A DNA stretch of 64,000 nucleotides from contig NZ_CP128595.1 in assembly GCF_030444335.1 (NCBI RefSeq), positions 2,246,501 to 2,310,500 on the forward strand. The letters run 5' to 3'. The stretch is from Polaribacter huanghezhanensis. GTDB lineage: Bacteria > Bacteroidota > Bacteroidia > Flavobacteriales > Flavobacteriaceae. The stretch's first letter is position 1; every line of letters starts with the position of its first letter. Under the pieces are notes generated by a model. The model worked only from the letters and a program-made list of their open reading frames with translations, was not told the origin of the DNA and searched no databases. Of this stretch, positions 1-64,000 are shown one piece after another. Both the position numbers and the translations under genes were made by a program.

Positions 1-2
1 TT

Positions 3-170
3 ACGCCTTATTTGTTGAGTATTGCCGAAGAAGGCGGATTTGAAAATGCCGCTCGTTTTGATAAAAGTTTGCGAAACGGAATGTATTTTTACCACGGAAT
101 CTTAACCAGTAAAACTGTTGCTGATTGGTTTAATTTGCCTTTTAGAGATATCAACTTGTTAATTCTTTAA
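3..170 (+). CDS. ald: Alanine dehydrogenase, C-terminal end (partial)
   Basis: The window opens inside an open frame whose last 55 codons read through to a TAA. The peptide has the recognisable end of Bacteroidetes alanine dehydrogenase: a YLLSIAEEGGFENA stretch, then FDKSLRNGMYFYHGILTS, a DWFNLP segment and a hydrophobic INLLIL terminus. The enzyme interconverts L-alanine and pyruvate plus ammonia with NAD in the cytoplasm. The catalytic and NAD-binding parts lie outside the window, so nothing can be said about completeness. The next gene starts 13 bases downstream on the same strand, so co-transcription is possible. Confidence 0.8.
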   Translation, partial: TPYLLSIAEEGGFENAARFDKSLRNGMYFYHGILTSKTVADWFNLPFRDINLLIL

Positions 171-183
171 TCCAACCTATTTT

Positions 184-3100
184 ATGAACCTAAAGAAATA
201 CCTCCTTTTCTTTTTCTTTTTTAATATTTCTTTTCCATTTTTTGGACAATCAATTACGGTTGATGACACCAAAACTTCTAACGCTTTAGTGAATTTATTA
301 ATTGGAAATTCTTGTGCAGCAGTTTCTAATATTGACATTTCTTCCAATCAATCTGTTGCTTATTTTAATCAAAATGGTTCTACTTTTCCGATTTCTGAAG
401 GAGTTTTAATAAGAAGCGGAATTGCAACGCACACACAAGGAAGCTATACTGGTACCAATTTAGACAGTCAAGTAAACACAAATTCAGATCCAGATTTACA
501 ACAAATTAGCAATCTTTCTGGCCAAAGTTCTACAATTACAGACGTTGCTTTTTTAGAGTTTGATTTTGTGCCACCATCAACCAATTTTAGTTTTAATTTT
601 TTGTTCTCATCAAACGAATATGGCGAATGGCAATGCGGATTTAGCGATGTTTTTGCTTTCATTTTAACCGATTTAGTGACTGGAGAAAAAATCAATTTAG
701 CCGTTGTACCAGCAACTGGAAATCCAATTTCTGTAAAAGAAATTAGAGACAATCAATACAATTCTTCGTGTAATTCTGTAAATCCACAGTTATTTGGAAA
801 TTACAATGTAACCAATCCTGCAACTTCTGTAATAAATATGCGAGGAAATACTGTTGTAATGAATGCTTCTGCAACGATTAAACCCAACAATCCGTATAAA
901 ATTAAATTGATAATTGGAGACTACAATGATTCAAAATACGATTCTGCTATTTTTATTGAAGCGGGTAGTTTTAATAATTTTTTAGATTTAGGCGATGACA
1001 TTGCAATTTGTATTGGAGAAACGGTAACCTTAGATTCTAAGTTTACAGATACTGTCGATTACATTTATGAATGGAGTAAAGACAATGCTGTAATAGTTGG
1101 AGCAACGGATCCAACTTTAAATGCCAATGAAATTGGAACGTATCAATTGTTGATTACCAATAAAAACACAAATTGTGTCATTTCTGATAGCATAAAAATA
1201 ACAGAATTGGTCATTAATAATCCGCCAGATTTAATTGAGTGTGATAATGGTACTGCAACTACTTTTGATTTAACCCTGAATGATATTTCTACGCTCGGTT
1301 TAGATCCAACAAAATATAGTTTACACTATTTTGCATCCTTAAATGATTTGAATAACAATATTCCGATTCCAAATAATCAATTAATAAATTATCAAAGTGC
1401 TGGAGGCATAACTATTTATGGAAGAGTTTCTAATACAAACTCAACACAATCTTGCACACAAACCATCAGTTTTCAGTTAAAAACAACTTCCGTTATTGCT
1501 ACAAAACCTGCAGACTTTTCAGTTTGTAATGGTACTGCTATAGATTTGTTAACACAAATAAATACACAAATTTTAAATGGATTAAATCCCGCAAATCATA
1601 CTATTTCTTATTATACAAGTTTACAAGATGCACAAAACAACACCAATGCAATTGTAAATACAAGTCAATATAATTTTCCGACCAACCTTACTTCGTTTCA
1701 AATTTGGGCAAGATTAACAGAAAATTCACCAACTTCTTGTTTTGATATTACCGATTTTACAGTTACAGTAAATCCGATTCCACAAGTATCAGATTTAGAA
1801 AATATTTTTGCTTGTAGCAGTTTTACTTTGGATGGATTATCAGCAGGGAATTATTTTACTGGACCAAATGGAACAGGAACCCAATTACATGCTGGAGATG
1901 TCATTTCTACGACCACTCAATTATATATTTATGCTGAAGAAAATGGGTGTTCTAATCAAACTCGATTTACAATTACCATTGTAGAAGAGTTTACAATGGA
2001 CACAGAATATTGTGGCGAATTTGTTGTTCCAGTTTTAAAATATGGTTCTTTTTATACTGAGCTGAATGGCCCAAACGGAACGGGAGAATTAATCACTCCA
2101 GGAACTTCAATCACAACAGACCAAACCATTTATTATTATTCAATTTTTGATACGGTTCAATGTACAGATATTCCTTTTGCATTAATAATTCATCCTTTGC
2201 CATTAGTAGATGCACCAACAGACATAACAACTTGTTTATCGTACACCTTACCAAACTTAACAAATGGAAATTATTTTACAGGAACAAACGGAACAGGAAC
2301 ATCTTTAAATGCTGGTGATGTAATTTCATCAACACAAAAAATTTACATTTATAATGCGGATGCAAATTCCTGTACAAATGAAGCTTCTTTTACAGTAACT
2401 ATTGTTGATACCAATTTATTTCAAAATACATCTGCTTGCGGAAGTTATACAATTCCGAATGAAACTATTGGCGGTTATTTTACACAAGCTGGCGGACAAG
2501 GAACAAAGTTAAATGTGGGTGATGTAATTACAAGCTCTCAAACCATTTATTTTTATGTGCCAACAAATAATGGTTGTGCAGATACCATTCCGATAGATAT
2601 TACAATACACCCTTTGCCTCCAGTTGATTCTTTAAACGATTTTATTACTTGTGTAGACAATCCGATGAGCTTACCCGCATTAACAAATGGAAATTATTTT
2701 ACGCAATCTGGTGGAAATGGAACACAATTACATACTGGCGATGTAATTACAACAACTCAAAAAATTTATATTTATAATTTTGATGGAAATTGTCCAAGCG
2801 AAACAAGTTTTACCGTAGAAGTTAGGCCATTGCCTCCAGTAAATAGTTTTACCGATATTTTTAGTTGTGATCCGTATACATTACCAACAATTACCAACGG
2901 TAAATACTTTACCGAATCTGGCGGAAATGGAACGCAGTTAAATGCTGGTGATATTATTTCAGCAACTCAACACATTTACATTTATAATGAATACGATGAT
3001 TTAAAAGCATGTAACAAGGAAGCCTTTTATACCATTTATATTTTGGGTGTAAAAGTTGATGCACCTGCAGATGTTACTGCTTGTGATTCTTATACGCTTC

Positions 3101-4263
3101 CTGCATTAAAAAACGGAAATTATTATACACAAACTGGCGGGCAAGGAACACAATTAAATGCTGGTGATGCGATTACTACAACACAAACCTTATATATATA
3201 TTTAGCAAATGGAAGTCGATTTTTCTGTAGTGATGAGCATCCATTTACCATTACAATTTCTACAACTCCACAATTGCCTGTGTATCCAAATATAGAAAGT
3301 TGCGGAACTTATACACTGCCTAATTTAACCTTGGCTGGAAATGTGATTAATTATTATCGACAACCCAATAAAGTTGATTTAATAAATCCATCAGAATATA
3401 CAATTACCGATGTTGGCACACAAACAATTTATGTACATGCAAATGCCATTGATAATGAAAACTGTGCTGATGAAACACAATTTGATTTGACCATTTATCC
3501 TTTATTAGATTTGCATATCGATGGCGGAATTATTTGTGTTGATTCTAAAACAAAGCAAACACTTGATCCATTTTTACTACAATCTGGATTAGATCCCGCA
3601 ATTTTTAGAGTGCATTGGTATTTTGACAATCAATTGGTTGGAACTGGACCCAATTATGCTGCTACAAAAGCAGGAACTTACACCGTTACCACAACAAAAT
3701 TAACTCCTGATGTTGGCGCAGATTGCAATTACAATCCAACAAGCGTTGTTGTAAAAGCATCAATTCCAGAAGCAAAAGTGACCTTTTTAACGAGTTCCTT
3801 TGCTGCGCCAGCAAATATTAGAATCGATTTTATTGAAGAAGGTTTTGGAAATTATATTTACAGCCTAGATGATGGTTCGTATCAAACGAGTAATTTATTT
3901 CACGAATTGAATTACGGAACGCACACCATTTCTATAAAAGATACATCCGGAATTTGTAGTAATCCTTTTACAATTGATTTTAAGGTCATCAATCATTCAT
4001 CCTTTTTTACACCAAATAATGATGGACAAAATGAAACTTGGAACATTTCTGATTTAAAAAATAATCCTGAAGCTTTGGTAAGTATTTATGATCGATTCGG
4101 AAAATTAGTGACTCAAATAAAACCAACTGGCGAAGGTTGGAACGGAAATTATAAAAACGGAACAAAAGCACCATCTTCAGATTATTGGTTTACGGTTACG
4201 TTTTTATATGAAGGAAAACCAACAACCTATTCTTCTCATTTTTCTTTAATAAGAAAAGAGTAA
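184..4263 (+). CDS. Choice-of-anchor L, multi-repeat T9SS type B secreted protein
   Basis: This 1359-residue secreted protein starts with a signal peptide of about 21 residues (Lys-rich start, a long Phe/Leu core, then FFGQ). Residues about 25-270 look like a choice-of-anchor L domain, with a PISEGVLI stretch and a FNFLFSSNEYGEW motif. An Ig/PKD-like segment follows (about 272-345). Residues about 530-1040 hold seven copies of an 80-90-residue unit whose core reads YFT..GGxGTQLxAGDxIxxTQxIYIY and which has paired Cys residues. The last 85 residues form a type B (CHU_C-like) sorting domain: FFTPNNDGQNETW, YDRFGKLV, GWNGNY, DYWFTV. It is therefore expected to leave the cell by the type IX system and be attached to or released from the surface. 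Its binding target is unknown. The domain calls are made by eye and are firm for the C-terminus. Confidence 0.85.
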   Translation: MNLKKYLLFFFFFNISFPFFGQSITVDDTKTSNALVNLLIGNSCAAVSNIDISSNQSVAYFNQNGSTFPISEGVLIRSGIATHTQGSYTGTNLDSQVNTNSDPDLQQISNLSGQSSTITDVAFLEFDFVPPSTNFSFNFLFSSNEYGEWQCGFSDVFAFILTDLVTGEKINLAVVPATGNPISVKEIRDNQYNSSCNSVNPQLFGNYNVTNPATSVINMRGNTVVMNASATIKPNNPYKIKLIIGDYNDSKYDSAIFIEAGSFNNFLDLGDDIAICIGETVTLDSKFTDTVDYIYEWSKDNAVIVGATDPTLNANEIGTYQLLITNKNTNCVISDSIKITELVINNPPDLIECDNGTATTFDLTLNDISTLGLDPTKYSLHYFASLNDLNNNIPIPNNQLINYQSAGGITIYGRVSNTNSTQSCTQTISFQLKTTSVIATKPADFSVCNGTAIDLLTQINTQILNGLNPANHTISYYTSLQDAQNNTNAIVNTSQYNFPTNLTSFQIWARLTENSPTSCFDITDFTVTVNPIPQVSDLENIFACSSFTLDGLSAGNYFTGPNGTGTQLHAGDVISTTTQLYIYAEENGCSNQTRFTITIVEEFTMDTEYCGEFVVPVLKYGSFYTELNGPNGTGELITPGTSITTDQTIYYYSIFDTVQCTDIPFALIIHPLPLVDAPTDITTCLSYTLPNLTNGNYFTGTNGTGTSLNAGDVISSTQKIYIYNADANSCTNEASFTVTIVDTNLFQNTSACGSYTIPNETIGGYFTQAGGQGTKLNVGDVITSSQTIYFYVPTNNGCADTIPIDITIHPLPPVDSLNDFITCVDNPMSLPALTNGNYFTQSGGNGTQLHTGDVITTTQKIYIYNFDGNCPSETSFTVEVRPLPPVNSFTDIFSCDPYTLPTITNGKYFTESGGNGTQLNAGDIISATQHIYIYNEYDDLKACNKEAFYTIYILGVKVDAPADVTACDSYTLPALKNGNYYTQTGGQGTQLNAGDAITTTQTLYIYLANGSRFFCSDEHPFTITISTTPQLPVYPNIESCGTYTLPNLTLAGNVINYYRQPNKVDLINPSEYTITDVGTQTIYVHANAIDNENCADETQFDLTIYPLLDLHIDGGIICVDSKTKQTLDPFLLQSGLDPAIFRVHWYFDNQLVGTGPNYAATKAGTYTVTTTKLTPDVGADCNYNPTSVVVKASIPEAKVTFLTSSFAAPANIRIDFIEEGFGNYIYSLDDGSYQTSNLFHELNYGTHTISIKDTSGICSNPFTIDFKVINHSSFFTPNNDGQNETWNISDLKNNPEALVSIYDRFGKLVTQIKPTGEGWNGNYKNGTKAPSSDYWFTVTFLYEGKPTTYSSHFSLIRKE

Positions 4264-4290
4264 TTCTTAGATAGATTCAGAAAATACTGC

Positions 4291-4298
4291 TAATTTTG
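4291..4298 (+). promoter_or_regulatory. -7 box (TAATTTTG) for the DUF4258 gene
   Basis: TAATTTTG matches the Bacteroidetes -7 consensus TAnnTTTG exactly and lies 20 bases before the ATG at 4319. I see no clear TTG -33 box at the usual distance. Confidence 0.5.
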
Positions 4299-4318
4299 CA
4301 ATCGTTAAATACTGAATA

Positions 4319-4690
4319 ATGAGTTTACCAAAACGTGTTTTATATTATTTATTAGGATTTTCTATCGGTGCAATTGTAGTGTACTTTATTTGGTCTGGAA
4401 AAGGGGTTTCTTTTGATTACGGAATGGATGCAAGAACGCTAAAACAAATACGAATTAGAGAAAAAGTATACACTCCAGAAGCACAAGCTGTTTTAACTAA
4501 GAATAACTTAGATTCTGTTGCAGTAAACACTATTCTTAAAAATGGTGATGTTAATTTTAGCGAAAGTAAACCAAGGATAAAACCATGTCCAGAATATTTA
4601 ATTAGTGGAAATGGACGTTTTAAAAATATTCAACTGTATATTCAACGTTGTGATTCTATTGCGACAATTCAAAAAGTGATTATTAAGTAA
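4319..4690 (+). CDS. DUF4258 family protein
   Basis: This 123-residue protein has one N-terminal membrane segment (residues about 8-25, LLGFSIGAIVVYFIW) followed by a soluble domain. The pattern DARTLKQIR, a NNLDS segment, ILKNGDVNFSESK and two Cys residues (in KPCPEY and IQRCDS) fits the DUF4258 proteins common in Flavobacteriia. Their function is unknown; the topology suggests an anchored periplasmic domain. It is convergent with the next gene and the stops abut at 4690/4691. Confidence 0.65.
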   Translation: MSLPKRVLYYLLGFSIGAIVVYFIWSGKGVSFDYGMDARTLKQIRIREKVYTPEAQAVLTKNNLDSVAVNTILKNGDVNFSESKPRIKPCPEYLISGNGRFKNIQLYIQRCDSIATIQKVIIK

Positions 4691-5281
4691 TTAGCCATTT
4701 TTGTATTTTTCGTGCAATCCTACATTCTTTAAAATCATCGGAATAATTTTTTCCAAACGATTTTGTTTGGTGCTTTCTTTTTTAGCTTCAGAAATATAAT
4801 CGGCATATTCTCTTTTATAACTTAAAGAAAAGATTTCAAACTTCGATTTAAATTCCTTATCATTATCCAAAACATGTTGTAAAATTTCTGGAATAACCAA
4901 TTCTTTTTTTGTTCTGTCAGACTTTATTTCCTTGTCTTCATCAACATTTTGCATTGCCTCTAAAACATATTTTTTAATAAGTTCAACATTCATTTCATCC
5001 AAAGAAAAAAAGCGCCATTGCAACATTGCTTTTGTTTTCCCTTCTTGCGCATTCATTAAAACTTTGTGCCTATCTTTTAACAAAGCACCTTGAAAAAACC
5101 ACAAGCCACAATAATTTTTAAAAGCCGCTAACCCAACAATATTTTTATTTTTATACGCATAGGTTGGTGCTCCCCATTTTATAGTTTCTTCTAAACTTGC
5201 TAACAAAACTGCTCCTCTGAGTTTTTCCAACTCTAATTTCCAAGTTGTTTGTTTATCAAAATATGTTTCTATTGCATTCAT
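4691..5281 (-). CDS. YdeI/OmpD-associated family protein with DUF1801 domain
   Basis: This 196-residue cytoplasmic protein starts with the DUF1801 fold (residues about 1-110; motif EETIKWGAPTYAYKNKNIVGLAAFKNYCGLWFFQGALL). The C-terminal half (about 125-196) is the YdeI-type helical part, with FSLSYKREYADYISEAKKE and a basic R/K region. These proteins are widespread and biochemically uncharacterised. There is no signal peptide. A second DUF1801 protein lies 3.5 kb away at 8847. Confidence 0.75.
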   Translation of the reverse strand: MNAIETYFDKQTTWKLELEKLRGAVLLASLEETIKWGAPTYAYKNKNIVGLAAFKNYCGLWFFQGALLKDRHKVLMNAQEGKTKAMLQWRFFSLDEMNVELIKKYVLEAMQNVDEDKEIKSDRTKKELVIPEILQHVLDNDKEFKSKFEIFSLSYKREYADYISEAKKESTKQNRLEKIIPMILKNVGLHEKYKNG

Positions 5282-5313
5282 AATTATAAGAGTATTGTTC
5301 TAGAGTTCATAAA

Positions 5314-5348
5314 ATTACAAAAGCCTCATTTAATGAGGCTTTTGTAAT
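5314..5348. terminator. Strong intergenic hairpin, likely terminator of the amidohydrolase gene
   Basis: The arms ATTACAAAAGCCTCATT and AATGAGGCTTTTGTAAT are perfect inverted repeats of 17 bases around one central base. The hairpin lies just after the stop of the leftward amidohydrolase gene (5354) and before the start of the leftward DUF1801 gene, so it separates the two transcripts. Confidence 0.75.
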
Positions 5349-5353
5349 CATAA

Positions 5354-8300
5354 TTAATTTTTAATTCCAGGTAAGTTAACTGGTTTCTTTGTTTGCCAAT
5401 GAAAATCTGGAGCTTTCTTTTTCTTTGGAGCTAATTCATCCAATGTGTTTGCATCATACAAAACGCCATTTTTTATTACATATTTAAGCGAGTTTGTATT
5501 TCTTAAATTATCTAACGGATTTTTATCCATAATTAAAAGATCCGCTAATTTACCTTCTTCTATACTTCCTAAATCTAAATCTAAACCTAATGCTTTTGCT
5601 CCTGAAATAGTCGCAACTTTTAAAGCATCTAAATTTTTCATTCCTCCGCTTGCCACAGACCAAAGTTCCCAATGGTACCCAAGTCCTTGTAATTGACCAT
5701 GACTACCAATACCCGCTAATCCATTTGCTTCTACTAAATCTTTCATAAATTCTGCATGTTTTTGAAATACATGTTCTTCGTCCATAAACCATCCTGGTCT
5801 TCTTCTAGATTTACTTGCCAATTCTTCATATGGAGTAAAATATTGCATTTTTTTATCGTGATATGGGTTTTCTCTCGAGTAATAATAATTCTCTGCCCAA
5901 GGACCACCGTAAGAAACTAATAAGGTTGGCGTTACTGCAATTTGAGAAAATGATACACTTTTTATTACATCGTTATAAATCGGGTAAATTGGATACGAAT
6001 GTTCATGTCCTGGATACCCATCTAATACTTCTGTCATATTCATTTTAAAGTCTAAAGAACCTTCTGTTGTTGGCATTAATTTTAATTCTTTAGCAGCCAT
6101 TATCACCCATTGACGTTGTTGTCTATTACCAACAACATACATTTTGATGTACTTTGTATTGTAATACTGGCTGTATTGTTTTAAAACATTTTTAGCATGC
6201 TCTAAGCTTTTAATATTATACGCCCAATAACCAACTCCCGGTCCAGTACTATATACTCTTGGTCCGTGCATCATTCCTGCATCAACCATATCAGAATAGG
6301 TCAACACATCGGTTGTAGCAGTTTGTGGATCTCTCGTTGTTGTAACTCCATAGGCTAAGTTTGCAGAATAAATCCAAACTTGATTTTTATGAATCCCCCA
6401 ATTTGGCCACATATGTGCATGGGTATCTACAAACCCTGGAGTAATTGTTTTTCCAGAAACATCAATTACTTGTGCACGATCTGGAATAGTAAAACTTCCT
6501 GATTTTCCTACTTTTTCAATTCGGTTATTTACAATTAAAACATCTCCATTTTCAATGACCTCAGTACCATTCATCGTAATAATTCTACCTCCTTTTAATA
6601 AAATTGTTCCTTTAGGTATTGCTTTTTTATATCCAACTTTTATTAAATATTCATCTGCTTTAAATTTTGGAGTCTCTTTTGGCTTTTTATCTTTTTCTTT
6701 GGCTTTTTTATCTGATTTTTTTTCTTTGGCTTTTTTCTTTTTCTCTGCTTCTAATTTTTTATAAAAAGCGATGCCTTTATCTAAATCGTATACAAAATGA
6801 CTTGACCCTAAAGACCAATGCACTCTTTTACTATCAGAAGACCAAGCAGGAAACTCTCCTCCCATTATCGTTAATTGTTGAGCAGGAAAAGCGGCTTTAT
6901 CAGCATTTGCTAGAGAAATTGATGGTGTTTTTCCTATTTTTGGAATCAGTACAGAATAAATATCATTATTTATTTTAGCCAATGCTTTTGTTCCGTCTGG
7001 TGAAATTTTTATTTCTTGGGGTTTAGAAGCTTTATTGTTTTCTCTCCAACCTTCAATTTCATTTGGTAAAATATTATGATCCTTACCAAAAATATCTGAA
7101 GAACCATAGGTTGTAATTCCGGTAAGTTTTAAATGGGCTTTTTCATCGGTTCCATCCCATCGAATAGAAATTAAGCCTTTACTTCCATGATTCATATAAA
7201 TTCGATCATCAATTTTAGTAAAATGAATGGTCGACCTTCCTTTTGTTCTGTCTATTATAGTTATATCTCCTCCATTTGATGAAATCCAAGCGATTTCATT
7301 TACTGGATTTGAAGGCCCCATTGCATCTTCAAAACTTTGAGTACTTCCTTTTAAAAAAGCTATTCTATCAGAATTATAAGACCATGCAGGTTTGCTATAA
7401 AATCCAGATTCTTCGGTTAGTTTTTGAATTTTAGTTCTGCCTGAAACATTTACTTTATACAAATGCCCTTCTCCATATTTCCAAGTGGTAAAAACCAAAT
7501 TTTCACTATCCGGAGACCAAGCTGGTTGCGCTTCTGTAAAATCATTTTTTGTCAAACGTTTTGGTTTTCCATTAGGAAAATCCATTACATACAACCTGTT
7601 TAATGCTGTAAACGCTAACATTTTTCCGTCTGGCGAAGGAACAGCATCTCTAATTTGAGTAACAAAAGCTTCATTGGCATCACTTATTGGATATTTAAAA
7701 GAAACCATCGGGCCTAACTCTATATCTACATCTACATTAAACGGAATTTCAGTGGCTTTGTTTGATGATAAAGAAATAGAATATATTTTTCCGCCATAAG
7801 AAGTGATTAAATTTTTACTATCTGGCGTAAAATCCATTCCTGGTAAAACACCCAATGTTGCCATTGATTCTTGATCGTCTCTTTGAATTGGATATGCCAA
7901 CCATTTTTCTTCACCGCTTTTTAAATTACGAAGTATCAAACCTGTTTTATCTTCAAATCGACTTCCATACACTAACCAATTTCCATCTTTAGAAAGTGTG
8001 GGTGTAAAAGAAGAACCATATTTAGAAGTGATGGTTTCTGTAGAACCATCATTCCTGTCAAATGTCATAATCTGATATTGTGGCAACTGCGCATTGTAAT
8101 TCCACGCTCCTCGTCTTGCCGAGAAATAAATCAATCTTCCGTCGGCACCAAAAGCAGGGTCAATCACTTTTAAATTAGTTGGTTCAGTAATTAATTTTGC
8201 TCCAGAACCACCCTCTTTGTGATACAAATAAGGCTTTATATTTCGTCTCCCTTTTACACCTAATATATAATCTCCGTCTGGACTCCAATCTGCAGAAAAA

Positions 8301-8725
8301 TGCTTTTGATTGTTATCTTTAGTTAGCTGTGTTTCTTCATTTGTATTTAAATCTCGAATCCACAAGTTATCTGAACCACTTTTATCAGAAATAAAAACAA
8401 TCGAATTTCCGTCTGGACTGTATCTTGGATGCACATCATACGCCATTCCTTTGGTAATTTTTGTTGCTTTTCCTCCAGAAATAGGAATTGTATAGATATC
8501 TCCCATCATATCGAACATAATTTCTTTTCCGTTGGGATGCACATCTAAAGACATCCAAGTTCCTTCTTGGGTATTGAATGATAATTTTCTTTCAGGTTCA
8601 AGCGGCAATTCTTTTGTTGCTACTTTGGTTGAATCTTTTTTCTGATCAACCTTTTCTTGTGCGACAAGTGTTGTTGCTAAAAACGTTAAAACAAGAAAGA
8701 GCTTGGTAAATAGTTTGGTTTTCAT
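5354..8725 (-). CDS. Secreted TolB-type propeller / amidohydrolase fusion protein
   Basis: A protein of 1123 residues if the ATG at 8723-8725 is used. I prefer this start because it gives a proper signal peptide (MKTKLFTKLFLVLTFLATTLVAQ); the open frame extends 26 codons further upstream. Residues about 40-640 are TolB/PD40-like beta-propeller blades, repeating the HPRYSPDGNSIVF / PAWSPDSENLVFTTW type. A strongly Lys-rich linker follows (about 655-690). The C-terminal 430 residues are a metal-dependent amidohydrolase with the metal-binding VDTHAHMWPNW motif (about 765), a GIGSHGQ segment (about 1008) and the closing GSIEEGKLADLLIMDKNPL typical of imidazolonepropionase-like members. The protein probably sits in the periplasm or outer envelope and may hydrolyse a cyclic amide or peptide. 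The substrate cannot be read from sequence. Confidence 0.85.
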   Translation of the reverse strand: MKTKLFTKLFLVLTFLATTLVAQEKVDQKKDSTKVATKELPLEPERKLSFNTQEGTWMSLDVHPNGKEIMFDMMGDIYTIPISGGKATKITKGMAYDVHPRYSPDGNSIVFISDKSGSDNLWIRDLNTNEETQLTKDNNQKHFSADWSPDGDYILGVKGRRNIKPYLYHKEGGSGAKLITEPTNLKVIDPAFGADGRLIYFSARRGAWNYNAQLPQYQIMTFDRNDGSTETITSKYGSSFTPTLSKDGNWLVYGSRFEDKTGLILRNLKSGEEKWLAYPIQRDDQESMATLGVLPGMDFTPDSKNLITSYGGKIYSISLSSNKATEIPFNVDVDIELGPMVSFKYPISDANEAFVTQIRDAVPSPDGKMLAFTALNRLYVMDFPNGKPKRLTKNDFTEAQPAWSPDSENLVFTTWKYGEGHLYKVNVSGRTKIQKLTEESGFYSKPAWSYNSDRIAFLKGSTQSFEDAMGPSNPVNEIAWISSNGGDITIIDRTKGRSTIHFTKIDDRIYMNHGSKGLISIRWDGTDEKAHLKLTGITTYGSSDIFGKDHNILPNEIEGWRENNKASKPQEIKISPDGTKALAKINNDIYSVLIPKIGKTPSISLANADKAAFPAQQLTIMGGEFPAWSSDSKRVHWSLGSSHFVYDLDKGIAFYKKLEAEKKKKAKEKKSDKKAKEKDKKPKETPKFKADEYLIKVGYKKAIPKGTILLKGGRIITMNGTEVIENGDVLIVNNRIEKVGKSGSFTIPDRAQVIDVSGKTITPGFVDTHAHMWPNWGIHKNQVWIYSANLAYGVTTTRDPQTATTDVLTYSDMVDAGMMHGPRVYSTGPGVGYWAYNIKSLEHAKNVLKQYSQYYNTKYIKMYVVGNRQQRQWVIMAAKELKLMPTTEGSLDFKMNMTEVLDGYPGHEHSYPIYPIYNDVIKSVSFSQIAVTPTLLVSYGGPWAENYYYSRENPYHDKKMQYFTPYEELASKSRRRPGWFMDEEHVFQKHAEFMKDLVEANGLAGIGSHGQLQGLGYHWELWSVASGGMKNLDALKVATISGAKALGLDLDLGSIEEGKLADLLIMDKNPLDNLRNTNSLKYVIKNGVLYDANTLDELAPKKKKAPDFHWQTKKPVNLPGIKN

Positions 8726-8846
8726 TTGGTGATTGGTTAAAGTTAAAATGGTCAATAAATATACATAAATTATTTTTTGTTCTTGTTTTAATTTAACAAT
8801 CAAACATTTAAAACATTTTTTATAATTTAGAGCAAAATAATTTACA

Positions 8847-9302
8847 ATGCACTACAAAGCCAACACAGTTGATGAATACATCAACCAATTACCAGAAGAC
8901 TGTAAAGTCGTTTTAACAAAGCTAAGAAAAGTAATCAATCAAAATTTACCAAAAGGTTTTGTAGAGGAAATCAATTATAATATGCCCGGTTATGTAGTGC
9001 CGCATTCTTTATATCCAAAAGGATATCATTGTAATACAACGTTACCGTTACCTTTTTTAAACATTGCTTCTCAGAAAAATTTTGTGGTGTTGTATCATAT
9101 GGGATTGTACGCAAATCCAGAAATATGCGCATGGTTTACTTCTGAATACCCAAAACATTGCAAGCGCAAATTAGATATGGGAAAAAGCTGTGTTCGTTTT
9201 AAGAAAATGGACGATATTCCGTATGAATTAATTGGCGAATTGGTGCGAAAAATGACACCGCAACAATGGATTGAAATGTATGAGTCAAAATTAAAAAATT
9301 GA
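8847..9302 (+). CDS. DUF1801 domain-containing protein
   Basis: This 151-residue cytoplasmic protein has the features of the family: TVDEYINQLPEDCKVVLTKLR at the N-terminus, EEINYNMPGYVVPHSLYPKGYH in the middle and a C-terminal VRFKKMDDIPYELIGELVRK. The function is unknown; relatives include the Bacillus frataxin-like fold. It is divergent from the amidohydrolase gene. Heptad repeats follow its stop codon. Confidence 0.8.
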   Translation: MHYKANTVDEYINQLPEDCKVVLTKLRKVINQNLPKGFVEEINYNMPGYVVPHSLYPKGYHCNTTLPLPFLNIASQKNFVVLYHMGLYANPEICAWFTSEYPKHCKRKLDMGKSCVRFKKMDDIPYELIGELVRKMTPQQWIEMYESKLKN

Positions 9303-9310
9303 AAGATTGG

Positions 9311-9350
9311 AAACTGATAATTGTCAACTGTTAATTGACAACTGATAACG
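9311..9350. repeat. Short heptad tandem repeat (TGATAAT/TGTCAAC type)
   Basis: About five degenerate 7-base units run here (TGATAAT, TGTCAAC, TGTTAAT, TGACAAC, TGATAAC), the same family as the large array at 16.6-17.5 kb. The array overlaps the last codons of the trmH gene, which ends at 9324. Confidence 0.7.
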
Positions 9351-9998
9351 TTCGGTGATTTTTTTAATACTTTTTATAGATTTTTGAATCCAATCAGCAT
9401 ACAAAGTTTCTTTTTCTTTTTCAGATAATTTCCAATCGATTTCTGATGCTCTCAATCTTGTAGTAACATCTTGTAAAATAATGGCTGCAGCAACAGAAAT
9501 ATTTAAACTTTCTGTAAAACCTACCATCGGAATTTTTAAAAATCCGTCTGCTTGATTCATTGTATGTTCAGAAACGCCTTCTTTTTCTACTCCAAAAACA
9601 AAAGCCGATTTTTTTGTGATGTCAAATTCGTGTAAAACACAAGAATCATTATGTGGCGTTGTTGCAATAATTTGATACCCATCACTCCGCAACGCATCCA
9701 AACAATCTTGTGTGTTTGTTGCAGATTGATTGTATTTTTTAATGTCCAACCATTTTTGTGATCCTTTAGCAACATGACGCGAAACTTTACTCGAATATTT
9801 ATTCTGAATGATATGCACATCTTGTAGTCCGAAAATATCACAACTTCGAATAACCGCACTCGAATTATGTGGCTGAAAAATATCTTCTAAAACCACGGTA
9901 AAATGTCGTGTTCTATTTTCTAATACTTTACTAAATGTTTCTTTTCGTTTTTCACTTACAAAATCTTCTAGAAAGTGTAAAAACTTAGTATCAATCAT
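9324..9998 (-). CDS. trmH: TrmH/SpoU family RNA 2'-O-methyltransferase
   Basis: A 224-residue SPOUT methyltransferase, probably the tRNA (guanosine-18-2'-O)-methyltransferase. The three knot motifs are visible: NSSAVIRSCDIFG (about 45-57), VFGVEKEGVS (about 133-142) and the SAM-site loop GFTESLNISVAAAIIL (about 158-173). Length and the N-terminal helix fit TrmH rather than the longer RlmB/TsnR forms. The last residues (YQLSINS) are encoded by the heptad repeat array that also supplies the stop codon, so the native C-terminus may have been altered. Confidence 0.8.
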   Translation of the reverse strand: MIDTKFLHFLEDFVSEKRKETFSKVLENRTRHFTVVLEDIFQPHNSSAVIRSCDIFGLQDVHIIQNKYSSKVSRHVAKGSQKWLDIKKYNQSATNTQDCLDALRSDGYQIIATTPHNDSCVLHEFDITKKSAFVFGVEKEGVSEHTMNQADGFLKIPMVGFTESLNISVAAAIILQDVTTRLRASEIDWKLSEKEKETLYADWIQKSIKSIKKITERYQLSINS

Positions 9999-10093
9999 AT
10001 TTTAAAAATCCTTTTTACAAACATACTATAAAAATCCTGTCAGTTCGCATGAATTATATTCATAAAATGATAATGGTTTATTTGTATGTCCGT

Positions 10094-10138
10094 TCGAGCG
10101 GAGTCGAGAACTACTTTTTACCTCTCGACTCCGCTCGA
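10094..10138. repeat. Palindromic repeat R1, two-arm copy
   Basis: TCGAGCGGAGTCGAGA (10094-10109) and its exact reverse complement (10123-10138) flank a 13-base loop. The element sits between the divergent trmH and sirtuin genes. The same 16-mer or close variants recur at 11405, 13751, 13795, 16557 and twice inside purL. Confidence 0.85.
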
Positions 10139-10234
10139 GGAGACATTTTACTTATCATTCCTATAAGAAAGGAAAATTCAAACAAAATAATCAATGATTT
10201 TAAAAATCATATTTTAGCTTAAAATTTATGTTAG

Positions 10235-10918
10235 GTGAAAAATGTAGTGGTATTAACTGGCGCAGGAATTAGTGCAGAAAGCGGACTTAAAACCTTTAGA
10301 GATGCTGATGGTTTGTGGGAAGGACACGACATTATTGAAGTTGCTTCTCCGCAAGGTTTTTACAGCAATCCAGCATTGGTATTGGATTTTTACAATCAGC
10401 GCAGAAAACAATTACTTTCTGTACAACCCAACAAAGCACATTTAAATCTTAAAAAATTAGAACAAAATTTTAACGTAACTATCATCACTCAAAATGTAGA
10501 TGATTTGCACGAACGAGCAAAAAGTACAAACATCATTCATTTACATGGCGAATTATTAAAAGTACGAAGTACTAAAAATCCAAATTTAATTTATAACTGG
10601 AATAACGATTTAGTTTTGGGTGATTTGTGTGAAGAAAAATCGCAATTAAGACCGCATATTGTTTGGTTTAGAGAAGAAGTTCCGTTCTTAGAAAAAGCAG
10701 CAGAAATCACTTTACAAGCAGATATTTTGGTAATTATCGGAACTTCAATGCAAGTATATCCAGCGGCAAGTTTAATCAATTATACAAAACCAAATATTCC
10801 TATTTATTTTATTGACCCAAAACCGTCAATATCAGAAAATCAATACAACAATCTTACTGTTATTAAAGATGTTGCGAGTTCTGGAACAGAAAAGTTGTTA
10901 AAATTACTTCGAGATTAA
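10235..10918 (+). CDS. cobB: Class III sirtuin, NAD-dependent protein deacylase
   Basis: A 227-residue Sir2-family enzyme that removes acyl groups from protein lysines, consuming NAD. GTG at 10235 is the only usable start because the preceding codon is TAG. NAD motifs are GAGISAESGL (residues 8-17) and TQNVDDLHERA, with the catalytic His in IHLHGEL. The FYNQRR segment carries the Tyr and Arg that in SIRT5/CobB bind succinyl-type acyl groups, suggesting desuccinylase activity. The two CxxC zinc pairs of most sirtuins are absent: only one Cys lies between LHGEL and LRPHIVWF. This is common in Bacteroidetes homologues. Its 3' end overlaps the convergent DUF6495 gene by 15 bases. Confidence 0.88.
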   Translation: MKNVVVLTGAGISAESGLKTFRDADGLWEGHDIIEVASPQGFYSNPALVLDFYNQRRKQLLSVQPNKAHLNLKKLEQNFNVTIITQNVDDLHERAKSTNIIHLHGELLKVRSTKNPNLIYNWNNDLVLGDLCEEKSQLRPHIVWFREEVPFLEKAAEITLQADILVIIGTSMQVYPAASLINYTKPNIPIYFIDPKPSISENQYNNLTVIKDVASSGTEKLLKLLRD

Positions 10919-11374
10919 CCGATTAAAGTATTCAAACAATTCGCCTTTAGCAATAGCACTTCCCTTTTCAATCAAATCAAAGATTTCTAAATTTCGTTCT
11001 GATGTGTATTTTTTTGTTCCGTTAAAATACTCAACAGCATCATCCGTTGGATTTGATAATAACCACTCAAATCCTTCTTGTTCTAAAAGATTGATGTCTT
11101 TATTTATTTTTACAAAAATTCTATGAATCTCGGTTGAATCACATTTAAACAAGTTAACGCTTTGCTTAGAAAAGTGTTCTAAATAGTTGGTCTTTGTTAA
11201 CACATCGTCCCAAACTACATCAGAAAAAACATTCATTTCATCTTCTGCAACTTGTGGTTTTTCTTTTTTTAACTGATTCCATTCTTTTACATCGATACTT
11301 TGAGTTGCTAAAAAAAGTGCAAATTCTTCGTGTAAAGATTCAAATTGTTCTTTGGTAAGCTGTCTGTATTTCAT
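10904..11374 (-). CDS. DUF6495 family protein
   Basis: A 156-residue, acidic, soluble protein. The N-terminal MKYRQLTKEQFESLHEEFALFLATQSID and the YLEHFSKQSVNLFKC segment match DUF6495 as I remember it, a family found almost only in Flavobacteriia. No function is known and there is no signal peptide or membrane segment. It ends inside the 3' end of the convergent sirtuin gene. Confidence 0.65.
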   Translation of the reverse strand: MKYRQLTKEQFESLHEEFALFLATQSIDVKEWNQLKKEKPQVAEDEMNVFSDVVWDDVLTKTNYLEHFSKQSVNLFKCDSTEIHRIFVKINKDINLLEQEGFEWLLSNPTDDAVEYFNGTKKYTSERNLEIFDLIEKGSAIAKGELFEYFNRLISK

Positions 11375-11404
11375 TATACGTTTGAAAGTTTATTAGGTTT
11401 AGTA

Positions 11405-11420
11405 TCTAGACTCCGTTCGA
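11405..11420. repeat. Decayed single arm of repeat R1
   Basis: TCTAGACTCCGTTCGA differs at two of 16 positions from the R1 arm TCTCGACTCCGCTCGA. No partner arm is seen nearby, so this looks like a degenerate copy. Confidence 0.5.
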
Positions 11421-11437
11421 TATGATATTAAAATAAA

Positions 11438-11467
11438 AAAACCTATCAAAGTAAATTGATAGGTTTT
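11438..11467. terminator. Terminator of the rpsF-rpsR-rplI operon
   Basis: AAAACCTATCAA and TTGATAGGTTTT form a 12-bp stem around a 6-base loop, 20 bases after the rplI stop codon. On the minus strand the stem ends in a T-rich run. Confidence 0.8.
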
Positions 11468-11487
11468 AAATATATTATAAAGATTGT

Positions 11488-11937
11488 TTACTCTGCAGCT
11501 ATAACGTCAAAAGTAATATCAGCAATTACTGCTCTGTGTAATCTTACAGATGCTTCGTATTTACCTAATCTTTTCACTGATCCACCAACAACTTTGATAA
11601 ACTTTCTGTCTATTTCAGTTCCTGCTTTTGCAATTGCTTCAGCAACATCTGCATTGTTTACAGAACCAAATAATTTGTCTCCAGAACCAACTTTAGATGT
11701 AATCTTAATTTCTAATCCTTTAATTGTATCTGCTATTTTAGTAGCATCTTCAATTATCTTAGCTTCTTTAAAAGCACGTTGCTTTACTGTTTCTGCTAAT
11801 ACTTTTTTTGCAGAAGAAGTCGCCAATATTGCATGTCCTTGTGGGATTAAAAAGTTTCTACCATAACCGTTCTTTACAGTTACAACATCATCTTTAAAAC
11901 CTACATTTTCTACGTCTTGTTTTAATATTAATTCCAT
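11488..11937 (-). CDS. rplI: 50S ribosomal protein L9
   Basis: A 149-residue protein with the classic L9 start (MELILKQDVENVGFKDDVVTVKNGYGRNFLIPQGHA), then a charged connecting helix (residues about 45-75) and the C-terminal rRNA-binding domain with KLFGSVNNADVAEAI. Length is normal for the family. It is the last gene of the S6-S18-L9 operon, 15 bases after rpsR, and is followed by a terminator. Confidence 0.97.
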   Translation of the reverse strand: MELILKQDVENVGFKDDVVTVKNGYGRNFLIPQGHAILATSSAKKVLAETVKQRAFKEAKIIEDATKIADTIKGLEIKITSKVGSGDKLFGSVNNADVAEAIAKAGTEIDRKFIKVVGGSVKRLGKYEASVRLHRAVIADITFDVIAAE

Positions 11938-11952
11938 AATGCTTCTTCTTTT

Positions 11953-12249
11953 TTATTTTAACATATCTCCAACATACGGCATTAAAGCTAAATGACGAGA
12001 ACGTTTGATAGCTTGTGCAACTTTACGCTGATATTTTAATGATGTTCCTGTTAAACGTCTAGGTAAAATTTTACCTTGCTCATTTACTAAATACATTAAG
12101 AAGTCTGCATCTTTATAATCGATGTACTTCATACCGTTTTTCTTAAAACGACAGTATTTAGCTTCTTTTTTAGTTTCAATGTCAAGCGGAGTTAAGTATC
12201 TTACTTCTCCCTGCTTATTTCCTTTTGCTTGTTGTTCTATAGATGACAT
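11953..12249 (-). CDS. rpsR: 30S ribosomal protein S18
   Basis: A 98-residue small-subunit protein. The core [21 protein letters not shown] and the C-terminal [28 protein letters not shown] are diagnostic for S18, which pairs with S6 on the 30S platform. The N-terminal extension ([14 protein letters not shown]) is usual for Bacteroidetes. It lies 5 bases after rpsF in the same operon. Confidence 0.97.
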
Positions 12250-12254
12250 ATCTC

Positions 12255-12596
12255 TTATTTTTTAGCAGATTTTGCACGTGCACTTCTCTTTTCAGCCCAA
12301 GCCGCAGCATGTTTATCTAATTTAACAGTTAAATAACGCATAACGCTATCATCTCTTCTAAACTCAAGTTCGTATGAAGAAATTTCTTCTCCAGCCATTT
12401 TGAATTCTAATAAGTGGTAAAATCCACTTTTCTTTTTTTGAATTGGATACGCTAATTTTTTTAAGCCCCAATCTTCCTTTGAAATCATTTCGGCACCTTT
12501 AGAAACCAAATAGTCATTAAACTTTTGTACTGTTTCCTTTATCTGAGTATCAGATAAAACGGGATTCAAAATGAAAACAGTTTCGTAATGATTCAT
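12255..12596 (-). CDS. rpsF: 30S ribosomal protein S6
   Basis: A 113-residue protein starting [21 protein letters not shown], the typical S6 N-terminus. I place the start at 12594-12596 because the 39 upstream codons in the same frame are not S6-like and span the promoter. [13 protein letters not shown]-type segment (here [12 protein letters not shown]) and [16 protein letters not shown] are family signatures. A TACATTTG -7 box lies 31 bases upstream. First gene of the S6-S18-L9 operon. Confidence 0.96.
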
Positions 12597-12627
12597 AAGT
12601 AATTGTTTTATAATTATTTTAAGGCTG

Positions 12628-12635
12628 CAAATGTA
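12628..12635 (-). promoter_or_regulatory. -7 box (TACATTTG) of the ribosomal protein operon
   Basis: On the minus strand the sequence reads TACATTTG, an exact match to TAnnTTTG, 31 bases before the rpsF ATG. Confidence 0.6.
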
Positions 12636-12716
12636 AGAATTTTTATTGAAAAATAACACACAATAAATGATTAAAAAATTGAAAGGTTTGAAAAGGCAAA
12701 AGGGAAAAGGCAAATG

Positions 12717-12741
12717 GTAATTGATAATTGATAATTGATAA
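12717..12741. repeat. Short heptad repeat (TGATAAT)
   Basis: Three near-identical 7-base units of TGATAAT type lie upstream of the hydroxylase gene. They belong to the heptad family described at 17.1-17.5 kb. Confidence 0.6.
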
Positions 12742-12812
12742 AATTAAAGATGAACTACCAAATACTAACAACCAAACATTTTTCACTAAGTTTGTGTACA
12801 TCAATTTAAAAT

Positions 12813-13706
12813 ATGCAAATCCCAGAGCTCCCTAATCTAATTCATTACGCAATTCCTGTTTTTATTGCCACCGTTATCATAGAAGTTATTTTAACTGTGA
12901 AGGTTAAAATGAAAGAATATGAATACAAAGATGCCGCTACTTCTATTGCAATGGGATTAGGAAATGTTGCCATTGGTTTGATTAGTAAAACCCTGATTTT
13001 GGCTATTTTTTATTTGGTGTATAACACCTTTCATCTTTTTGAGATTCCGTTTGTTTGGTGGTCTTGGATCTTGATTTTATTTGCTGAAGATTTAGTGTAT
13101 TATTGGTTTCATAGAATTAGCCATGAAAATCGTTTTTTTTGGGCGAGTCATATTGTGCATCATTCTTCACAGAAATACAATTTAAGTACTGCTTTACGAC
13201 AAACTTGGACAGGAAGTTTTACCTCTTTTATCTTTTGGATTCCGTTAGTTTTAGTTGGGTTTCATCCCGTAATGATTTTGGTGCAAATGTCGATTAGCTT
13301 GTTGTATCAATATTGGATTCACACAGAATTGATTGATAAATTACCAAAATGGGTTGAGTTTATTTTCAATACTCCGAGTCATCATAGAGTGCATCATGCT
13401 ACAAATCCGCAGTATTTAGATAGAAATCATGCCGGAATTTTTATCATTTGGGATCGTATTTTTGGATCCTTTGAACCAGAAGTAGAAAAACCAGTTTATG
13501 GATTGACCACAAACATCCATACTTTTAATCCGCTTAAAGTTGCTTTTTTAGAATGGTTTGGCTTGTTTAAAGATGTATTTACTTCCAAAACATCCGTCTT
13601 TAACAAACTAAAATACTTCTTAAAACCTCCTGGCTGGAAACATGACGGAACAGGAATATTAGCTACTGACATGCGCAAAGAATGGGAAAAGAAACAGCGA
13701 AAATAA
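12813..13706 (+). CDS. Sterol desaturase / fatty acid hydroxylase superfamily membrane protein
   Basis: A 297-residue membrane di-iron enzyme. Hydrophobic segments lie at about residues 10-28, 48-75 and 80-100, with a further pair around 135-170. Three His clusters chelate the iron pair: HRISH, HIVHH and HHRVHHA, in the usual order and spacing. Bacterial relatives hydroxylate or desaturate sterol-like, carotenoid or fatty acyl lipids using O2; the substrate cannot be assigned here. It stands alone, convergent with the beta-barrel gene, and a nested palindromic repeat lies between the two stops. Confidence 0.85.
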   Translation: MQIPELPNLIHYAIPVFIATVIIEVILTVKVKMKEYEYKDAATSIAMGLGNVAIGLISKTLILAIFYLVYNTFHLFEIPFVWWSWILILFAEDLVYYWFHRISHENRFFWASHIVHHSSQKYNLSTALRQTWTGSFTSFIFWIPLVLVGFHPVMILVQMSISLLYQYWIHTELIDKLPKWVEFIFNTPSHHRVHHATNPQYLDRNHAGIFIIWDRIFGSFEPEVEKPVYGLTTNIHTFNPLKVAFLEWFGLFKDVFTSKTSVFNKLKYFLKPPGWKHDGTGILATDMRKEWEKKQRK

Positions 13707-13707
13707 A

Positions 13708-13845
13708 TGCCACGAATTCACGAACTCTTTTATAGAAACTAAATGTCACATCGAGCGGAGTCGAGATGCAATTATTAGTCAAACTTTTATGAGTTCTCGA
13801 CTCCGCTCGAACGGACAAAAAAATTACAATTCGTGCATTCGTGGC
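13708..13845. repeat. Nested inverted repeats (R1 inside an outer GCCACGAATTCACGAA repeat)
   Basis: The outer arms (13708-13724 and 13829-13845) are 17 bases with one mismatch. The inner arms, TCGAGCGGAGTCGAGA at 13751-13766 and its perfect complement at 13795-13810, are repeat R1. The structure fills the space between two convergent genes and could stop transcription in both directions. Confidence 0.85.
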
Positions 13846-13853
13846 AAAATTAA

Positions 13854-14975
13854 TTAATTAAAATCAAAACGAACTCCCATCGAAATGTTTCTAACATCCG
13901 TATTTTTAAACAACGGATTCATATCATATTTTACATAAAAACCTGTGCTTTTATATGCTAAATACGCACTTACACCATAGTTGAAAATATTCATATTAAA
14001 GTTGTCCTTTTGCAACTCCTCTACTTTAGTTCCATTGATATCTGTATATTCAATATATTGGCGAGTTCCTAATTTGAATCCCGCAAAAGCACCAATTCCT
14101 AAGCGTACGGATTGATTGGTTCTGTCTCTTTTATGGCCATCAGAATATTCTCCATTTCTAGAAAAATCCCATTCAACGTGTACCGGAAAGTTCATTTGAA
14201 CATGACGCAACCTATTTTCTGATAAGTTTTCTGGATGTACAACTAAATCGGTCATTTTACCATTTACAACATGATATTTATTGTCTTCTGCTCGTAGATT
14301 ATTCCATAAAAAAGACAACCCATATTTTAAATACAATTTAGAAGCTTCTTTATCAAAACGCGTTTTCCACGTAAAACCTACTTCGTAAAAATGCGATTGC
14401 CAAAACTGATAATTTGAGGTTTCTAAAGAAGATAATTTATGATCTACCAGTACATTATTTACACCCATTGCAAATACAAACTGAGTTGTTGTACTTCTAT
14501 TTCTTTTGCCTTTACTTTCCCATCTTGTTTTTCTTTCTCTCCAACGATTATTTCTTCTAGAGTAGTAATCTTCGTTGTCGTTTACACGAATTCTAAAGGT
14601 TTTGCTTCCTATGGTAAAAGTATCTTCGTCGTCATTAAAATCGGCGTCTTTTTGAGTGTCTTTAATTTTTCCGTTTGCTTTGTCTTGTACCAAGGTTTGT
14701 AGCTTTTTTTCTTCTATAGCAACTTTATCTGAAATCACTTTTGCATGAAAATCTGCAGCTTCTTTCTTTAGTTTTTGCGCTTGTTCTGATGTAATTTCTT
14801 TGTGCTCTAATTGCAGGTTTATTTTTTCTACTTTTTCTTTTAAAGCAGCTTTTTCTGTTTTGGTAATTAACTCAATTCTATCTGATATTTTTTTTACCTC
14901 GTCTTCAAAATTTTTCTCTTGAGAAAAAGCAATCGTTGTACAAAACAACACTAGCATGAATAGTATTTTTTTCAT
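13854..14975 (-). CDS. Outer-membrane beta-barrel protein with N-terminal coiled coil
   Basis: A 373-residue protein with a signal peptide (MKKILFMLVLFCTTIAFSQ). Residues about 20-105 form a charged helical coiled coil rich in Lys, Glu and Gln. A low-complexity RRNNRWRERKTRW stretch (about 140-160) leads into alternating polar/aromatic strands from about 165 to the end, closing with GVRFDFN, a beta-barrel terminal signature. It is the third gene of a leftward group starting with an ECF sigma factor, 28 bases after the middle gene, so it is probably the output or regulated partner of that system. The family is common next to sigma factors in Flavobacteriia; its function is unknown. Confidence 0.75.
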   Translation of the reverse strand: MKKILFMLVLFCTTIAFSQEKNFEDEVKKISDRIELITKTEKAALKEKVEKINLQLEHKEITSEQAQKLKKEAADFHAKVISDKVAIEEKKLQTLVQDKANGKIKDTQKDADFNDDEDTFTIGSKTFRIRVNDNEDYYSRRNNRWRERKTRWESKGKRNRSTTTQFVFAMGVNNVLVDHKLSSLETSNYQFWQSHFYEVGFTWKTRFDKEASKLYLKYGLSFLWNNLRAEDNKYHVVNGKMTDLVVHPENLSENRLRHVQMNFPVHVEWDFSRNGEYSDGHKRDRTNQSVRLGIGAFAGFKLGTRQYIEYTDINGTKVEELQKDNFNMNIFNYGVSAYLAYKSTGFYVKYDMNPLFKNTDVRNISMGVRFDFN

Positions 14976-15003
14976 TTTATTATCTTTTTAAAGTATTCTA
15001 TGT

Positions 15004-15849
15004 TTAATTATTTCTGTTAGCAATAGCTTCTGCTAATCCTGTTATTTTACCCTTTACAACTTGCATAAAACTCTTTTTAAAAGTTTCTTCATCAATCGTT
15101 TTTTCTACGCTTGTTAATAAAGTAGCAGCATCTATTTTTAAGTTTGTTTTATTCAATTCTTTCTGAATGTTTTTCAACACATCATTTCTATCAATATTGT
15201 GTTTTTTGTAATATTCGTTGATGTCTTTATCCGGATTTGTAACCGCATACAACAACGCATCACTATTGATTTTTATCGTACTTTTCTGAAGAAATTTCTT
15301 TGTTTCTGTCGGAATTGTAATTGTTGTTTCTGTAACTTTCGTTTCGGTTTGATCTACATATTTCAACAACGAATTGCTATCAATTATAATTCTCTTTTGT
15401 TTTTTTACATCAATCTTATTATCAGCAATTACAATCGGATTTTCTTCAATAATTTTAGCTTGTTTAATTTGAGTTTTTCTCTTTGTAACAATTGACTTTT
15501 TTGGTTGTAGCTTCCCTTCTACTTCATCCGTTTTTACAATTACAGTTTCTGTTTTAATTGTATTCTCAATGGTTGGTTTTACAAATTTTGTAGTATCAAT
15601 AATGGGAGATGCAACTATAACGTTTGGCGTAATCGGTTTAACAACATCATCAGTATTCATAAAAAAAGCTACTGAAACTACTAGTAGAATTGACGCAGCG
15701 TAACCAGCATATAAAAACCAATTTTTACGTTTCTTTTCTTGCGCAAAATCTAATTGATTACTCAATCTTTCCCAAGAAGAATTTGATGGCTTAATTGTTC
15801 TCGATTTTAAAGAATCTCTAACAATTTTATCGATATTATTTGTCTCCAT
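15004..15849 (-). CDS. Single-pass membrane protein, probable anti-sigma-type partner
   Basis: A 281-residue protein: a cytoplasmic N-terminus with a SSWERLSNQLDFAQ segment as seen in sigma-factor partner proteins, one membrane helix at 44-64 (WFLYAGYAASILLVVSVAFF), then a long Lys/Thr/Ile-rich periplasmic part. That part contains three copies of a 13-residue motif, at about 154-166 (IIIDSNSLLKYVD), 192-204 (IKINSDALLYAVT) and 237-249 (LKIDAATLLTSVE). Its start overlaps the end of the sigma gene by 14 bases, which suggests translational coupling. Position and topology suggest an anti-sigma role, but no zinc anti-sigma (ZAS) motif is visible, so the role is inferred. Confidence 0.65.
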   Translation of the reverse strand: METNNIDKIVRDSLKSRTIKPSNSSWERLSNQLDFAQEKKRKNWFLYAGYAASILLVVSVAFFMNTDDVVKPITPNVIVASPIIDTTKFVKPTIENTIKTETVIVKTDEVEGKLQPKKSIVTKRKTQIKQAKIIEENPIVIADNKIDVKKQKRIIIDSNSLLKYVDQTETKVTETTITIPTETKKFLQKSTIKINSDALLYAVTNPDKDINEYYKKHNIDRNDVLKNIQKELNKTNLKIDAATLLTSVEKTIDEETFKKSFMQVVKGKITGLAEAIANRNN

Positions 15850-16396
15850 TTGCTGTTTTATTCATTCTAACATATTGTGCTTGCAACCATTTTCTCGCTT
15901 TAAATAACTGCGATTTTGAGGTGCTTTCAGTAATGTTTAATTCTTTGGCAATTTCGGCGTGTTTATACCCTTCAATTGCATATAAATTAAACACCATTTT
16001 ATAACCTGTTGGCAATTCATCAATTAACTTCTGAATGTCTTGTAATTCTGTGGTTTCTAAACTATCTATAGCTTGTTTATGAAACACATATTCTTCATCC
16101 GATAATTGTACAGGATTCTTTTTTCGCAAATACGAAATACATGTATTTACCATAATTCTTCGAATCCATCCTTCAAAACTTCCTTCGTTTTTAAATTGAG
16201 GAAGATGTGTAAAAACTTTTAAAAATCCGGATAACATTAAATCCTCTGCATGATGCAAATCTTTTACATATTGTCTGCAAACACCCAACATTTTAGGAGA
16301 ATACAACTCGAACAACTCTTGTTGTGCTTCCCTTTTTTGTTTGATGGCATCAGCAATTAACTGATTTGTTTGGTTATGCAATGGTATAATTTTCAA
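15836..16396 (-). CDS. ECF-type RNA polymerase sigma factor
   Basis: A 186-residue sigma-70 family protein. Region 2 (about 25-95) includes LFELYSPKMLGVCRQYVKDLHHAEDLMLSGFLKVF and the following SFEGWIRRIMVNTCISYLRKK. Region 4 (about 125-180) includes LPTGYKMVFNLYAIEGYKHAEIAKELNITESTSKSQLFKARKWL. There is no region 1 or 3. It heads a three-gene operon with a membrane regulator and a beta-barrel protein. A TATATTTG box lies 28 bases upstream. Confidence 0.9.
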   Translation of the reverse strand: MKIIPLHNQTNQLIADAIKQKREAQQELFELYSPKMLGVCRQYVKDLHHAEDLMLSGFLKVFTHLPQFKNEGSFEGWIRRIMVNTCISYLRKKNPVQLSDEEYVFHKQAIDSLETTELQDIQKLIDELPTGYKMVFNLYAIEGYKHAEIAKELNITESTSKSQLFKARKWLQAQYVRMNKTANGDK

Positions 16397-16424
16397 TCCG
16401 GTTTGATGATTTTTAAACGCCTTA

Positions 16425-16432
16425 CAAATATA
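16425..16432 (-). promoter_or_regulatory. -7 box (TATATTTG) of the sigma factor operon
   Basis: The minus strand reads TATATTTG, a perfect -7 match 28 bases before the sigma gene start. I see no obvious TTG -33 box, so the operon may use a different upstream element. Confidence 0.5.
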
Positions 16433-16554
16433 TAGACTACAGAAGTTCTAAAATGGTTGCTTGCGGTTATTAAAAAAAATGTTTTTTTGAATAAAACTAT
16501 ACTAAAGACGTTCTTAATCCTTATTTGTAACAATTAAAAAATCAATATAAAATA

Positions 16555-16690
16555 GTTCTCGACTCCACTCGAACTGACAACTGACAACTGTTCACTGATA
16601 ATTATATCATGAGATTCCTCAATCGTGCCTCATTTCGGAATGACAACTGACAACTGTTCACTGTTCACTGTTCACTGATAATTGTTCACC
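16555..16690. repeat. Repeat patch: R1 arm, heptads and an R2 arm
   Basis: One R1-like arm (TCTCGACTCCACTCGA, 16557-16572) runs into heptads (TGACAAC, TGTTCAC, TGATAAT). A single R2 arm follows (16609-16645, starting ATGAGATTCCTCAATCG and ending GGAATGACA), then more heptads. The last heptads overlap the 3' end of the hypothetical gene that ends at 16672. Confidence 0.8.
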
Positions 16691-17124
16691 AAAAAACAAA
16701 TTCCAGTAAGTAGAACGTTCGATTCTGTAAAGCAAATTGTATCAATGGAATTTACTGAATAAAAATACTTTTCTTTAGCCGAAAGTTGTTCTGTAAAAAG
16801 AAGATGTAAGATTTCATATGAGTTAAAAATCAGTAAATCACACAAGATTTCTTTGTGATTCGTAAGCATTTCTGTTAACGTTGGAAAACCTAAGTTTTTA
16901 TAAGCAATCAATTCCTCTAAATCCATAACGTCATCATCTTCAATTTCGGCTGCTCTAAACTCCTTAAAATAGGTTTCAATTGAAGTAATAAAAGAAGAAA
17001 TCTCAATTTCTAATTGATACGTAATTTTTTCGTGGTTTTCCCATCTTTGAAACTGACCAAAATTCAAATCTGGAACTTGAAAAAGTTCTTTAGATATAGG
17101 TTTATTTTGAATTTTAATTTTCAT
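16672..17124 (-). CDS. Hypothetical protein with repeat-derived C-terminus
   Basis: A 150-residue acidic protein I do not recognise. It starts MKIKIQNKPISKELFQVPDLNFGQ and has a central acidic stretch (AAEIEDDDVMDLEELIAY, about 58-75). There is no signal peptide. The final hydrophobic segment (VLLTGICFLV) is cut off by codons for NNYQ and a stop that come from the heptad repeat array, so the gene may be truncated relative to its ancestor. It is flanked on both sides by repeats and has no operon partner. Confidence 0.5.
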   Translation of the reverse strand: MKIKIQNKPISKELFQVPDLNFGQFQRWENHEKITYQLEIEISSFITSIETYFKEFRAAEIEDDDVMDLEELIAYKNLGFPTLTEMLTNHKEILCDLLIFNSYEILHLLFTEQLSAKEKYFYSVNSIDTICFTESNVLLTGICFLVNNYQ

Positions 17125-17138
17125 CTTTTAAAAGATAA

Positions 17139-17524
17139 TTGTTAACTGATTATTATATTATGAGATTCCTCAATCGTGCCTCATTTCGGAATGACAACTG
17201 ATAACTGATACCTGTTCACTGATAACTGACAACTGTTCACTGTCATTTCGACGATAGGAGAAATCTCATGAAACAAGTGCTAAACATAAGATTCCTCAAT
17301 CATGCCTCATTTCGGAATGACAACTGCTAACTAATAATTGATCACTGTTCACTGATCACTGTTCACTGCTAACTGTTCACTGATAACTGACAACTGTTCA
17401 CTGTCATTTCGACGACAGGAGAAATCTCATGAAACAAGTACTAAACATGAGATTCCTCAATCATGCCTCATTTCGGAATGACAACTGTTCACTGTTCACT
17501 GTTCACTGATAACTGTTAACCGAA
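17139..17524. repeat. Composite repeat island: heptad arrays and palindromic R2 elements
   Basis: This 400-base gap without genes is almost entirely repeats. Heptads of consensus TG-NNN-AC (TGTTCAC, TGATAAC, TGACAAC, TGATCAC, TGCTAAC) run at 17197-17240, 17323-17401 and 17484-17521. Embedded in them are one single R2 arm (17160-17196) and two full R2 elements (17241-17322 and 17402-17483). Each full R2 begins TGTCATTTCGACGA and ends GGAATGACA, with inner arms AAATCTCATG and CATGAGATT or close variants. The R2 ends match the heptad TGACAAC in phase. The island sits between the hypothetical gene and the end of priA. Confidence 0.88.
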
Positions 17525-19972
17525 TTACTGCGCATCCACATCTACAATAAACCGAATCGGTCTAAAGTCTTTTACCGATTGAAACGTATTTTTAATTTTA
17601 TCTAACTGTTTCTTCGTTTCTGCTAAGTTTTGTTTTGGCGGAATCTTAATCGTTAAGTTTTTAATGTATTGATTCCGAACTCTAGAAACTACTGGTGCAG
17701 TTGGACCTAAAACATGTTCTCTAAATACATTTTGCAAGGCTTTTGCCAACCAATTAACTCCGCTGTCAACTTTGATATAATCTTTGTGTTTTAAGGTGAT
17801 TTTTATCAATCTGTAATACGGCGAATACTGATATTGCCAGCGTTCTTGCAATTGTTCTTTATACATTTCTGCATAATTTGTGGTAGAAACTTGTTGCAAT
17901 ATTTGATGATATGGATTAAAGGTTTGTATCGCTACATTTCCTTGTTTTTTGGATCTTCCTGCGCGTCCAGAAACTTGAACCATCATATCGTAACTGCGTT
18001 CGTGCGCTCTAAAATCTGGAAAATTCAACATATTATCAGCATTTAAAATTCCGACTAATGACACGTTTTCAAAATCCAATCCTTTAGACAACATTTGCGT
18101 TCCTACTAAAACATCAATTTCTTGTGCTTCAAAAGCGCCAATTATTTTTTGATATCCGTGTTTTCCACGCGTGGTGTCTAAATCCATTCTTCCAATTTTA
18201 TATGTCGGAAAAATTTCTTTCAATTCTAATTCAATTTGCTCTGTACCAAAACCTTTGGTATCTAATGTATTACTTCCACAAGCCGCACAATTGTTTGGCA
18301 TGGCCCGTTGATAATTGCAATAATGACATTTTAATTCGTTTCTGTATTTGTGATATGTTAAACTCACATCACAATTTGGACATTGCGGTGCAATACCACA
18401 AGTGGTACATTCTACAACTGGCGAAAATCCACGTCGATTTTGGAATAAAATAACTTGTTCTTTATTTTCTAAAGCTTCAGTAATTAATGTGATTAAACGA
18501 TCAGAAAAATGACCGTTCATTTGTTTTTTATGATGCTTTTCTTTGATGTTTATCAACTCTATTTTGGGCAATTGTACATTTCCAAATCTGCGATTTAATT
18601 CCACCAAACCATATTTTCCATTTTGCGTATTAAAATAACTTTCTAAAGACGGAGTTGCAGAACCCAATAAGATTTTCGCTTTGTGTTGATGCGCCAACAC
18701 AACTGCTGTATCGCGTGCGTGATAACGTGGTGAAGGTTCAAATTGTTTATACGAAGTTTCGTGTTCTTCATCAACAATGATTAAACCTAAATTAGAAAAT
18801 GGTAAAAAAACCGAAGATCGTGCGCCTAAAATAATTTGCGCTTTTTGTTTATTTTCCAACACATTATTCCACACTTCAACGCGTTCATTCATTGAATATT
18901 TTGAATGAAATACCGAAATTTGATTTCCGAAATAAGCTTCTAATCGCGTAATAATTTGAGTTGTCAAAGCAATTTCTGGCAACAAAAACAAAATCTGTTT
19001 TCCTGAGTTTAAATTGTCTTCAATCAGTTTTGTATAGACTTCTGTCTTACCAGAACTTGTAATTCCGTGCAACAAAACCACTTCTTTTTCTTCAAAAGCA
19101 GTTTTAATTTCTGACAAAGCATTTTCTTGAAATTCGTTTAGGTTTTTTAAATCGTTTGTAGCTCCTTTAAAATTGATTCTGTCAGTCTGAATTTCATACA
19201 ATTCAAAAACACCTTTATCCGCCAAGGCTTTAATTATGGCTGCGGAAACTCCAATTTTTGTTTCTAACTCTTTGGCTTTTATTGGTTTTTTATCTGCGGA
19301 TAATTGAAAGTATCCTAAGACCGCTTCTCGTTGTTTTTTTGCTCTGTTTAATTCTAGTAATAAATTTTGTAACGACTCATCAGAAGTATATTGCGAATGT
19401 AAACGAACATATTTTACCATTTTGGGTTTGTACTGTTCGTAAATTTCTTCTTGAATAGAAACCGCTTTTTTCTGAATCAATTCATTGATAATTGGCAATA
19501 CTTTTTTCTTTCCTAAAATATCAGCAACTTGATGAATGGTTAATTGTGATTGATGTTGCAAGGCTTCAAAAATCAAAAATTCATCATCAGTCAATTCAGT
19601 TTCTTCAGTAAATGCATCGTTCTTTAAAACAATGGTTTCGCTTTCTAATAAAAATGCTGATGGCAGCGCAGCGCGATATACATCACCCAAAGAACACATA
19701 TAATAACTAGCAATCCATTGCCAATTTTGCAATTGAATTTCGGTTACAATTGGTTTCTCATCCAAGATTTGCAAAATTTCAATCGCTTCATATAATGCTG
19801 GTTTATTTTCATGAATTTTTAAAACCAGCGCCGTGTACATTTTTGTGTTTCCGAAAGAAACCGCAACACGCATTCCTTTTTGCAGGAATTCAGCTTCTGC
19901 TTCCGTCACCGAATAGGTAAAGGTTTTCTGAATCGGAATTGGTAATATGACGTCTATGAAATTCGCGGTCAC
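17525..19972 (-). CDS. priA: Primosomal protein N' (replication restart helicase)
   Basis: An 815-residue helicase that reloads DnaB at stalled forks. The N-terminal DNA-binding domain starts FIDVILPIPIQKTFTYSV. The motor has Walker A GITSSGKTEVY (about 304-314), LLPEIALT, DEEH in LIIVDEEHETSYKQ and GSATPSLES. A zinc module of eight Cys follows (CTTCGIAPQCPNCD and CHYC with CAAC), then the helicase C-terminal GTQMLSKGLDF and VSGRAGR. Length is normal. The start codon is a GTG (19970-19972) that lies in the terminal arm of an R1-like repeat, so the native start may have been replaced. The ATG-less N-terminus TANFIDVILP is slightly longer than usual. Confidence 0.95.
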   Translation of the reverse strand: MTANFIDVILPIPIQKTFTYSVTEAEAEFLQKGMRVAVSFGNTKMYTALVLKIHENKPALYEAIEILQILDEKPIVTEIQLQNWQWIASYYMCSLGDVYRAALPSAFLLESETIVLKNDAFTEETELTDDEFLIFEALQHQSQLTIHQVADILGKKKVLPIINELIQKKAVSIQEEIYEQYKPKMVKYVRLHSQYTSDESLQNLLLELNRAKKQREAVLGYFQLSADKKPIKAKELETKIGVSAAIIKALADKGVFELYEIQTDRINFKGATNDLKNLNEFQENALSEIKTAFEEKEVVLLHGITSSGKTEVYTKLIEDNLNSGKQILFLLPEIALTTQIITRLEAYFGNQISVFHSKYSMNERVEVWNNVLENKQKAQIILGARSSVFLPFSNLGLIIVDEEHETSYKQFEPSPRYHARDTAVVLAHQHKAKILLGSATPSLESYFNTQNGKYGLVELNRRFGNVQLPKIELINIKEKHHKKQMNGHFSDRLITLITEALENKEQVILFQNRRGFSPVVECTTCGIAPQCPNCDVSLTYHKYRNELKCHYCNYQRAMPNNCAACGSNTLDTKGFGTEQIELELKEIFPTYKIGRMDLDTTRGKHGYQKIIGAFEAQEIDVLVGTQMLSKGLDFENVSLVGILNADNMLNFPDFRAHERSYDMMVQVSGRAGRSKKQGNVAIQTFNPYHQILQQVSTTNYAEMYKEQLQERWQYQYSPYYRLIKITLKHKDYIKVDSGVNWLAKALQNVFREHVLGPTAPVVSRVRNQYIKNLTIKIPPKQNLAETKKQLDKIKNTFQSVKDFRPIRFIVDVDAQ

Positions 19973-20073
19973 TTCGAGTGGTTTTACAATTGATAATGAG
20001 TAAAATTGTATCGAGAAGTCGTGTTTATAAAAGTTCTCGATACAATTCCGATAAAAAAATCGGAATCACTCGA
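19970..20073. repeat. R1-related palindromic repeat at the priA 5' end
   Basis: AATTGTATCGAGAA (20004-20017) and TTCTCGATACAATT (20034-20047) are perfect 14-base arms. An adjacent small hairpin, ATTCCGAT and ATCGGAAT around an A run, covers 20045-20066. The outer parts CACTTCGAGTG and CACTCGAACTGACA resemble R1 ends. The element touches the priA start codon. Confidence 0.75.
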
Positions 20074-20201
20074 ACTGACAATCGTCAAAATTACTACAAA
20101 TCAAAACTACGTAAATTTACCTACATAATAAATAGATTTCAAAAGAAGAATTTATCAAAAATAGATTCGTTTAATTTTTTTAAAAAGTGTTTATTTGTAA
20201 G

Positions 20202-20386
20202 ATGAACCAAATTATTTCTAATTATGAACAAGAAATAGAAAGTACGGAATACAAAGTCTGTTCTTATAAAATCGATGGCATCAAAATCATTGAAAGAACT
20301 GCTTAAATTACTCCGAAAAAAATGGGTCAATTTGTAACTTGCTGGAAACGAAATTACAGAACCACACAAACATTCTGATGCGATTA
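20202..20386 (+). pseudogene. mepB: MepB-family protein remnant
   Basis: Reading from the ATG at 20202 gives a 34-codon peptide ending IDGIKIIERTA, then TAA at 20304-20306. The next codons in the same frame read ITPKKMGQFVTCWKR. Joined, RTA-K-ITPKKxGQFVTxWKRN is the hallmark of MepB proteins, so the TAA is best explained as a single A-to-T change of a Lys codon. After WKR the frame shifts by a small deletion: another frame reads EITEPHKHSDAIN. The C-terminal two thirds are missing and the end of recG lies there. MepB is a small cytoplasmic protein of uncertain function named from the staphylococcal mepRAB operon. Confidence 0.8.
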
Positions 20387-22483
20387 ACTAATGTTTACCC
20401 ACAATCCGCTAGTTTTTTGATGTTGTGTATAGGTTTTTAGAGTCACGTTGTTTTCTGGTTTTGATAAAGTTGCATCATCCGTTAATAAATCGATGGCAGC
20501 ATTTCTGGCAGTAACTAAAATGGATGTGTCTTTTACAATATCAGCAATTTTTAAATTCAACACACCACTTTGTTGTGTTCCCATAATATTTCCTGGTCCA
20601 CGTAGTTTTAAATCAACTTCTGCAATTTTAAATCCGTCTGAAGTTTCTACCATGGTTTTTAAACGTGTTTTTGCATCCGCAGATAATTTAACATCCGATA
20701 GTAAAATACAATAACTTTGATCTGCTCCTCGCCCAACGCGTCCACGTAGTTGATGCAATTGACTCAATCCAAAACGCTCAGAACTTTCAACCACCATAAC
20801 ACTTGCATTTGGAACGTTTACGCCGACTTCAATTACAGTTGTTGCTACCATAATTTGCGTTTCTCCTTTTACAAAGCGTTGCATTTCGTATTCTTTATCA
20901 GCTGGTTTCATTTTTCCGTGTACAATACTAATTTGATATTGTGGCATTGGAAAATCTCTAGAAATACTTTCGTAACCGTCCATCAAATCTTTATAATCCA
21001 TTGCTTCAGATTCCTGAATTAAAGGATATACAACATATACTTGTCTTCCTTTTGCAATTTCATCTTTTAAAAATTTAAAAACTGCCAATCTATTACTATC
21101 AAATCTGTGAACCGTTTTTACTTCTTTTCTTCCTGGTGGCATTTCATCAATTACAGAAATATCTAAATCACCATACACCGACATTGCCAGAGTTCTCGGA
21201 ATTGGTGTTGCTGTCATTACCAAAACATGTGGCGGTAATTGGTTTTTTTTCCACATTTTAGAACGTTGTGCCACGCCAAAACGGTGTTGTTCATCAATAA
21301 TGGCAATTCCTAAATTCTTAAAAATTACTTTATCTTCTAACAACGCGTGCGTCCCTATTAATATATCTAAAGTTTCGTCTTCTAATTGTTGATGGATTTC
21401 TCGGCGTTTTTTTGCTTTTACAGAACCTGTTAATAGTGCTACCTTTATAGTACTCTTTTTTAACAACTCAACGATTGCATTATAATGTTGTGTAGCTAAT
21501 ATTTCTGTTGGCGCCATTAAAGACGCTTGGAATCCGTTATCAATGGCCAACAACATGGTTAATAACGCAACAATTGTTTTTCCTGAGCCCACATCGCCTT
21601 GCAACAATCTGTTCATATGAATTCCCGTTGCCAAATCTTTACGGATTTCTTTCAACACACGTTTTTGCGCATTGGTTAAATCAAAGGGTAAATTGTTGTT
21701 GTAAAAATCAGTAAACTTTTCTCCGACGTTTTCAAAAACATACCCTTTTAATTTTGATTTTCTAATGATTTTCTTTCGGATGAGCTGTAATTGTATAAAA
21801 AACAACTCTTCAAACTTTAATCGATATTGTGCTTTTGCCAGGTTTTCTTGACTTTTAGGAAAATGAATATTTAACAATGCCTCTTTTTTAGACATCAAAC
21901 CATATTGATGGATAAACGTTTCCGATACTGTTTCACTTATTTTTCCATCTAGCTGAATAAACAAATTTTGTATCAGTGTTCTAATTACTTTATTGCTAAT
22001 GTTTTTATTCCCTAAAGTTTCGGTGGATGGATATACAGGTTGCATGGCGCTTTGTACTTTCTTTTTATGCTCAGAAAGCAATTCCATTTCTGGATGCGGC
22101 ATCGAAAACGAATTGTTAAAACTGTTTAGTTTACCATAAATAACATACGGAACATTTACCTTTAAAGACTCTTTAATCCATTTTACCCCTTTAAACCACA
22201 CCAATTCCATCGTTCCAGTTTCATCTATAAAAGTAGCAACTACTCTACTTCCACGTTTTTGTTGAATCGTTTTTACTTGAGTTATTTTTCCAATAATTTG
22301 CACATCTGCGCCACTATCTTGTAACTGATTGATTTTATAAAACTGTGTTTTGTCTATATATCTAAAAGGAAACAAATGCAATAAATCGCTACACGTTTTA
22401 ACGTGTAACTCTCTATAAAGCAATGATGCTCTATTGGCTGTCATACCATTTATATAGCTAATTGGGTTATTTAAATTGATCAA
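20384..22483 (-). CDS. recG: ATP-dependent DNA helicase RecG
   Basis: A 699-residue branch-migration helicase. The N-terminal wedge/OB domain (residues about 1-220) contains DLLHLFPFRYID, typical of RecG. Motor motifs: Walker A GDVGSGKT, MAPTEILATQHY, DEQH in AIIDEQHRFGVAQR, MTATPIPRTLA, and the C-terminal ATTVIEVGVNVPNASVMVVE, QLRGRVGRG and the TRG-like tail. Length matches the family. It lies upstream of priA on the same strand, separated by the mepB remnant and a repeat. Confidence 0.96.
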   Translation of the reverse strand: MINLNNPISYINGMTANRASLLYRELHVKTCSDLLHLFPFRYIDKTQFYKINQLQDSGADVQIIGKITQVKTIQQKRGSRVVATFIDETGTMELVWFKGVKWIKESLKVNVPYVIYGKLNSFNNSFSMPHPEMELLSEHKKKVQSAMQPVYPSTETLGNKNISNKVIRTLIQNLFIQLDGKISETVSETFIHQYGLMSKKEALLNIHFPKSQENLAKAQYRLKFEELFFIQLQLIRKKIIRKSKLKGYVFENVGEKFTDFYNNNLPFDLTNAQKRVLKEIRKDLATGIHMNRLLQGDVGSGKTIVALLTMLLAIDNGFQASLMAPTEILATQHYNAIVELLKKSTIKVALLTGSVKAKKRREIHQQLEDETLDILIGTHALLEDKVIFKNLGIAIIDEQHRFGVAQRSKMWKKNQLPPHVLVMTATPIPRTLAMSVYGDLDISVIDEMPPGRKEVKTVHRFDSNRLAVFKFLKDEIAKGRQVYVVYPLIQESEAMDYKDLMDGYESISRDFPMPQYQISIVHGKMKPADKEYEMQRFVKGETQIMVATTVIEVGVNVPNASVMVVESSERFGLSQLHQLRGRVGRGADQSYCILLSDVKLSADAKTRLKTMVETSDGFKIAEVDLKLRGPGNIMGTQQSGVLNLKIADIVKDTSILVTARNAAIDLLTDDATLSKPENNVTLKTYTQHQKTSGLWVNIS

Positions 22484-22823
22484 TTGTGAATGTTTTTTCC
22501 TTTAGAATAACGAAAGTACATAATTTGATTGAAATATATTTTAATAAGAAATTTGATGCTTGTAAATTTTATTTACCTTTTAAAATTATGTAGCTACCAT
22601 GAATAACGGGATTTTAAATAATAAACTACATATTACTAGAAACAATATTTCGTTAAAGTTAAAAAGCACACAAAATGGCATTTATATCTCTTTTTATAGC
22701 ATTAGAAAAACATAGAAAAGTAATTTTTACAGATTTCACCAAAAAGAAAAATTAATGTCATCTTTATTCTTACATTTGCAAGTCCTAAGAAACAACAATT
22801 TTTTAGTGATTAATATACTATAA
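22484..22823. other. Divergent intergenic region recG / rsmB-like gene
   Basis: About 340 bases between divergent genes. An exact -7 box, TACATTTG at 22771-22778, lies 45 bases before the methyltransferase start; a weaker leftward box (TACTTTCG on the minus strand, 22511-22518) faces recG. An ATG-started frame of 38 codons (22600-22716) exists but has no recognisable features. I see no hairpin or repeat. Confidence 0.5.
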
Positions 22824-24044
22824 ATGAGACTACACAGAAATTTAACATATGCGGTAATCGATAGCTTACGCGATGTTTTTAATGAAGGAGAATATGCTGG
22901 TAAAGCAGTAGAAAAGGCATTAAAAAGAGACAAACGTTGGGGAAGCAGAGACCGTAAGTTTGTTGCAGAAACCATTTACGAAATTGTTAGATGGAAACGT
23001 TTATACGCAGAAATTGCAGAAGTAAAAGAACCTTTTGATAGACCAAATTTATGGAGGTTGTTTACCGTTTGGTGCGTTTTAAAAGGAATACCACTACCTG
23101 ATTGGAATCAAATTGAAGAAACTCCAACTAGAAGAATCAAAGGAAAATTTGATGAACTTTCTAAAATAAGAAAATACAGAGAATCTATTCCAGATTGGAT
23201 GGACGAAATCTGTGTAAAAGAATTAGGTGAAAAATTGTGGACCAAAGAAATGGCGGCACTTAACATACAAGCAGATGTTGTTTTAAGAGTAAATACCTTA
23301 AACATTACCAAAGAAAAACTGCAAAAAGAATTAGAACAAGAAAGTATTTTTACAGAAACACTTCCAAATCATCCAGATGCGTTAAAATTGGTAGAAAGAG
23401 CAAATGTTTTTAAAACCGATGCCTTTAAAAAAGGCTATTTCGAAGTACAAGACGCCTCTTCTCAATTAGTTGCTACCTATTTAGATGTACAACCAGGAAT
23501 GAAAGTGATTGATACTTGTGCTGGCGCAGGCGGAAAAACATTGCATTTATCAGCATTAATGCAAAACAAAGGGCAAATTATTGCGATGGATATTTACGAA
23601 AGTAAATTGCGTAAATTAAAAGTAAGAGCAAAAAGAAATAAGGCACACAACATCGATTTAAAAGAAATAAACTCTACTAAAGTAATTAAGAAGTTACACA
23701 ACAAAGCAGACAGAGTTTTAATTGATGCGCCGTGTTCTGGCTTAGGTGTTCTACGTAGAAATCCAGATTCTAAATGGAAATTACAACCAGAATTTATAGA
23801 TAATATTAAAAAAACGCAACAAGAGGTTTTACAAAACTATTCTAAAATGGTAAAACCTGGCGGTAAGCTAGTGTATGCTACCTGTTCGGTGCTTCCATCT
23901 GAAAATCAAGATCAGGTAAAACAATTTTTAAAATCTGAAAACGGAAAAGAATTTACTTTTATTAAAGACCATAAAATTTTAGCGTCAGAATCTGGTTATG
24001 ATGGATTTTATATGGCTTTGTTACAAAAAAATATGGTTTCATAA
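22824..24044 (+). CDS. RsmB/NOP-family RNA cytosine-C5 methyltransferase
   Basis: A 406-residue SAM-dependent RNA m5C methyltransferase. The N-terminal helical NusB-like part covers about 1-150. The catalytic domain has motif I DTCAGAGGKTLHL (about 230-242), DAPCSGLG with Cys304 and YATCSVLPSENQDQV with the nucleophile Cys354. The two Cys arrangement is diagnostic for the NOL1/NOP2/Sun family. The likely target is 16S rRNA C967 (RsmB), but other bacterial members exist, so the exact base is inferred. Length is close to RsmB. Confidence 0.88.
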   Translation: MRLHRNLTYAVIDSLRDVFNEGEYAGKAVEKALKRDKRWGSRDRKFVAETIYEIVRWKRLYAEIAEVKEPFDRPNLWRLFTVWCVLKGIPLPDWNQIEETPTRRIKGKFDELSKIRKYRESIPDWMDEICVKELGEKLWTKEMAALNIQADVVLRVNTLNITKEKLQKELEQESIFTETLPNHPDALKLVERANVFKTDAFKKGYFEVQDASSQLVATYLDVQPGMKVIDTCAGAGGKTLHLSALMQNKGQIIAMDIYESKLRKLKVRAKRNKAHNIDLKEINSTKVIKKLHNKADRVLIDAPCSGLGVLRRNPDSKWKLQPEFIDNIKKTQQEVLQNYSKMVKPGGKLVYATCSVLPSENQDQVKQFLKSENGKEFTFIKDHKILASESGYDGFYMALLQKNMVS

Positions 24045-24086
24045 TTTATTGCTAAATTTGAAACTTAATTGTTGAAAAAGAAAAAC

Positions 24087-25190
24087 ATGGAAAAAAAATT
24101 AATCTTTTTTTATTTCCTATTATTTATATCGTTCATCTCTTTTGCACAAGAGGGTTATTATAACGATGTAGATTTAACACTTACTGGAATTCAATTAAAG
24201 AATGCTTTAGCAACCAAAATTACTACTACACACACAAACAAACTGTCATATACTCCTGGAGTATGGGAGGCAAGTAAAATTACAGATGCAAATCCTAATA
24301 ATAGTAGTGAAGTTATACTGATTTATGGTTGGGAAAATGGTACTGACGGAGACATTACCAATGATAGATTTAGAATTAACACATTACAAGATACTGGAAG
24401 TGGAACAGCATTTGTTTGGAATAGAGAACATGTTTTTCCAAAATCATTAGCAAATCCTTCATTGAGTACAAAAGACCCAGGTCCAGGAACAGATGCACAC
24501 AATTTAAGACCAACAGATAGAGAAACCAACAGCGAAAGATCTAACAAAAAATTTGCTGTTGGTTCTGGAAATTCGGGTAATGTAACTGGTGGATGGTATC
24601 CAGGAGATGAATGGAAAGGAGATGTTGCCAGAATTATCATGTATATGTATGTACGTTATAATGGTAATGGGTCAAGTATTTCTCAAACTAATTGTTTACC
24701 AACAAATGTTGGAGTTGGTAGTAATACATCTACAGGTGATGATATGATTGATTTGTTTTTACTATGGAATGCTGAAGACCCAGTTTCTGATATTGAAAAA
24801 GTAAGAAATACATATCATGAAAACACTTCGAATCAATATGCGCAAGGAAATAGAAATCCATTTATAGATAACCCTTATTTAGCAACCAGAATTTGGGGAG
24901 GAACTCCTGCTGAAGATAGATGGAATTATTATACTTTAAGTGTAGAGAAAATTGACAATGGTTTGTTTAAATTATATCCAAACCCTTCAAACGGTTCTTA
25001 CTTAAACATTGTAAATCCTTCTTCTGTTAAAATAAACAAAATAAAGATTTATACGATCAACGGAAAAGAAATAAAATCTATTTCAAATCCAACATCAACA
25101 ATTAATCTAAACGGTATTTACAACGGTTTGTACGTTATCAAATTAATATCTGATAAAGGCACAAGCATACAGAAATTCATAAAAAACTAA
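24087..25190 (+). CDS. Secreted endonuclease I with T9SS type A sorting domain
   Basis: A 367-residue protein starting at the ATG at 24087, which gives a clean signal peptide (MEKKLIFFYFLLFISFISFAQ); the open frame begins six codons earlier at a TTG. Residues about 20-265 are the endonuclease I/NucM fold: WNREHVFPKSLANP with the catalytic His, then GTDAHNLRPTDRETNSERSNKKF. The last 75 residues are a type A sorting domain (FKLYPNPSNG, IYTINGKEI, GLYVIKL). It should be exported by the type IX system and degrade extracellular DNA, either for nutrition or for clearing matrix. The nuclease and sorting calls are firm; the role is inferred. Confidence 0.92.
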   Translation: MEKKLIFFYFLLFISFISFAQEGYYNDVDLTLTGIQLKNALATKITTTHTNKLSYTPGVWEASKITDANPNNSSEVILIYGWENGTDGDITNDRFRINTLQDTGSGTAFVWNREHVFPKSLANPSLSTKDPGPGTDAHNLRPTDRETNSERSNKKFAVGSGNSGNVTGGWYPGDEWKGDVARIIMYMYVRYNGNGSSISQTNCLPTNVGVGSNTSTGDDMIDLFLLWNAEDPVSDIEKVRNTYHENTSNQYAQGNRNPFIDNPYLATRIWGGTPAEDRWNYYTLSVEKIDNGLFKLYPNPSNGSYLNIVNPSSVKINKIKIYTINGKEIKSISNPTSTINLNGIYNGLYVIKLISDKGTSIQKFIKN

Positions 25191-25201
25191 ATTTAAAAAA
25201 G

Positions 25202-25228
25202 AAGCGACTTTCGAGTCGCTTTTTTTTT
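25202..25228 (+). terminator. Rho-independent terminator after the endonuclease gene
   Basis: AAGCGACT and AGTCGCTT pair around a TTCG tetraloop, followed by a run of T residues. It lies 12 bases after the stop codon. Confidence 0.9.
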
Positions 25229-25296
25229 GTTTAAAACATCGTGTATAACTCTTTAAATCAACATAATTTTTAAAGAAGAAATTCAAGGATTTGTAT

Positions 25297-25304
25297 TAAA
25301 TTTG
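25297..25304 (+). promoter_or_regulatory. -7 box (TAAATTTG) of purL
   Basis: An exact TAnnTTTG match 30 bases before the purL ATG. No clear -33 TTG is seen at 19-23 bases upstream. Confidence 0.5.
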
Positions 25305-25334
25305 CATTTTAAACAACATACAAACACACACTAA

Positions 25335-28300
25335 ATGATTCATTTCTTTGGAAACCAAGACAGCAAGGTATTTGCCGTTCAAACAGCAAAAGAATTATCT
25401 GCCGAAAACACCAACAAATTAAATTGGCTTTTTGGCAATCAACCTAAAATAAACACGGCGTCTCTCGACGCTTTTTTTATTGGTCCTCGTGCCGCAATGA
25501 TTACTCCTTGGAGTACCAATGCCGTTGAGATTACTCAAAATATGGGCATTGAAGGAATCATTAGAATTGAAGAGTTTATAGCTTCAACAAAAGAATTTTC
25601 TGATTTTGACCCCATGATTTCTCAAAAATTCGAAAGCTTGCATCAAGCCATTTTTACGGTTGATGTATCTCCAGAAAAAGTACTAGAGATTGACAATATT
25701 GCTGCTTATAATGCGCAAGAAGGTTTGGCATTGAATGATGAAGAAGTAGTGTATTTAGAAAGTTTAGCAAAAAAATTAAACCGAAAATTAACAGATTCTG
25801 AAGTATTCGGATTTAGTCAAGTAAATTCAGAACACTGTCGTCATAAAATATTTAACGGAACTTTTGTTATTGATGGTGATGAAAAACCTGTATCATTATT
25901 CAAAATGATTCGAAAAACTTCAGAAGCAAATCCAAATGATATTGTTTCTGCCTACAAAGACAACGTAGCTTTTGTAAAAGGTCCAAAAGTGGAACAGTTT
26001 GCGCCAAAAAGTGCAGACAAACCAGATTATTACGAAATCAAAACATACGAATCTGTCATTTCTATCAAAGCAGAAACGCATAACTTTCCAACAACTGTTG
26101 AACCGTTTAACGGAGCAGCAACAGGTTCTGGTGGAGAAATTAGAGACAGGCTTGCTGGCGGAAAAGGTTCGTTGCCTTTAGCGGGAACTGCGGTATATAT
26201 GACTTCCTATTCTCGTTTAGAAAAAAATCGTCCTTGGGAACAAGCAATGACAGCACGTAAATGGTTGTATCAAACTCCGATGGATATTTTAATCAAAGCT
26301 TCTAACGGAGCGTCCGATTTTGGAAATAAATTCGGGCAACCTTTAATTACAGGTTCTGTATTAACTTTTGAACATGATGAATCTAACGATGTCATTTCGA
26401 GCTTGTCATCTCGAGCGGAGTCGAGAGACGAGAAATCTGCACGTAAACTTGGTTTCGATAAAGTAATCATGCAAGCAGGCGGAATCGGTTACGGAAAAGC
26501 AGATCAAGCATTAAAAGACGTTCCGCAAGAAGGAGATAAAATTGTCATTCTTGGTGGAGATAATTATAGAATCGGAATGGGTGGCGCAGCAGTTTCATCC
26601 GCAAATACTGGTGCTTTTGCTTCAGGAATCGAATTAAACGCCATTCAACGTTCTAATCCAGAAATGCAAAAGAGAGCGTCCAACGCTATTCGTGGAATGG
26701 TAGAAAGTGATGTAAATCCGATTGTTTCTATTCACGATCATGGTGCTGGCGGACATTTAAATTGTTTATCAGAATTGGTTGAAGAAACTGGTGGATTGAT
26801 AGATTTAGATAAATTACCTGTTGGAGATCCAACGTTATCAGCAAAAGAAATTATCGGAAACGAATCTCAAGAACGCATGGGATTGGTTATCGGAAAAAAA
26901 CATATTGACACGTTACAACGAATCGCAGAACGCGAGCGCTCGCCAATGTACACAGTTGGTGATGTTACCAACGATCATAAATTTACATTTAAATCTAAAA
27001 CTACGGGAGAGAAACCAATGGATTTAGACTTGCATGATATGTTTGGAAGTTCTCCAAAAACCATCATGACGGATTCAACAATAGTTAGAAATTATCAAGA
27101 GCTACACTATTCTACAGAAAATTTTAAAACCTATTTAGAACAAGTGTTGCAATTAGAAGCGGTTGCTTGTAAAGATTGGTTGACCAATAAAGTAGATCGT
27201 TGTGTAGGCGGTAAAGTTGCCAAACAACAATGTGTGGGGCCGTTGCAAATTCCATTGAACAATGTTGGTGTGATGGCGTTAGATTATAAAGGAAAAGAAG
27301 GAATTGCAACTTCAATTGGCCACTCGCCTATTTCTGGATTGATTGATCCGGTTGCAGGAAGTAAAAATTCGATTGCAGAAGCATTGACAAATATTATTTG
27401 GGCGCCGCTTAAAGAAAATTTAAAATACGTTTCTTTATCTGCAAACTGGATGTGGCCTTGTAAAAATGAAGGAGAAGATGCGCGTTTGTTTAAAGCTGTA
27501 GAAGCAATATCCCAATTTGCAATCGACTTGGGAATCAATGTTCCGACAGGAAAAGATTCGTTGTCTATGAAACAGAAATATCCAAACGAAGAAGTTATTT
27601 CTCCAGGAACGGTCATTATTTCTGCTGCCGCAAATTGTATCGATATTACGAAAGTTGTAGAACCTGTATTACAACAGGATAAAGGAAGTATTTATTACAT
27701 CAACTTATCTGAAGATGCTTATAAGTTAGGCGGAAGTTCTTTTGCACAAACTTTAAATAGAATCGGTACAGAAGCTCCATCAATAAAAAACAATCAAAAT
27801 TTTAAAAACACTTTTAATACCATTCAAGAACTGATTAAAGCGGGTAAAGTTGTTGCCGGACATGATGTTGCTTCTGGTGGATTGATTACAACATTGTTAG
27901 AAATGTGTTTTGCTGATAACAATTTAGGCGCAGATTATGATTTGAGTTCTTTAAACGAAGTTGATGCAATCAAAGTGTTATTTGCTGAAAACTCAGGGAT
28001 TGTTTTTCAAGCTACAGATACTTCGGTAGAAGCTATTTTAAAGGAAGCAAATGTTACTTATCACAAAATTGGAAACGTAACTACTTCTGGAAAAGTAAAC
28101 ATCAAAAATAATGCTGAATCATTTAGTTTAAATGTTTCAGAAATGAGAAAAATTTGGTACAACACTTCTTATTTACTAGATCAAAAGCAAACAGCAAACG
28201 GATTGGCGAAAGCAAGAATTGAAAACTTTGCAAATCAACCTTTACAATATACATTTCCAACTCATTTTACAGGACTTCTCGACTCCGCTCGAAGTGACAG

Positions 28301-29078
28301 TAAGTTGTCAGGTCGAGCGCAGTCGAGACCAAAATCAGCCATCCTTAGAGAAAAAGGATCTAACTCTGAACGTGAAATGGCAAACGCTATGTATTTAGCT
28401 GGATTTGATGTAAAAGATGTTCATATGACGGATTTGATTTCTGGTAGAGAAAACTTAGAAGACATTCAGTTTTTAGGAGCTGTTGGTGGATTCTCAAATT
28501 CTGATGTGTTGGGTTCTGCAAAAGGTTGGGCTGGCGCAATTAAATACAACGAAAAGGCACATACTGTTATCAATAATTTCTTTAAAAGAGAAGATACTTT
28601 ATCGGTCGGAATTTGTAATGGTTGTCAGTTATTTATGGAATTAGAATTGATTTATCCAGAACATAATGTTCATGGAAAAATGCTACACAACAATTCTAAA
28701 AAACACGAAAGTGCGTTTACGTCTGTTAAAATTCAAGAAAATAACTCGGTGATGTTATCGAGTTTAGCAGGAAGTACTTTAGGAGTTTGGATATCTCACG
28801 GAGAAGGAAAATTTCATCTTCCAGAACCTGAAGAAAACTATAACATTGTTGCAAAATACGGATATTCAGAGTATCCATCAAATCCAAATGGATCTGATTT
28901 TAACACCGCAATGATGAGCGACAAAACAGGTCGTCATTTAGTAATGATGCCGCATATTGAGCGTTCTACTTTTCAATGGAATTGGGCACATTACCCTCAA
29001 GGAAGAAAAGACGAAGTTTCGCCTTGGTTAGAAGCATTTGTAAATGCTAAAAACTGGGTTGAGAATAGCAATCAATAA
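25335..29078 (+). CDS. purL: Phosphoribosylformylglycinamidine synthase (with two repeat-derived inserts)
   Basis: The large single-chain PurL makes FGAM from FGAR, ATP and glutamine in purine synthesis. At 1247 residues it is longer than the roughly 1220 I expect in this family. Seen in order: an N-terminal domain with SEHCRHKIF (about 165), the two ATP-grasp-like synthetase halves with HDHGAGGHLNCLSELVEE and HDVASGGL, and the C-terminal glutaminase with the nucleophile Cys1094 in GICNGCQLF and the HGEGKFHLP segment. Two stretches do not look like PurL: residues about 353-368 (ISSLSSRAESRDEKS) and 981-998 (LLDSARSDSKLSGRAQSR). They are translations of repeat R1, inserted in frame, the second in the linker before the glutaminase. 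Core motifs are intact, so the enzyme should work. Confidence 0.97.
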   Translation: MIHFFGNQDSKVFAVQTAKELSAENTNKLNWLFGNQPKINTASLDAFFIGPRAAMITPWSTNAVEITQNMGIEGIIRIEEFIASTKEFSDFDPMISQKFESLHQAIFTVDVSPEKVLEIDNIAAYNAQEGLALNDEEVVYLESLAKKLNRKLTDSEVFGFSQVNSEHCRHKIFNGTFVIDGDEKPVSLFKMIRKTSEANPNDIVSAYKDNVAFVKGPKVEQFAPKSADKPDYYEIKTYESVISIKAETHNFPTTVEPFNGAATGSGGEIRDRLAGGKGSLPLAGTAVYMTSYSRLEKNRPWEQAMTARKWLYQTPMDILIKASNGASDFGNKFGQPLITGSVLTFEHDESNDVISSLSSRAESRDEKSARKLGFDKVIMQAGGIGYGKADQALKDVPQEGDKIVILGGDNYRIGMGGAAVSSANTGAFASGIELNAIQRSNPEMQKRASNAIRGMVESDVNPIVSIHDHGAGGHLNCLSELVEETGGLIDLDKLPVGDPTLSAKEIIGNESQERMGLVIGKKHIDTLQRIAERERSPMYTVGDVTNDHKFTFKSKTTGEKPMDLDLHDMFGSSPKTIMTDSTIVRNYQELHYSTENFKTYLEQVLQLEAVACKDWLTNKVDRCVGGKVAKQQCVGPLQIPLNNVGVMALDYKGKEGIATSIGHSPISGLIDPVAGSKNSIAEALTNIIWAPLKENLKYVSLSANWMWPCKNEGEDARLFKAVEAISQFAIDLGINVPTGKDSLSMKQKYPNEEVISPGTVIISAAANCIDITKVVEPVLQQDKGSIYYINLSEDAYKLGGSSFAQTLNRIGTEAPSIKNNQNFKNTFNTIQELIKAGKVVAGHDVASGGLITTLLEMCFADNNLGADYDLSSLNEVDAIKVLFAENSGIVFQATDTSVEAILKEANVTYHKIGNVTTSGKVNIKNNAESFSLNVSEMRKIWYNTSYLLDQKQTANGLAKARIENFANQPLQYTFPTHFTGLLDSARSDSKLSGRAQSRPKSAILREKGSNSEREMANAMYLAGFDVKDVHMTDLISGRENLEDIQFLGAVGGFSNSDVLGSAKGWAGAIKYNEKAHTVINNFFKREDTLSVGICNGCQLFMELELIYPEHNVHGKMLHNNSKKHESAFTSVKIQENNSVMLSSLAGSTLGVWISHGEGKFHLPEPEENYNIVAKYGYSEYPSNPNGSDFNTAMMSDKTGRHLVMMPHIERSTFQWNWAHYPQGRKDEVSPWLEAFVNAKNWVENSNQ
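26391..26438. repeat. R1-family palindromic repeat inside purL (copy 1)
   Basis: Within the gene, GTCATTTCGAGC is followed by CTCGAGCGGAGTCGAG and then GAGAAATCT. The core is the same as intergenic R1. The 48 bases equal 16 codons, so the frame is kept and no stop arises. Exact ends are uncertain by a few bases. Confidence 0.85.
28277..28328. repeat. R1 palindromic repeat inside purL (copy 2)
   Basis: Two 23-base arms face each other: 28277-28299 begins TCTCGACTCCGCTCGA and 28306-28328 ends GTCGAGCGCAGTCGAGA. They differ from perfect complementarity at only three positions, around a 6-base loop. The insert lies in the linker between the synthetase and glutaminase parts. Confidence 0.88.
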
Positions 29079-29086
29079 AACTTTAA

Positions 29087-29119
29087 AAAAAATCCCATTG
29101 AAATTCAGTTGGATTTTTT
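29087..29119 (+). terminator. Terminator of purL
   Basis: AAAAAATCC and GGATTTTTT pair, extended inward to TTGAA/TTCAG with two mismatches, 9 bases after the stop codon. The 3' arm ends in a T run. Confidence 0.75.
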
Positions 29120-29181
29120 AGTTAAAACTGTAACGTTTTACTTTTTATGATGTCTTTACTACGAATATAAAAGAATCAATT

Positions 29182-29958
29182 ATGAAAAATAATTTAAAAC
29201 TAACAGGGGTTATTATCTGTTTCTTACTAACAGCAACAAGTATTGCACAAACCAGAATACATGCTTCAGATATTATGAAGGATATTAAAAGTGGTAAAGA
29301 TATTACATACAAAAATGCAACAATTGTAGGTGTTTTAGATTTTACATTTATGGATGAGCAATTAGAAAAACTGCCAAAAAAAAGAAAAAGTAATTGGTGG
29401 CATAATAACAATTCTGACAATAAAGTAGAAAAACAAATTAGCAATAAAATTTCATTTGAAAACTGTACGTTTGAGGACAATGTTTTTGCATATATCCATG
29501 AAGAAGATACAAAATATACTTTTATAGCAAATTTTGATGATATCGCAATTTTTAAAAATTGTGTTTTTAAAGAAATGGCTCAATTTAAATATTCTCATTT
29601 TAAAACAAATGCAGATTTTTCTGATAGTAAATTTAATGGTGATACTACGTTTAAATATGCGAATTTTAAAAGTGATATTAGTTTCTCAAATACAATTTTT
29701 GGAGAAGCTTCAACTTTTAAATATACCGTTTTTAACAATAAAATAAGTTTTGCTAATGCTATTTTTAAAGAAACTGCGATGTTTAAATATACGAAGTTTA
29801 AAGATGGTGTTTCTTTTCATAAAACACGCTTTGAAGAAGATTTAAACATGAAATATACCAATGTAAAAGGTACATTTGATATTTCTGGAATGTACGTAGC
29901 ATATGATGTTGATGCTAAATATGCTAGTATTAATGGCGAAAAATTTCGTTATCATTAA
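29182..29958 (+). CDS. Secreted protein with four 22-residue aromatic repeats
   Basis: A 258-residue protein with a signal peptide (about 1-23, ending SIAQ). An N-terminal part starts IHASDIMKDIKSGKDITYKNATIVG, the usual opening of pentapeptide-like proteins, and includes a Lys-rich KKRKSNWW patch. Residues 135-222 hold four exact 22-residue units starting FKY (FKYSHFKTNADF, FKYANFKSDISF, FKYTVFNNKISF, FKYTKFKDGVSF), with Phe at unit positions 1, 6, 12 and 17, and a partial fifth unit (MKYTNVKG). The spacing of 5-6-5-6 instead of a constant 5 sets it apart from standard pentapeptide repeats and suggests a beta-helix with about 22 residues per turn. It lacks a T9SS domain. Function is unknown. 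Confidence 0.75.
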   Translation: MKNNLKLTGVIICFLLTATSIAQTRIHASDIMKDIKSGKDITYKNATIVGVLDFTFMDEQLEKLPKKRKSNWWHNNNSDNKVEKQISNKISFENCTFEDNVFAYIHEEDTKYTFIANFDDIAIFKNCVFKEMAQFKYSHFKTNADFSDSKFNGDTTFKYANFKSDISFSNTIFGEASTFKYTVFNNKISFANAIFKETAMFKYTKFKDGVSFHKTRFEEDLNMKYTNVKGTFDISGMYVAYDVDAKYASINGEKFRYH

Positions 29959-29978
29959 AAAACACGTATAAATACCTA

Positions 29979-30008
29979 TTGACACGAAACAATGAACCGT
30001 TTATCTTG
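29979..30008 (+). promoter_or_regulatory. Orphan promoter for a possible small RNA
   Basis: TTGACA at 29979-29984 and TATCTTG at 30002-30008 are separated by 17 bases (20 from the TTG), close to the flavobacterial TTG-N17-23-TAnnTTTG pattern with one T missing in the -7 box. No gene starts within 190 bases downstream. Confidence 0.45.
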
Positions 30009-30013
30009 CAAGG

Positions 30014-30135
30014 GAAATTATGATCCCTGAAAAAGATATAATAGTTTAGTTTAAGTGAGATTTAGGGGCTGACTTATTCTTAAAATAGCTGGCTTTATTT
30101 TATAAAGCCAGCTTATTATAAACTTTTTTTTAATA
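30014..30135 (+). ncRNA. Candidate small RNA between the repeat protein and acyl-CoA ligase genes
   Basis: The interval follows a promoter-like pair and ends in a strong hairpin, AGCTGGCTTTAT with ATAAAGCCAGCT (30087-30113), with a T run 10 bases later. Near the start AGGGA and TCCCT form a small stem (about 30011-30028). No open frame of useful length is present. It matches no RNA family I recognise. Boundaries are estimates. Confidence 0.35.
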
Positions 30136-30140
30136 TATAC

Positions 30141-30175
30141 AAAAAGCGTTGTCTACTTAGGTAACGCTTTTTTAT
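30141..30175 (+). terminator. Second terminator-like hairpin before the acyl-CoA ligase gene
   Basis: AAAAAGCGTT and AACGCTTTTT pair around a 12-base loop, and the 3' arm runs into T residues. It lies 25 bases before the ATG of the next gene, so that gene must have its own promoter or be controlled by read-through. Confidence 0.7.
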
Positions 30176-30199
30176 TTATATTGCTACAATATTTTATAC

Positions 30200-31960
30200 A
30201 TGAGTAGCCCAAAAAGATTATTTGACTTTATTTACAACCAACAAGAAAAATTTCCTCAAGAAAAATGTTATGTCTATAAAAAAGATACTTATTGGGAATC
30301 AATATCTACGCAACAATTTTTAGAACAAGTAAATATTGCAAGTAGAGCATTGTTAAATTTAGGCATAAAACCAAATGATAAAATTGCTGTAATAAGTTCT
30401 AATAACAGACCTGAATGGCATGTTTTAGATATTGCTACATTACAAATTGGCGCACAAAATGTTCCTTTATATCCAACTTTATCAGAAAAAGATTACGAAT
30501 ATATCATCAATCATTCTGATGCTTTGTATTGCTTTGTTTCTGATAAAGAATTACTTAAAAAAGTAACAGCTGTAAAAGCTAAAACTCAGTTAAAAGGAGT
30601 TTTTACTTTTGATGAAATCAATGCAAAAACCAACTGGAGTTCTTTTTTAGAATTAGGAAAATCAGAAGACAATCAACCTTTGGTTGAAAAACTAAAAAAA
30701 GCTGTAAAACCAGATGATTTAGCAACAATTATTTATACTTCTGGCACAACAGGAACTCCAAAAGGCGTCATGTTATCGCACAGAAACATTGTAGAAAACA
30801 CACTTGTAAGTGCAGATGCATTAGATTTAAAAGGCACTCATCATCGGGTTGTAAGTTATTTACCAATCAATCATATTTTTGAACGTTTTGCCTCGTATTA
30901 TTATCATTTAATGGGATTTGAAGTTCATTTTGCAGAATCCATAGAAAAATTAGGCGATAATTTAAAAGAGATTCAGCCACATTTTATACCTGTTGTTCCA
31001 AGGTTGATAGAGAAAGTTTTTGATAAAATTGTCGCCAAAGGAAATGAGTTATCAGGAATTAAAAGAGTCTTATTTTTTTGGGCTTTAGCTTTGGCAGGAA
31101 AATACAAACCGTACCATCAAAATTCTTTATTTTATAATTTTAAATTAAAAATAGCTCGCAAACTAATTTTTAGCAAATGGCAAGCAGCTTTAGGCGGCGA
31201 ATTGCACTTTATGGTTTCTGGAAGTGCACCTTTACAAGAACGTTTGATCACAATATTTACTGCAGCTGGAATTCCGATTTTTGAAGGTTATGGAATGACA
31301 GAAACTTCTCCTGGAGTTTCAATTAACGATTTAAGAAACGATGGATTTAAAGTGGGTACAGTTGGTAAAATCTTAAAAAATATTGAAGTTAAGATTGCTG
31401 ATGACGGAGAAATTTTAGTCAAAGGTTCTAACATCATGTTAGGATATTACAAAAACGAAGAATTGACACACAAAACCATAATTGATGGTTATTTACACAC
31501 TGGAGATATAGGAACGCTAGACAAAGATGGTTTTCTGAAAATTACAGATCGTAAAAAAGAAATGTTTAAAACTTCTGGCGGTAAATATATTGCTCCGGCT
31601 GTTTTAGAAAGTGTTTTAAAACAATCCCGTTTTATTGAGCAAGCAATGGTAATTGGAGAAAGTAAAAAAATGCCCGCAGCATTGATACAGATTAATTTTA
31701 ATTTTGTAAAAGAATGGGCAAAAAGAAAGAACTACAACATCACAAATGTAGCAACAGATATAAATGTAATTTCTAGAATACAGAAAGAAATAGACAACTA
31801 TAATACAAACTTTGGTCGTTGGGAACAAATTAAAAAGTTTGAAATTACCCCAGAAGAATGGACTATAGAAGACGATTTACTAACGCCAACTATGAAAATG
31901 AAACGAAAAAACATCAAAAAAAAATACAACTATTTGTTTCAAAAAATATATAATTCTTAA
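30200..31960 (+). CDS. Long-chain acyl-CoA synthetase (AMP-forming), copy 1
   Basis: A 586-residue ANL-superfamily ligase that activates a fatty acid to acyl-AMP and then acyl-CoA. Key motifs: P-loop IYTSGTTGTPKG (about 178), LPINHIFERF, YGMTETSPG, LHTGDIG, KITDRKKEMFKTSGGKY and the C-terminal TPTMKMKRK with the catalytic-type Lys. The order and length match the FadD15/AMP-binding group. It is followed by a close paralogue 76 bases downstream, so the two are probably a tandem duplication. No signal peptide; likely a peripheral membrane enzyme. Chain-length preference is not readable. Confidence 0.9.
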   Translation: MSSPKRLFDFIYNQQEKFPQEKCYVYKKDTYWESISTQQFLEQVNIASRALLNLGIKPNDKIAVISSNNRPEWHVLDIATLQIGAQNVPLYPTLSEKDYEYIINHSDALYCFVSDKELLKKVTAVKAKTQLKGVFTFDEINAKTNWSSFLELGKSEDNQPLVEKLKKAVKPDDLATIIYTSGTTGTPKGVMLSHRNIVENTLVSADALDLKGTHHRVVSYLPINHIFERFASYYYHLMGFEVHFAESIEKLGDNLKEIQPHFIPVVPRLIEKVFDKIVAKGNELSGIKRVLFFWALALAGKYKPYHQNSLFYNFKLKIARKLIFSKWQAALGGELHFMVSGSAPLQERLITIFTAAGIPIFEGYGMTETSPGVSINDLRNDGFKVGTVGKILKNIEVKIADDGEILVKGSNIMLGYYKNEELTHKTIIDGYLHTGDIGTLDKDGFLKITDRKKEMFKTSGGKYIAPAVLESVLKQSRFIEQAMVIGESKKMPAALIQINFNFVKEWAKRKNYNITNVATDINVISRIQKEIDNYNTNFGRWEQIKKFEITPEEWTIEDDLLTPTMKMKRKNIKKKYNYLFQKIYNS

Positions 31961-32036
31961 AATAGTAACTAGGTAAATTTCTCTTGTAAAATCGAGCTAT
32001 TTTTTATACTTTGCACTACTTTCAAACAGTTACTTT

Positions 32037-33812
32037 ATGCCATCAACAATTACACGATTATTCGATTTCCCATATTACCAGTTAGAAAAATACAAGCTAA
32101 ATAAAGCATTTACTTCTTTTAAAGATAATAAATGGTATTCGATAACCACTAAAGAATATATAGACCAAGCAAATCAAATTAGTCGTGGTTTATTGCGTTT
32201 GGGAATAAAAAAAGATGATAAAATTGCTGTTATATCAACCACAAACAGAACGGAGTGGAATATTATGGATATTGGAATTCTACAATTAGGTGCTCAAAAT
32301 GTCCCTATTTATCCAACCATTTGTAAAGAAGATTATGAATATGTATTGAATCATTCTGGTGCAACATATTGTTTTGTTTCAGATACCGCCGTTTTAGAAA
32401 AATTAAATCAAGTTAAAGAAAACACGCAATTAAAAGGCGTTTATACGTTTGATGACATTAAAAGTGAACATCATTGGAGCGATATTTTAGAACTTGGGAA
32501 AGACGAAAGCAATCAGCCTGAAGTTGAGGCATGCAAAAACTCAGTAAATCCAGATGATTTAGCAACCTTAATTTATACTTCTGGAACAACAGGTAAACCA
32601 AAAGGTGTGATGTTATCTCACGGAAATATTGTTTCTAATGTTTTAGCAAGCGAAAAAAGAGTTCCGTTAGTTAGTGGTAATAGTCAAGCGTTAAGTTTTT
32701 TACCTGTTTGTCATATTTTTGAAAGAATGATTTTATATCTATATCAATATTGTGGTGTAGAAATCTATTTTGCAGAATCTATTGAAAAAATGAGCGATAA
32801 TTTAAAAGAAATTAAACCTCATGTAATGACTGCTGTTCCTAGATTGTATGAAAAAGTATTCGATAAAATTTATGGTCGTGGAGCAGATTTAAAAGGAATC
32901 AAACAAAAATTATTTTATTGGGCCATTGAAATTGGTTTACAATACGAACCTTATGGAGCAAATGGCTGGTGGTACGAAAGAAAATTAGGAGTAGCGCGTA
33001 AATTAATTTTTTCAAAAATAAAAGATGGTTTAGGAGGTCGATTAGATTTAATGGTTTCTGGAAGTGCAGCTTTACAACCAAGATTAACTCGGTTTTTTGC
33101 TGCCGTAGAAATGCCGATTATGGAGGGATATGGTTTGACAGAAACATCGCCTGTTATCTCTGTGAATGATCAACGAAATGGAGGTTTTAGAGTTGGAACA
33201 GTTGGTAGAATTATTGATTATGTAGAGGTTAAAATTGCTGAAGACGGAGAAATTTTAGTAAAAGGTCCCAACATTATGTTAGGTTATTACAAAGACCCAG
33301 AAAAAACTGCAGAAGTAATGACTGGTGATTATTTTCATACTGGAGATATTGGCGAAGTGTCTAAAGATGGATTTTTAAAAATTACAGATCGTAAAAAAGA
33401 AATGTTTAAAACTTCTGGCGGTAAATATGTTGCTCCAGCCTTATTAGAAGGTGTTTTAAAACAATCTCGATTTATTGAGCAAATTATGGTGGTGGGTGAA
33501 GGAGAAAAAATGCCAGCAGCTTTAATTCAACCAAATTTCGAATTTATTAAAGATTGGATTAAAAGAAAAGGACATGCAGTTGGAACTTCTAACGAAGAAA
33601 TTGCAAATTCTGAAATTGTTCATAATAGAATTCAAATAGAAGTAGACAATTGCAATGCCAATTTTGGAAACTGGGAACAAATCAAAAAGTTTAAATTAAC
33701 TCCGGATGAATGGTCCATAGATGGTGGACATTTAACACCAACGATGAAAATGAAACGAAAAATCATCAAAGAAATTTATAAAGATCTATACGAAGAAATT
33801 TATAGAGGTTAA
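32037..33812 (+). CDS. Long-chain acyl-CoA synthetase (AMP-forming), copy 2
   Basis: A 591-residue paralogue of the preceding gene with the same architecture: IYTSGTTGKPKG (about 178), LPVCHIFERM, YGLTETSPV, FHTGDIG, KITDRKKEMFKTSGGKY and LTPTMKMKRK. The two proteins are clearly homologous end to end but diverged; one 51-base stretch (33378-33428 against 31538-31588) is identical in DNA, which hints at local gene conversion. A TATACTTTG box lies just upstream, so it can be transcribed separately. Two copies may differ in chain length or expression. Confidence 0.9.
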   Translation: MPSTITRLFDFPYYQLEKYKLNKAFTSFKDNKWYSITTKEYIDQANQISRGLLRLGIKKDDKIAVISTTNRTEWNIMDIGILQLGAQNVPIYPTICKEDYEYVLNHSGATYCFVSDTAVLEKLNQVKENTQLKGVYTFDDIKSEHHWSDILELGKDESNQPEVEACKNSVNPDDLATLIYTSGTTGKPKGVMLSHGNIVSNVLASEKRVPLVSGNSQALSFLPVCHIFERMILYLYQYCGVEIYFAESIEKMSDNLKEIKPHVMTAVPRLYEKVFDKIYGRGADLKGIKQKLFYWAIEIGLQYEPYGANGWWYERKLGVARKLIFSKIKDGLGGRLDLMVSGSAALQPRLTRFFAAVEMPIMEGYGLTETSPVISVNDQRNGGFRVGTVGRIIDYVEVKIAEDGEILVKGPNIMLGYYKDPEKTAEVMTGDYFHTGDIGEVSKDGFLKITDRKKEMFKTSGGKYVAPALLEGVLKQSRFIEQIMVVGEGEKMPAALIQPNFEFIKDWIKRKGHAVGTSNEEIANSEIVHNRIQIEVDNCNANFGNWEQIKKFKLTPDEWSIDGGHLTPTMKMKRKIIKEIYKDLYEEIYRG

Positions 33813-33880
33813 TTTACTCTAAGCAGAGGTTGACATAAGATCATTTATAATGAAACTAAAATTGTGGAAAATTTATAGAA

Positions 33881-34537
33881 CTAATGTAACATCGCTTCTT
33901 TTTTCAATAATTCAGGAAACTTCTTTTTAAACCGATTTAATCTCGGTATTGAAACATTTTTCACATACGGATTGTTCGGATTCAGTTTTTCATAATTTTG
34001 ATGATATGCTTCTGCTGGATAAAAGTGCTGCAACTTGGTAACTTCTGTAACAATTTTTCCGTTGTAATATGAATTGTTTAATTCTTTAATGTGCTTTTCA
34101 ATAATCTCTTTTTCAGAAGCATTTGTGTAAAAAGCAATGGATCTGTATTGGGTTCCAAAATCTGGATATTGACCATTTTTTGTGGTTGGATCATGAGAAC
34201 CAAAAAATACTTTTACCAATGTTTTAAAACTCACTTTTTTAGGATCATAATACACAGCAACCGACTCTGCATGCCCTGTTTTTCCTGTTCCAATTGATTG
34301 ATACGTTGGATTTTTTGTAAATCCGCCAGCGTAACCAGAAACGACTTCTTCTACTCCATCAACACTTTCAAAGATTGCCTCAACACACCAAAAACATCCG
34401 CTTGCGAAATAAGCAATTTTTACTTCTTGATTTTGAAATTTGTGTATTGTTTGTTGTTCAGAAGAATTGGAAAAACTCATCAATAAGAAGAACAAAAAAG
34501 TAAAAATTACAGTGTAAAAAGGTTTTATAAATTTCAT
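33881..34537 (-). CDS. msrA: Peptide methionine (S)-S-oxide reductase, exported
   Basis: A 218-residue MsrA with an N-terminal signal sequence (MKFIKPFYTVIFTFLFFLLMSF), so it repairs oxidised methionine in the periplasm or envelope. The catalytic Cys48 is in ASGCFWCVEAIFE, followed by GYAGG, HAESVAVYYDP, FFGSHDPTTKNGQYPDFGTQYRS and the AEAYHQNY motif. No MsrB domain is fused. Resolving Cys residues at the C-terminus are not seen. It is convergent with the second acyl-CoA ligase. Confidence 0.95.
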   Translation of the reverse strand: MKFIKPFYTVIFTFLFFLLMSFSNSSEQQTIHKFQNQEVKIAYFASGCFWCVEAIFESVDGVEEVVSGYAGGFTKNPTYQSIGTGKTGHAESVAVYYDPKKVSFKTLVKVFFGSHDPTTKNGQYPDFGTQYRSIAFYTNASEKEIIEKHIKELNNSYYNGKIVTEVTKLQHFYPAEAYHQNYEKLNPNNPYVKNVSIPRLNRFKKKFPELLKKEAMLH

Positions 34538-34626
34538 GATATCGATTTCTATTTTTCAACTTGGTCGTAAGATAAAAAGAAATCATACAATTGTTAAAAA
34601 CTTTAGCAATCCAAATACAAGTTTAG

Positions 34627-34657
34627 TTGTAAAACACTCTCGAGTTACTTACATTTG
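34627..34657 (+). promoter_or_regulatory. Complete promoter of dnaX (TTG-N20-TACATTTG)
   Basis: TTG at 34627-34629 and TACATTTG at 34650-34657 are 20 bases apart, matching the Bacteroidetes consensus. The ATG is 24 bases after the -7 box, giving a leader of about 20 bases. Confidence 0.7.
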
Positions 34658-34681
34658 TTTCTATAAAGAAATGATGATTTC

Positions 34682-36376
34682 ATGGAACAATTTATAGTAT
34701 CTGCACGTAAATATAGACCACAAGTTTTTGCTGATGTTGTTGGACAACAAGCAATTACTAATACGTTAGAAAATGCTATAAAAAACAATCACTTAGCACA
34801 AGCATTATTGTTTACAGGTCCGCGTGGAGTTGGAAAAACATCGTGTGCACGGATTTTAGCAAAACAAATAAATCAAGCAGGAACCATAACTACAGATGAT
34901 GAAGATTTTGCTTTTAATATTTTTGAATTAGATGCTGCATCAAACAATTCCGTGGATGACATCAGAAATTTAACAGATCAAGTTCGCATTCCGCCACAAA
35001 CAGGAAAGTATAAGGTTTATATTATTGATGAAGTTCACATGCTTTCTTCAAGTGCTTTTAATGCCTTCTTAAAAACATTAGAAGAACCGCCAGCACACGC
35101 AATTTTTATTTTAGCAACTACAGAAAAACATAAAATAATTCCGACGATTTTATCGCGTTGTCAAATTTTTGATTTTAAAAGAATTGGCGTTTTAGATGCA
35201 AAAAATTACTTAAAAGTGATTGCTGAAAAAGAAGGAATTACTGCGGATGATGATGCATTGCATATTATCGCTCAGAAAGCAGATGGAGCCATGAGAGATG
35301 CCTTGTCAATTTTTGATAGAGTCGTAAGTTTTTCTGGAGATAAACTAACAAGAGAAGCCGTTACGGAAAATTTAAACGTGTTAGATTACGATGTGTATTT
35401 TAACATTACAAATTTAATTTTAGAAAACAAGATTCCAGAAATTTTAGTAGCCTTTAACGAGGTATTATCAAAAGGTTTTGAAGGACATCATTTTATCAAC
35501 GGCTTGGCTTCTCATTTTAGAGATTTATTAGTTGCCAAAGACAAAGCTACTATTGATTTATTAGAGGTTGGAGATGCTGCAAAAAAGAAATATTTAGAGC
35601 AGTCTACCAAAGCTAATGTACCTTTTTTAGTGGCTGCGATAAATAAAGCAAACGATTGCGATTTAAGTTATAGAGCTAGTAAAAATCAACGATTGTTGGT
35701 TGAATTAACGTTAATGCAAATTGCCTCTATCACTTTTGATGGAGAAAAAAAAAAATCAGCTAACTACATAATTCCGGCTACATTTTTCACCTCAATTTCT
35801 CCAGTTGCAAAAGCAATTACAGTTAAAAGTAAAAAAGTTATTGCTACAATTGAAGCACCTAAAACACCAATTCAGAAAGTTGTTTTACCACCAAAACCAG
35901 TTCTTAAAAATGTAACCAGAAGAACTTCTTCATTATCTTTAAAAAGTGTTCACTTAAAGAAAGAAGACAAAAAAGAAGTAATTATTGATGAGAATTTTGA
36001 CAATCATCCAAAAGATGCTTTTACACAAAAAGAACTTGAAAAAGCGTGGAAATTATATCATACAAAATTAATTAAAAGCGGTCAAAAAAGCATTGCAGCC
36101 ACTTTTAATGCGGACCTTCCTGTTTTAAACGAAAACTTTACAATTAGCCTAACATTACCAAATTCGTTAATGCAAAATCAAATTGAAAAAGAAAAACCAA
36201 AACTTATAAAACACCTAAGAAGTACTTTAAATAATTACGGAATTGAACTATTAATTATTGTAAATGAAACAGTTACCAAAAAATTTGCGTACACACCTCA
36301 AGAAAAATACGAGAAATTATTAGAGAAAAACCCTGTAATGGCAAAATTAAAAGATGTATTTAAATTAGACGTATAA
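34682..36376 (+). CDS. dnaX: DNA polymerase III subunit gamma/tau
   Basis: A 564-residue clamp-loader ATPase. Walker A GPRGVGKTS (46-54), LDAASNNSVDDIR, Walker B IIDEVHMLS, EPPAHAIFILATTE and the sensor segment DGAMRDALSIFDR are all present. The Cys-rich zinc module normally between the Walker A helix and FELDAASNN is replaced by a short acidic loop (TITTDDEDFAFNIF), as is usual in Flavobacteriia. The C-terminal third is the variable tau part, Lys-rich at about 400-440, ending in a short helical domain. A polyA run (35749-35756) lies in the gene, but no frameshift is needed to read the long form. Confidence 0.95.
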   Translation: MEQFIVSARKYRPQVFADVVGQQAITNTLENAIKNNHLAQALLFTGPRGVGKTSCARILAKQINQAGTITTDDEDFAFNIFELDAASNNSVDDIRNLTDQVRIPPQTGKYKVYIIDEVHMLSSSAFNAFLKTLEEPPAHAIFILATTEKHKIIPTILSRCQIFDFKRIGVLDAKNYLKVIAEKEGITADDDALHIIAQKADGAMRDALSIFDRVVSFSGDKLTREAVTENLNVLDYDVYFNITNLILENKIPEILVAFNEVLSKGFEGHHFINGLASHFRDLLVAKDKATIDLLEVGDAAKKKYLEQSTKANVPFLVAAINKANDCDLSYRASKNQRLLVELTLMQIASITFDGEKKKSANYIIPATFFTSISPVAKAITVKSKKVIATIEAPKTPIQKVVLPPKPVLKNVTRRTSSLSLKSVHLKKEDKKEVIIDENFDNHPKDAFTQKELEKAWKLYHTKLIKSGQKSIAATFNADLPVLNENFTISLTLPNSLMQNQIEKEKPKLIKHLRSTLNNYGIELLIIVNETVTKKFAYTPQEKYEKLLEKNPVMAKLKDVFKLDV

Positions 36377-36426
36377 TTTGCGTAGCGTTGTTTAATTTAT
36401 ATCTTTAGCTGAATTAAATCAAGCCA

Positions 36427-38346
36427 ATGCCAATAAAATCAGTACTTATCTTTTTAATCGGATTTATAATTGTTGCAATTGCGGCAAATCAAGTTGCTAA
36501 AGTTTTTCAAAAAATAAAATTTCCGCTGATTACTGGCTTAATTATTACAGGAATTATTGCGGGTTCTTCAGTGCTCAATTTTATTCCTACTGATGCCATA
36601 GATAAATTACATTTTTTAAACGAAATTGCGCTTGCTATCATTGCATTTTCTGCGGGCTCTGAATTGTATTTAAACGATTTAAGAAGCAGAATACAAAGTA
36701 TAAAATGGATGACAATCGGTCAACTCATCATCACTTTTGTTGCCTCTTCAATTACCATCTATTTTGTAGCAGATTCAATTCCGTTTATGGCAGATTTATC
36801 AGCAAAATCTAAAGTTGCTATTGCTATTTTATTCGGAACTATTTTTGTGGCTCGCTCACCTTCATCAGCAATTGCAGTAATTAATGAAATGCGGGCAAAT
36901 GGTCCTTTTACAAAAACGGTAATGGGCGTAACAGTTGTAAAAGATGTATTGGTTATTATTCTTTTTGCAGTTTGTTTTTCTATTGCAAAAGCATTTATAA
37001 ATGAAGAAGAAATTGGTTTCTTCTTTTTAGTGATTTTGTCTTTAGAATTGCTTGCTTCATTTATCATTGGATATCTTTTAGGAAAATTATTACAAGTTCC
37101 TTTTGTTTATAAAATTCCGCATAGTTTAAAAGCCTTTTTAATTGTAGCCATAGGTTATGGAGTGTATATTTTTGCATATTATGTAAAATTAGAAACGTCT
37201 ATTTATTTACATCATGAATTTGTTTTAGAGCCGCTTTTAATTTGTATTATTGGTAGTTTTACACTCACAAATTACAGCAAACACAGAATAGAATTTTCTG
37301 AGTTATTACACGAAATTAGTCCATTTATTTACATCATTTTCTTTACATTAACTGGTGCTTCTTTATCATTACAAGTTTTATATAGTGTGTTCGGAATTGC
37401 ATTTGGCTTGTTCTTTTTACGATTAATTACTATGTTTTTTGGTGGATTATTTGGAGTTTATGCAGCTAAAGACAAGAAAGAATATCGGTTTATTGCTTGG
37501 ATGCCTTATTTAACGCAAGCGGGTGTTGCATTGGGTTTAGCGACCATTGTTGCCAATGAATTTCCAACCTGGGGGCACGAGTTTGAAACCATCGTTATTG
37601 CCATTATTGTAATCAATCAATTGATTGGACCACCATTATTTAAATGGGCTTTAAACTTTGTAAAAGAAAGTCATACCAAAGCAAGTTTACAAAAATTTGA
37701 CGGCACAAGAGATGCGGTGATCTTTGGAGTTGAGAGTCAATCTTTGGCGTTGGCAAATCAATTAGAAAAAAATAAATGGGAAACTAGAATTGTAGGATTT
37801 GATGCAACTGATTTTCATAAAGAAACAGAGTATGATTACATTCATTTAGAAGATATTTCGTTACAAAGTATTTTAACACTTCAATTAGAAAAAACAGAAG
37901 GAATTATTTTAATGTTAAGTGATGAAAAAAACTATCAACTGGCAGAAATCATTTACGAAAACATTGGCACAGCAAATGTGGTTGTTCGCTTAAATAAAAG
38001 AGAAAATTTTGATAAATTCCATAAACTAGGAGCTTTAATTATAGAACCAGCAACCGCATTGGTAAGTTTGTTAGATCATTTTGTGCGTTCTCCGAATGCT
38101 ACTTCTCTCTTACTTGGCATGGACGAAGGTCAAGATTCTATGGATATTGAAATCAGAAATCAAGATATCCACGGAATGCGTTTACGTGATTTACGTTTGC
38201 CTTCAGACGTGTTGGTTTTATCGGTAAAAAGAAAAGGGCAATTGTTAGTTTCTCACGGTTATACCCGATTGCGTTTGGGTGATATTATGACCTTGGTAGG
38301 TTCTGAAACCAGCTTAGAAGAATTAAAATTTAAGTTTGATACTTAA
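36427..38346 (+). CDS. CPA2-type monovalent cation:proton antiporter with TrkA domains
   Basis: A 639-residue membrane protein. Residues 1-410 contain about 12 hydrophobic segments of the KefB/GerN-like exchanger fold, starting VLIFLIGFIIVAIAANQV and including FGTIFVARSPSSAIAVINEM. Residues about 425-545 are a nucleotide-binding TrkA-N-like domain (RDAVIFGVESQSLALANQLEKN), and about 570-635 a TrkA-C domain (RLGDIMTLVGSETSLEEL). It should exchange K+ or Na+ for protons under control of a cytosolic nucleotide. The Rossmann glycine motif is weak (FGVESQS instead of GxGxxG). Confidence 0.85.
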   Translation: MPIKSVLIFLIGFIIVAIAANQVAKVFQKIKFPLITGLIITGIIAGSSVLNFIPTDAIDKLHFLNEIALAIIAFSAGSELYLNDLRSRIQSIKWMTIGQLIITFVASSITIYFVADSIPFMADLSAKSKVAIAILFGTIFVARSPSSAIAVINEMRANGPFTKTVMGVTVVKDVLVIILFAVCFSIAKAFINEEEIGFFFLVILSLELLASFIIGYLLGKLLQVPFVYKIPHSLKAFLIVAIGYGVYIFAYYVKLETSIYLHHEFVLEPLLICIIGSFTLTNYSKHRIEFSELLHEISPFIYIIFFTLTGASLSLQVLYSVFGIAFGLFFLRLITMFFGGLFGVYAAKDKKEYRFIAWMPYLTQAGVALGLATIVANEFPTWGHEFETIVIAIIVINQLIGPPLFKWALNFVKESHTKASLQKFDGTRDAVIFGVESQSLALANQLEKNKWETRIVGFDATDFHKETEYDYIHLEDISLQSILTLQLEKTEGIILMLSDEKNYQLAEIIYENIGTANVVVRLNKRENFDKFHKLGALIIEPATALVSLLDHFVRSPNATSLLLGMDEGQDSMDIEIRNQDIHGMRLRDLRLPSDVLVLSVKRKGQLLVSHGYTRLRLGDIMTLVGSETSLEELKFKFDT

Positions 38347-38410
38347 TAAATAAGATAAAAGACCGCTTTGCTTTTAGCAAAAAAGATGAATGACTAAATA
38401 TATTGTTTTT

Positions 38411-39190
38411 ATGAAAAAAATAATTACATATTGCATACTACTACTCTCTTTTGCCTGTTTCTCTCAACAAAAAAACACAAAAAAATATAGTTTGCGTAAA
38501 TACGCACATGTAAAATCTTTTTACAAAGGAATGTCTAAAAAAGCTACTACATTATGCTTAGACAATAATATTCCGCCTGCAGCATTATTAGCTATTACAG
38601 GTTTAGAATCTGGTTGGGATAGCGGTTATATTGGGCAAATTACAGGAAACATTTTAAGTTTAGGAACCAGAAGAGGCGATACAGAATTGCCTGCTTTACG
38701 TTTGCCAAGGGCACTAAAAACAAAAAAGATTTTATTTGATTCTTTAGAGATTCTAAAGTATTCTAAAAAGGAATTAAAATGGGAAAATAGACCCGAAAGT
38801 TTAAAAAAAGATTACCGTCCAAAATCGATTGCTGGCACAAAATATAAATTGGGATATTTTAAACACAATCCAACAGCAAAAGCAAATGCTCATGTGGCAA
38901 ATATTAAAGATTTTGTTACTGTATTTATCGGAAGAAAAAGCAGGATAAAAGCATATCGAGAAACTCGTAAAAAAATGGATGCTTTGGTTGCTAAACATGG
39001 CAAAAGCATTTTACTCAAAGAACAAACTGCTATTGATTTTATCAACGGAATTGGCGGAAAATTGAACTCGTATAATTATAGAAAAACGTGGCCTAAAAAA
39101 GTGATTTACATCATTAAAAATGCTGGATTAACATCACTTACAAAACAATTAAACAAAGGAGTTTCTTTTGATAAAAGTTGGAGCAATTAA
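38411..39190 (+). CDS. Glucosaminidase-like peptidoglycan hydrolase
   Basis: A 259-residue protein if started at the ATG at 38411, which gives a signal peptide (MKKIITYCILLLSFACFSQ); an in-frame ATG exists 7 codons earlier. Residues about 35-110 look like a glucosaminidase/lysozyme-like fold, with NNIPPAALLAITGLESGWDSGYIGQITGNILSLG carrying the expected catalytic-type Glu in LESGW. The remainder is basic (pI clearly high) and has the segment RKTWPKKVIYIIKNAGL. It should act on cell wall in the periplasm. Its stop overlaps the convergent antiporter gene by 4 bases. Confidence 0.65.
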   Translation: MKKIITYCILLLSFACFSQQKNTKKYSLRKYAHVKSFYKGMSKKATTLCLDNNIPPAALLAITGLESGWDSGYIGQITGNILSLGTRRGDTELPALRLPRALKTKKILFDSLEILKYSKKELKWENRPESLKKDYRPKSIAGTKYKLGYFKHNPTAKANAHVANIKDFVTVFIGRKSRIKAYRETRKKMDALVAKHGKSILLKEQTAIDFINGIGGKLNSYNYRKTWPKKVIYIIKNAGLTSLTKQLNKGVSFDKSWSN

Positions 39191-41010
39191 AATTCTAATG
39201 TCTTTCCTAAATACATTAACATATTTCCTTTTTCTACATTCATTTTTTCTGAATACGAAGAAATAATATGTATCACACCATCGTTGCTTTTTACAAATAC
39301 TGGAATCGAAGCAATTTCTGCATTTAACTTTCCAATTTTAGTAATATAATCTTCATTAGAAAGTATTTCTACTTCGTTAACTTTTGGATTCTCTCTTACA
39401 ACTTCACTTAAATTAATAAAATCATCGGTATGAGAAAACAAGCCAATTTCAGGAGTTCCATCTGGGTTTTTCATTTCGTCTGATGAAATTAAACGAAACG
39501 CTCCTTGTTCGCCAAAATGTTTTTTATATTTTGATAAAGCATATTCATTTACAACAGAACTTCCGGTTAAAGACATTAAATAGCCAATATCATTTAGTTC
39601 TATGTTTTCCGATAAATCATCGTCATAAACACTTGCTTCAATTGCTTCTAAATGCATTGCTTCTGCTTTTTTAATATGATTTGGATTGCTATCAATCAAC
39701 ACTACTCTTCTATCGTTTTGCTTCAAATAAGAAGCAATTAAACGCGAAGCTGGCGAAGCACCAATAATTAAAATTCCGTCTGATGAAGTTAAAAATACAC
39801 CAACAATTTTAGCAAAAACTCGTGCAGTTGTTGCGTTTAATAAAACGGTTCCGAGTACAATCATAAATACCAAAGGCGTAATGTATTCTGCGCCTTCAAC
39901 TCCTTGTTTCAATAATTTACTTCCAAATAAAGATGCAATTCCTGCCGCTACAATTCCTCTTGGACCAACCCAACTGATAAATAATTTTTCATTAACTTTT
40001 AATTTCGAATTATGCGTACTTAAAAAAACTGCTAACGGTCTAATTACAAAAACGATAACTGCAAATAAAACACCCGTTTTCCAATTATACAACAGCATTA
40101 AATCTTTAATATCAATATTTGCTGCAAGCAAGATAAACAGAATAGAAACGAGTAAAAGACTTAGCGATTCTTTAAAATACAATAACTCTTTGATGTTTTT
40201 TAATTTTCCGTTTCCTAAAACCATTCCCATAACAACCACCGCTAATAAACCAGATTCGTGCGCAAAAACTTCTGACTCCACAAAAACCAATAATACGGTT
40301 GATAATGATACGACGTTTAATAAATAATGTGGAATTAATTTTTTATTGATGACGAATGCCAGCGCATGTGCAAAGGTAAATCCGAAGGATGTTCCGAATA
40401 ATAATATTTTACCAAATTCCATAAAAGCAGTTTTTGTAAAACCGCTATCGCCACCAACGCTTATAAATTCAAAAACCAACACAGCAACTAAAGCTCCAAT
40501 TGGATCAATTAAAATTCCTTCCCATTTTAACACGGCAGAAACATCTTTCTTTAATGGAATATTTCTTAGAATTGGTGTAATAACTGTAGGTCCTGTAACG
40601 ATTATCAACCCAGAAAAAAGAAAGGAAATTTCCCAACTTAAATGAAAAAGATAATGTGCTAAAACTCCAGCTCCAAAAAAGGTGACTGCAGAGCCAATGG
40701 TAATTAATTTTGTAATTGAAGGTCCAACATTTTTAATTTCATCGCGTTTCAAGGTCAATCCGCCTTCAAAAAGGATTACACTAATTGCAAGAGAAACAAA
40801 ATAATACAAACCATCTCCAGGAAATAATCCTTTTTTACCATTCCAAATAGGTTCAATCCATTTAGAACCGTCTTCGGTCAAGAATTCAGCTGCAATTGGC
40901 CCAACAAATAAACCAATTAATATTAATGGTAAAATTGCTGGAATTTTAAATTTCCACGCAACCCACTGTGCTAATATTCCTAAAATAATTATTCCTGCTA
41001 ATTCTATCAT
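39187..41010 (-). CDS. CPA1-type Na+/H+ antiporter with TrkA-N domain
   Basis: A 607-residue membrane protein of the NhaP/CPA1 class. The first 390 residues hold about 12 hydrophobic segments, including VILFEGGLTLKRDEIKNVG and GLIIVTGPTVITPILRNIPL, the conserved NhaP-type cores, and FISWVGPRGIVAAGIASLF. Residues about 400-520 are a Rossmann TrkA-N-like domain (ILIIGASPASRLIASYLKQN, VVLIDSNPNHIKKAE). It is a different family from the antiporter at 36427, and the two are convergent around the glucosaminidase-like gene. Likely exports Na+ in a marine setting. Confidence 0.88.
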   Translation of the reverse strand: MIELAGIIILGILAQWVAWKFKIPAILPLILIGLFVGPIAAEFLTEDGSKWIEPIWNGKKGLFPGDGLYYFVSLAISVILFEGGLTLKRDEIKNVGPSITKLITIGSAVTFFGAGVLAHYLFHLSWEISFLFSGLIIVTGPTVITPILRNIPLKKDVSAVLKWEGILIDPIGALVAVLVFEFISVGGDSGFTKTAFMEFGKILLFGTSFGFTFAHALAFVINKKLIPHYLLNVVSLSTVLLVFVESEVFAHESGLLAVVVMGMVLGNGKLKNIKELLYFKESLSLLLVSILFILLAANIDIKDLMLLYNWKTGVLFAVIVFVIRPLAVFLSTHNSKLKVNEKLFISWVGPRGIVAAGIASLFGSKLLKQGVEGAEYITPLVFMIVLGTVLLNATTARVFAKIVGVFLTSSDGILIIGASPASRLIASYLKQNDRRVVLIDSNPNHIKKAEAMHLEAIEASVYDDDLSENIELNDIGYLMSLTGSSVVNEYALSKYKKHFGEQGAFRLISSDEMKNPDGTPEIGLFSHTDDFINLSEVVRENPKVNEVEILSNEDYITKIGKLNAEIASIPVFVKSNDGVIHIISSYSEKMNVEKGNMLMYLGKTLEF

Positions 41011-41083
41011 AGTTCACAAATATAGAAACGGAAAGATAAAAAAAAAAGAAGTATCTCAAGACAATCTACCATTAAATAATCAT

Positions 41084-41091
41084 TAGTTTTG
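41084..41091 (+). promoter_or_regulatory. -7 box (TAGTTTTG) of miaE
   Basis: An exact TAnnTTTG match 22 bases before the miaE ATG. Confidence 0.5.
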
Positions 41092-41113
41092 TAATTCAAT
41101 ATTTCAACAATTT

Positions 41114-41695
41114 ATGTTAGGATTACAGTTTGAAACCGAAACTTCTTGGGCAGAAATAGCCAAAGATAATTTACAGCAAATATTAACAGATCATGCATTC
41201 TTAGAACAAAAAGCGGCTTCAAATGCAGTTTCTTTGATTATCAATTATTCTGAGGAAACAAAATTGGTACAAGCAATGAGCAAAATTGCCATTGAAGAAA
41301 TGGAGCATTTTAAAATGGTACACGATTTTATGGTAAAACGTGGAATGGTTTTAGGACGAGAACAAAAAAACGATTATGCTATTCAACTGATGAAATTCTT
41401 CAAAAAAACGGGTGACAGAAAAGAAGCATTAATTCAGCGTTTATTAATTGCTGCGTTGATTGAAGCGAGAAGTTGCGAACGATTTAAAGTGTTTTCTGAA
41501 AATATGGAAGACAAAGAGTTATCAAAATTCTATAAAGATTTAATGATTTCTGAAGCCAATCATTATACTGTGTTTTTAGGTTTTGCTCGCGAATATGAAG
41601 AAAGAAAAACTGTTGACAAACTATGGTGTTCTTTATTAAAGTTTGAAGCAGAAATGATGAGAAATCGTGGAACAGAAGCGAAAGTTCATGGGTAA
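41114..41695 (+). CDS. miaE: tRNA 2-methylthio-N6-isopentenyladenosine hydroxylase
   Basis: A 193-residue di-iron, ferritin-like hydroxylase that adds a hydroxyl to the isopentenyl chain at tRNA position 37. Iron-ligand motifs are visible: the first Glu in HAFLEQKAASNA, EEMEHF (about 61-66), EARSCERF (about 120) and EANHYTVF (about 150). Length matches MiaE. The MiaA and MiaB partners are not in the window. It is followed by a short hairpin-type repeat and then the DUF4268 gene. Confidence 0.88.
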   Translation: MLGLQFETETSWAEIAKDNLQQILTDHAFLEQKAASNAVSLIINYSEETKLVQAMSKIAIEEMEHFKMVHDFMVKRGMVLGREQKNDYAIQLMKFFKKTGDRKEALIQRLLIAALIEARSCERFKVFSENMEDKELSKFYKDLMISEANHYTVFLGFAREYEERKTVDKLWCSLLKFEAEMMRNRGTEAKVHG

Positions 41696-41709
41696 AATCC
41701 CATCTTAAT

Positions 41710-41724
41710 CTTCCCAAAGGGAAG
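41710..41724. repeat. Short palindrome CTTCCC-AAA-GGGAAG
   Basis: A perfect 6-bp stem with a 3-base loop, 15 bases after the miaE stop. It may be a weak terminator or a fragment of a dispersed repeat. Confidence 0.5.
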
Positions 41725-41761
41725 AAATTTTCACTCTTGAATTTGAAACTAATAAAAATAA

Positions 41762-42199
41762 ATGTTTAGTAAAGAAGAAGCTGCACAACTTAGAAAAGAC
41801 TTTTGGATTGCTTTCGGAAAATCATTTCCTAGAAAATGGATCAAATACAATACACAAATTAAAGGTTTTTCTTTTAAGTTTGTTGCAGAACGCAAACAAG
41901 CAATGGTTGTGTTGGATATTGAACATCCTTATGAAATACAGAACGAATTGTTGTTTGAGCAACTCCATTCTTTAAAATCAATTTTAACTGAACAATATCT
42001 TTCTGAAGTGATTTTTGATAAGCAATACGAATTAGATTCTGGTAAAATTATTCATCGTGTTTATGTAAAATATCCAAATAAATTTAGCATTTACAATAAA
42101 AATTCTTGGCAAGAATGTTTTGAATTTTTTGTCAAAAGCATGGAACAGTTTGAGTTGTTCTTTTACGAATACGAAGAGTATATCAAACAAGCGATATAA
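41762..42199 (+). CDS. DUF4268 domain-containing protein
   Basis: A 145-residue soluble protein. The opening MFSKEEAAQLRKDFWIAFGKSFP and the DIEHPYEIQNELLFEQLHSLKSIL segment are typical of DUF4268. The family is also found fused to restriction and nuclease-like domains, but this member is standalone and has no catalytic motif I can point to. No signal peptide. It is 66 bases after miaE. Confidence 0.75.
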   Translation: MFSKEEAAQLRKDFWIAFGKSFPRKWIKYNTQIKGFSFKFVAERKQAMVVLDIEHPYEIQNELLFEQLHSLKSILTEQYLSEVIFDKQYELDSGKIIHRVYVKYPNKFSIYNKNSWQECFEFFVKSMEQFELFFYEYEEYIKQAI

Positions 42200-42214
42200 T
42201 ATACATCTTTAGTT

Positions 42215-42445
42215 TTGTCATTCCTGCGGAAGCAGGAATCTAAACGACACAAAATAAAAGCTCCGAAACTTTCAATAAAACAAATTCTTCATAAATAAGC
42301 TTGCGTTAAGGATTGCAGTGGAAATCCTTTTTATGTCAGTTTGAGTATCACGCCAAAGCATGATGTATCGAGAACAAATAAAAAGATTGCAATGAAAAGC
42401 CTGACCTTACGTAGCTTTTGCGAAGTAAGGGAACGCCCAGCTTTT
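42215..42445. repeat. Composite dispersed repeat between convergent genes
   Basis: The 250-base gap carries TGTCATTCCTGCGGAAGCAGGAATC (with the stem CCTGC/GCAGG), a GTCAGTTTGAGTATC / GTATCGAGAAC pair related to R1 ends, and a paired GCTTGCGTTAAGGATTGCAGTGG / AAAGATTGCAATGAAAAGCCTGACC sequence. These are styles of repeat widespread in Bacteroidetes intergenic DNA. There is no coding capacity of note. Confidence 0.65.
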
Positions 42446-42450
42446 TATTA

Positions 42451-42789
42451 TTATTTTATAAACTGAATGCTAAAAGGATAATTTGGCGCTTCGTTATTGT
42501 TTGCTCTGATGGCATTTATAACTGGAAAAATCAAGTAGAAAATTCCGATAATAATAAATCCAACAATTCCTAATCCTAAAAATAAAATTAAAGGAATACA
42601 GATTAAAATGTAAATAAACATTGAAATTCTAAAGTTTAAAATTGCTTTTCCGTGTGTATCCATTCCGTAAACTTCATCTTTCTTTACAATCCATAAAATT
42701 AATGGAACAATAAATCCACCAATCCTAGAAACAAAATCTAATAACTGGCTTAAATGTGTTAATACGAGTAATTGTTTGTTTTCTTTCAT
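42451..42789 (-). CDS. DUF4870 (Tic20-like) small membrane protein
   Basis: A 112-residue protein with three to four hydrophobic segments: about 10-33 (including RIGGFIVPLILWIVKKD), 50-72 (FRISMFIYILICIPLILFL) and 74-95. The sequence MDTHGKAILNFRIS is the usual DUF4870 signature. It is a polytopic inner-membrane protein of unknown role. It is divergent from mnmE. Confidence 0.85.
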   Translation of the reverse strand: MKENKQLLVLTHLSQLLDFVSRIGGFIVPLILWIVKKDEVYGMDTHGKAILNFRISMFIYILICIPLILFLGLGIVGFIIIGIFYLIFPVINAIRANNNEAPNYPFSIQFIK

Positions 42790-42880
42790 CTTGATAAATT
42801 TTAGTAGTTGATCTATTAATAAGACTACAAAAATTGTGTTTTGTTACAAAATTTGAGTTTTTCAAACTAATTTAACTACG

Positions 42881-42888
42881 TATATTTG
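42881..42888 (+). promoter_or_regulatory. -7 box (TATATTTG) placed for a leaderless mnmE transcript
   Basis: TATATTTG is followed after only 4 bases by the mnmE ATG at 42893. With transcription starting about 4-6 bases after the box, the mRNA would begin at or next to the start codon. Confidence 0.6.
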
Positions 42889-42892
42889 TGCC

Positions 42893-44281
42893 ATGATTCA
42901 AAACGATACTATTATTGCGTTGGCCACTCCATCTGGAGTTGGAGCTATTTCTGTGATTCGTCTTTCTGGCGAAAAATCGATTGAAATTGTGGATGCTTTT
43001 TTTCAATCTGTAAAAAAAGGAAAAATATTAGGCAATCAGAAATCGCACAGCATTCATTTAGGTCATATTATAAGTAATGACGTACTCTTAGATGAAGTAT
43101 TAGTTTCCGTTTTTAAGAATCCAAATTCGTATACTGGCGAAAATATCATCGAAATTTCGTGTCACGGTTCTGTGTTTATTCAGCAAGAAATTATACAATT
43201 GTTTTTGAAAAATGGTTGTAGAATGGCAGATAATGGCGAGTTTACCATGCGTGCTTTCTTAAATGGAAAAATGGATTTATCGCAAGCAGAAGCTGTGGCG
43301 GATGTAATTGCTTCAAATTCGGCTGCAAGTCATCAAATGGCGATTCAGCAAATGCGTGGCGGAATTACCAATGAATTGAAAGAATTACGTACGCAATTGT
43401 TAGATTTTGCTGCTTTGATAGAATTAGAACTCGATTTTTCTGGTGAAGATGTTGAGTTTGCTGATAGAACAAAGTTTAAGGAATTGGTTGCACAAATTAC
43501 TTCGGTCTTAAAACGTTTGATTGATTCGTTTGCTTTTGGAAACGCCATGAAAAACGGAATTCCAGTTGCCATTATTGGCGAGCCAAACGTTGGGAAATCA
43601 ACCTTGTTAAACACACTTTTAAACGAAGAAAAAGCCATTGTTTCTGAAATTGCAGGAACCACTCGTGATGCTATAGAAGATGAACTCATTATTAATGGTG
43701 TTGCATTTCGCTTTATTGATACTGCCGGAATTAGAGAAACGGAAGATATTGTAGAAAGTATCGGAATTAAGAAAGCCTACGAAAAAGCAGAAAATGCGCA
43801 GTTGATTATCTTTATTATAGATCCGAGAGAAGAAAAAAGAAAAAAGAGAAAAGAAGAAATTTTATTGATTCAAAATCGCTTTCCAAATAAACGATTACTT
43901 GTTGTTGCCAATAAAATAGACTTAATCTCTTCTGAAGAAGCTGCTGTTTTAAAAAATGAGATTGAAAATTTAATTCCATTATCCGCAAAAAATAAAACAG
44001 GAATTGACATCTTAACCAACGAATTGACTTCATTAGTAAATACTGGCGCTTTAAGTAATAACGAAACCATTGTTTCTAATTCACGTCATTTTGAAGCTTT
44101 AAATAATGCTTTAGTAGCCATTACTTCTGTACAACAAGGTATTGATTTAGAAATTTCTACCGATTTATTTTCTATTGATATCCGTGAATGTTTGCGTCAT
44201 CTTGGGAACATTACTGGAGAATATGATGTTGACAAGGACATTTTAGGACATATCTTTTCTAATTTTTGTATCGGAAAATAA
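42893..44281 (+). CDS. mnmE: tRNA modification GTPase MnmE
   Basis: A 462-residue GTPase that, with MnmG, installs the 5-substituent on wobble uridines of tRNAs. The N-terminal formyl-THF-binding domain begins NDTIIALATPSGVGAISVIRLSG. The G domain is inserted in the helical domain: G1 GEPNVGKSTLLN (about 229), G2 EIAGTTRD, G3 DTAGIRET, G4 NKID. The C-terminus ends FCIGK, with the conserved CxGK motif that carries the catalytic Cys. Length is normal. Confidence 0.97.
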   Translation: MIQNDTIIALATPSGVGAISVIRLSGEKSIEIVDAFFQSVKKGKILGNQKSHSIHLGHIISNDVLLDEVLVSVFKNPNSYTGENIIEISCHGSVFIQQEIIQLFLKNGCRMADNGEFTMRAFLNGKMDLSQAEAVADVIASNSAASHQMAIQQMRGGITNELKELRTQLLDFAALIELELDFSGEDVEFADRTKFKELVAQITSVLKRLIDSFAFGNAMKNGIPVAIIGEPNVGKSTLLNTLLNEEKAIVSEIAGTTRDAIEDELIINGVAFRFIDTAGIRETEDIVESIGIKKAYEKAENAQLIIFIIDPREEKRKKRKEEILLIQNRFPNKRLLVVANKIDLISSEEAAVLKNEIENLIPLSAKNKTGIDILTNELTSLVNTGALSNNETIVSNSRHFEALNNALVAITSVQQGIDLEISTDLFSIDIRECLRHLGNITGEYDVDKDILGHIFSNFCIGK

Positions 44282-44303
44282 AACAAAAGGTCTTTAATTA
44301 TTA

Positions 44304-44357
44304 AATTTAAGAAAATTGCCTATTGCCACACAGGGTATTAGTAACCATCTTTGTAGT
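44304..44357 (+). promoter_or_regulatory. Repeated promoter module, copy A
   Basis: AAGAAAATTGCC (TTG at 44316-44318) and ACCATCTTTGTAGTGTA (44344-44360) frame a 27-base spacer. The same two blocks with the same spacing recur at copies B (44511-44565) and C (45145-45199). The -7-like box here is CATCTTTG. A second TTG at 44323 would give a 20-base spacer. Confidence 0.6.
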
Positions 44358-44447
44358 GTAGCATTTCAATACAAATAAATCCTACTGATTTACCCCCTAA
44401 ACATTATATATAAAAAGCTAAACCGCCCCCGAGTTTAGCTTTTTTTT
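44358..44447 (+). ncRNA. Candidate small RNA A (about 90 nt)
   Basis: Starts just after promoter module A and ends in a terminator. It contains no useful reading frame; CCCCC occurs once in the body (TTTACCCCCTAAAC, about 44390-44402) and once in the terminator loop. A related transcript C lies at 45197-45279. The family is unknown to me. Confidence 0.5.
44412..44447 (+). terminator. Terminator of small RNA A with a C-rich loop
   Basis: AGCTAAAC and GTTTAGCT pair, flanked by an A run and a T run, around the 9-base loop CGCCCCCGA. Confidence 0.85.
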
Positions 44448-44510
44448 ATGCGATATGTTTTTTTAGATTTAGAACACCTTTATTATCAACAACAAAAAAC
44501 AATTATAAAA

Positions 44511-44565
44511 ATTAAGAAAATTGCTTATCGATACATTCAGTAATATTAACTATTATTGTAGTGTA
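44511..44565 (+). promoter_or_regulatory. Repeated promoter module, copy B, for the small beta-barrel gene
   Basis: ATTAAGAAAATTGCT (TTG 44521-44523) and ACTATTATTGTAGTGTA (44549-44565) with a 27-base spacer. Unlike copies A and C it leads to a coding gene. The leader carries CCCCC at 44599-44603, only 3 bases before the ATG. Confidence 0.6.
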
Positions 44566-44606
44566 CTAATTTACACAAACTAATTATTCACATAAACTCC
44601 CCCGTT

Positions 44607-45116
44607 ATGAGAAAAATATTATTTGGTTGTTGCCTTATACTTACAATCTTTAGTTATGGTCAAAACAATATCGAAATATCTCTACAACAAGATTTAAGAC
44701 TATTCTTAGTTGGAGATCAAAAAGGAAATGCTCCTTTAACCACAAACATTTTATCTAAAATTGAAGTTCCTATTTACAAGCTTCAAAAAAGCCACTTAGC
44801 AACTTATATATCTCTAGAGTATGCCGACCTCATCGGAAAAAACTTCAAAAGATATGCTATAGGTGCTGGATATGTTGTTAAAAGCTTTTATAGAAAAATT
44901 GGTGCTGGTATCTATTTAGATTATGGAAAAATTTACAGACAAGAAGAAAGTTTTTCTAGCTTTAGCCTAAGTGGAGAACTTAATTTTAGAATAAACGATA
45001 AACTAAAATTTATTTGTACACAACAACTTACAAAAAGAAAAGATTTAAAAGTTTTATACAACTCTAAAAATGAATATGTTATAAGCGGTTTTATAGGTCT
45101 AAAATATGGTCTATAA
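44607..45116 (+). CDS. Small outer-membrane beta-barrel protein
   Basis: A 169-residue protein with a signal peptide (MRKILFGCCLILTIFSYGQ). The mature 150 residues are built from short alternating strands (NIEISLQQDLRLFLVG, KIEVPIYKL, ATYISLEYAD, YAIGAGYVV, GAGIYLDYG, SFSLSGELNFRIN, YVISGFIGLKYGL) ending in a barrel-type aromatic/hydrophobic terminus. This suits an eight-stranded outer-membrane barrel. The family is not recognised. It is transcribed from promoter module B; a short C-rich patch sits where a ribosome-binding site would be. Confidence 0.7.
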   Translation: MRKILFGCCLILTIFSYGQNNIEISLQQDLRLFLVGDQKGNAPLTTNILSKIEVPIYKLQKSHLATYISLEYADLIGKNFKRYAIGAGYVVKSFYRKIGAGIYLDYGKIYRQEESFSSFSLSGELNFRINDKLKFICTQQLTKRKDLKVLYNSKNEYVISGFIGLKYGL

Positions 45117-45144
45117 ATCAAAATCAGTTCTTATTTTTATAAAA

Positions 45145-45199
45145 ATTAAGAAGATTGCTTACAGGGTCTTTCTACAACATTAACTATTTTTGTAGTGTA
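45145..45199 (+). promoter_or_regulatory. Repeated promoter module, copy C
   Basis: ATTAAGAAGATTGCT (TTG 45155-45157) and ACTATTTTTGTAGTGTA (45183-45199), spacer 27. The -7 box TATTTTTG at 45185-45192 is a perfect TAnnTTTG. Confidence 0.65.
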
Positions 45200-45279
45200 C
45201 TAAATGCAAATAAAAAAAATACACATATCCCTAGTGTTATATAAAAAAGCTAAACTGCCCCCAGGTTTAGCTTTTTTTT
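45197..45279 (+). ncRNA. Candidate small RNA C (about 83 nt)
   Basis: Follows promoter module C and ends in a terminator nearly the same as that of RNA A. The body is A-rich with one CCC (ATATCCCTAG). No reading frame is apparent. It may also be read as the tail of the beta-barrel transcript. Confidence 0.5.
45243..45279 (+). terminator. Terminator of small RNA C with a C-rich loop
   Basis: AGCTAAAC and GTTTAGCT pair around the loop TGCCCCCAG, with A and T runs outside. Stem sequence and loop length are as in terminator A. Confidence 0.85.
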
Positions 45280-45332
45280 ATGCGAAATATTTAGAGAAAT
45301 TTATAATTTTTTTAGCCAGAAGAAAAAGCTTT

Positions 45333-45695
45333 TTAGTTTAGTGTTTTAAGAGTATCTATTAGATTGTCAAAGTCTTTAGACTTATCAAAAAAAGCAAAAG
45401 CACCATAACTAAAACAAATTTGTTTTAGTTCTATACACGTAGTAAAAACATGAACTTTTATTGTAATCTATTTTTCTTTAAGCCATTTTAATAGCTCTAT
45501 ACAATTTCCATCTGGTAAACTCAAATCAAGTACAACTAATTTAAATTTAATTGTATTAAAAGTTAAAATTGCTTCTTGTAAAAATTCGGTTAAAAAACGT
45601 CTTTTATGCCACTAACTTCTTAACTGCATTAACAATTTTTTTCCTATAAAAAGGTTGTTCTCTACAATTAGTAAGTTGTTTAGTTCTGATTCCAT
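45333..45695 (-). pseudogene. Decayed stand-alone response regulator receiver domain
   Basis: The minus strand translates in one frame over 121 codons as a receiver domain: NNLLIVENNLFIGKKLL, then LVVLDLSLPDGNCIELLKWLKEK with the phosphoacceptor Asp, HVFTTC, and YGAFAFFDKSKDFDNLIDTLKTLN with the conserved Lys. Two in-frame TAG codons (codons 28 and 76) interrupt it, with no frameshift. The C-terminal end is intact and there is no output domain. It lies 140 bases after the intact LuxR-type regulator on the same strand, so both probably belonged to one signalling cluster. Confidence 0.85.
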
Positions 45696-45836
45696 CTGAT
45701 TTTTAATTATAGGGGAGAAAATAAATAAACTGAATCATGAAGATAGGTTATTTTTATAGAGTTTCATATTACTGAAACAGCTATTCTAAAAGGAAAGAAA
45801 AAAAAGATATAAGTTAAATGAGAATGATCTTTTAGT

Positions 45837-46475
45837 TTACAATGTAGTTAACCCTTCTTGAATAGCATATTTTGTTAATTCAGAAATGGTATATACATCT
45901 ATCTTTTTCATTATATTATTTCTATGAACATCAATAGTTTTTGAACTTAAAAACAAGATTTCTCCTATTTCTTTAGAAGAATTACCTTCTGCAATTAATT
46001 GTAAGACCTCTTTCTCTCTAAAGCTCAATTGTTTTTTCTCTAGATTTTCACTTTTATTTAGCGAAGCAATAATTTCTTGATTGATATCCTTTGACAAGTA
46101 TTTTCTATTTTGCATTACTGTAATAATGGCTGCAATTAATTCTTCTGAATCTCCATCTTTTAACAAATATCCTAAAGCACCTGCTTTAAACATGCTTTGA
46201 ATAAACTGTCTACCGGAGTGCATAGAGGCACCTATTATTTTTATATCTGGATGGTTCTTATGAATTTGACTCGCAGCTTCTATACCATTTAAACCAGCCA
46301 TTGCTACATCCATAATAACAACATTTGGCAGCAGTTTTGAACATTTTTGTATAGCTTCCCTACCGTTAGAAGCTTCTCCAATTACATGCATATTAGCTTT
46401 TTGCTCTATAATATTCCTCAAACCATCTCGAAGTAATTTATGATCGTCAACTAATAATATTTTAATTTCTTCCAT
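45837..46475 (-). CDS. NarL/FixJ (LuxR) family response regulator
   Basis: A 212-residue two-domain regulator. The receiver has DD at 10-11 (LLVDDHKLL), phosphoacceptor Asp56 in VVIMDVAMAGLNG and Lys106 in GYLLKDGD. The C-terminal LuxR helix-turn-helix (about 148-205) reads LSFREKEVLQLIAEGNSSKEIGEILFLSSKTIDVHRNNIMKKI. It is a phosphorylation-controlled DNA-binding transcription factor. Its kinase is not intact here: a short kinase-like C-terminus remains just upstream, and a decayed receiver lies downstream, so the regulator may now be orphaned or served in trans. Confidence 0.93.
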   Translation of the reverse strand: MEEIKILLVDDHKLLRDGLRNIIEQKANMHVIGEASNGREAIQKCSKLLPNVVIMDVAMAGLNGIEAASQIHKNHPDIKIIGASMHSGRQFIQSMFKAGALGYLLKDGDSEELIAAIITVMQNRKYLSKDINQEIIASLNKSENLEKKQLSFREKEVLQLIAEGNSSKEIGEILFLSSKTIDVHRNNIMKKIDVYTISELTKYAIQEGLTTL

Positions 46476-46481
46476 AGCTTG

Positions 46482-46556
46482 TTATTTAGATAAAGTAACA
46501 ATAATTTTAGCAGTCGTTCCTGCATTTATTTCTAATAATATAGAAAACTCTTCTTA
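46482..46556 (-). pseudogene. Possible remnant of a sensor histidine kinase C-terminus
   Basis: Just upstream of the regulator start, a minus-strand frame reads EFSILLEINAGTTAKIIVTLSK and stops. GTTAKIIVTL resembles the last strand of a HATPase_c domain (G-T-T-hydrophobic). An in-frame TAA lies immediately before it. Only about 22 codons remain, so the call is tentative. Confidence 0.35.
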
Positions 46557-46655
46557 GATATAGTTAAGAGAATTAACCTCCTTTTATCTATTTTTTTTTA
46601 ATACTGTAGAACGTAATATACAAAAAAAAAAAACAACATCCACAATATCCAATAT

Positions 46656-46689
46656 TTGCAATAGGTATAATCATTTTTTTGTATTTTTG
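46656..46689 (+). promoter_or_regulatory. Promoter of the giant surface protein gene
   Basis: TTG at 46656-46658 and TATTTTTG at 46682-46689 are 23 bases apart; the -7 box is an exact TAnnTTTG. The leader to the ATG at 46766 is about 70 bases. Confidence 0.55.
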
Positions 46690-46765
46690 CAATAACTAAA
46701 CCAACTTAAAAGTTTATTTTGCAATATAAAATAGCGTGTAACTATTTTTAAAAAATGAAAATTTT

Positions 46766-49700
46766 ATGAAACTAAGAATTAGTACTAAAACACTATTAAC
46801 TACATTTCTGACCCTAATAGTGCTTTTTTTTAGTATTAAAGTTAGTGCTCAATCGATAGCTCCAACAAACGGAGAAAGTACTATTTGTGGAGAATGTGCT
46901 CCTCCTGGTTGGACATTTCCTTCTGGGGCTACACCAGATGTATCTAACAGAACACAAGCTGGCGGTAATTTTAAAGCTCCCAGAACTGGAGGGAATTTGG
47001 GTTATAATGCTTTTTGGTCATCAAATGGTGTTACAAAAATAATATTGCCATCGCCCCCTACAGGACACACAACTTTTATTTCATTAAGAGATGTTGGTCC
47101 ACAGTACAGCGAAGAATCTGTGCAAACAGTAATTACAGGTTTGCTGCCTAATAAATTGTACAGATTAACTATGTACACGATTTCTCCAAGAACAGACAAT
47201 ACTGGGCCAGATGGTTACTATTATGCTGGCACAAAAATGAATCAATTTGATTATAGCATTACTGCACAAGGAAATGAACAAGCAAGGCAAAGTTTAACTA
47301 TTTTATCTGCTACCCAATGGAATGCTACTCAATTTATATTTAGAACACCAACTGTCTTAGATGGTCTAGGTAACGATTCTGTAACCTTAACATTATATCC
47401 TAAAAGAGATGGTAATTATTATAGACCTAATTATAATGGAGATACTAGTTCTGCTGCCTTAGAAGTTGTAGCTATTTCTATTGGTGGTACTGTAAATCCA
47501 ATTGGTCGGTTAGATACAGATGGAGATGGTATTTATGATGATGAAGATATAGATGATGATAATGATGGAATTTTAGATACAGCCGAATACTCAGTAACTT
47601 TAGATTTTACTGCAGACGAGGATAGTGATGGTGTACCAAATTATTTAGATGTTAATGATAATAATGGCGGAGGAAGTATAGGTACAGATTACGCTGATTT
47701 AAATGGTGATGGAATTCCAGATGCTTATGATTTTGACCGTGATGGAATCCCAAATCATATAGATTTAGATTCGGATAATGATGGAATTTTAGATGTAGTA
47801 GAAGCACAAACACATATAACCACAAATTATATTACTCCTACAGGTTCTGTAGGAACTAATGGGTATTATGATGTTTTTGAAGTAAGTGCAGATTCTGGAA
47901 TACCCAAATTTACACCAGAAAACACAGACGGAGATGCTTTTTCTTTATTTAAACCTGATTTTTTAGATATTGATGCAGATAATGATGGAATTCCAGATAT
48001 CGTTGAAGCGCATTCTACTTCAGATTATAAAAACAGTTTACCAATAGGTGTTTTTGGCACTAATGGTGTAGATTCGAGATACGAAAATGTAGATACTTTT
48101 TCACCAACAGGTATTACAATTGTAGATACAGATTTAGATGCCATTCCAGATTATAGAGATTTAGATTCGGATAATGACGGAACTTCAGATTTACTAGAAA
48201 GTGGTTTAGGGAATACCTTAAGTGGAAATGATTCTGACGGTGATGGTTTAGACAATAATCAAGATAACACAGATTCTGCATTTACAAATGGCGTTTCTAA
48301 TTACGATGCTACAAACGGATTGACAAATACAGAAACACAATTAGCCGAAACAGAAACTCCAAATGACGTAACAACTGGTGGTAATGTAGATTTTAGAGAT
48401 GATGTAAACGGAATAGATACAGATGGAGATAAAGTTCCAGATGCTATAGATTTAGATGATGATAATGACGGAATTTTAGATACAAATGAATGTGTAAATC
48501 AAAATATTCCAGAGACCTATGCAGATAATGTTGTACTAGATTCATCTGTTCGTAACCAAGATAACGCAATAGGTAACACACCTAATACATCTGCCGATTT
48601 TAATAGTATTAATGATGTACTTGGACTTAGATTAGGAACGAACCCAATTAGCTCTGGAACAACATTACTGCTTAGAATAAGTAAAAACAAGAAGAAGACT
48701 AAAATATTTAGAATACAACAAGCAGATGCAAATGGCAGTCCTTCAGGATCAGCTAATAATTCAAACGAGCTACTTATTACCGCAACAACAACACCAACCA
48801 ATTACAATTACACTTTAAATGCTAATACTCAATATTTAAGAATAAGTATGCAAACAAAAGATGGTAAGGGGTATGCTCAATTTCATATGGTTACCATACC
48901 TGGTTCAACAGGTTGTCTTGATTTTGACACAGACGGAGATGGTATTGTTAATCGTTTAGATATTGATTCAGATAATGATGGTATTATAGACAACGTAGAA
49001 GCACAAACAACTGCGGGTTATATTGCACCTAATACTGATTCTTATGCAATTTATGCAGCTAACAATGGTATAAACTCTGCATATTTAACAGGATTAACTC
49101 CTGTAAACACAGATAAAGGAGCTTCTTTTACAAACAAAGATAACAAACCAGATTATTTAGACATCGATTCAGATAACGATGGTATTCCAGATAATATAGA
49201 AGCACAAACAACAACAGGTTATGTAAATTTTGTTGCAGTAACTGGTTCAGATAAAAATGGCTTAAGTAGTGCTTATGATTTTTCAGACAATTTTACAGCC
49301 GTTGGGTTATCAAATACATTAGTAAATATTGATGGTGATGTAGAGACAGATTATAGAGACCCAGATTCTGATGGTGATGGCACATTAGATAGTGCAGAAG
49401 GATTAAGTTCTATAACTACTGGTTCTTTTGGTACAGATACAGATGGTGATGGTTTAGATGATATTTACGAACATGGCTCTACAAATGATGGTTTTGTAGT
49501 AAATGACGGAATTACAAACCCAAAGGGATCAGGTTTAATAGATGCTGATGCTGATGCTCTTACTGGTGGAGATGTTGATTATAGGGATGCATTAGCAGGA
49601 ACTGATACAGATGGTGACGGCATTATAGATTCTATAGATATTGACGATGACAATGATGGTATTTTAGATTCAGTGGAAGGTGCTGCTTGTGGAACGAGTA

Positions 49701-52700
49701 GTTCTCCAACTCTTTTTACTGGAGGGCTAGCGACTCAAAGCTCTACGGGGTATGGAGGAAATGCGACAAGAGCAAACGACGGAAACACAAGTGGTGTTTG
49801 GAATAATAATTCCGTTACCCATACAAATAGTGAAGCCAACCCATGGTGGTTGTTAGATATGGAATCTGAAAAATTAATTGATAATATTACTATTTGGAAT
49901 AGAACAGATTGTTGTTCTGAACGTCTGAATAATTTTGTTTTAGAAATTTTAGATACTAATTTAACAGTTGTTAGCACCTACAATCATGTTGAAAGTGTAA
50001 ATACCAGTGTTAATGTTTCTGGTATAAATGTAACTGGAAGATATGTTCGGGTCAGATTAGAAACTACTAATTTTTTAAGTCTTGCAGAAGTTCAAGTCTA
50101 TACTTTATCAGCATCTAACTGTGACTTCGATGGTGACGGTATACCGAACTCAAAAGATTTAGATTCAGACGGTGATGGAATTTTAGACATTATAGAATCA
50201 CAACCAGCAACAGGTGCAAAGACTTTATCGGGTAATGATGCTGATAATGACGGGTTAGATGATAATTTTGACGCTACACCAACACAAGGGGCTTCTGGTT
50301 CAAGCGGTACTACTCCAGTTGTTACAACAGCTACAGATACAACACCTGATTATTTAGATATTGATGCTGATGACGATGGAATTCCTGATAATATAGAAGC
50401 ACAATCTACGCAAGGTTATATTGTACCAACAGGAAATGTCGGTTTAAATGGCGTAGATGCTGCCTATGAAAATAACGACACTTTTAATCCGACAGGATTA
50501 ACAACTCCAAATACAGACACAACATTAAATAATAATCCAGATACCATTCCAGATTATAGAGATATAGATGCTGATGGTGACGGAACATTAGACAATGTCG
50601 AAGGATTAAACCCTATTCCGGCAGGAACTTTAGGAACAGATACAGATGGCGACGGTTTAGATGATCTATATGAAAATGGATCAAACAATGATGGCCCCAT
50701 TGCAAACGACGGAATTACAAACCCTTCAACCACATTATTAGATGCAGATAATGACGGAGGCTCTACAGGAGATGTAGATTATAGAGACATTAGCGTTATT
50801 TTAGATAATGACAACGATGGCGTTATAGATTCTGTAGACTTAGATGATGATAATGATGGTATTTTAGATTCTGTTGAAGGAAATGGAGATACTGATGGAG
50901 ATGGTATTAAAGATTCATTTGATATAGATTCAGATAATGATGGTATTCCAGACAATATAGAAGCACAATCAACTATAGGGTATATTGCACCTAATACAGA
51001 TTTACCGGCAACATACACTACTAACAACGGTGTAAATTCAGCATATCTAGGTGGATTAACTCCTAGAAACACAGATGCAATCACTCAAAATGGCGCAACA
51101 GATAATTTACCTGATTATTTAGATACAGATTCAGATAATGATGGTAAACTGGACCGTTTAGAAGCGGGTTTTGGTTCGGCTGCAAGTGGAAATGATGCAG
51201 ACAACGATGGGTTAGATGATCTTTTTGAACATGGTTCTACAACAGATGGCTTTGTAGTAAATGACGGAATAAATACACCTATTTCTAGTTTACCAGATGA
51301 AGATACAGATGCAGCAGTTGCAGGTTCAAATACTCCATCTGCTAATTATAACGATGTAGATTATAGAGATATTGATGATGACAGATCTGCTACAATAACT
51401 GCTGGTCATGTTTTATGGCTGCGTTCAGATCTAGGCTTAATTGGTACAACAAAAGTTACAAGCTGGAATGATCAAGCAGGAACTCCACAAAACGCAACCC
51501 CAAACAATGAACCAACAATAAAAACAAGTGGATTAAACTTTAATCCTACAGTAGTTTTAAATGGAGCCAATCAAAACTTACAAATTCCAACCGGAATTTT
51601 CGGAAACACAGCGACAAATGCCTATTCTTCTGTTTGGATTTATGGTGTAAGTAAAAGAACTACCAGTACACATGATGATGATGATGATGATGCATATCTT
51701 TTTTCTCATGATGTAGATGGTTCTAATGTAATGTCTCTAAGAGCACCAAGTAAAGCTTCTAACCTTAGTTTTAATCCAGGAACTGGAGGAAACACGTTAA
51801 CTTCAGCTTGGGGTAGCACAAATAATACGTTTAATTTATGGAATGCAGGATTTGATAATGGTGCAACTCAACCTTCAGGAGCAAGAACTGTTATTTATAG
51901 AGATGGCCGTAGGTTAGCTACAAATACAACAACTGGCCGTTTTGGTGGAGATAATGGAATTGCATATATTGGTAGAAATGGCAATAATTATATGAATGGA
52001 GAAATTGCCGAGTTAATGGTATACACAAGTGTACCAACACCAGCAGAGCAACAACAAATACAGTCATATTTAGCTATTAAGTATGGAATTACGTTAGATA
52101 ATATAATTGATACAGACGGAACCATAACAGAAGGTGATTACACATTGTTAGATGGCACAAAAGTTTGGAATAAAACAGTAAACAATACATATCATAACGA
52201 TGTTGCTGGTATTGGTAGAGAAGACGGAATGTTATTATCTCAAAAACAATCTAAATCTATCAATAGCGATGGTGTTATTACTATTGGCATCAATAGTATT
52301 GCAGCAAGTAATAAGCTTAATACAGGGGTAATAGCGGCTAACAAATCCTTTTTAATGTGGGGTAATAACGATAGTCCATTAACAAATACAAATACAAGTA
52401 CACTTCTTTGTTCTAATGAAAAACAATTAGATAGAGTTTGGAAAGTTGTTGAAACTGGTACTATTAGTAGTGTACAAATAGCAATTACAAGAGCAACTGT
52501 CGGTACTTTTAATTTTGATAATGTTTTAAACGCTATAAATACAATTAAGGTTTTAAAAGTCGCTGATGATGCTAACTTTACCATCAATGTAAAATACTTA
52601 AAATTAACGGCAGTAAATATTAATGGCACAGATCACTATGTAGCTAATTACGATTTTAATGGTACTAAATACTTTACCTATTCAGAAATAAATGGTATTT

Positions 52701-54505
52701 TCTGGAACGGTGATTCAAATGCTTGGACAGGTGGATCAAACCCATTAAATGCTGCTCCAAGTGAACTGTTAACAGATGCATCTAAAGTGTTAGTTATTGA
52801 TGCAGAAACCACCGGTAGAAACGCAATTATGACAAATAGTGCTACAGTTGGCTGTGTGTGGGTAAAAGCAAATTCTAAATTGGTGGTTAACAATAATAAA
52901 TTTTTGAAATTTGGCGGAAAACTAATTTTAGATGGAGAGATTCGATTAATCGGTGACGCACAACTTGTACAAACTCATACAGGTGTTTCTAATGTACAAG
53001 GAAACGGAAAATTATACAGAGATCAAAAATCGTATTTACCAAATGTATATCGTTATAACTATTGGACGTCTCCGGTAGTAAAAACATTAGGAAATATTAA
53101 TTTTAAAGTTGGTGAAGTAATGTATGATGGAACTACTCCTACTTCAGAAAAATCAACAGCAAAAAATATTATATTTAAACCATACACACAGTTTAGTGAT
53201 TTAAATGGAGAGAAAACTGATCCTATAAAAATTGCTAGTTATTGGATATACTCTTATTTTGATAGTAATGGAGACAGAGGTGGCTGGGTGCAAAAAGGGC
53301 ACACCAATAATATAAATGTTGCTGAAGGATATATTATGAAAAGTACTGGTAGAGTGCCACAAAACTATACGTTTATTGGTACGCCAAATGATGGTACGTA
53401 TACAAAAACTGTTGGAGCTGGTACAGCTTCTTTAGTTGGTAACCCATACCCAAGTGTTTTAGATAGTCAAAAGTTTATTCAAGATAATAGCGCTGTTATA
53501 GATGGAACTTTATATTTTTGGGAACACAAAGGAGAAAGTACAACTACTAGTCAGGTTGAAGGTCATGGTAAATATGGATATATAGGTGGGTACTCTCAAC
53601 GTAATGAAATAATGGGAGTTGCTGCGAATTCCATAACAGCTGGTACTGCTGGTCTTGGAGAATACACCTATACCGCCCCTCTACAATATATTGCAGTTGG
53701 TCAAGGTTTCTTTATCTCTGCCCCTTCTAATAAAGGGGGGACTTTTAGTTTTAAAAATTCACAAAGAGCAGCTAGTGCTAATAATATCTTTTTTAAAGGA
53801 CAGACCGAAAAACCACTTCCTAATTTTAAATTAGGATTTGAGTATACCAATACTACAAATACGCAAATACATAGGCAATTAGGAATAAATTTTAAAGCTG
53901 GAAATACATTTAGTTACGAAAGTGGATTTGATAGTCAAATATTTGATTTACAAAAGACTGATGTGTATTGGGATTTTCCAGAAACAGAAACCAATTTAAT
54001 TATTGCTGGTGTAGGAGAATTAAGTGCGCAATTACAAGTCCCATTAGGAGTTGTAATTGATACTGATAAACCTGTTACTTTAATGGTTGATGAAAAAGAA
54101 AATATGACAGATTATACTATCTATTTGGTAGATTTATTAACTGGTCAAATCTTTAATTTAGACAATCCAAAAGTTTTAAATTTAGCAAAAGGTACTTATA
54201 ACGATAGGTTTATTTTAATCTTTGGTGGTAAAGCTTTAGGAGTGGATGATCAAGCTCTTTTAAATAAAGTAACTGTTTATTCAGATAATGAAAACAAGGA
54301 GTTGGTAATTAAAAACAACAACAATCAAGGTATTCATAAAATTGAGTTGTATAATTTATTAGGTCAAAAAGTATCAGCTTGGAAAAATATTGAAACTAAA
54401 TTTGAAAATAGATTTTCTACTAGAAATTTAGCGTCATCAATTTATATTGTAAAAGTATTTACAGACAAAGGGATTTCCTCTAAGAAAGTAAGTGTTACTA
54501 ATTAA
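46766..54505 (+). CDS. Giant thrombospondin-type-3 / discoidin / T9SS type A surface protein
   Basis: A 2579-residue secreted protein. A signal peptide of about 29 residues ends VSAQ. Residues about 245-960 and 1120-1540 are dense calcium-binding thrombospondin type 3 repeats (DTDGDGIxDxxDxDDDNDGIxD), separated by linkers such as NIEAQTTTGY that repeat about every 80-110 residues. A discoidin (F5/8 type C) domain lies at about 986-1113 (RANDGNTSGVW, WWLLDME, LAEVQVY). A LamG/concanavalin-like domain covers about 1544-1770 (HVLWLRSDLG, NGEIAELMVY). The C-terminal region ends in a type A sorting domain (about 2495-2579; IELYNLLGQKVSAW, SSIYIVKVFTDKG). It is probably a long calcium-stiffened adhesin presenting carbohydrate-binding domains. 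Confidence 0.93.
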   Translation: MKLRISTKTLLTTFLTLIVLFFSIKVSAQSIAPTNGESTICGECAPPGWTFPSGATPDVSNRTQAGGNFKAPRTGGNLGYNAFWSSNGVTKIILPSPPTGHTTFISLRDVGPQYSEESVQTVITGLLPNKLYRLTMYTISPRTDNTGPDGYYYAGTKMNQFDYSITAQGNEQARQSLTILSATQWNATQFIFRTPTVLDGLGNDSVTLTLYPKRDGNYYRPNYNGDTSSAALEVVAISIGGTVNPIGRLDTDGDGIYDDEDIDDDNDGILDTAEYSVTLDFTADEDSDGVPNYLDVNDNNGGGSIGTDYADLNGDGIPDAYDFDRDGIPNHIDLDSDNDGILDVVEAQTHITTNYITPTGSVGTNGYYDVFEVSADSGIPKFTPENTDGDAFSLFKPDFLDIDADNDGIPDIVEAHSTSDYKNSLPIGVFGTNGVDSRYENVDTFSPTGITIVDTDLDAIPDYRDLDSDNDGTSDLLESGLGNTLSGNDSDGDGLDNNQDNTDSAFTNGVSNYDATNGLTNTETQLAETETPNDVTTGGNVDFRDDVNGIDTDGDKVPDAIDLDDDNDGILDTNECVNQNIPETYADNVVLDSSVRNQDNAIGNTPNTSADFNSINDVLGLRLGTNPISSGTTLLLRISKNKKKTKIFRIQQADANGSPSGSANNSNELLITATTTPTNYNYTLNANTQYLRISMQTKDGKGYAQFHMVTIPGSTGCLDFDTDGDGIVNRLDIDSDNDGIIDNVEAQTTAGYIAPNTDSYAIYAANNGINSAYLTGLTPVNTDKGASFTNKDNKPDYLDIDSDNDGIPDNIEAQTTTGYVNFVAVTGSDKNGLSSAYDFSDNFTAVGLSNTLVNIDGDVETDYRDPDSDGDGTLDSAEGLSSITTGSFGTDTDGDGLDDIYEHGSTNDGFVVNDGITNPKGSGLIDADADALTGGDVDYRDALAGTDTDGDGIIDSIDIDDDNDGILDSVEGAACGTSSSPTLFTGGLATQSSTGYGGNATRANDGNTSGVWNNNSVTHTNSEANPWWLLDMESEKLIDNITIWNRTDCCSERLNNFVLEILDTNLTVVSTYNHVESVNTSVNVSGINVTGRYVRVRLETTNFLSLAEVQVYTLSASNCDFDGDGIPNSKDLDSDGDGILDIIESQPATGAKTLSGNDADNDGLDDNFDATPTQGASGSSGTTPVVTTATDTTPDYLDIDADDDGIPDNIEAQSTQGYIVPTGNVGLNGVDAAYENNDTFNPTGLTTPNTDTTLNNNPDTIPDYRDIDADGDGTLDNVEGLNPIPAGTLGTDTDGDGLDDLYENGSNNDGPIANDGITNPSTTLLDADNDGGSTGDVDYRDISVILDNDNDGVIDSVDLDDDNDGILDSVEGNGDTDGDGIKDSFDIDSDNDGIPDNIEAQSTIGYIAPNTDLPATYTTNNGVNSAYLGGLTPRNTDAITQNGATDNLPDYLDTDSDNDGKLDRLEAGFGSAASGNDADNDGLDDLFEHGSTTDGFVVNDGINTPISSLPDEDTDAAVAGSNTPSANYNDVDYRDIDDDRSATITAGHVLWLRSDLGLIGTTKVTSWNDQAGTPQNATPNNEPTIKTSGLNFNPTVVLNGANQNLQIPTGIFGNTATNAYSSVWIYGVSKRTTSTHDDDDDDAYLFSHDVDGSNVMSLRAPSKASNLSFNPGTGGNTLTSAWGSTNNTFNLWNAGFDNGATQPSGARTVIYRDGRRLATNTTTGRFGGDNGIAYIGRNGNNYMNGEIAELMVYTSVPTPAEQQQIQSYLAIKYGITLDNIIDTDGTITEGDYTLLDGTKVWNKTVNNTYHNDVAGIGREDGMLLSQKQSKSINSDGVITIGINSIAASNKLNTGVIAANKSFLMWGNNDSPLTNTNTSTLLCSNEKQLDRVWKVVETGTISSVQIAITRATVGTFNFDNVLNAINTIKVLKVADDANFTINVKYLKLTAVNINGTDHYVANYDFNGTKYFTYSEINGIFWNGDSNAWTGGSNPLNAAPSELLTDASKVLVIDAETTGRNAIMTNSATVGCVWVKANSKLVVNNNKFLKFGGKLILDGEIRLIGDAQLVQTHTGVSNVQGNGKLYRDQKSYLPNVYRYNYWTSPVVKTLGNINFKVGEVMYDGTTPTSEKSTAKNIIFKPYTQFSDLNGEKTDPIKIASYWIYSYFDSNGDRGGWVQKGHTNNINVAEGYIMKSTGRVPQNYTFIGTPNDGTYTKTVGAGTASLVGNPYPSVLDSQKFIQDNSAVIDGTLYFWEHKGESTTTSQVEGHGKYGYIGGYSQRNEIMGVAANSITAGTAGLGEYTYTAPLQYIAVGQGFFISAPSNKGGTFSFKNSQRAASANNIFFKGQTEKPLPNFKLGFEYTNTTNTQIHRQLGINFKAGNTFSYESGFDSQIFDLQKTDVYWDFPETETNLIIAGVGELSAQLQVPLGVVIDTDKPVTLMVDEKENMTDYTIYLVDLLTGQIFNLDNPKVLNLAKGTYNDRFILIFGGKALGVDDQALLNKVTVYSDNENKELVIKNNNNQGIHKIELYNLLGQKVSAWKNIETKFENRFSTRNLASSIYIVKVFTDKGISSKKVSVTN

Positions 54506-54506
54506 A

Positions 54507-54544
54507 AATTAAAAGAGCTCCTTAATTAAGGAGCTCTTTTAATT
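54507..54544. terminator. Perfect 38-base palindromic bidirectional terminator
   Basis: A fully symmetric palindrome centred in CTTAATTAAG, with AAAAGAGCTCC on one side and its complement on the other. It ends the giant gene and overlaps the stop codon of the convergent cysteine desulfurase gene. Confidence 0.85.
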
Positions 54545-55661
54545 TTAAAACAGTTGTATCAATTTCTTTTTTTGTGTTGTTTTTACTAAACGAAAACCGA
54601 ACAGATATCTTATCTGCTTCCGCTTCATCTAACAGTTCATCTAAAACATGAGAACCTTTATTGCTCCCACTTTGGCATGCGCTTCCGCCAGAAACTGCAA
54701 TTCCGTTTAAATCTAAAGTAAACAACAACATGTCGTTTGCTATTGCAAAACGAACATTTAAAATGGTATAACTACTTTTATCAATGTATTCTGAATTTCC
54801 GTTAAAAGCAACATTTTTAAAGTTTCTTTTTAATTCAGAAATAAAATAACTCTTTAATTCTGATAAATAATTCGTGTCTTTATCAATAGTAGAAATGGCA
54901 ATTGCTAATGCTTTTTCCATTCCTAAAATACTGTGTACATTTTCTGTGCTAGAACGTGCTCCTTTTTCTTGATCTCCACCGTGCAACATAGGCTGAATTC
55001 CAAATCCTTTTTTGAAGTACGCAAATCCAACACCTTTTGGCCCATGAAATTTATGCGCACTTGCAGCAATAAAATCTATCGGCGTTTTTTGTAAATCTAT
55101 TTGATAATGTCCAATTGCCTGCACAGTATCGGAATGAAATAAAGCAGTGTGCTTTTTACAAATTTCAGAAACCTTGTTTAACGGTAATAAATTTCCGATT
55201 TCATTATTTACATACATTAAACTCACCAAACACTTATGGGTTTTGTTTAACTCTAAAAGTCTATCTAAATGTTCTAAATCTACAACACCTTTTTCATCAA
55301 TATCTACATAAACAATTTCTGTTTGATGTGTCTTCTTTAAAAAATTACAGGTATGTAAAACGGCATGATGTTCTATTTTAGAAGTGATGATTACTTCTAC
55401 ACCTAAATTAACAACTGCATTTTGCAGAATTAAATTATCCGCTTCGGTTCCGCCAGCTGTAAAAATGATTTCGCTTGCGGTTACATTAAAATGCTTGGCA
55501 ATATTTTTTCTGGCAGTTTCTACAGATGATTTTGCTTTACGTCCAAATTGATGTGTAGAAGATGGATTTCCGTTGTTATGCAGCATCGACTGAACCATAA
55601 CATCAATCACTTCTTTATCTATTGGCGTTGTGGCCGCGTTATCTAAATAGATTTTGTTCAT
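54522..55661 (-). CDS. Cysteine desulfurase (NifS/IscS family)
   Basis: A 379-residue PLP enzyme that takes sulfur from cysteine for Fe-S clusters and thiolation. Seen: the N-terminal IYLDNAATTP, FTAGGTEADNL, the His in KIEHHAVLH, PLP Lys204 in SAHKFHGPKG, and the persulfide Cys329 in GGSACQSGS. Length fits class I NifS-like proteins. No scaffold gene is adjacent. A TACTTTTG box (55666-55673 on the minus strand) lies 4 bases from the ATG, so the transcript may be leaderless. Confidence 0.93.
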   Translation of the reverse strand: MNKIYLDNAATTPIDKEVIDVMVQSMLHNNGNPSSTHQFGRKAKSSVETARKNIAKHFNVTASEIIFTAGGTEADNLILQNAVVNLGVEVIITSKIEHHAVLHTCNFLKKTHQTEIVYVDIDEKGVVDLEHLDRLLELNKTHKCLVSLMYVNNEIGNLLPLNKVSEICKKHTALFHSDTVQAIGHYQIDLQKTPIDFIAASAHKFHGPKGVGFAYFKKGFGIQPMLHGGDQEKGARSSTENVHSILGMEKALAIAISTIDKDTNYLSELKSYFISELKRNFKNVAFNGNSEYIDKSSYTILNVRFAIANDMLLFTLDLNGIAVSGGSACQSGSNKGSHVLDELLDEAEADKISVRFSFSKNNTKKEIDTTVLKLKELLN

Positions 55662-55665
55662 GCTA

Positions 55666-55673
55666 CAAAAGTA
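55666..55673 (-). promoter_or_regulatory. -7 box (TACTTTTG) for a leaderless cysteine desulfurase transcript
   Basis: On the minus strand TACTTTTG is followed by 4 bases and the ATG, the same geometry as at mnmE and lpxR. Confidence 0.55.
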
Positions 55674-55678
55674 GGAAT

Positions 55679-56227
55679 TTAATTAGGTTTCTGAAAAATA
55701 GCTACTTCGGTGGCTCCTAAGCCATATTTTTGATACGAAGCATCGTAATATTCAACTGGATATTTTTTAAATAGATACACCAATTCTGCTTTTAAAACAC
55801 CTTCTCCAACTCCGTGGATAAAAATAATTTTAGAAATTCTTTTTTGAATGGCGTATTCTAACTTTCTTTTCGCGGTTTCTAACTGAATCGTTAGCATATC
55901 GTAATTATCGAGTCCGTTTGTAGAATTTACCAATTGATTGATATGTAAATCAACTTCAAAAACGACTTCATTTTTTGCTTTTGAAAAGTTCAGAGTATTC
56001 TTTTTTTGTTTTTCAGCAATTTTATCTTGTAAAAACTGATTGTTGATGTCGCTATATGTTGTCATTTCGTGTTGATTTTCATCAAGCTTTACAAGTTCAG
56101 ATGGCAAATAACTAAAGAGCATTCCAGTATCATCTTCAATAAAAACATTTAAACCATTAATACTTGTTATTGTGCCTTTAACAACATCATCTAGAACAGC
56201 AACAAAATCTCCAACAACAAAATTCAT
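55679..56227 (-). CDS. DUF2027-Smr protein
   Basis: A 182-residue protein. Residues 1-60 (MNFVVGDFVAVLDDVVKGTITSINGLNVFIEDDTGM) form the small beta domain usual in Bacteroidetes Smr proteins. Residues about 95-180 are a Smr (MutS2 C-terminal type) domain with VDLHIN, KIIFIHGVGEGVLKAEL and a final YGLGATEVAIF. The Smr domain is a nuclease or RNA/DNA-binding fold in other proteins. It lies just upstream of the cysteine desulfurase gene on the same strand and has its own -7 box (56264-56271). Confidence 0.85.
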   Translation of the reverse strand: MNFVVGDFVAVLDDVVKGTITSINGLNVFIEDDTGMLFSYLPSELVKLDENQHEMTTYSDINNQFLQDKIAEKQKKNTLNFSKAKNEVVFEVDLHINQLVNSTNGLDNYDMLTIQLETAKRKLEYAIQKRISKIIFIHGVGEGVLKAELVYLFKKYPVEYYDASYQKYGLGATEVAIFQKPN

Positions 56228-56263
56228 TTCTATAATTTTAAAAAAATCTATTTATTTTACTGC

Positions 56264-56271
56264 AAAAATAA
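56264..56271 (-). promoter_or_regulatory. -7 box (TATTTTTG) of the Smr gene
   Basis: The minus strand reads TATTTTTG, an exact -7 match, 36 bases before the Smr gene start. Confidence 0.5.
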
Positions 56272-56314
56272 ATAGATCCTTTTGATTGGTGCTTAAAAAG
56301 TTGAAATATTACAT

Positions 56315-57109
56315 TTAAACTTTAATATTCTTATCATAAGGAATTCTTTTTAGAATATAATTGATAGAATTAATTCTTGCTTCGGTTTTTTTATTTGCTC
56401 TTATAATTTTCCAAGGAGAAATTTCTCTGTTTGTTTTTTCGAACATGGCTTTTTTATAGGTTGTATAATCGTCCCATAACTCTTGTGCTTTTTCGTCTAC
56501 AGGTGTCATTTTCCATTGTTTTAATGGATCGTTTTTTATTTCATTAAACCGTTTTGCTTGTTCTTTTTTAGAAATAGACATGTACAATTTTACCATATGA
56601 ATTCCAGATTCTAAAATCATTTGCTCAAAACCATTTACCTGACTCATAAAAATTTCGTGTTCTTCTTGGGTGCAAAATCCATTTACAGGCTCTACTACTG
56701 CCCTATTGTACCAGCTTCTATCAAAAAAAACAATTTCTCCTGCTTTTGGAAATTGATTTACATAACGCTGAAAATACCATTGGGTTTTTTCTTCTTCAGT
56801 TGGTCTTGGCAAAGCAACTTTCTTTAAATGACGGGGATTTATTTTTTCTGTGATTCTTCTAATTGCACCACCTTTTCCTGCGGCATCTCTTCCTTCAAAA
56901 ATAATAATTACGCGTTCGTTATTGTTAATTACCCAAGATTGTAATTTGACCAATTCTACTTGTAATTTTTTTAATTTTCGCTCGTAATCTATATATCTAA
57001 CAGCTCTTTCTAAATTGATGGGATCTTTAGACAACATCGCTAGCAATCCTTTTTTAGAATTTAATTTGATTACGTCTTCTTCTGTTATTTCAGTTTTTTT
57101 TACATCCAT
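56315..57109 (-). CDS. ppk2: Polyphosphate kinase 2 family protein, copy 1
   Basis: A 264-residue kinase using polyphosphate to phosphorylate nucleotides. Walker A FEGRDAAGKGGAIRR (about 71-85), a second core VALPRPTEEEKTQWYFQRYV and Walker B-like VFFDRSWYNRAVVEPV are present. The lid segment KRFNEIKNDPLKQWKMTPVDEKAQELWDDYT follows. The single-domain size fits PPK2. It is downstream of a paralogue by 2 bases, so both are on one mRNA. Confidence 0.92.
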   Translation of the reverse strand: MDVKKTEITEEDVIKLNSKKGLLAMLSKDPINLERAVRYIDYERKLKKLQVELVKLQSWVINNNERVIIIFEGRDAAGKGGAIRRITEKINPRHLKKVALPRPTEEEKTQWYFQRYVNQFPKAGEIVFFDRSWYNRAVVEPVNGFCTQEEHEIFMSQVNGFEQMILESGIHMVKLYMSISKKEQAKRFNEIKNDPLKQWKMTPVDEKAQELWDDYTTYKKAMFEKTNREISPWKIIRANKKTEARINSINYILKRIPYDKNIKV

Positions 57110-57111
57110 CT

Positions 57112-57972
57112 TTAAAAATCTAATTGTTTTGATGATCTATAATAACGCATAATAATGTTTGGATCTGGAAATAACGTGGTCAATGCTTCCTCTTTTCCTG
57201 GATAATCAAACTGAGACAATACATAACGCATAGATTCTAATCGTGCCGTTTTTTTATCGTTTGCTTTTACAATAATCCAAGGACAATATGTTGTATGCGT
57301 TTTGCTAAACATTTGTTCTTTATAATAGGTGTAAGAATCCCACAATTCTTGCCCTTTTTCATCAACAGGACTAAATTTCCATCTTTTTAAAGGGTTTTTT
57401 AAACGAGCATTAAAACGCGCTTTTTGAACATCTTTAGAAATTGAATACCAAAACTTAATAATTATAATTCCATCTTCATATAACATGTGCTCAAAATCTG
57501 GCACTTGCAACATAAATCTATTGTATTGTTCTTTTGTGCAAAAACCCATAACAGGCTCTACTACTGCTCTATTATACCAACTTCTATCAAAGAAAACCAT
57601 TTCTCCAGGATTAGAAAGTTCTTTGATATATCTTCTAAAATACCATTGTCCCTTTTCTATTTCTGTTGGTTTTGTTAAGGCCACTAAATTTGTAGAACGC
57701 GGACTTAAATGCTCTGTAAAGCGTCTAATATTCCCCCCTTTTCCTGCGGCGTCTCTTCCTTCAAATAAAATAATCAACCGTTTGTTTTCTTTAGAAATAT
57801 AACGTTGTAATTTTACCAATTCTATTTGTAAATTCCGTAACTCTTCTTCATATAAAAATGTTTTTTCTATTTTTTGATAAGGAGTTTTTTTCTCTTTTAT
57901 TTTATGTAATAATTCGTCTCTAGAACTTATGTTTTTTAGTTCTTCGAGAGTAAATAAATCGTTTTTACTCAT
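57112..57972 (-). CDS. ppk2: Polyphosphate kinase 2 family protein, copy 2
   Basis: A 286-residue paralogue of the next gene downstream, with Walker A FEGRDAAGKGGNIRR (about 71-85), VFFDRSWYNRAVVEPV and the lid segment RWKFSPVDEKGQELWDSY. It has a slightly longer N-terminus and a C-terminal tail (DPNIIMRYYRSSKQLDF). It probably leads the two-gene operon. The two copies may prefer different acceptors (GDP/ADP or NMP). It is divergent from the LpxR-like gene. Confidence 0.92.
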   Translation of the reverse strand: MSKNDLFTLEELKNISSRDELLHKIKEKKTPYQKIEKTFLYEEELRNLQIELVKLQRYISKENKRLIILFEGRDAAGKGGNIRRFTEHLSPRSTNLVALTKPTEIEKGQWYFRRYIKELSNPGEMVFFDRSWYNRAVVEPVMGFCTKEQYNRFMLQVPDFEHMLYEDGIIIIKFWYSISKDVQKARFNARLKNPLKRWKFSPVDEKGQELWDSYTYYKEQMFSKTHTTYCPWIIVKANDKKTARLESMRYVLSQFDYPGKEEALTTLFPDPNIIMRYYRSSKQLDF

Positions 57973-58049
57973 ACTTCTATTTCAAAATTAACCTAACCTA
58001 AACTTACAAAATTTTAATCCAAAATAAGAAATTATTTAAGAACAAATTT

Positions 58050-58057
58050 TATATTTG
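58050..58057 (+). promoter_or_regulatory. -7 box (TATATTTG) of a near-leaderless lpxR-like transcript
   Basis: TATATTTG ends 5 bases before the ATG at 58063. Confidence 0.6.
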
Positions 58058-58062
58058 CTCAC

Positions 58063-59004
58063 ATGCGCATAATTGCTTTCCTTTTTTTTATCAGTCTTCC
58101 TTTTTTAAGTGCTGCACAGCATCAATTTTCAAATGAAATTAGCCTTATTTCTGACAATGATTTATACACATCTATATATAGAGATCGTTATTATACCAAC
58201 GGCCTATTTTTAAATTATAGGACTGTTAAAAATGATTTGACAAAAGAGGCTCCAAAAAGAATTTACACATTTAAAGTTGGGCATATGATGTATACTGCTA
58301 TAAGGTCTACTTTACAGTTTGCAAGTACACACGATAGACCTTTTGCTGGGTATTTATACGGTGGTTTTGGCATTGATAGGTTTTACAACTCAAATAATAT
58401 ATTTACTACGGATATAGAAATTGGCGTTGTAGGTCCAAATGCAAAAGGAGAAGAATTACAAACATTTATGCACAGTATTTATAATTATCCTAAGCCGTTA
58501 GGTTGGAAATATCAAATACACAATGCATTTGCATTAAATTTAAATGCAAGCTATGTGTATTATTTTCCTAAAATTAGTTCTAATTTTATAGATATTAGCA
58601 GTTATAATTCCTTAAAAGTTGGAACTATTTTTACAAATATTTCAACAGGGGTTTACGCTAGAGTTGGATTTAAAAAATTACAATCATTTTCTAATTCGGT
58701 TGCTTTTCATTCAAACTTAAATATAGCTTCTCAAAATAATAATGAATCTTTCGTTTTTATAAAGCCTCTGATCAATTATACTTTGTATGATGCTACCATA
58801 CAAGGAAGTTTTTTAAACAAAACAAGTCCTGTTACTTTTGATGTAATGCCTTTTCACTTTTCGTTAGAATTAGGATATCGCTATTACCGAAAACGCTTTT
58901 TATATGGATATACATACATCTATCACACAAAAAAATTAAAAAGTTTAAGAGCTGCAAAAACCAATTCTTACGGAAGTATTTATATTGGATATCACTTTAA
59001 CTAA
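58063..59004 (+). CDS. lpxR: LpxR-like lipid A 3'-O-deacylase (DUF2219) outer-membrane protein
   Basis: A 313-residue protein with a signal peptide (MRIIAFLFFISLPFLSAAQ). The LpxR signature is at the start of the mature protein: SNEISLISDNDLYTS followed by DRYYTNGLFLNYR, with the Asn-Asp pair and the Tyr-Thr-Asn-Gly motif. Residues about 100-130 (DRPFAGYLYGGFG) carry the next conserved block. The rest alternates barrel strands and closes with GSIYIGYHFN. Relatives are outer-membrane barrels that trim an acyl chain from lipid A, lowering its stimulatory activity. Its end overlaps the convergent helicase gene by 4 bases. Confidence 0.82.
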   Translation: MRIIAFLFFISLPFLSAAQHQFSNEISLISDNDLYTSIYRDRYYTNGLFLNYRTVKNDLTKEAPKRIYTFKVGHMMYTAIRSTLQFASTHDRPFAGYLYGGFGIDRFYNSNNIFTTDIEIGVVGPNAKGEELQTFMHSIYNYPKPLGWKYQIHNAFALNLNASYVYYFPKISSNFIDISSYNSLKVGTIFTNISTGVYARVGFKKLQSFSNSVAFHSNLNIASQNNNESFVFIKPLINYTLYDATIQGSFLNKTSPVTFDVMPFHFSLELGYRYYRKRFLYGYTYIYHTKKLKSLRAAKTNSYGSIYIGYHFN

Positions 59005-60425
59005 TTGGTGAAATAATCGTCTTTAAAACCTATTAAATAGAGTTTCTCTTCTGCTCGCGTGATGGCTGTATACAACCAACGGAGATAATCTTCATCAATT
59101 CCTTCTGGTAAATACGGTTGCTCTACAAAAACGGTCTTCCATTGTCCTCCTTGAGATTTATGACACGTCATGGCGTACGAAAACTTGACTTGTAAAGCAT
59201 TAAAAAACTTGTTGCTTTTAACCGCTAATAATTGTTTGTATTTAGATTTTTCGTGGGCAAAATCCTCTCTAACTGCTTGATATAATTTATTAGATTCTTC
59301 ATAGGTTAATGAAGGCGATTCACTAGAAAGTGTGTCTAATAATAAAACGGTTTCAAAGGGTTGTTGATTTGGATAATCTATCATTCTAATTGTTACTTCA
59401 GCAAAACGAAAACCATACAATTCTTTTACAGAGTTGATTCTTGTGATTTCGCAAATATCTCCGTTAGCAATAAAACCCGCTTCAGAAGAATCTTTTAACC
59501 AATAGTAATTGTTTTTTACAACCATTACATAATCGCCCGTAGAAATTTCATTTTCTTGTCCACGAATTTTTGTTCTAATTTGCTCGTTGTACTGATTGGC
59601 TCTTTTGTTAGAACGCACAATAAATGCAGTATCTTCTACTCCAATATTATCGTAAGCAGAAGTAATTGCATCTTCAATATCGTAACCATCTTCTAATCGA
59701 ATAACATCTGGGAAATTTAAATCGAATTGAAAATCTGTAGCTTTATGATGTATGAGCATTCGTAAATGTGTTGCGTTGGCAAGAATTCCAGAATTTTCGT
59801 GCTGACGCATTACTTCATCCAATTCTATTTCTGTAACATCTTTATGGTAATCTAATTCTAAAGTTCTTGCTTCTAAAGCCGGACTTACATTTAATTTTAC
59901 GGGTGGTAATTGCGCCGTATCACCAATAAAAATGATTTTACAATTTTTTCCAGAATACACATAATTGATTAAATCATCTAACAAAGAACCAGTTTCAAAT
60001 AGTTTTGCGTTGCTTGGTTTATCTGGAATCATTGACGCTTCATCAATAATAAAAAGAGTGTTGGTATGTTTATTTGGTTGAATTACAAAATCTACAGAAC
60101 CATTTTGTTGCTTTTTGGGGAAATATATTTTTTTATGAATTGTAAATGCTTGCTTTTTAGAATACCCAGAAATTACTTTTGCTGCTCGCCCCGTTGGGGC
60201 TAATAAAACTGCTTTTTTACCAACTTTCCACAGCGAATTAACAACCGTGCTAATGCTTGTTGTTTTACCAGTACCAGCGTATCCTTTTAATAAAAATAAG
60301 GCACGATTATTGTTGTCAAATATAAAATCTGACAATTCATCTAACAATTTTTGTTGTTTAATTGTTGGCTCAAAAGGAAACTTTTGAAGAAGTTCTTTAT
60401 AAAAATCTGCTTTGGTTTTTATCAT
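59001..60425 (-). CDS. RecD/PIF1-like ATP-dependent DNA helicase
   Basis: A 474-residue superfamily 1B-type helicase. Walker A LLKGYAGTGKTTSISTVV (about 44-62), Walker B LFIIDEASMIPD, LPPVKL after a GDTAQ motif (IFIGDTAQLPPV), and the C-terminal UvrD-C2-like SYAMTCHKSQGGQWKTVFV with YTAITRAEEKLYLIG. It lacks the long N-terminus of RecD2. Such stand-alone enzymes are common in Bacteroidetes and may act in repair or recombination. A TATATTTG box on the minus strand lies 15 bases upstream of the start (60440-60447). Confidence 0.85.
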   Translation of the reverse strand: MIKTKADFYKELLQKFPFEPTIKQQKLLDELSDFIFDNNNRALFLLKGYAGTGKTTSISTVVNSLWKVGKKAVLLAPTGRAAKVISGYSKKQAFTIHKKIYFPKKQQNGSVDFVIQPNKHTNTLFIIDEASMIPDKPSNAKLFETGSLLDDLINYVYSGKNCKIIFIGDTAQLPPVKLNVSPALEARTLELDYHKDVTEIELDEVMRQHENSGILANATHLRMLIHHKATDFQFDLNFPDVIRLEDGYDIEDAITSAYDNIGVEDTAFIVRSNKRANQYNEQIRTKIRGQENEISTGDYVMVVKNNYYWLKDSSEAGFIANGDICEITRINSVKELYGFRFAEVTIRMIDYPNQQPFETVLLLDTLSSESPSLTYEESNKLYQAVREDFAHEKSKYKQLLAVKSNKFFNALQVKFSYAMTCHKSQGGQWKTVFVEQPYLPEGIDEDYLRWLYTAITRAEEKLYLIGFKDDYFTN

Positions 60426-60492
60426 AAAATTTCAAATTTCAAATATAGGAATTGATTTATGCATAAAAATTTTTATCATTAAAAAAAAATTG

Positions 60493-60500
60493 TAGATTTG
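60493..60500 (+). promoter_or_regulatory. -7 box (TAGATTTG) of the 60527 gene
   Basis: An exact TAnnTTTG match, 26 bases before the ATG. Confidence 0.5.
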
Positions 60501-60526
60501 CGAATACTCATTTAAAAACTATACTA

Positions 60527-61267
60527 ATGTTAATTACTATTATTGCCGCTATTATTGTTACTGGTGCTGTTGCATTTTTAATTGTAAAATACCTTCCATT
60601 AAAACTAAAACCTATAGTTTCTATAGTTTTGCTAGTGTTAGCAATCTTTATAACTTGGAAAATATATGATGGTATTATGAAACCAATTAATTTTCACAAA
60701 AACAAAAAAGTTGTTTACGCTAAGGTTATTGATCAATTAAAAATGATCCGAGATGCAGAAATTGCACACAAAGAAGTAACTGGTACATATTCTAAAAGTA
60801 TTAGCGGTTTAATTCAGTTTATAGATACTGCTCAATTAGCATTGACAAATACAACAACTGTTGTAGAAATGGTAAACAAAGGAACTAAGTGGCAAAAAAT
60901 AATGGTGCCTGTAGAAAAGAGAATAACTGATACTATTGGTTACGAACCTGTTTTAGATAGATTTACAGGTAGAGATTATAAAAACATGGCTAAAGTTCCA
61001 GGAACTGATAAAGAGTTTTCTGTAGAAACTGCAACAATAGAAAAATTTACGGGAATACAAGTAGATGTGTTTTTTGCTAAAGCAAACAAAATTGATGTTT
61101 TAAAAGGGATGGATCCTTCTTTAGTAAAACAAGAATTAGAAGCAAGAACTTCAGACGAAATTAAAGGTGAATTTATTTCTGTAGGTTCTTTAAACGAAGT
61201 AACAACTGGAGGTAACTGGCCACCATCTTATGATAAAAATGATCGTGCGACAAAAGACGATAAATAA
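60527..61267 (+). CDS. Conserved hypothetical membrane-anchored protein
   Basis: A 246-residue protein with two N-terminal membrane helices (about 3-21 and 27-47), then a soluble, basic domain. A segment of the helical-hairpin kind (VIDQLKMIRDAEIAHKEVTGTYSKSISGLIQFIDTAQ) resembles pilin-like or secretin-system assembly factors only loosely. No catalytic motif is seen. It precedes the DUF3822 gene and rsmD in a three-gene block that I have seen in flavobacterial genomes. Its 3' end overlaps the next gene by 38 bases. Confidence 0.7.
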   Translation: MLITIIAAIIVTGAVAFLIVKYLPLKLKPIVSIVLLVLAIFITWKIYDGIMKPINFHKNKKVVYAKVIDQLKMIRDAEIAHKEVTGTYSKSISGLIQFIDTAQLALTNTTTVVEMVNKGTKWQKIMVPVEKRITDTIGYEPVLDRFTGRDYKNMAKVPGTDKEFSVETATIEKFTGIQVDVFFAKANKIDVLKGMDPSLVKQELEARTSDEIKGEFISVGSLNEVTTGGNWPPSYDKNDRATKDDK

Positions 61268-62069
61268 AATTATAAAAGACAATTATAGAAAAGAAATATC
61301 CATCCAATTTAGTTTGGATGGATTTTCTTTTTGCATCTGTAATTCTACAACCAAGGAATTACAGCATTTTACTACGCATACTTTTGAAAATTCTGTTGCA
61401 ACACCAGAGTTGCTATTGTCAAAAATTGAAAAATTATTTAACGATTATTCCGTTTTAAAACAAGAGTTTGAAACCGTTACCATCATTCATCAAAATAATT
61501 TATCTACACTTGTTCCTGCTGCATTGTTTAATGAAAATGAGTTGCAATTGTACTTAGATTACAACATAAAAACACTCACAAACGATTTTATAGCATTTGA
61601 TAGTTTAACCCAACTTGACGTTAAAAACGTGTATGTTCCGTACATCAACATTAATAATTATTTCTTTCAGCAATTTGGCGAGTTTGATTACAAGCATCAT
61701 GCAACAGTATTGATAGATAAATTAATTTTACATTCTAAAAACAATACAAAAAAGCAATTTTTTGTAAATGTTGCTACTACTAATTTTGATATTGTAGTGA
61801 TTGAAAATTCAAAATTATTGTTCTACAATTCATTTTCTTTCAATACAAAAGAAGATTTTATTTACTACATTTTATTTACAGCTGAGCAATTAAAATTAAA
61901 TCCAGAAACATTTTTATTATATTTTATTGGCGATGTAGAAAAGGATTCAGAAATTTATCACATTACATATCAATACATTAGAAATGCAGCTTTTATCAAA
62001 CTAAATATTCCTTTCTTTGATGAAGAGGAAGACATTTCTAATCATTCACATTATACAACGCTCCCATAA
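61230..62069 (+). CDS. DUF3822 family protein
   Basis: A 279-residue soluble protein. The N-terminal YRKEISIQFSLDGFSFCICNS and the middle KNVYVPYININNYFFQQFGEFDYKHHATVLID are recognisable for DUF3822, which has an ASKHA/actin-like appearance. The start may be ATG 61239 rather than 61230. It lies between the 60527 gene and rsmD and abuts rsmD with no gap, so it is probably co-translated. Function unknown. Confidence 0.72.
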   Translation: MIKMIVRQKTINKIIKDNYRKEISIQFSLDGFSFCICNSTTKELQHFTTHTFENSVATPELLLSKIEKLFNDYSVLKQEFETVTIIHQNNLSTLVPAALFNENELQLYLDYNIKTLTNDFIAFDSLTQLDVKNVYVPYININNYFFQQFGEFDYKHHATVLIDKLILHSKNNTKKQFFVNVATTNFDIVVIENSKLLFYNSFSFNTKEDFIYYILFTAEQLKLNPETFLLYFIGDVEKDSEIYHITYQYIRNAAFIKLNIPFFDEEEDISNHSHYTTLP

Positions 62070-62612
62070 ATGAGAATTATCTCTGGAAAACACAAAGGAA
62101 AAAGATTGTCTGCTCCTAAAAACTTACCTGTAAGACCAACTACAGATATGGCAAAAGAATCTTTGTTTAATATCATTAACAACAATTATTACTTCGAAAA
62201 TGTTGATGTCATTGATTTATTTGCCGGAACCGGAAATATTAGTTTCGAATTTGCCTCTAGAGGAACACAATCTATCTACAGTATAGATCAACACTTTGGT
62301 TGTGTAAAATACATCAATACCATTTCTAAAGAGCTCGATTTAAACATAAATACTTACAAAAGTGATGTCTATAAATTTTTAGAAAAAACACCTTTGAAAG
62401 CAGATATTTTTTTTGCTGATCCACCTTATGATTTTGAAAGGGAACAGTTTTTAAAAATCGCTGAAATTATTTTTGATAGAAAACTTTTAAATGACGATGG
62501 TTTGTTAATTATAGAACATTCGAAGCATACCGATATTTCTACACATCCAAATTTTAGTTATGCTAAAAAGTATGGCGGAAATGTATTTAGTTTTTTTGAG
62601 TATCTTGAGTAA
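62070..62612 (+). CDS. rsmD: 16S rRNA (guanine966-N2)-methyltransferase
   Basis: A 180-residue SAM-dependent methyltransferase. The start MRIISGKHKGKRLSAPKNLPVRPTTDMAKESLFNI is typical of RsmD. Motif I is DLFAGTGNISFEFASRG and the catalytic motif is FADPPYDF. Length matches the family. The ATG directly follows the stop of the DUF3822 gene (62069/62070). Confidence 0.95.
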   Translation: MRIISGKHKGKRLSAPKNLPVRPTTDMAKESLFNIINNNYYFENVDVIDLFAGTGNISFEFASRGTQSIYSIDQHFGCVKYINTISKELDLNINTYKSDVYKFLEKTPLKADIFFADPPYDFEREQFLKIAEIIFDRKLLNDDGLLIIEHSKHTDISTHPNFSYAKKYGGNVFSFFEYLE

Positions 62613-62633
62613 TCTTTTAAATCCTATCTTAGA

Positions 62634-63971
62634 ATGAATTCTCAAAAGAAAATGCTACTTATTTTAATTGCTTTCCTTTTAACTCAAAATTTTAAAGCAA
62701 ACGCTCAAACTACAGAAATTCCTAAAGAAGATCGATTGGCTTGGTTTAAAGATGCAAAACTCGGTATTTTTATTCATTGGGGAATTTACGCTGTGAACGG
62801 AATCGATGAATCTTGGTCTTTTTACAACAATTATATTTCATATACAGATTATATGAAACAGTTAAACGGATTTACAGCTAAAAATTATAATCCTACAAAA
62901 TGGGCTAAACTTATTAAAGAAAGTGGCGCAAAATATACTGTTATTACCACAAAACATCATGATGGAGTTGCCCTTTGGGACACAAAACAAAACGATTTGA
63001 GTGTTGTGAAGAAAACACCCGCTAAACGAGATTTAATTACACCTTTTGTAAACGCCGCTCGAAAAGAAAACTTAAAAGTTGGCTTGTATTTTTCGTTGTT
63101 AGATTGGTCGCACCCTGATTATCCAAATTTTACAAGAACAAAAACGAAATATACCAAAGATGATAAAAAATGGAATTCGTTTACCAAATTTAATTTCGGG
63201 CAACTCTATGAATTGACAAAGTTCAATCCAGATTTGTATTGGTTTGATGGCGATTGGGAACAATCAGCAGATAAATGGAAAGCGAAAGAAATTAGACAAT
63301 TATTATTAAAGAAAAACCCACATACATTTATCAATTCAAGATTGCAAGGTTACGGAGATTACGCAACGCCAGAACAAGGTATTCCGATTACAAAACCGTT
63401 GAATAGTTTTTGGGAATTGTGTATGACCATGAACAATTCTTGGGGCTATCAACCAAACGACACAAATTACAAAACAGCAAATCAACTTATTAGAATTTTA
63501 GTAGATTGTATCAGTATGGGCGGGAATTTATTATTAGACATCGCTCCAAAACCAGACGGAACAGTTCCAGAAAAACAAGTTGAGCTTTTAAAAGGAATTG
63601 GGCGTTGGACAAACAAACATAAAGAAGCTATTTACGAAACAAGAGCTGGAATTCCAAAAGAGCATTTTAATGGCTACACAGCATTGTCTAAAGACAAAAC
63701 AACATTGTATTTGTATGTTGATAATAAACCAAACGGTCCCTTATTAATCAAAGGTTTAAAGAATAAAGTGAATAGAATCTGGGTTGTTGGCAATGGCACA
63801 AAATTATCTCATAAAGTTGTCGGAAAACAATATTGGAGTACAGTTCCTGGGTTGTTGTATATTGATTTACCAGAAAAAGTGCAAGATAAAGACGTTACTG
63901 TAATTGCGATTCTTTTACAAGGAAAAGTTGATTTGTACAGCGAAGAAGTTAAAGCGATAGAAAGTAATTAA
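62634..63971 (+). CDS. Alpha-L-fucosidase (GH29), secreted
   Basis: A 445-residue glycoside hydrolase with a signal peptide (about 1-25, ending NAQ). It removes terminal L-fucose from glycans. GH29 motifs: LGIFIHWGIYAV, TKHHDGVALWDTKQNDLSV and YWFDGDW with Asp205 or Asp207 in the nucleophile region; then NSRLQGYGDYATPEQGIP and SMGGNLLLDIAPKPDG. The C-terminal beta-sandwich is short and there is no T9SS domain, so it is periplasmic or surface lipid-associated rather than T9SS secreted. No SusCD pair or sulfatase is nearby in the window, so the glycan source is unknown. Confidence 0.92.
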   Translation: MNSQKKMLLILIAFLLTQNFKANAQTTEIPKEDRLAWFKDAKLGIFIHWGIYAVNGIDESWSFYNNYISYTDYMKQLNGFTAKNYNPTKWAKLIKESGAKYTVITTKHHDGVALWDTKQNDLSVVKKTPAKRDLITPFVNAARKENLKVGLYFSLLDWSHPDYPNFTRTKTKYTKDDKKWNSFTKFNFGQLYELTKFNPDLYWFDGDWEQSADKWKAKEIRQLLLKKNPHTFINSRLQGYGDYATPEQGIPITKPLNSFWELCMTMNNSWGYQPNDTNYKTANQLIRILVDCISMGGNLLLDIAPKPDGTVPEKQVELLKGIGRWTNKHKEAIYETRAGIPKEHFNGYTALSKDKTTLYLYVDNKPNGPLLIKGLKNKVNRIWVVGNGTKLSHKVVGKQYWSTVPGLLYIDLPEKVQDKDVTVIAILLQGKVDLYSEEVKAIESN

Positions 63972-64000
63972 ATACCTTTAAGCAGCAGTGTTGTAAGTAA

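Follow-up and report, generated by a model that had tools for sequence, protein, structure and literature searches.

A tag-to-tag pair of TGTC-tagged palindromes at a domain boundary of PurL in Polaribacter huanghezhanensis

The purL gene of Polaribacter huanghezhanensis, located within the 64,000-nt stretch of DNA analyzed here (the window), carries an inverted repeat that is translated in frame just ahead of the glutaminase domain, which raises the question of how a palindrome came to lie between two domains of a housekeeping enzyme and whether it has a function there. A sequence-only reading of the locus had described two 23-base arms with three mismatches around a 6-base loop, and direct reading of the letters confirmed this arrangement:

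25335–29078, plus strand: purL, the host gene, coding for phosphoribosylformylglycinamidine synthase (1247 aa; NCBIfam NF003672, 1481 bits for a cut-off of 783; Pfam domains)
28277–28299, minus strand: first unit of the pair, with its TGTC tag on the minus strand at 28296–28299 and its stem tail extending to 28274 (letters read; sole unit in genomes G143 and G025)
28300–28305, no strand: 6-base loop GTAAGT between both tags (letters read)
28306–28328, plus strand: second unit, with its TGTC tag at 28306–28309 and its stem tail extending to 28331 (present in G075 and in G000, the genome of the window; absent from G143)
28326–29060, plus strand: glutaminase domain GATase_5, residues 998–1242, directly after the insert (Pfam)

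The palindrome pair and its repeat family

The first arm (28277–28299) reads TCTCGACTCCGCTCGAAGTGACA and the second (28306–28328) reads TGTCAGGTCGAGCGCAGTCGAGA, the reverse complement of the former differing from the latter at 3 of 23 positions. An automated inverted-repeat search with default settings reported nothing at 28277–28328; the arms were verified by eye and by pattern match. In the plus frame, the stretch codes for residues 981–998 of PurL (LLDSARSDSKLSGRAQSR), and GATase_5 starts at residue 998, right behind the insert, in agreement with the earlier placement of the palindrome in the linker that precedes the glutaminase domain. In a structure model of a 692-residue PurL fragment, in which the insert occupies residues 426–443, residues 414–440 have a pLDDT below 50, which is weak evidence for a flexible linker since the mean pLDDT of the model, obtained with a 25-row alignment, was 66. 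The 56-nt region containing the pair was predicted to fold at −32.2 kcal/mol compared to −14.6 ± 2.7 for shuffled sequences (z = −6.6, 0 of 200 shuffles as good); this difference, together with the excess of core matches in the window and in the genome (see below), argues that the hairpin did not arise by chance.

Each arm corresponds to one unit of a REP-type palindrome, TGTC-W-NN-TCGAGCGSAGTCGAGA-N'N'-T, in which NN and N'N' covary. The element spans about 26 nt and consists of an unpaired TGTC tag and a 22-nt imperfect hairpin. The stem of this hairpin is a short helix (TCGA/TCGA) or, alternatively, a variant with tandem G-A and a GCGSAG loop. Two consensus units were predicted to form 6 pairs each with a loop of at least 6 nt, and a single consensus unit folded at −5.6 kcal/mol, far more weakly than the purL pair. 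A 17-nt core version of the pattern matched 138 sites of the genome with at most 2 mismatches while the reversed control pattern matched none, which supports the claim of the sequence-only reading that the purL stretch belongs to a dispersed element; inclusion of the TGTC tag in the pattern raised the number of copies to 147. This copy number exceeds that of each of the 165 other genomes of the same GTDB genus that were searched (median of 4). Among the 128 copies with at most one core mismatch, the T, G, T and C of the tag are conserved at 99, 97, 100 and 98%, respectively, the flanks are free, and one conserved T follows the stem in 89%. Stem positions −2/+17 form Watson-Crick pairs in 126 of 141 copies (average of 54 and maximum of 70 in shuffles), and positions −1/+16 do so in 134 of 141 (average of 41 and maximum of 60). 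A total of 148 units comprised 46 singles, 44 HH pairs (tags outside), 6 TT pairs (tag to tag) and 1 HT pair. Within the window, a 16-nt core gave 9 matches with at most 3 mismatches, compared to 0.26 expected. Core matches outside purL are the following:

10087–10145, no strand: intergenic pair of the TGTC repeat, tags outside (HH)
11405–11427, minus strand: degenerate single TGTC unit with 2 core mismatches and the tag TATC
13744–13817, no strand: intergenic pair of the TGTC repeat, tags outside (HH)
16557–16579, minus strand: single TGTC unit with one core mismatch

That the similarity is fortuitous, or that a conserved protein motif has been read back as a palindrome, has virtually no probability left. 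We found no support for such an explanation; the family is genome-wide, its stem covaries and, by our reading, genes make use of the element in each of its six frames, in unrelated proteins. Copy number and covariation thus refute it. The purL stretch is instead a TT pair of TGTC-tagged REP-type palindromes.

Occupancy of the PurL linker in relatives

The sequence-only reading had proposed a comparison of filled and empty sites. This comparison could be made between species, relatives being sampled at one genome per species, and those without an insert in the PurL linker proved to be common. A purL match was obtained in 159 of 166 genomes of the genus. Among 80 named loci, 4 were missed by the linker pattern, and 13 rows were discarded for having identical flanks; 60 of 113 genus linkers were chosen by us, a choice that relied in part on linker length and on copy number. 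According to class labels (T+, T−, C, S etc.) that we assigned by reading, 43 of the 176 distinct linkers contain a palindrome of TGTC type, CGTC type or another type, 119 contain none and 14 are uncertain. Seven cores taken together matched 45 of 184 linkers (a few genomes being counted twice) and 54 of 11592 neighboring windows. Since the cores other than TGTC had been picked after the linkers were seen, the test was repeated with the TGTC core alone, which was found with at most 3 mismatches in 20 of the 176 distinct linkers (5 of 53 in a set based on similarity only, 10 of 59 in the set that we chose and 5 of 64 in the named set), two of these matches (G116 and Polaribacter IC066) belonging to other classes of ours. 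In windows beside the linker, the same core was found in 0 of 3398, 0 of 3593 and 5 of 4080 cases, respectively. Where the linker holds a TGTC unit, the genome contains a median of 60.5 copies (14 genomes) compared to 4.5 where the linker is empty (76 genomes, P ~ 1e-6), and the same contrast was observed in a set that had not been selected by copy number (5 versus 39 genomes, P ~ 2e-4).

All inserts lie within the same few codons, and plus-orientation TGTC and CGTC forms can match in length (KLPVISSAVEKSRP and KLPVIASGTKQSRP), as might be expected from a single ancient insertion in the linker that diverged into different palindromes, the alternative raised for RPE-4, RPE-6 and RPE-7 of Rickettsia. 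However, the inserts fit different families, lie in either orientation and use several frames; many match the core of their family with 0 to 1 mismatch, a match that drift from one ancestor would not be expected to recreate, and TGTC-type inserts occur in genomes that are rich in TGTC copies. We thus consider a single ancient insertion quite unlikely.

On a quick tree of a short PurL fragment, our class labels were about as scattered over 162 rows as shuffled labels (41 changes compared to a mean of 42.2 and a minimum of 39), the 14 uncertain rows, several of which resemble decayed palindromes, having been dropped. Part of this scatter could stem from purL alleles having been exchanged among related species. 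G000 and G075 share the pair, yet they are not nearest rows on the tree, and identity along purL switches near position 28200, G147 being the closer of the two to G000 in 6 of 8 upstream windows and G075 in 7 of 8 downstream windows, a signal that comes from few windows. That exchange spread a few insertion events, and that these suffice, has some likelihood, albeit a minor one, as it leaves the presence of different families, orientations and frames at the linker unexplained.

Within the lineages that carry TGTC units, G143 has the first arm only, suggesting that the two arms are probably two units acquired stepwise; G025 also keeps one unit, the first. The minus-strand unit would have entered the flexible linker before the plus-strand unit, and the pair amounts to a net gain of 21 nt relative to the linker of G011. 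The pair of G075 differs from that of the window by 4 substitutions, all at paired bases, three of which abolish a pair and one of which converts a pair to G-U. These comparisons also bear on the suggestion of the sequence-only reading that the mRNA hairpin slows ribosomes. A selected translational pause between the synthetase and glutaminase domains, aiding folding, would be consistent with a hairpin of such predicted strength exactly at the domain boundary. However, the 119 linkers without palindrome by our classes, the one-unit linkers of G143 and G025 with the far weaker fold predicted for a single unit, the pairs lost in G075 and the fact that inserts track genome copy number all argue against this proposal, which we find very improbable. 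Most likely, neither the peptide nor the mRNA hairpin of the insert has a selected function.

Units in other genes and the route of entry

A script assigned 29 TGTC units to genes, 6 of which lie at most 30 codons from an ORF end; the remaining 23 of 141 units are intragenic and occupy 20 sites in 16 genes. Loops in other housekeeping enzymes (topB, hisA, metG, moeA, mobA and pyrD) appear to be similar, and two species have units in the same loop of metG in different frames. Five same-gene pairs occur among the 20 sites (3 in topB, 1 in a kmo-like gene and 1 in purL), compared to 0.16 expected, and 0 of 5000 simulations, in which 2200 genes were assumed and lengths were resampled from 44 window genes, reached as many. 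With palindrome-type inserts in 43 of 176 distinct linkers by our classes, purL looks like a permissive site, the first of two explanations that the sequence-only reading had offered for repeated insertion; the second, a target of certain DNA, is considered below.

Relative to relatives, single-unit in-frame inserts correspond to net differences of 0 to +27 nt rather than to clean additions of 26 or 22 nt. The commonest difference, +15, recurs in metG, in moeA, at the second site of the kmo-like gene, at the first site of topB (several species) and for the second purL unit compared to G143, and did not resolve into an insert plus a deletion. A protein-anchored comparison between species yielded no clean empty sites, the intragenic loops being too diverged. 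The uneven net lengths suggest that adjacent bases were lost or that the loops drifted. We consider it likely that the element is REP-like and non-autonomous, that it enters permissive loops of proteins time and again, and that in-frame copies are tolerated there. In purL, retention would be favored by an element that is readable in all six frames, a net length that is a multiple of three and a linker that tolerates changes in length and sequence.

Such an element, which appears to propagate in the genomes of marine bacteria, would be spread by another enzyme and would enter as a single-stranded hairpin. A profile search of G000 gave 0 matches to Y1_Tnp at E ≤ 0.001, and none of 20 Y1 loci inspected in relatives has an adjoining TGTC unit; for these reasons, a Y1 transposase was rejected as the mobilizer. 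Two of these loci, L177 and L178, have a TGTC pair 1.1–1.2 kb away, and L178 has a further poor match (4 mismatches) at about 0.7 kb. Three of four Y1 loci examined for repeats bear their own repeats on either side of the Y1 gene, such as ACAAGGGGTTTAAACCCCTTGT in L165. Across 36 genomes, Y1 count showed no clear correlation with TGTC copy number (rho = 0.25, P = 0.15), and 6 of 15 genomes with at least 10 TGTC copies are devoid of any Y1.

purL contains another unit upstream of the pair:

26390–26437, plus strand: outer palindrome TGTCATTTCGAGCTTGTC...GAGAAATC, apparently broken by the inner unit right after TTGTC (intact form TGTCATTTCGAGCTTGTCGAGAAATC in L342 of G075)
26404–26429, plus strand: other TGTC unit in purL (TGTCATCTCGAGCGGAGTCGAGAGAC), nested (core match)

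This region had been described as a half copy. A repeat unit is indeed present; instead of a half, the region looks like one unit nested within another palindrome of like style. Since it also folds as a single longer hairpin, the nested form might be a subfamily instead of an insertion. A genus-wide search for nested copies gave one match in each of 6 of 166 genomes, 5 of them with 2–3 mismatches, a scarcity that weakens the idea of TGTC as a target. The nested copies sit immediately 3' of TGTC, and the empty metG sites lack TGTC where the plus-strand tag would lie. As to the tag on the minus strand, G011 has GACA at the equivalent position of its empty linker, whereas G147 and G168 do not. 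A preference for TGT or TGTC at target junctions is thus suggestive only. Target-site duplications, another check proposed earlier, were not recognized around the copies, most flanking loops being too diverged to exclude one.

Single-strand insertion of the IS200/IS605 type takes place 3' of a fixed tetranucleotide and without target duplication. By a bolder and, in our view, unlikely scenario, TGTC and CGTC palindromes would enter as single-stranded hairpins directly 3' of TGT or TGTC by means of a non-Y1 enzyme, the PurL linker, along with a fixed set of loops in enzymes, would act as standing docking sites at which families replace each other over time, and the nested purL copy (a 22-nt insert after TTGTC) would be the fossil of one exact event.

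Relation to known repeats

No paper on PurL palindromes or on TGTC repeats of Polaribacter or Tenacibaculum was present among the literature matches listed. The closest description is that of the CGTC-tagged REPs CGTC-1 to -4 (Di Nocera et al. 2013, PMC3733652), for which the available part of the paper reports that CGTC is altered to TGTC in many repeats, that HH pairs predominate and TT pairs are rare, and that compensatory sub-families and in-frame intragenic units exist, with Bacteroidetes among the hosts. The repeat described here likewise has an unpaired 4-nt tag at one end, which in that super-family is CGTC, TGTC or CCTC, a short imperfect hairpin whose stem varies in a compensatory manner, a high copy number, mostly HH pairs and units coding in frame within genes. 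In contrast, the stems of 8–9 bp, loops of 4–5 nt and mostly CCA tail given there (PMC3733652) differ from the 6 pairs, loop of at least 6 nt and single conserved T observed here; because of its stem and loop, the repeat was not filed in CGTC-1 to -4. It was placed beside them as a TGTC-tagged relative. CGTC-type REPs are an orphan class, no dedicated transposase having been found according to the same part of the defining paper (PMC3733652), and G000, G025, G035, G075, G013 and G143 are copy-rich species in which a mobilizer can be sought. GTAG REPs associated with RAYT (Y1/IS200-like) also combine a tag with a hairpin and form BIME-like pairs; however, their tag is GTAG rather than TGTC, and RAYT genes are flanked by their repeat, whereas the 20 Y1 loci inspected in relatives are not bordered by TGTC units and G000 has no Y1_Tnp match.

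Rickettsia provides a parallel for the site itself. RPE-4, RPE-6 and RPE-7, the second and the first of which correspond to CGTC-1 and CGTC-4, respectively (PMC3733652, available part), are in-frame palindromes at solvent-exposed positions, with a frequent ATGAC motif (complement GTCAT) and with orthologues harboring different element groups at or near the same site (PMC3767692, available part). In-frame insertion in unrelated ORFs and at the same site in orthologues of other species is common to both cases, although RPEs measure 84–192 nt in the rows of Table 1 listed there (PMC3767692) compared to units of about 26 nt here, the likeness to named RPE groups being one of description. The PurL case illustrates how housekeeping enzymes can gain new peptide loops from short repeats. 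The Rickettsia japonica genome paper weighed hot spots against one old insertion and, in the part available, leaned to a common origin while leaving hot spots possible (PMC3767692). A single linker with 176 sequences, several families, orientations and frames, and a one-unit intermediate makes this choice directly testable, and the PurL data favor repeated entry.

A palindrome pair in purL and its dispersed relatives

The sequence-only reading placed a two-armed hairpin in the linker before the glutaminase domain of PurL, and direct reading of the sequence confirmed both points: at 28277-28328, two 23-base arms with three mismatches enclose the loop GTAAGT, and residues 981-998 are encoded in frame, the domain starting at residue 998. 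The fold of the 56-nt region is very strong as RNA (-32.2 kcal/mol, z = -6.6); as DNA, the values are -19.3 and -21.2, one per strand (z = -6.4 and -6.8).

25335-29078: purL, host gene in which 28277-28328 is read in frame
26390-26437: nested TGTC unit in purL, TGTCATTTCGAGCTTGTC + 22 bases + GAGAAATC, the unit enclosed by another palindrome

The claimed similarity to other repeats of the genome also held, each arm being a single unit of a palindrome that is scattered over the genome. Its core, GTCGAGCGNAGTCGAGA, matched 138 times with at most two mismatches in the 2.59-Mb host genome (G000), and the reversed control gave 0 matches in the same genome. Adding the TGTC tag to the pattern gave 147 matches, and stretches fetched from G000 hold 148 copies at no more than three core mismatches. 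In each unit, TGTC and three more variable bases precede the core, which is followed by two bases that complement two of those three and then by T; among 128 core-aligned copies with at most one mismatch, TGTC stands seven bases ahead of the core (97-100% per position) and the final T is kept in 89%. Both variable stem pairs mostly obey Watson-Crick rules, one in 126 and the other in 134 of 141 copies, well above the shuffle means of 54 and 41; the hairpin is therefore kept, not the letters alone. With pairs defined as two units less than 100 bases apart, G000 contains 46 single units, 44 HH pairs (tags outside), 6 TT pairs (tags inside, including the purL linker pair) and 1 tandem.

A related palindrome, TGTCATTTCGACCTTGTGGAGA, is arrayed in the genome G035 at regular steps, mostly about 101 or 123 bases, and accounts for nearly all of the 75 genome-wide matches to the searched pattern there:

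C1 569271-569494, array of TGTCATTTCGACCTTGTGGAGA
C1 620050-620273, array of TGTCATTTCGACCTTGTGGAGA
C1 1827724-1828608, array of TGTCATTTCGACCTTGTGGAGA
C1 3387667-3389002, array of TGTCATTTCGACCTTGTGGAGA

Units within genes and nested copies

A script count placed 29 of the 141 units within ORFs of at least 130 codons. Excluding six that lie within 30 codons of either ORF end left 23 units at 20 sites in 16 genes, several of them named from sub-cut-off NCBIfam matches. Three sites fall in topB, two in purL and two in what we take to be a kynurenine-monooxygenase-like gene (its NCBIfam matches are FAD monooxygenases, below cut-off). Single sites occur in ribD, trpF, metG, waaA, moeA, mobA, icmF, pyrD, hisA and genes of the D-cysteine desulfhydrase-family, moeB-like, pabB/trpE-family and YdiJ-like oxidase types. 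The 20 sites form 5 same-gene pairs, compared to 0.16 expected from gene length.

On the simplest reading, the nested purL copy would be a clean 22-nt insertion immediately 3' of TGTC. The outer palindrome is uninterrupted, as TGTCATTTCGAGCTTGTCGAGAAATC, in the related genome G075 (L342), and locus L350, which from its identical PurL flanks appears to be the same genome, has no insert at the corresponding position of purL. The nested layout recurs in two further G000 copies (2541889, 2392303) with the outer arm degenerate or shortened, and was matched in only 6 of 166 genomes, mostly in degenerate form; taken whole, the nested purL palindrome can also fold as a single hairpin. Nested copies are suggestive of a target origin for TGTC, and GACA in the empty linker of G011 coincides with the minus-strand tag position of G143. 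GACA is missing from that position in the linkers of G147 and G168, as is TGTC from the plus-strand tag position of empty metG sites, and we regard derivation of the tag from target DNA as unlikely.

Four G000 copies (L079, 278995 and 281815; L105, 1449250; L115, 1881101) have an extended compound form, approximately TGTCNNNTCGAGTGATTTTC - TGTC unit - AAAGAAAATTGTATCGAGA, in which A/T-rich arms surround the unit; the Kordia jejudonensis PurL linker holds a related one.

The PurL linker and other enzyme loops across relatives

A purL match was obtained from 57 of 59 genomes, and the linker region was recovered from 159 of the 166 genus members, G000 being counted both times. Of these genus linkers 113 were read, along with 76 of 80 from a set of named genomes, and dropping 13 rows with identical flanks left 176 distinct linkers. 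Many relatives lack the insert: with classes assigned by reading, 119 linkers are palindrome-free, 43 carry a palindrome and 14 are uncertain.

Both units are common to G000 and G075. The mRNA hairpin had been suggested to slow ribosomes; G075 keeps the pair, yet its four substitutions all strike paired bases, which argues against a translational pause and makes that role very improbable. The first unit alone, CTTCTCGACTCCGCTCGAAGTGACA, is followed by native-like sequence in G143, and also occurs alone in G025 and, degenerate, in Kordia zhangzhouensis. From G143 we infer that the pair was probably built stepwise, the minus unit first and the plus unit second. The plus-strand unit is present in ten other linkers (e.g. 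KLPVISSAVEKSRP in G117, G060 and G106), an HH pair in three (Winogradskyella immobilis and two others), CGTC-type palindromes in sixteen (VIASGTKQS and similar) and a third family in G183, G035 and G005; the last six fall in smaller classes. Palindromes of another kind (GTCAAGTCACGACTTGAC, ATCAAGTCGCGACTTGAC, GGTCAGTCGAGACTGACC) were seen in the linkers of L353, L389 and L384.

TGTC-core matches occurred in 5 of 53 linkers of a similarity-only set, 10 of 59 of a set we chose and 5 of 64 of the named set, compared to 0 of 3398, 0 of 3593 and 5 of 4080 neighbouring same-gene windows, respectively. On a PurL tree built without the linker (162 labelled rows), the 43 palindrome-bearing rows require 41 class changes, not fewer than by chance (shuffled labels, mean 42.2, minimum 39), numbers that are soft because the tree is a quick one from a fragment of up to about 240 residues. 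Exchange of purL alleles may account for part of this scatter, as G000 lies closer to G147 on the upstream side of about 28200 (6 of 8 windows) and closer to G075 on the downstream side (7 of 8).

Median TGTC copy number was 60.5 in the 14 genomes with a TGTC unit in the linker, 4.5 in the 76 with an empty linker (P about 1e-6) and 17.5 in the 14 whose linker holds other families (P = 0.003 versus TGTC-unit linkers); the subset not picked by copy number (5 TGTC-unit genomes versus 39 empty) gave P of about 2e-4, all these tests being made on related genomes with kinship ignored. Since copy number is higher with TGTC-unit linkers, the linker seems to mirror whichever palindrome family abounds in the genome.

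Recurrence of the linker pattern at other sites with fetched orthologues (palindrome origin judged by reading)
hisA (L322/L323/L328): G000 and G013 carry an HH pair, G025 and G011 palindromes of other types; G003 has none
metG: G000 and G013 carry units that are read in different frames; the five other genomes compared have five native residues
moeA: G000 and G013 carry units; the five other genomes compared do not
mobA: palindromes in G000, G025 and G013, all three compared
icmF: present in G000 and G025; absent from G013, G026 and G003
topB, third site: varied palindromes or remnants in G025, G013, G021, G017, G026 and G011; G002 and G003 lack them

The net length change at compared loops was a multiple of three, yet variable (0 to +27 for single units). 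Palindrome-derived peptides are found in many compared species at the hisA and topB loops, in topB (L302/L305/L307) at three separate loops.

Proposed mode of entry and comparison with known repeats

We consider it highly probable that non-autonomous REP-type elements enter permissive protein loops, where an inserted unit would persist because it is translatable in frame and harmless. As for a mobiliser, Y1_Tnp, the transposase type serving GTAG REPs, had no match in G000, and a unit adjoined the Y1 gene at 0 of 20 inspected Y1 loci of relatives. Two Y1 genes of relatives (L165 1299-1919, L172 1235-2012) are flanked by palindromes of their own (ACAAGGGGTTTAAACCCCTTGT; TTAGCGCGAGCATCTTGCTCG), unrelated to TGTC units.

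In the paper that defined tagged REPs, CGTC repeats are reported from five phyla, Bacteroidetes included, many with CGTC changed to TGTC; HH pairs are commonest, units are found within genes and no dedicated transposase is described (PMC3733652). The G000 family shares with them the TGTC tag variant, HH predominance, intragenic units and a Bacteroidetes host but departs in stem, loop and tail, so we class it as a TGTC-tagged relative outside CGTC families 1-4. In Rickettsia, RPE-4, RPE-6 and RPE-7 replace each other at the same orthologue sites, for which the authors inclined towards a common origin without dismissing hot spots (PMC3767692). The PurL linker seems to show this same behaviour in a different phylum, and across many more genomes.
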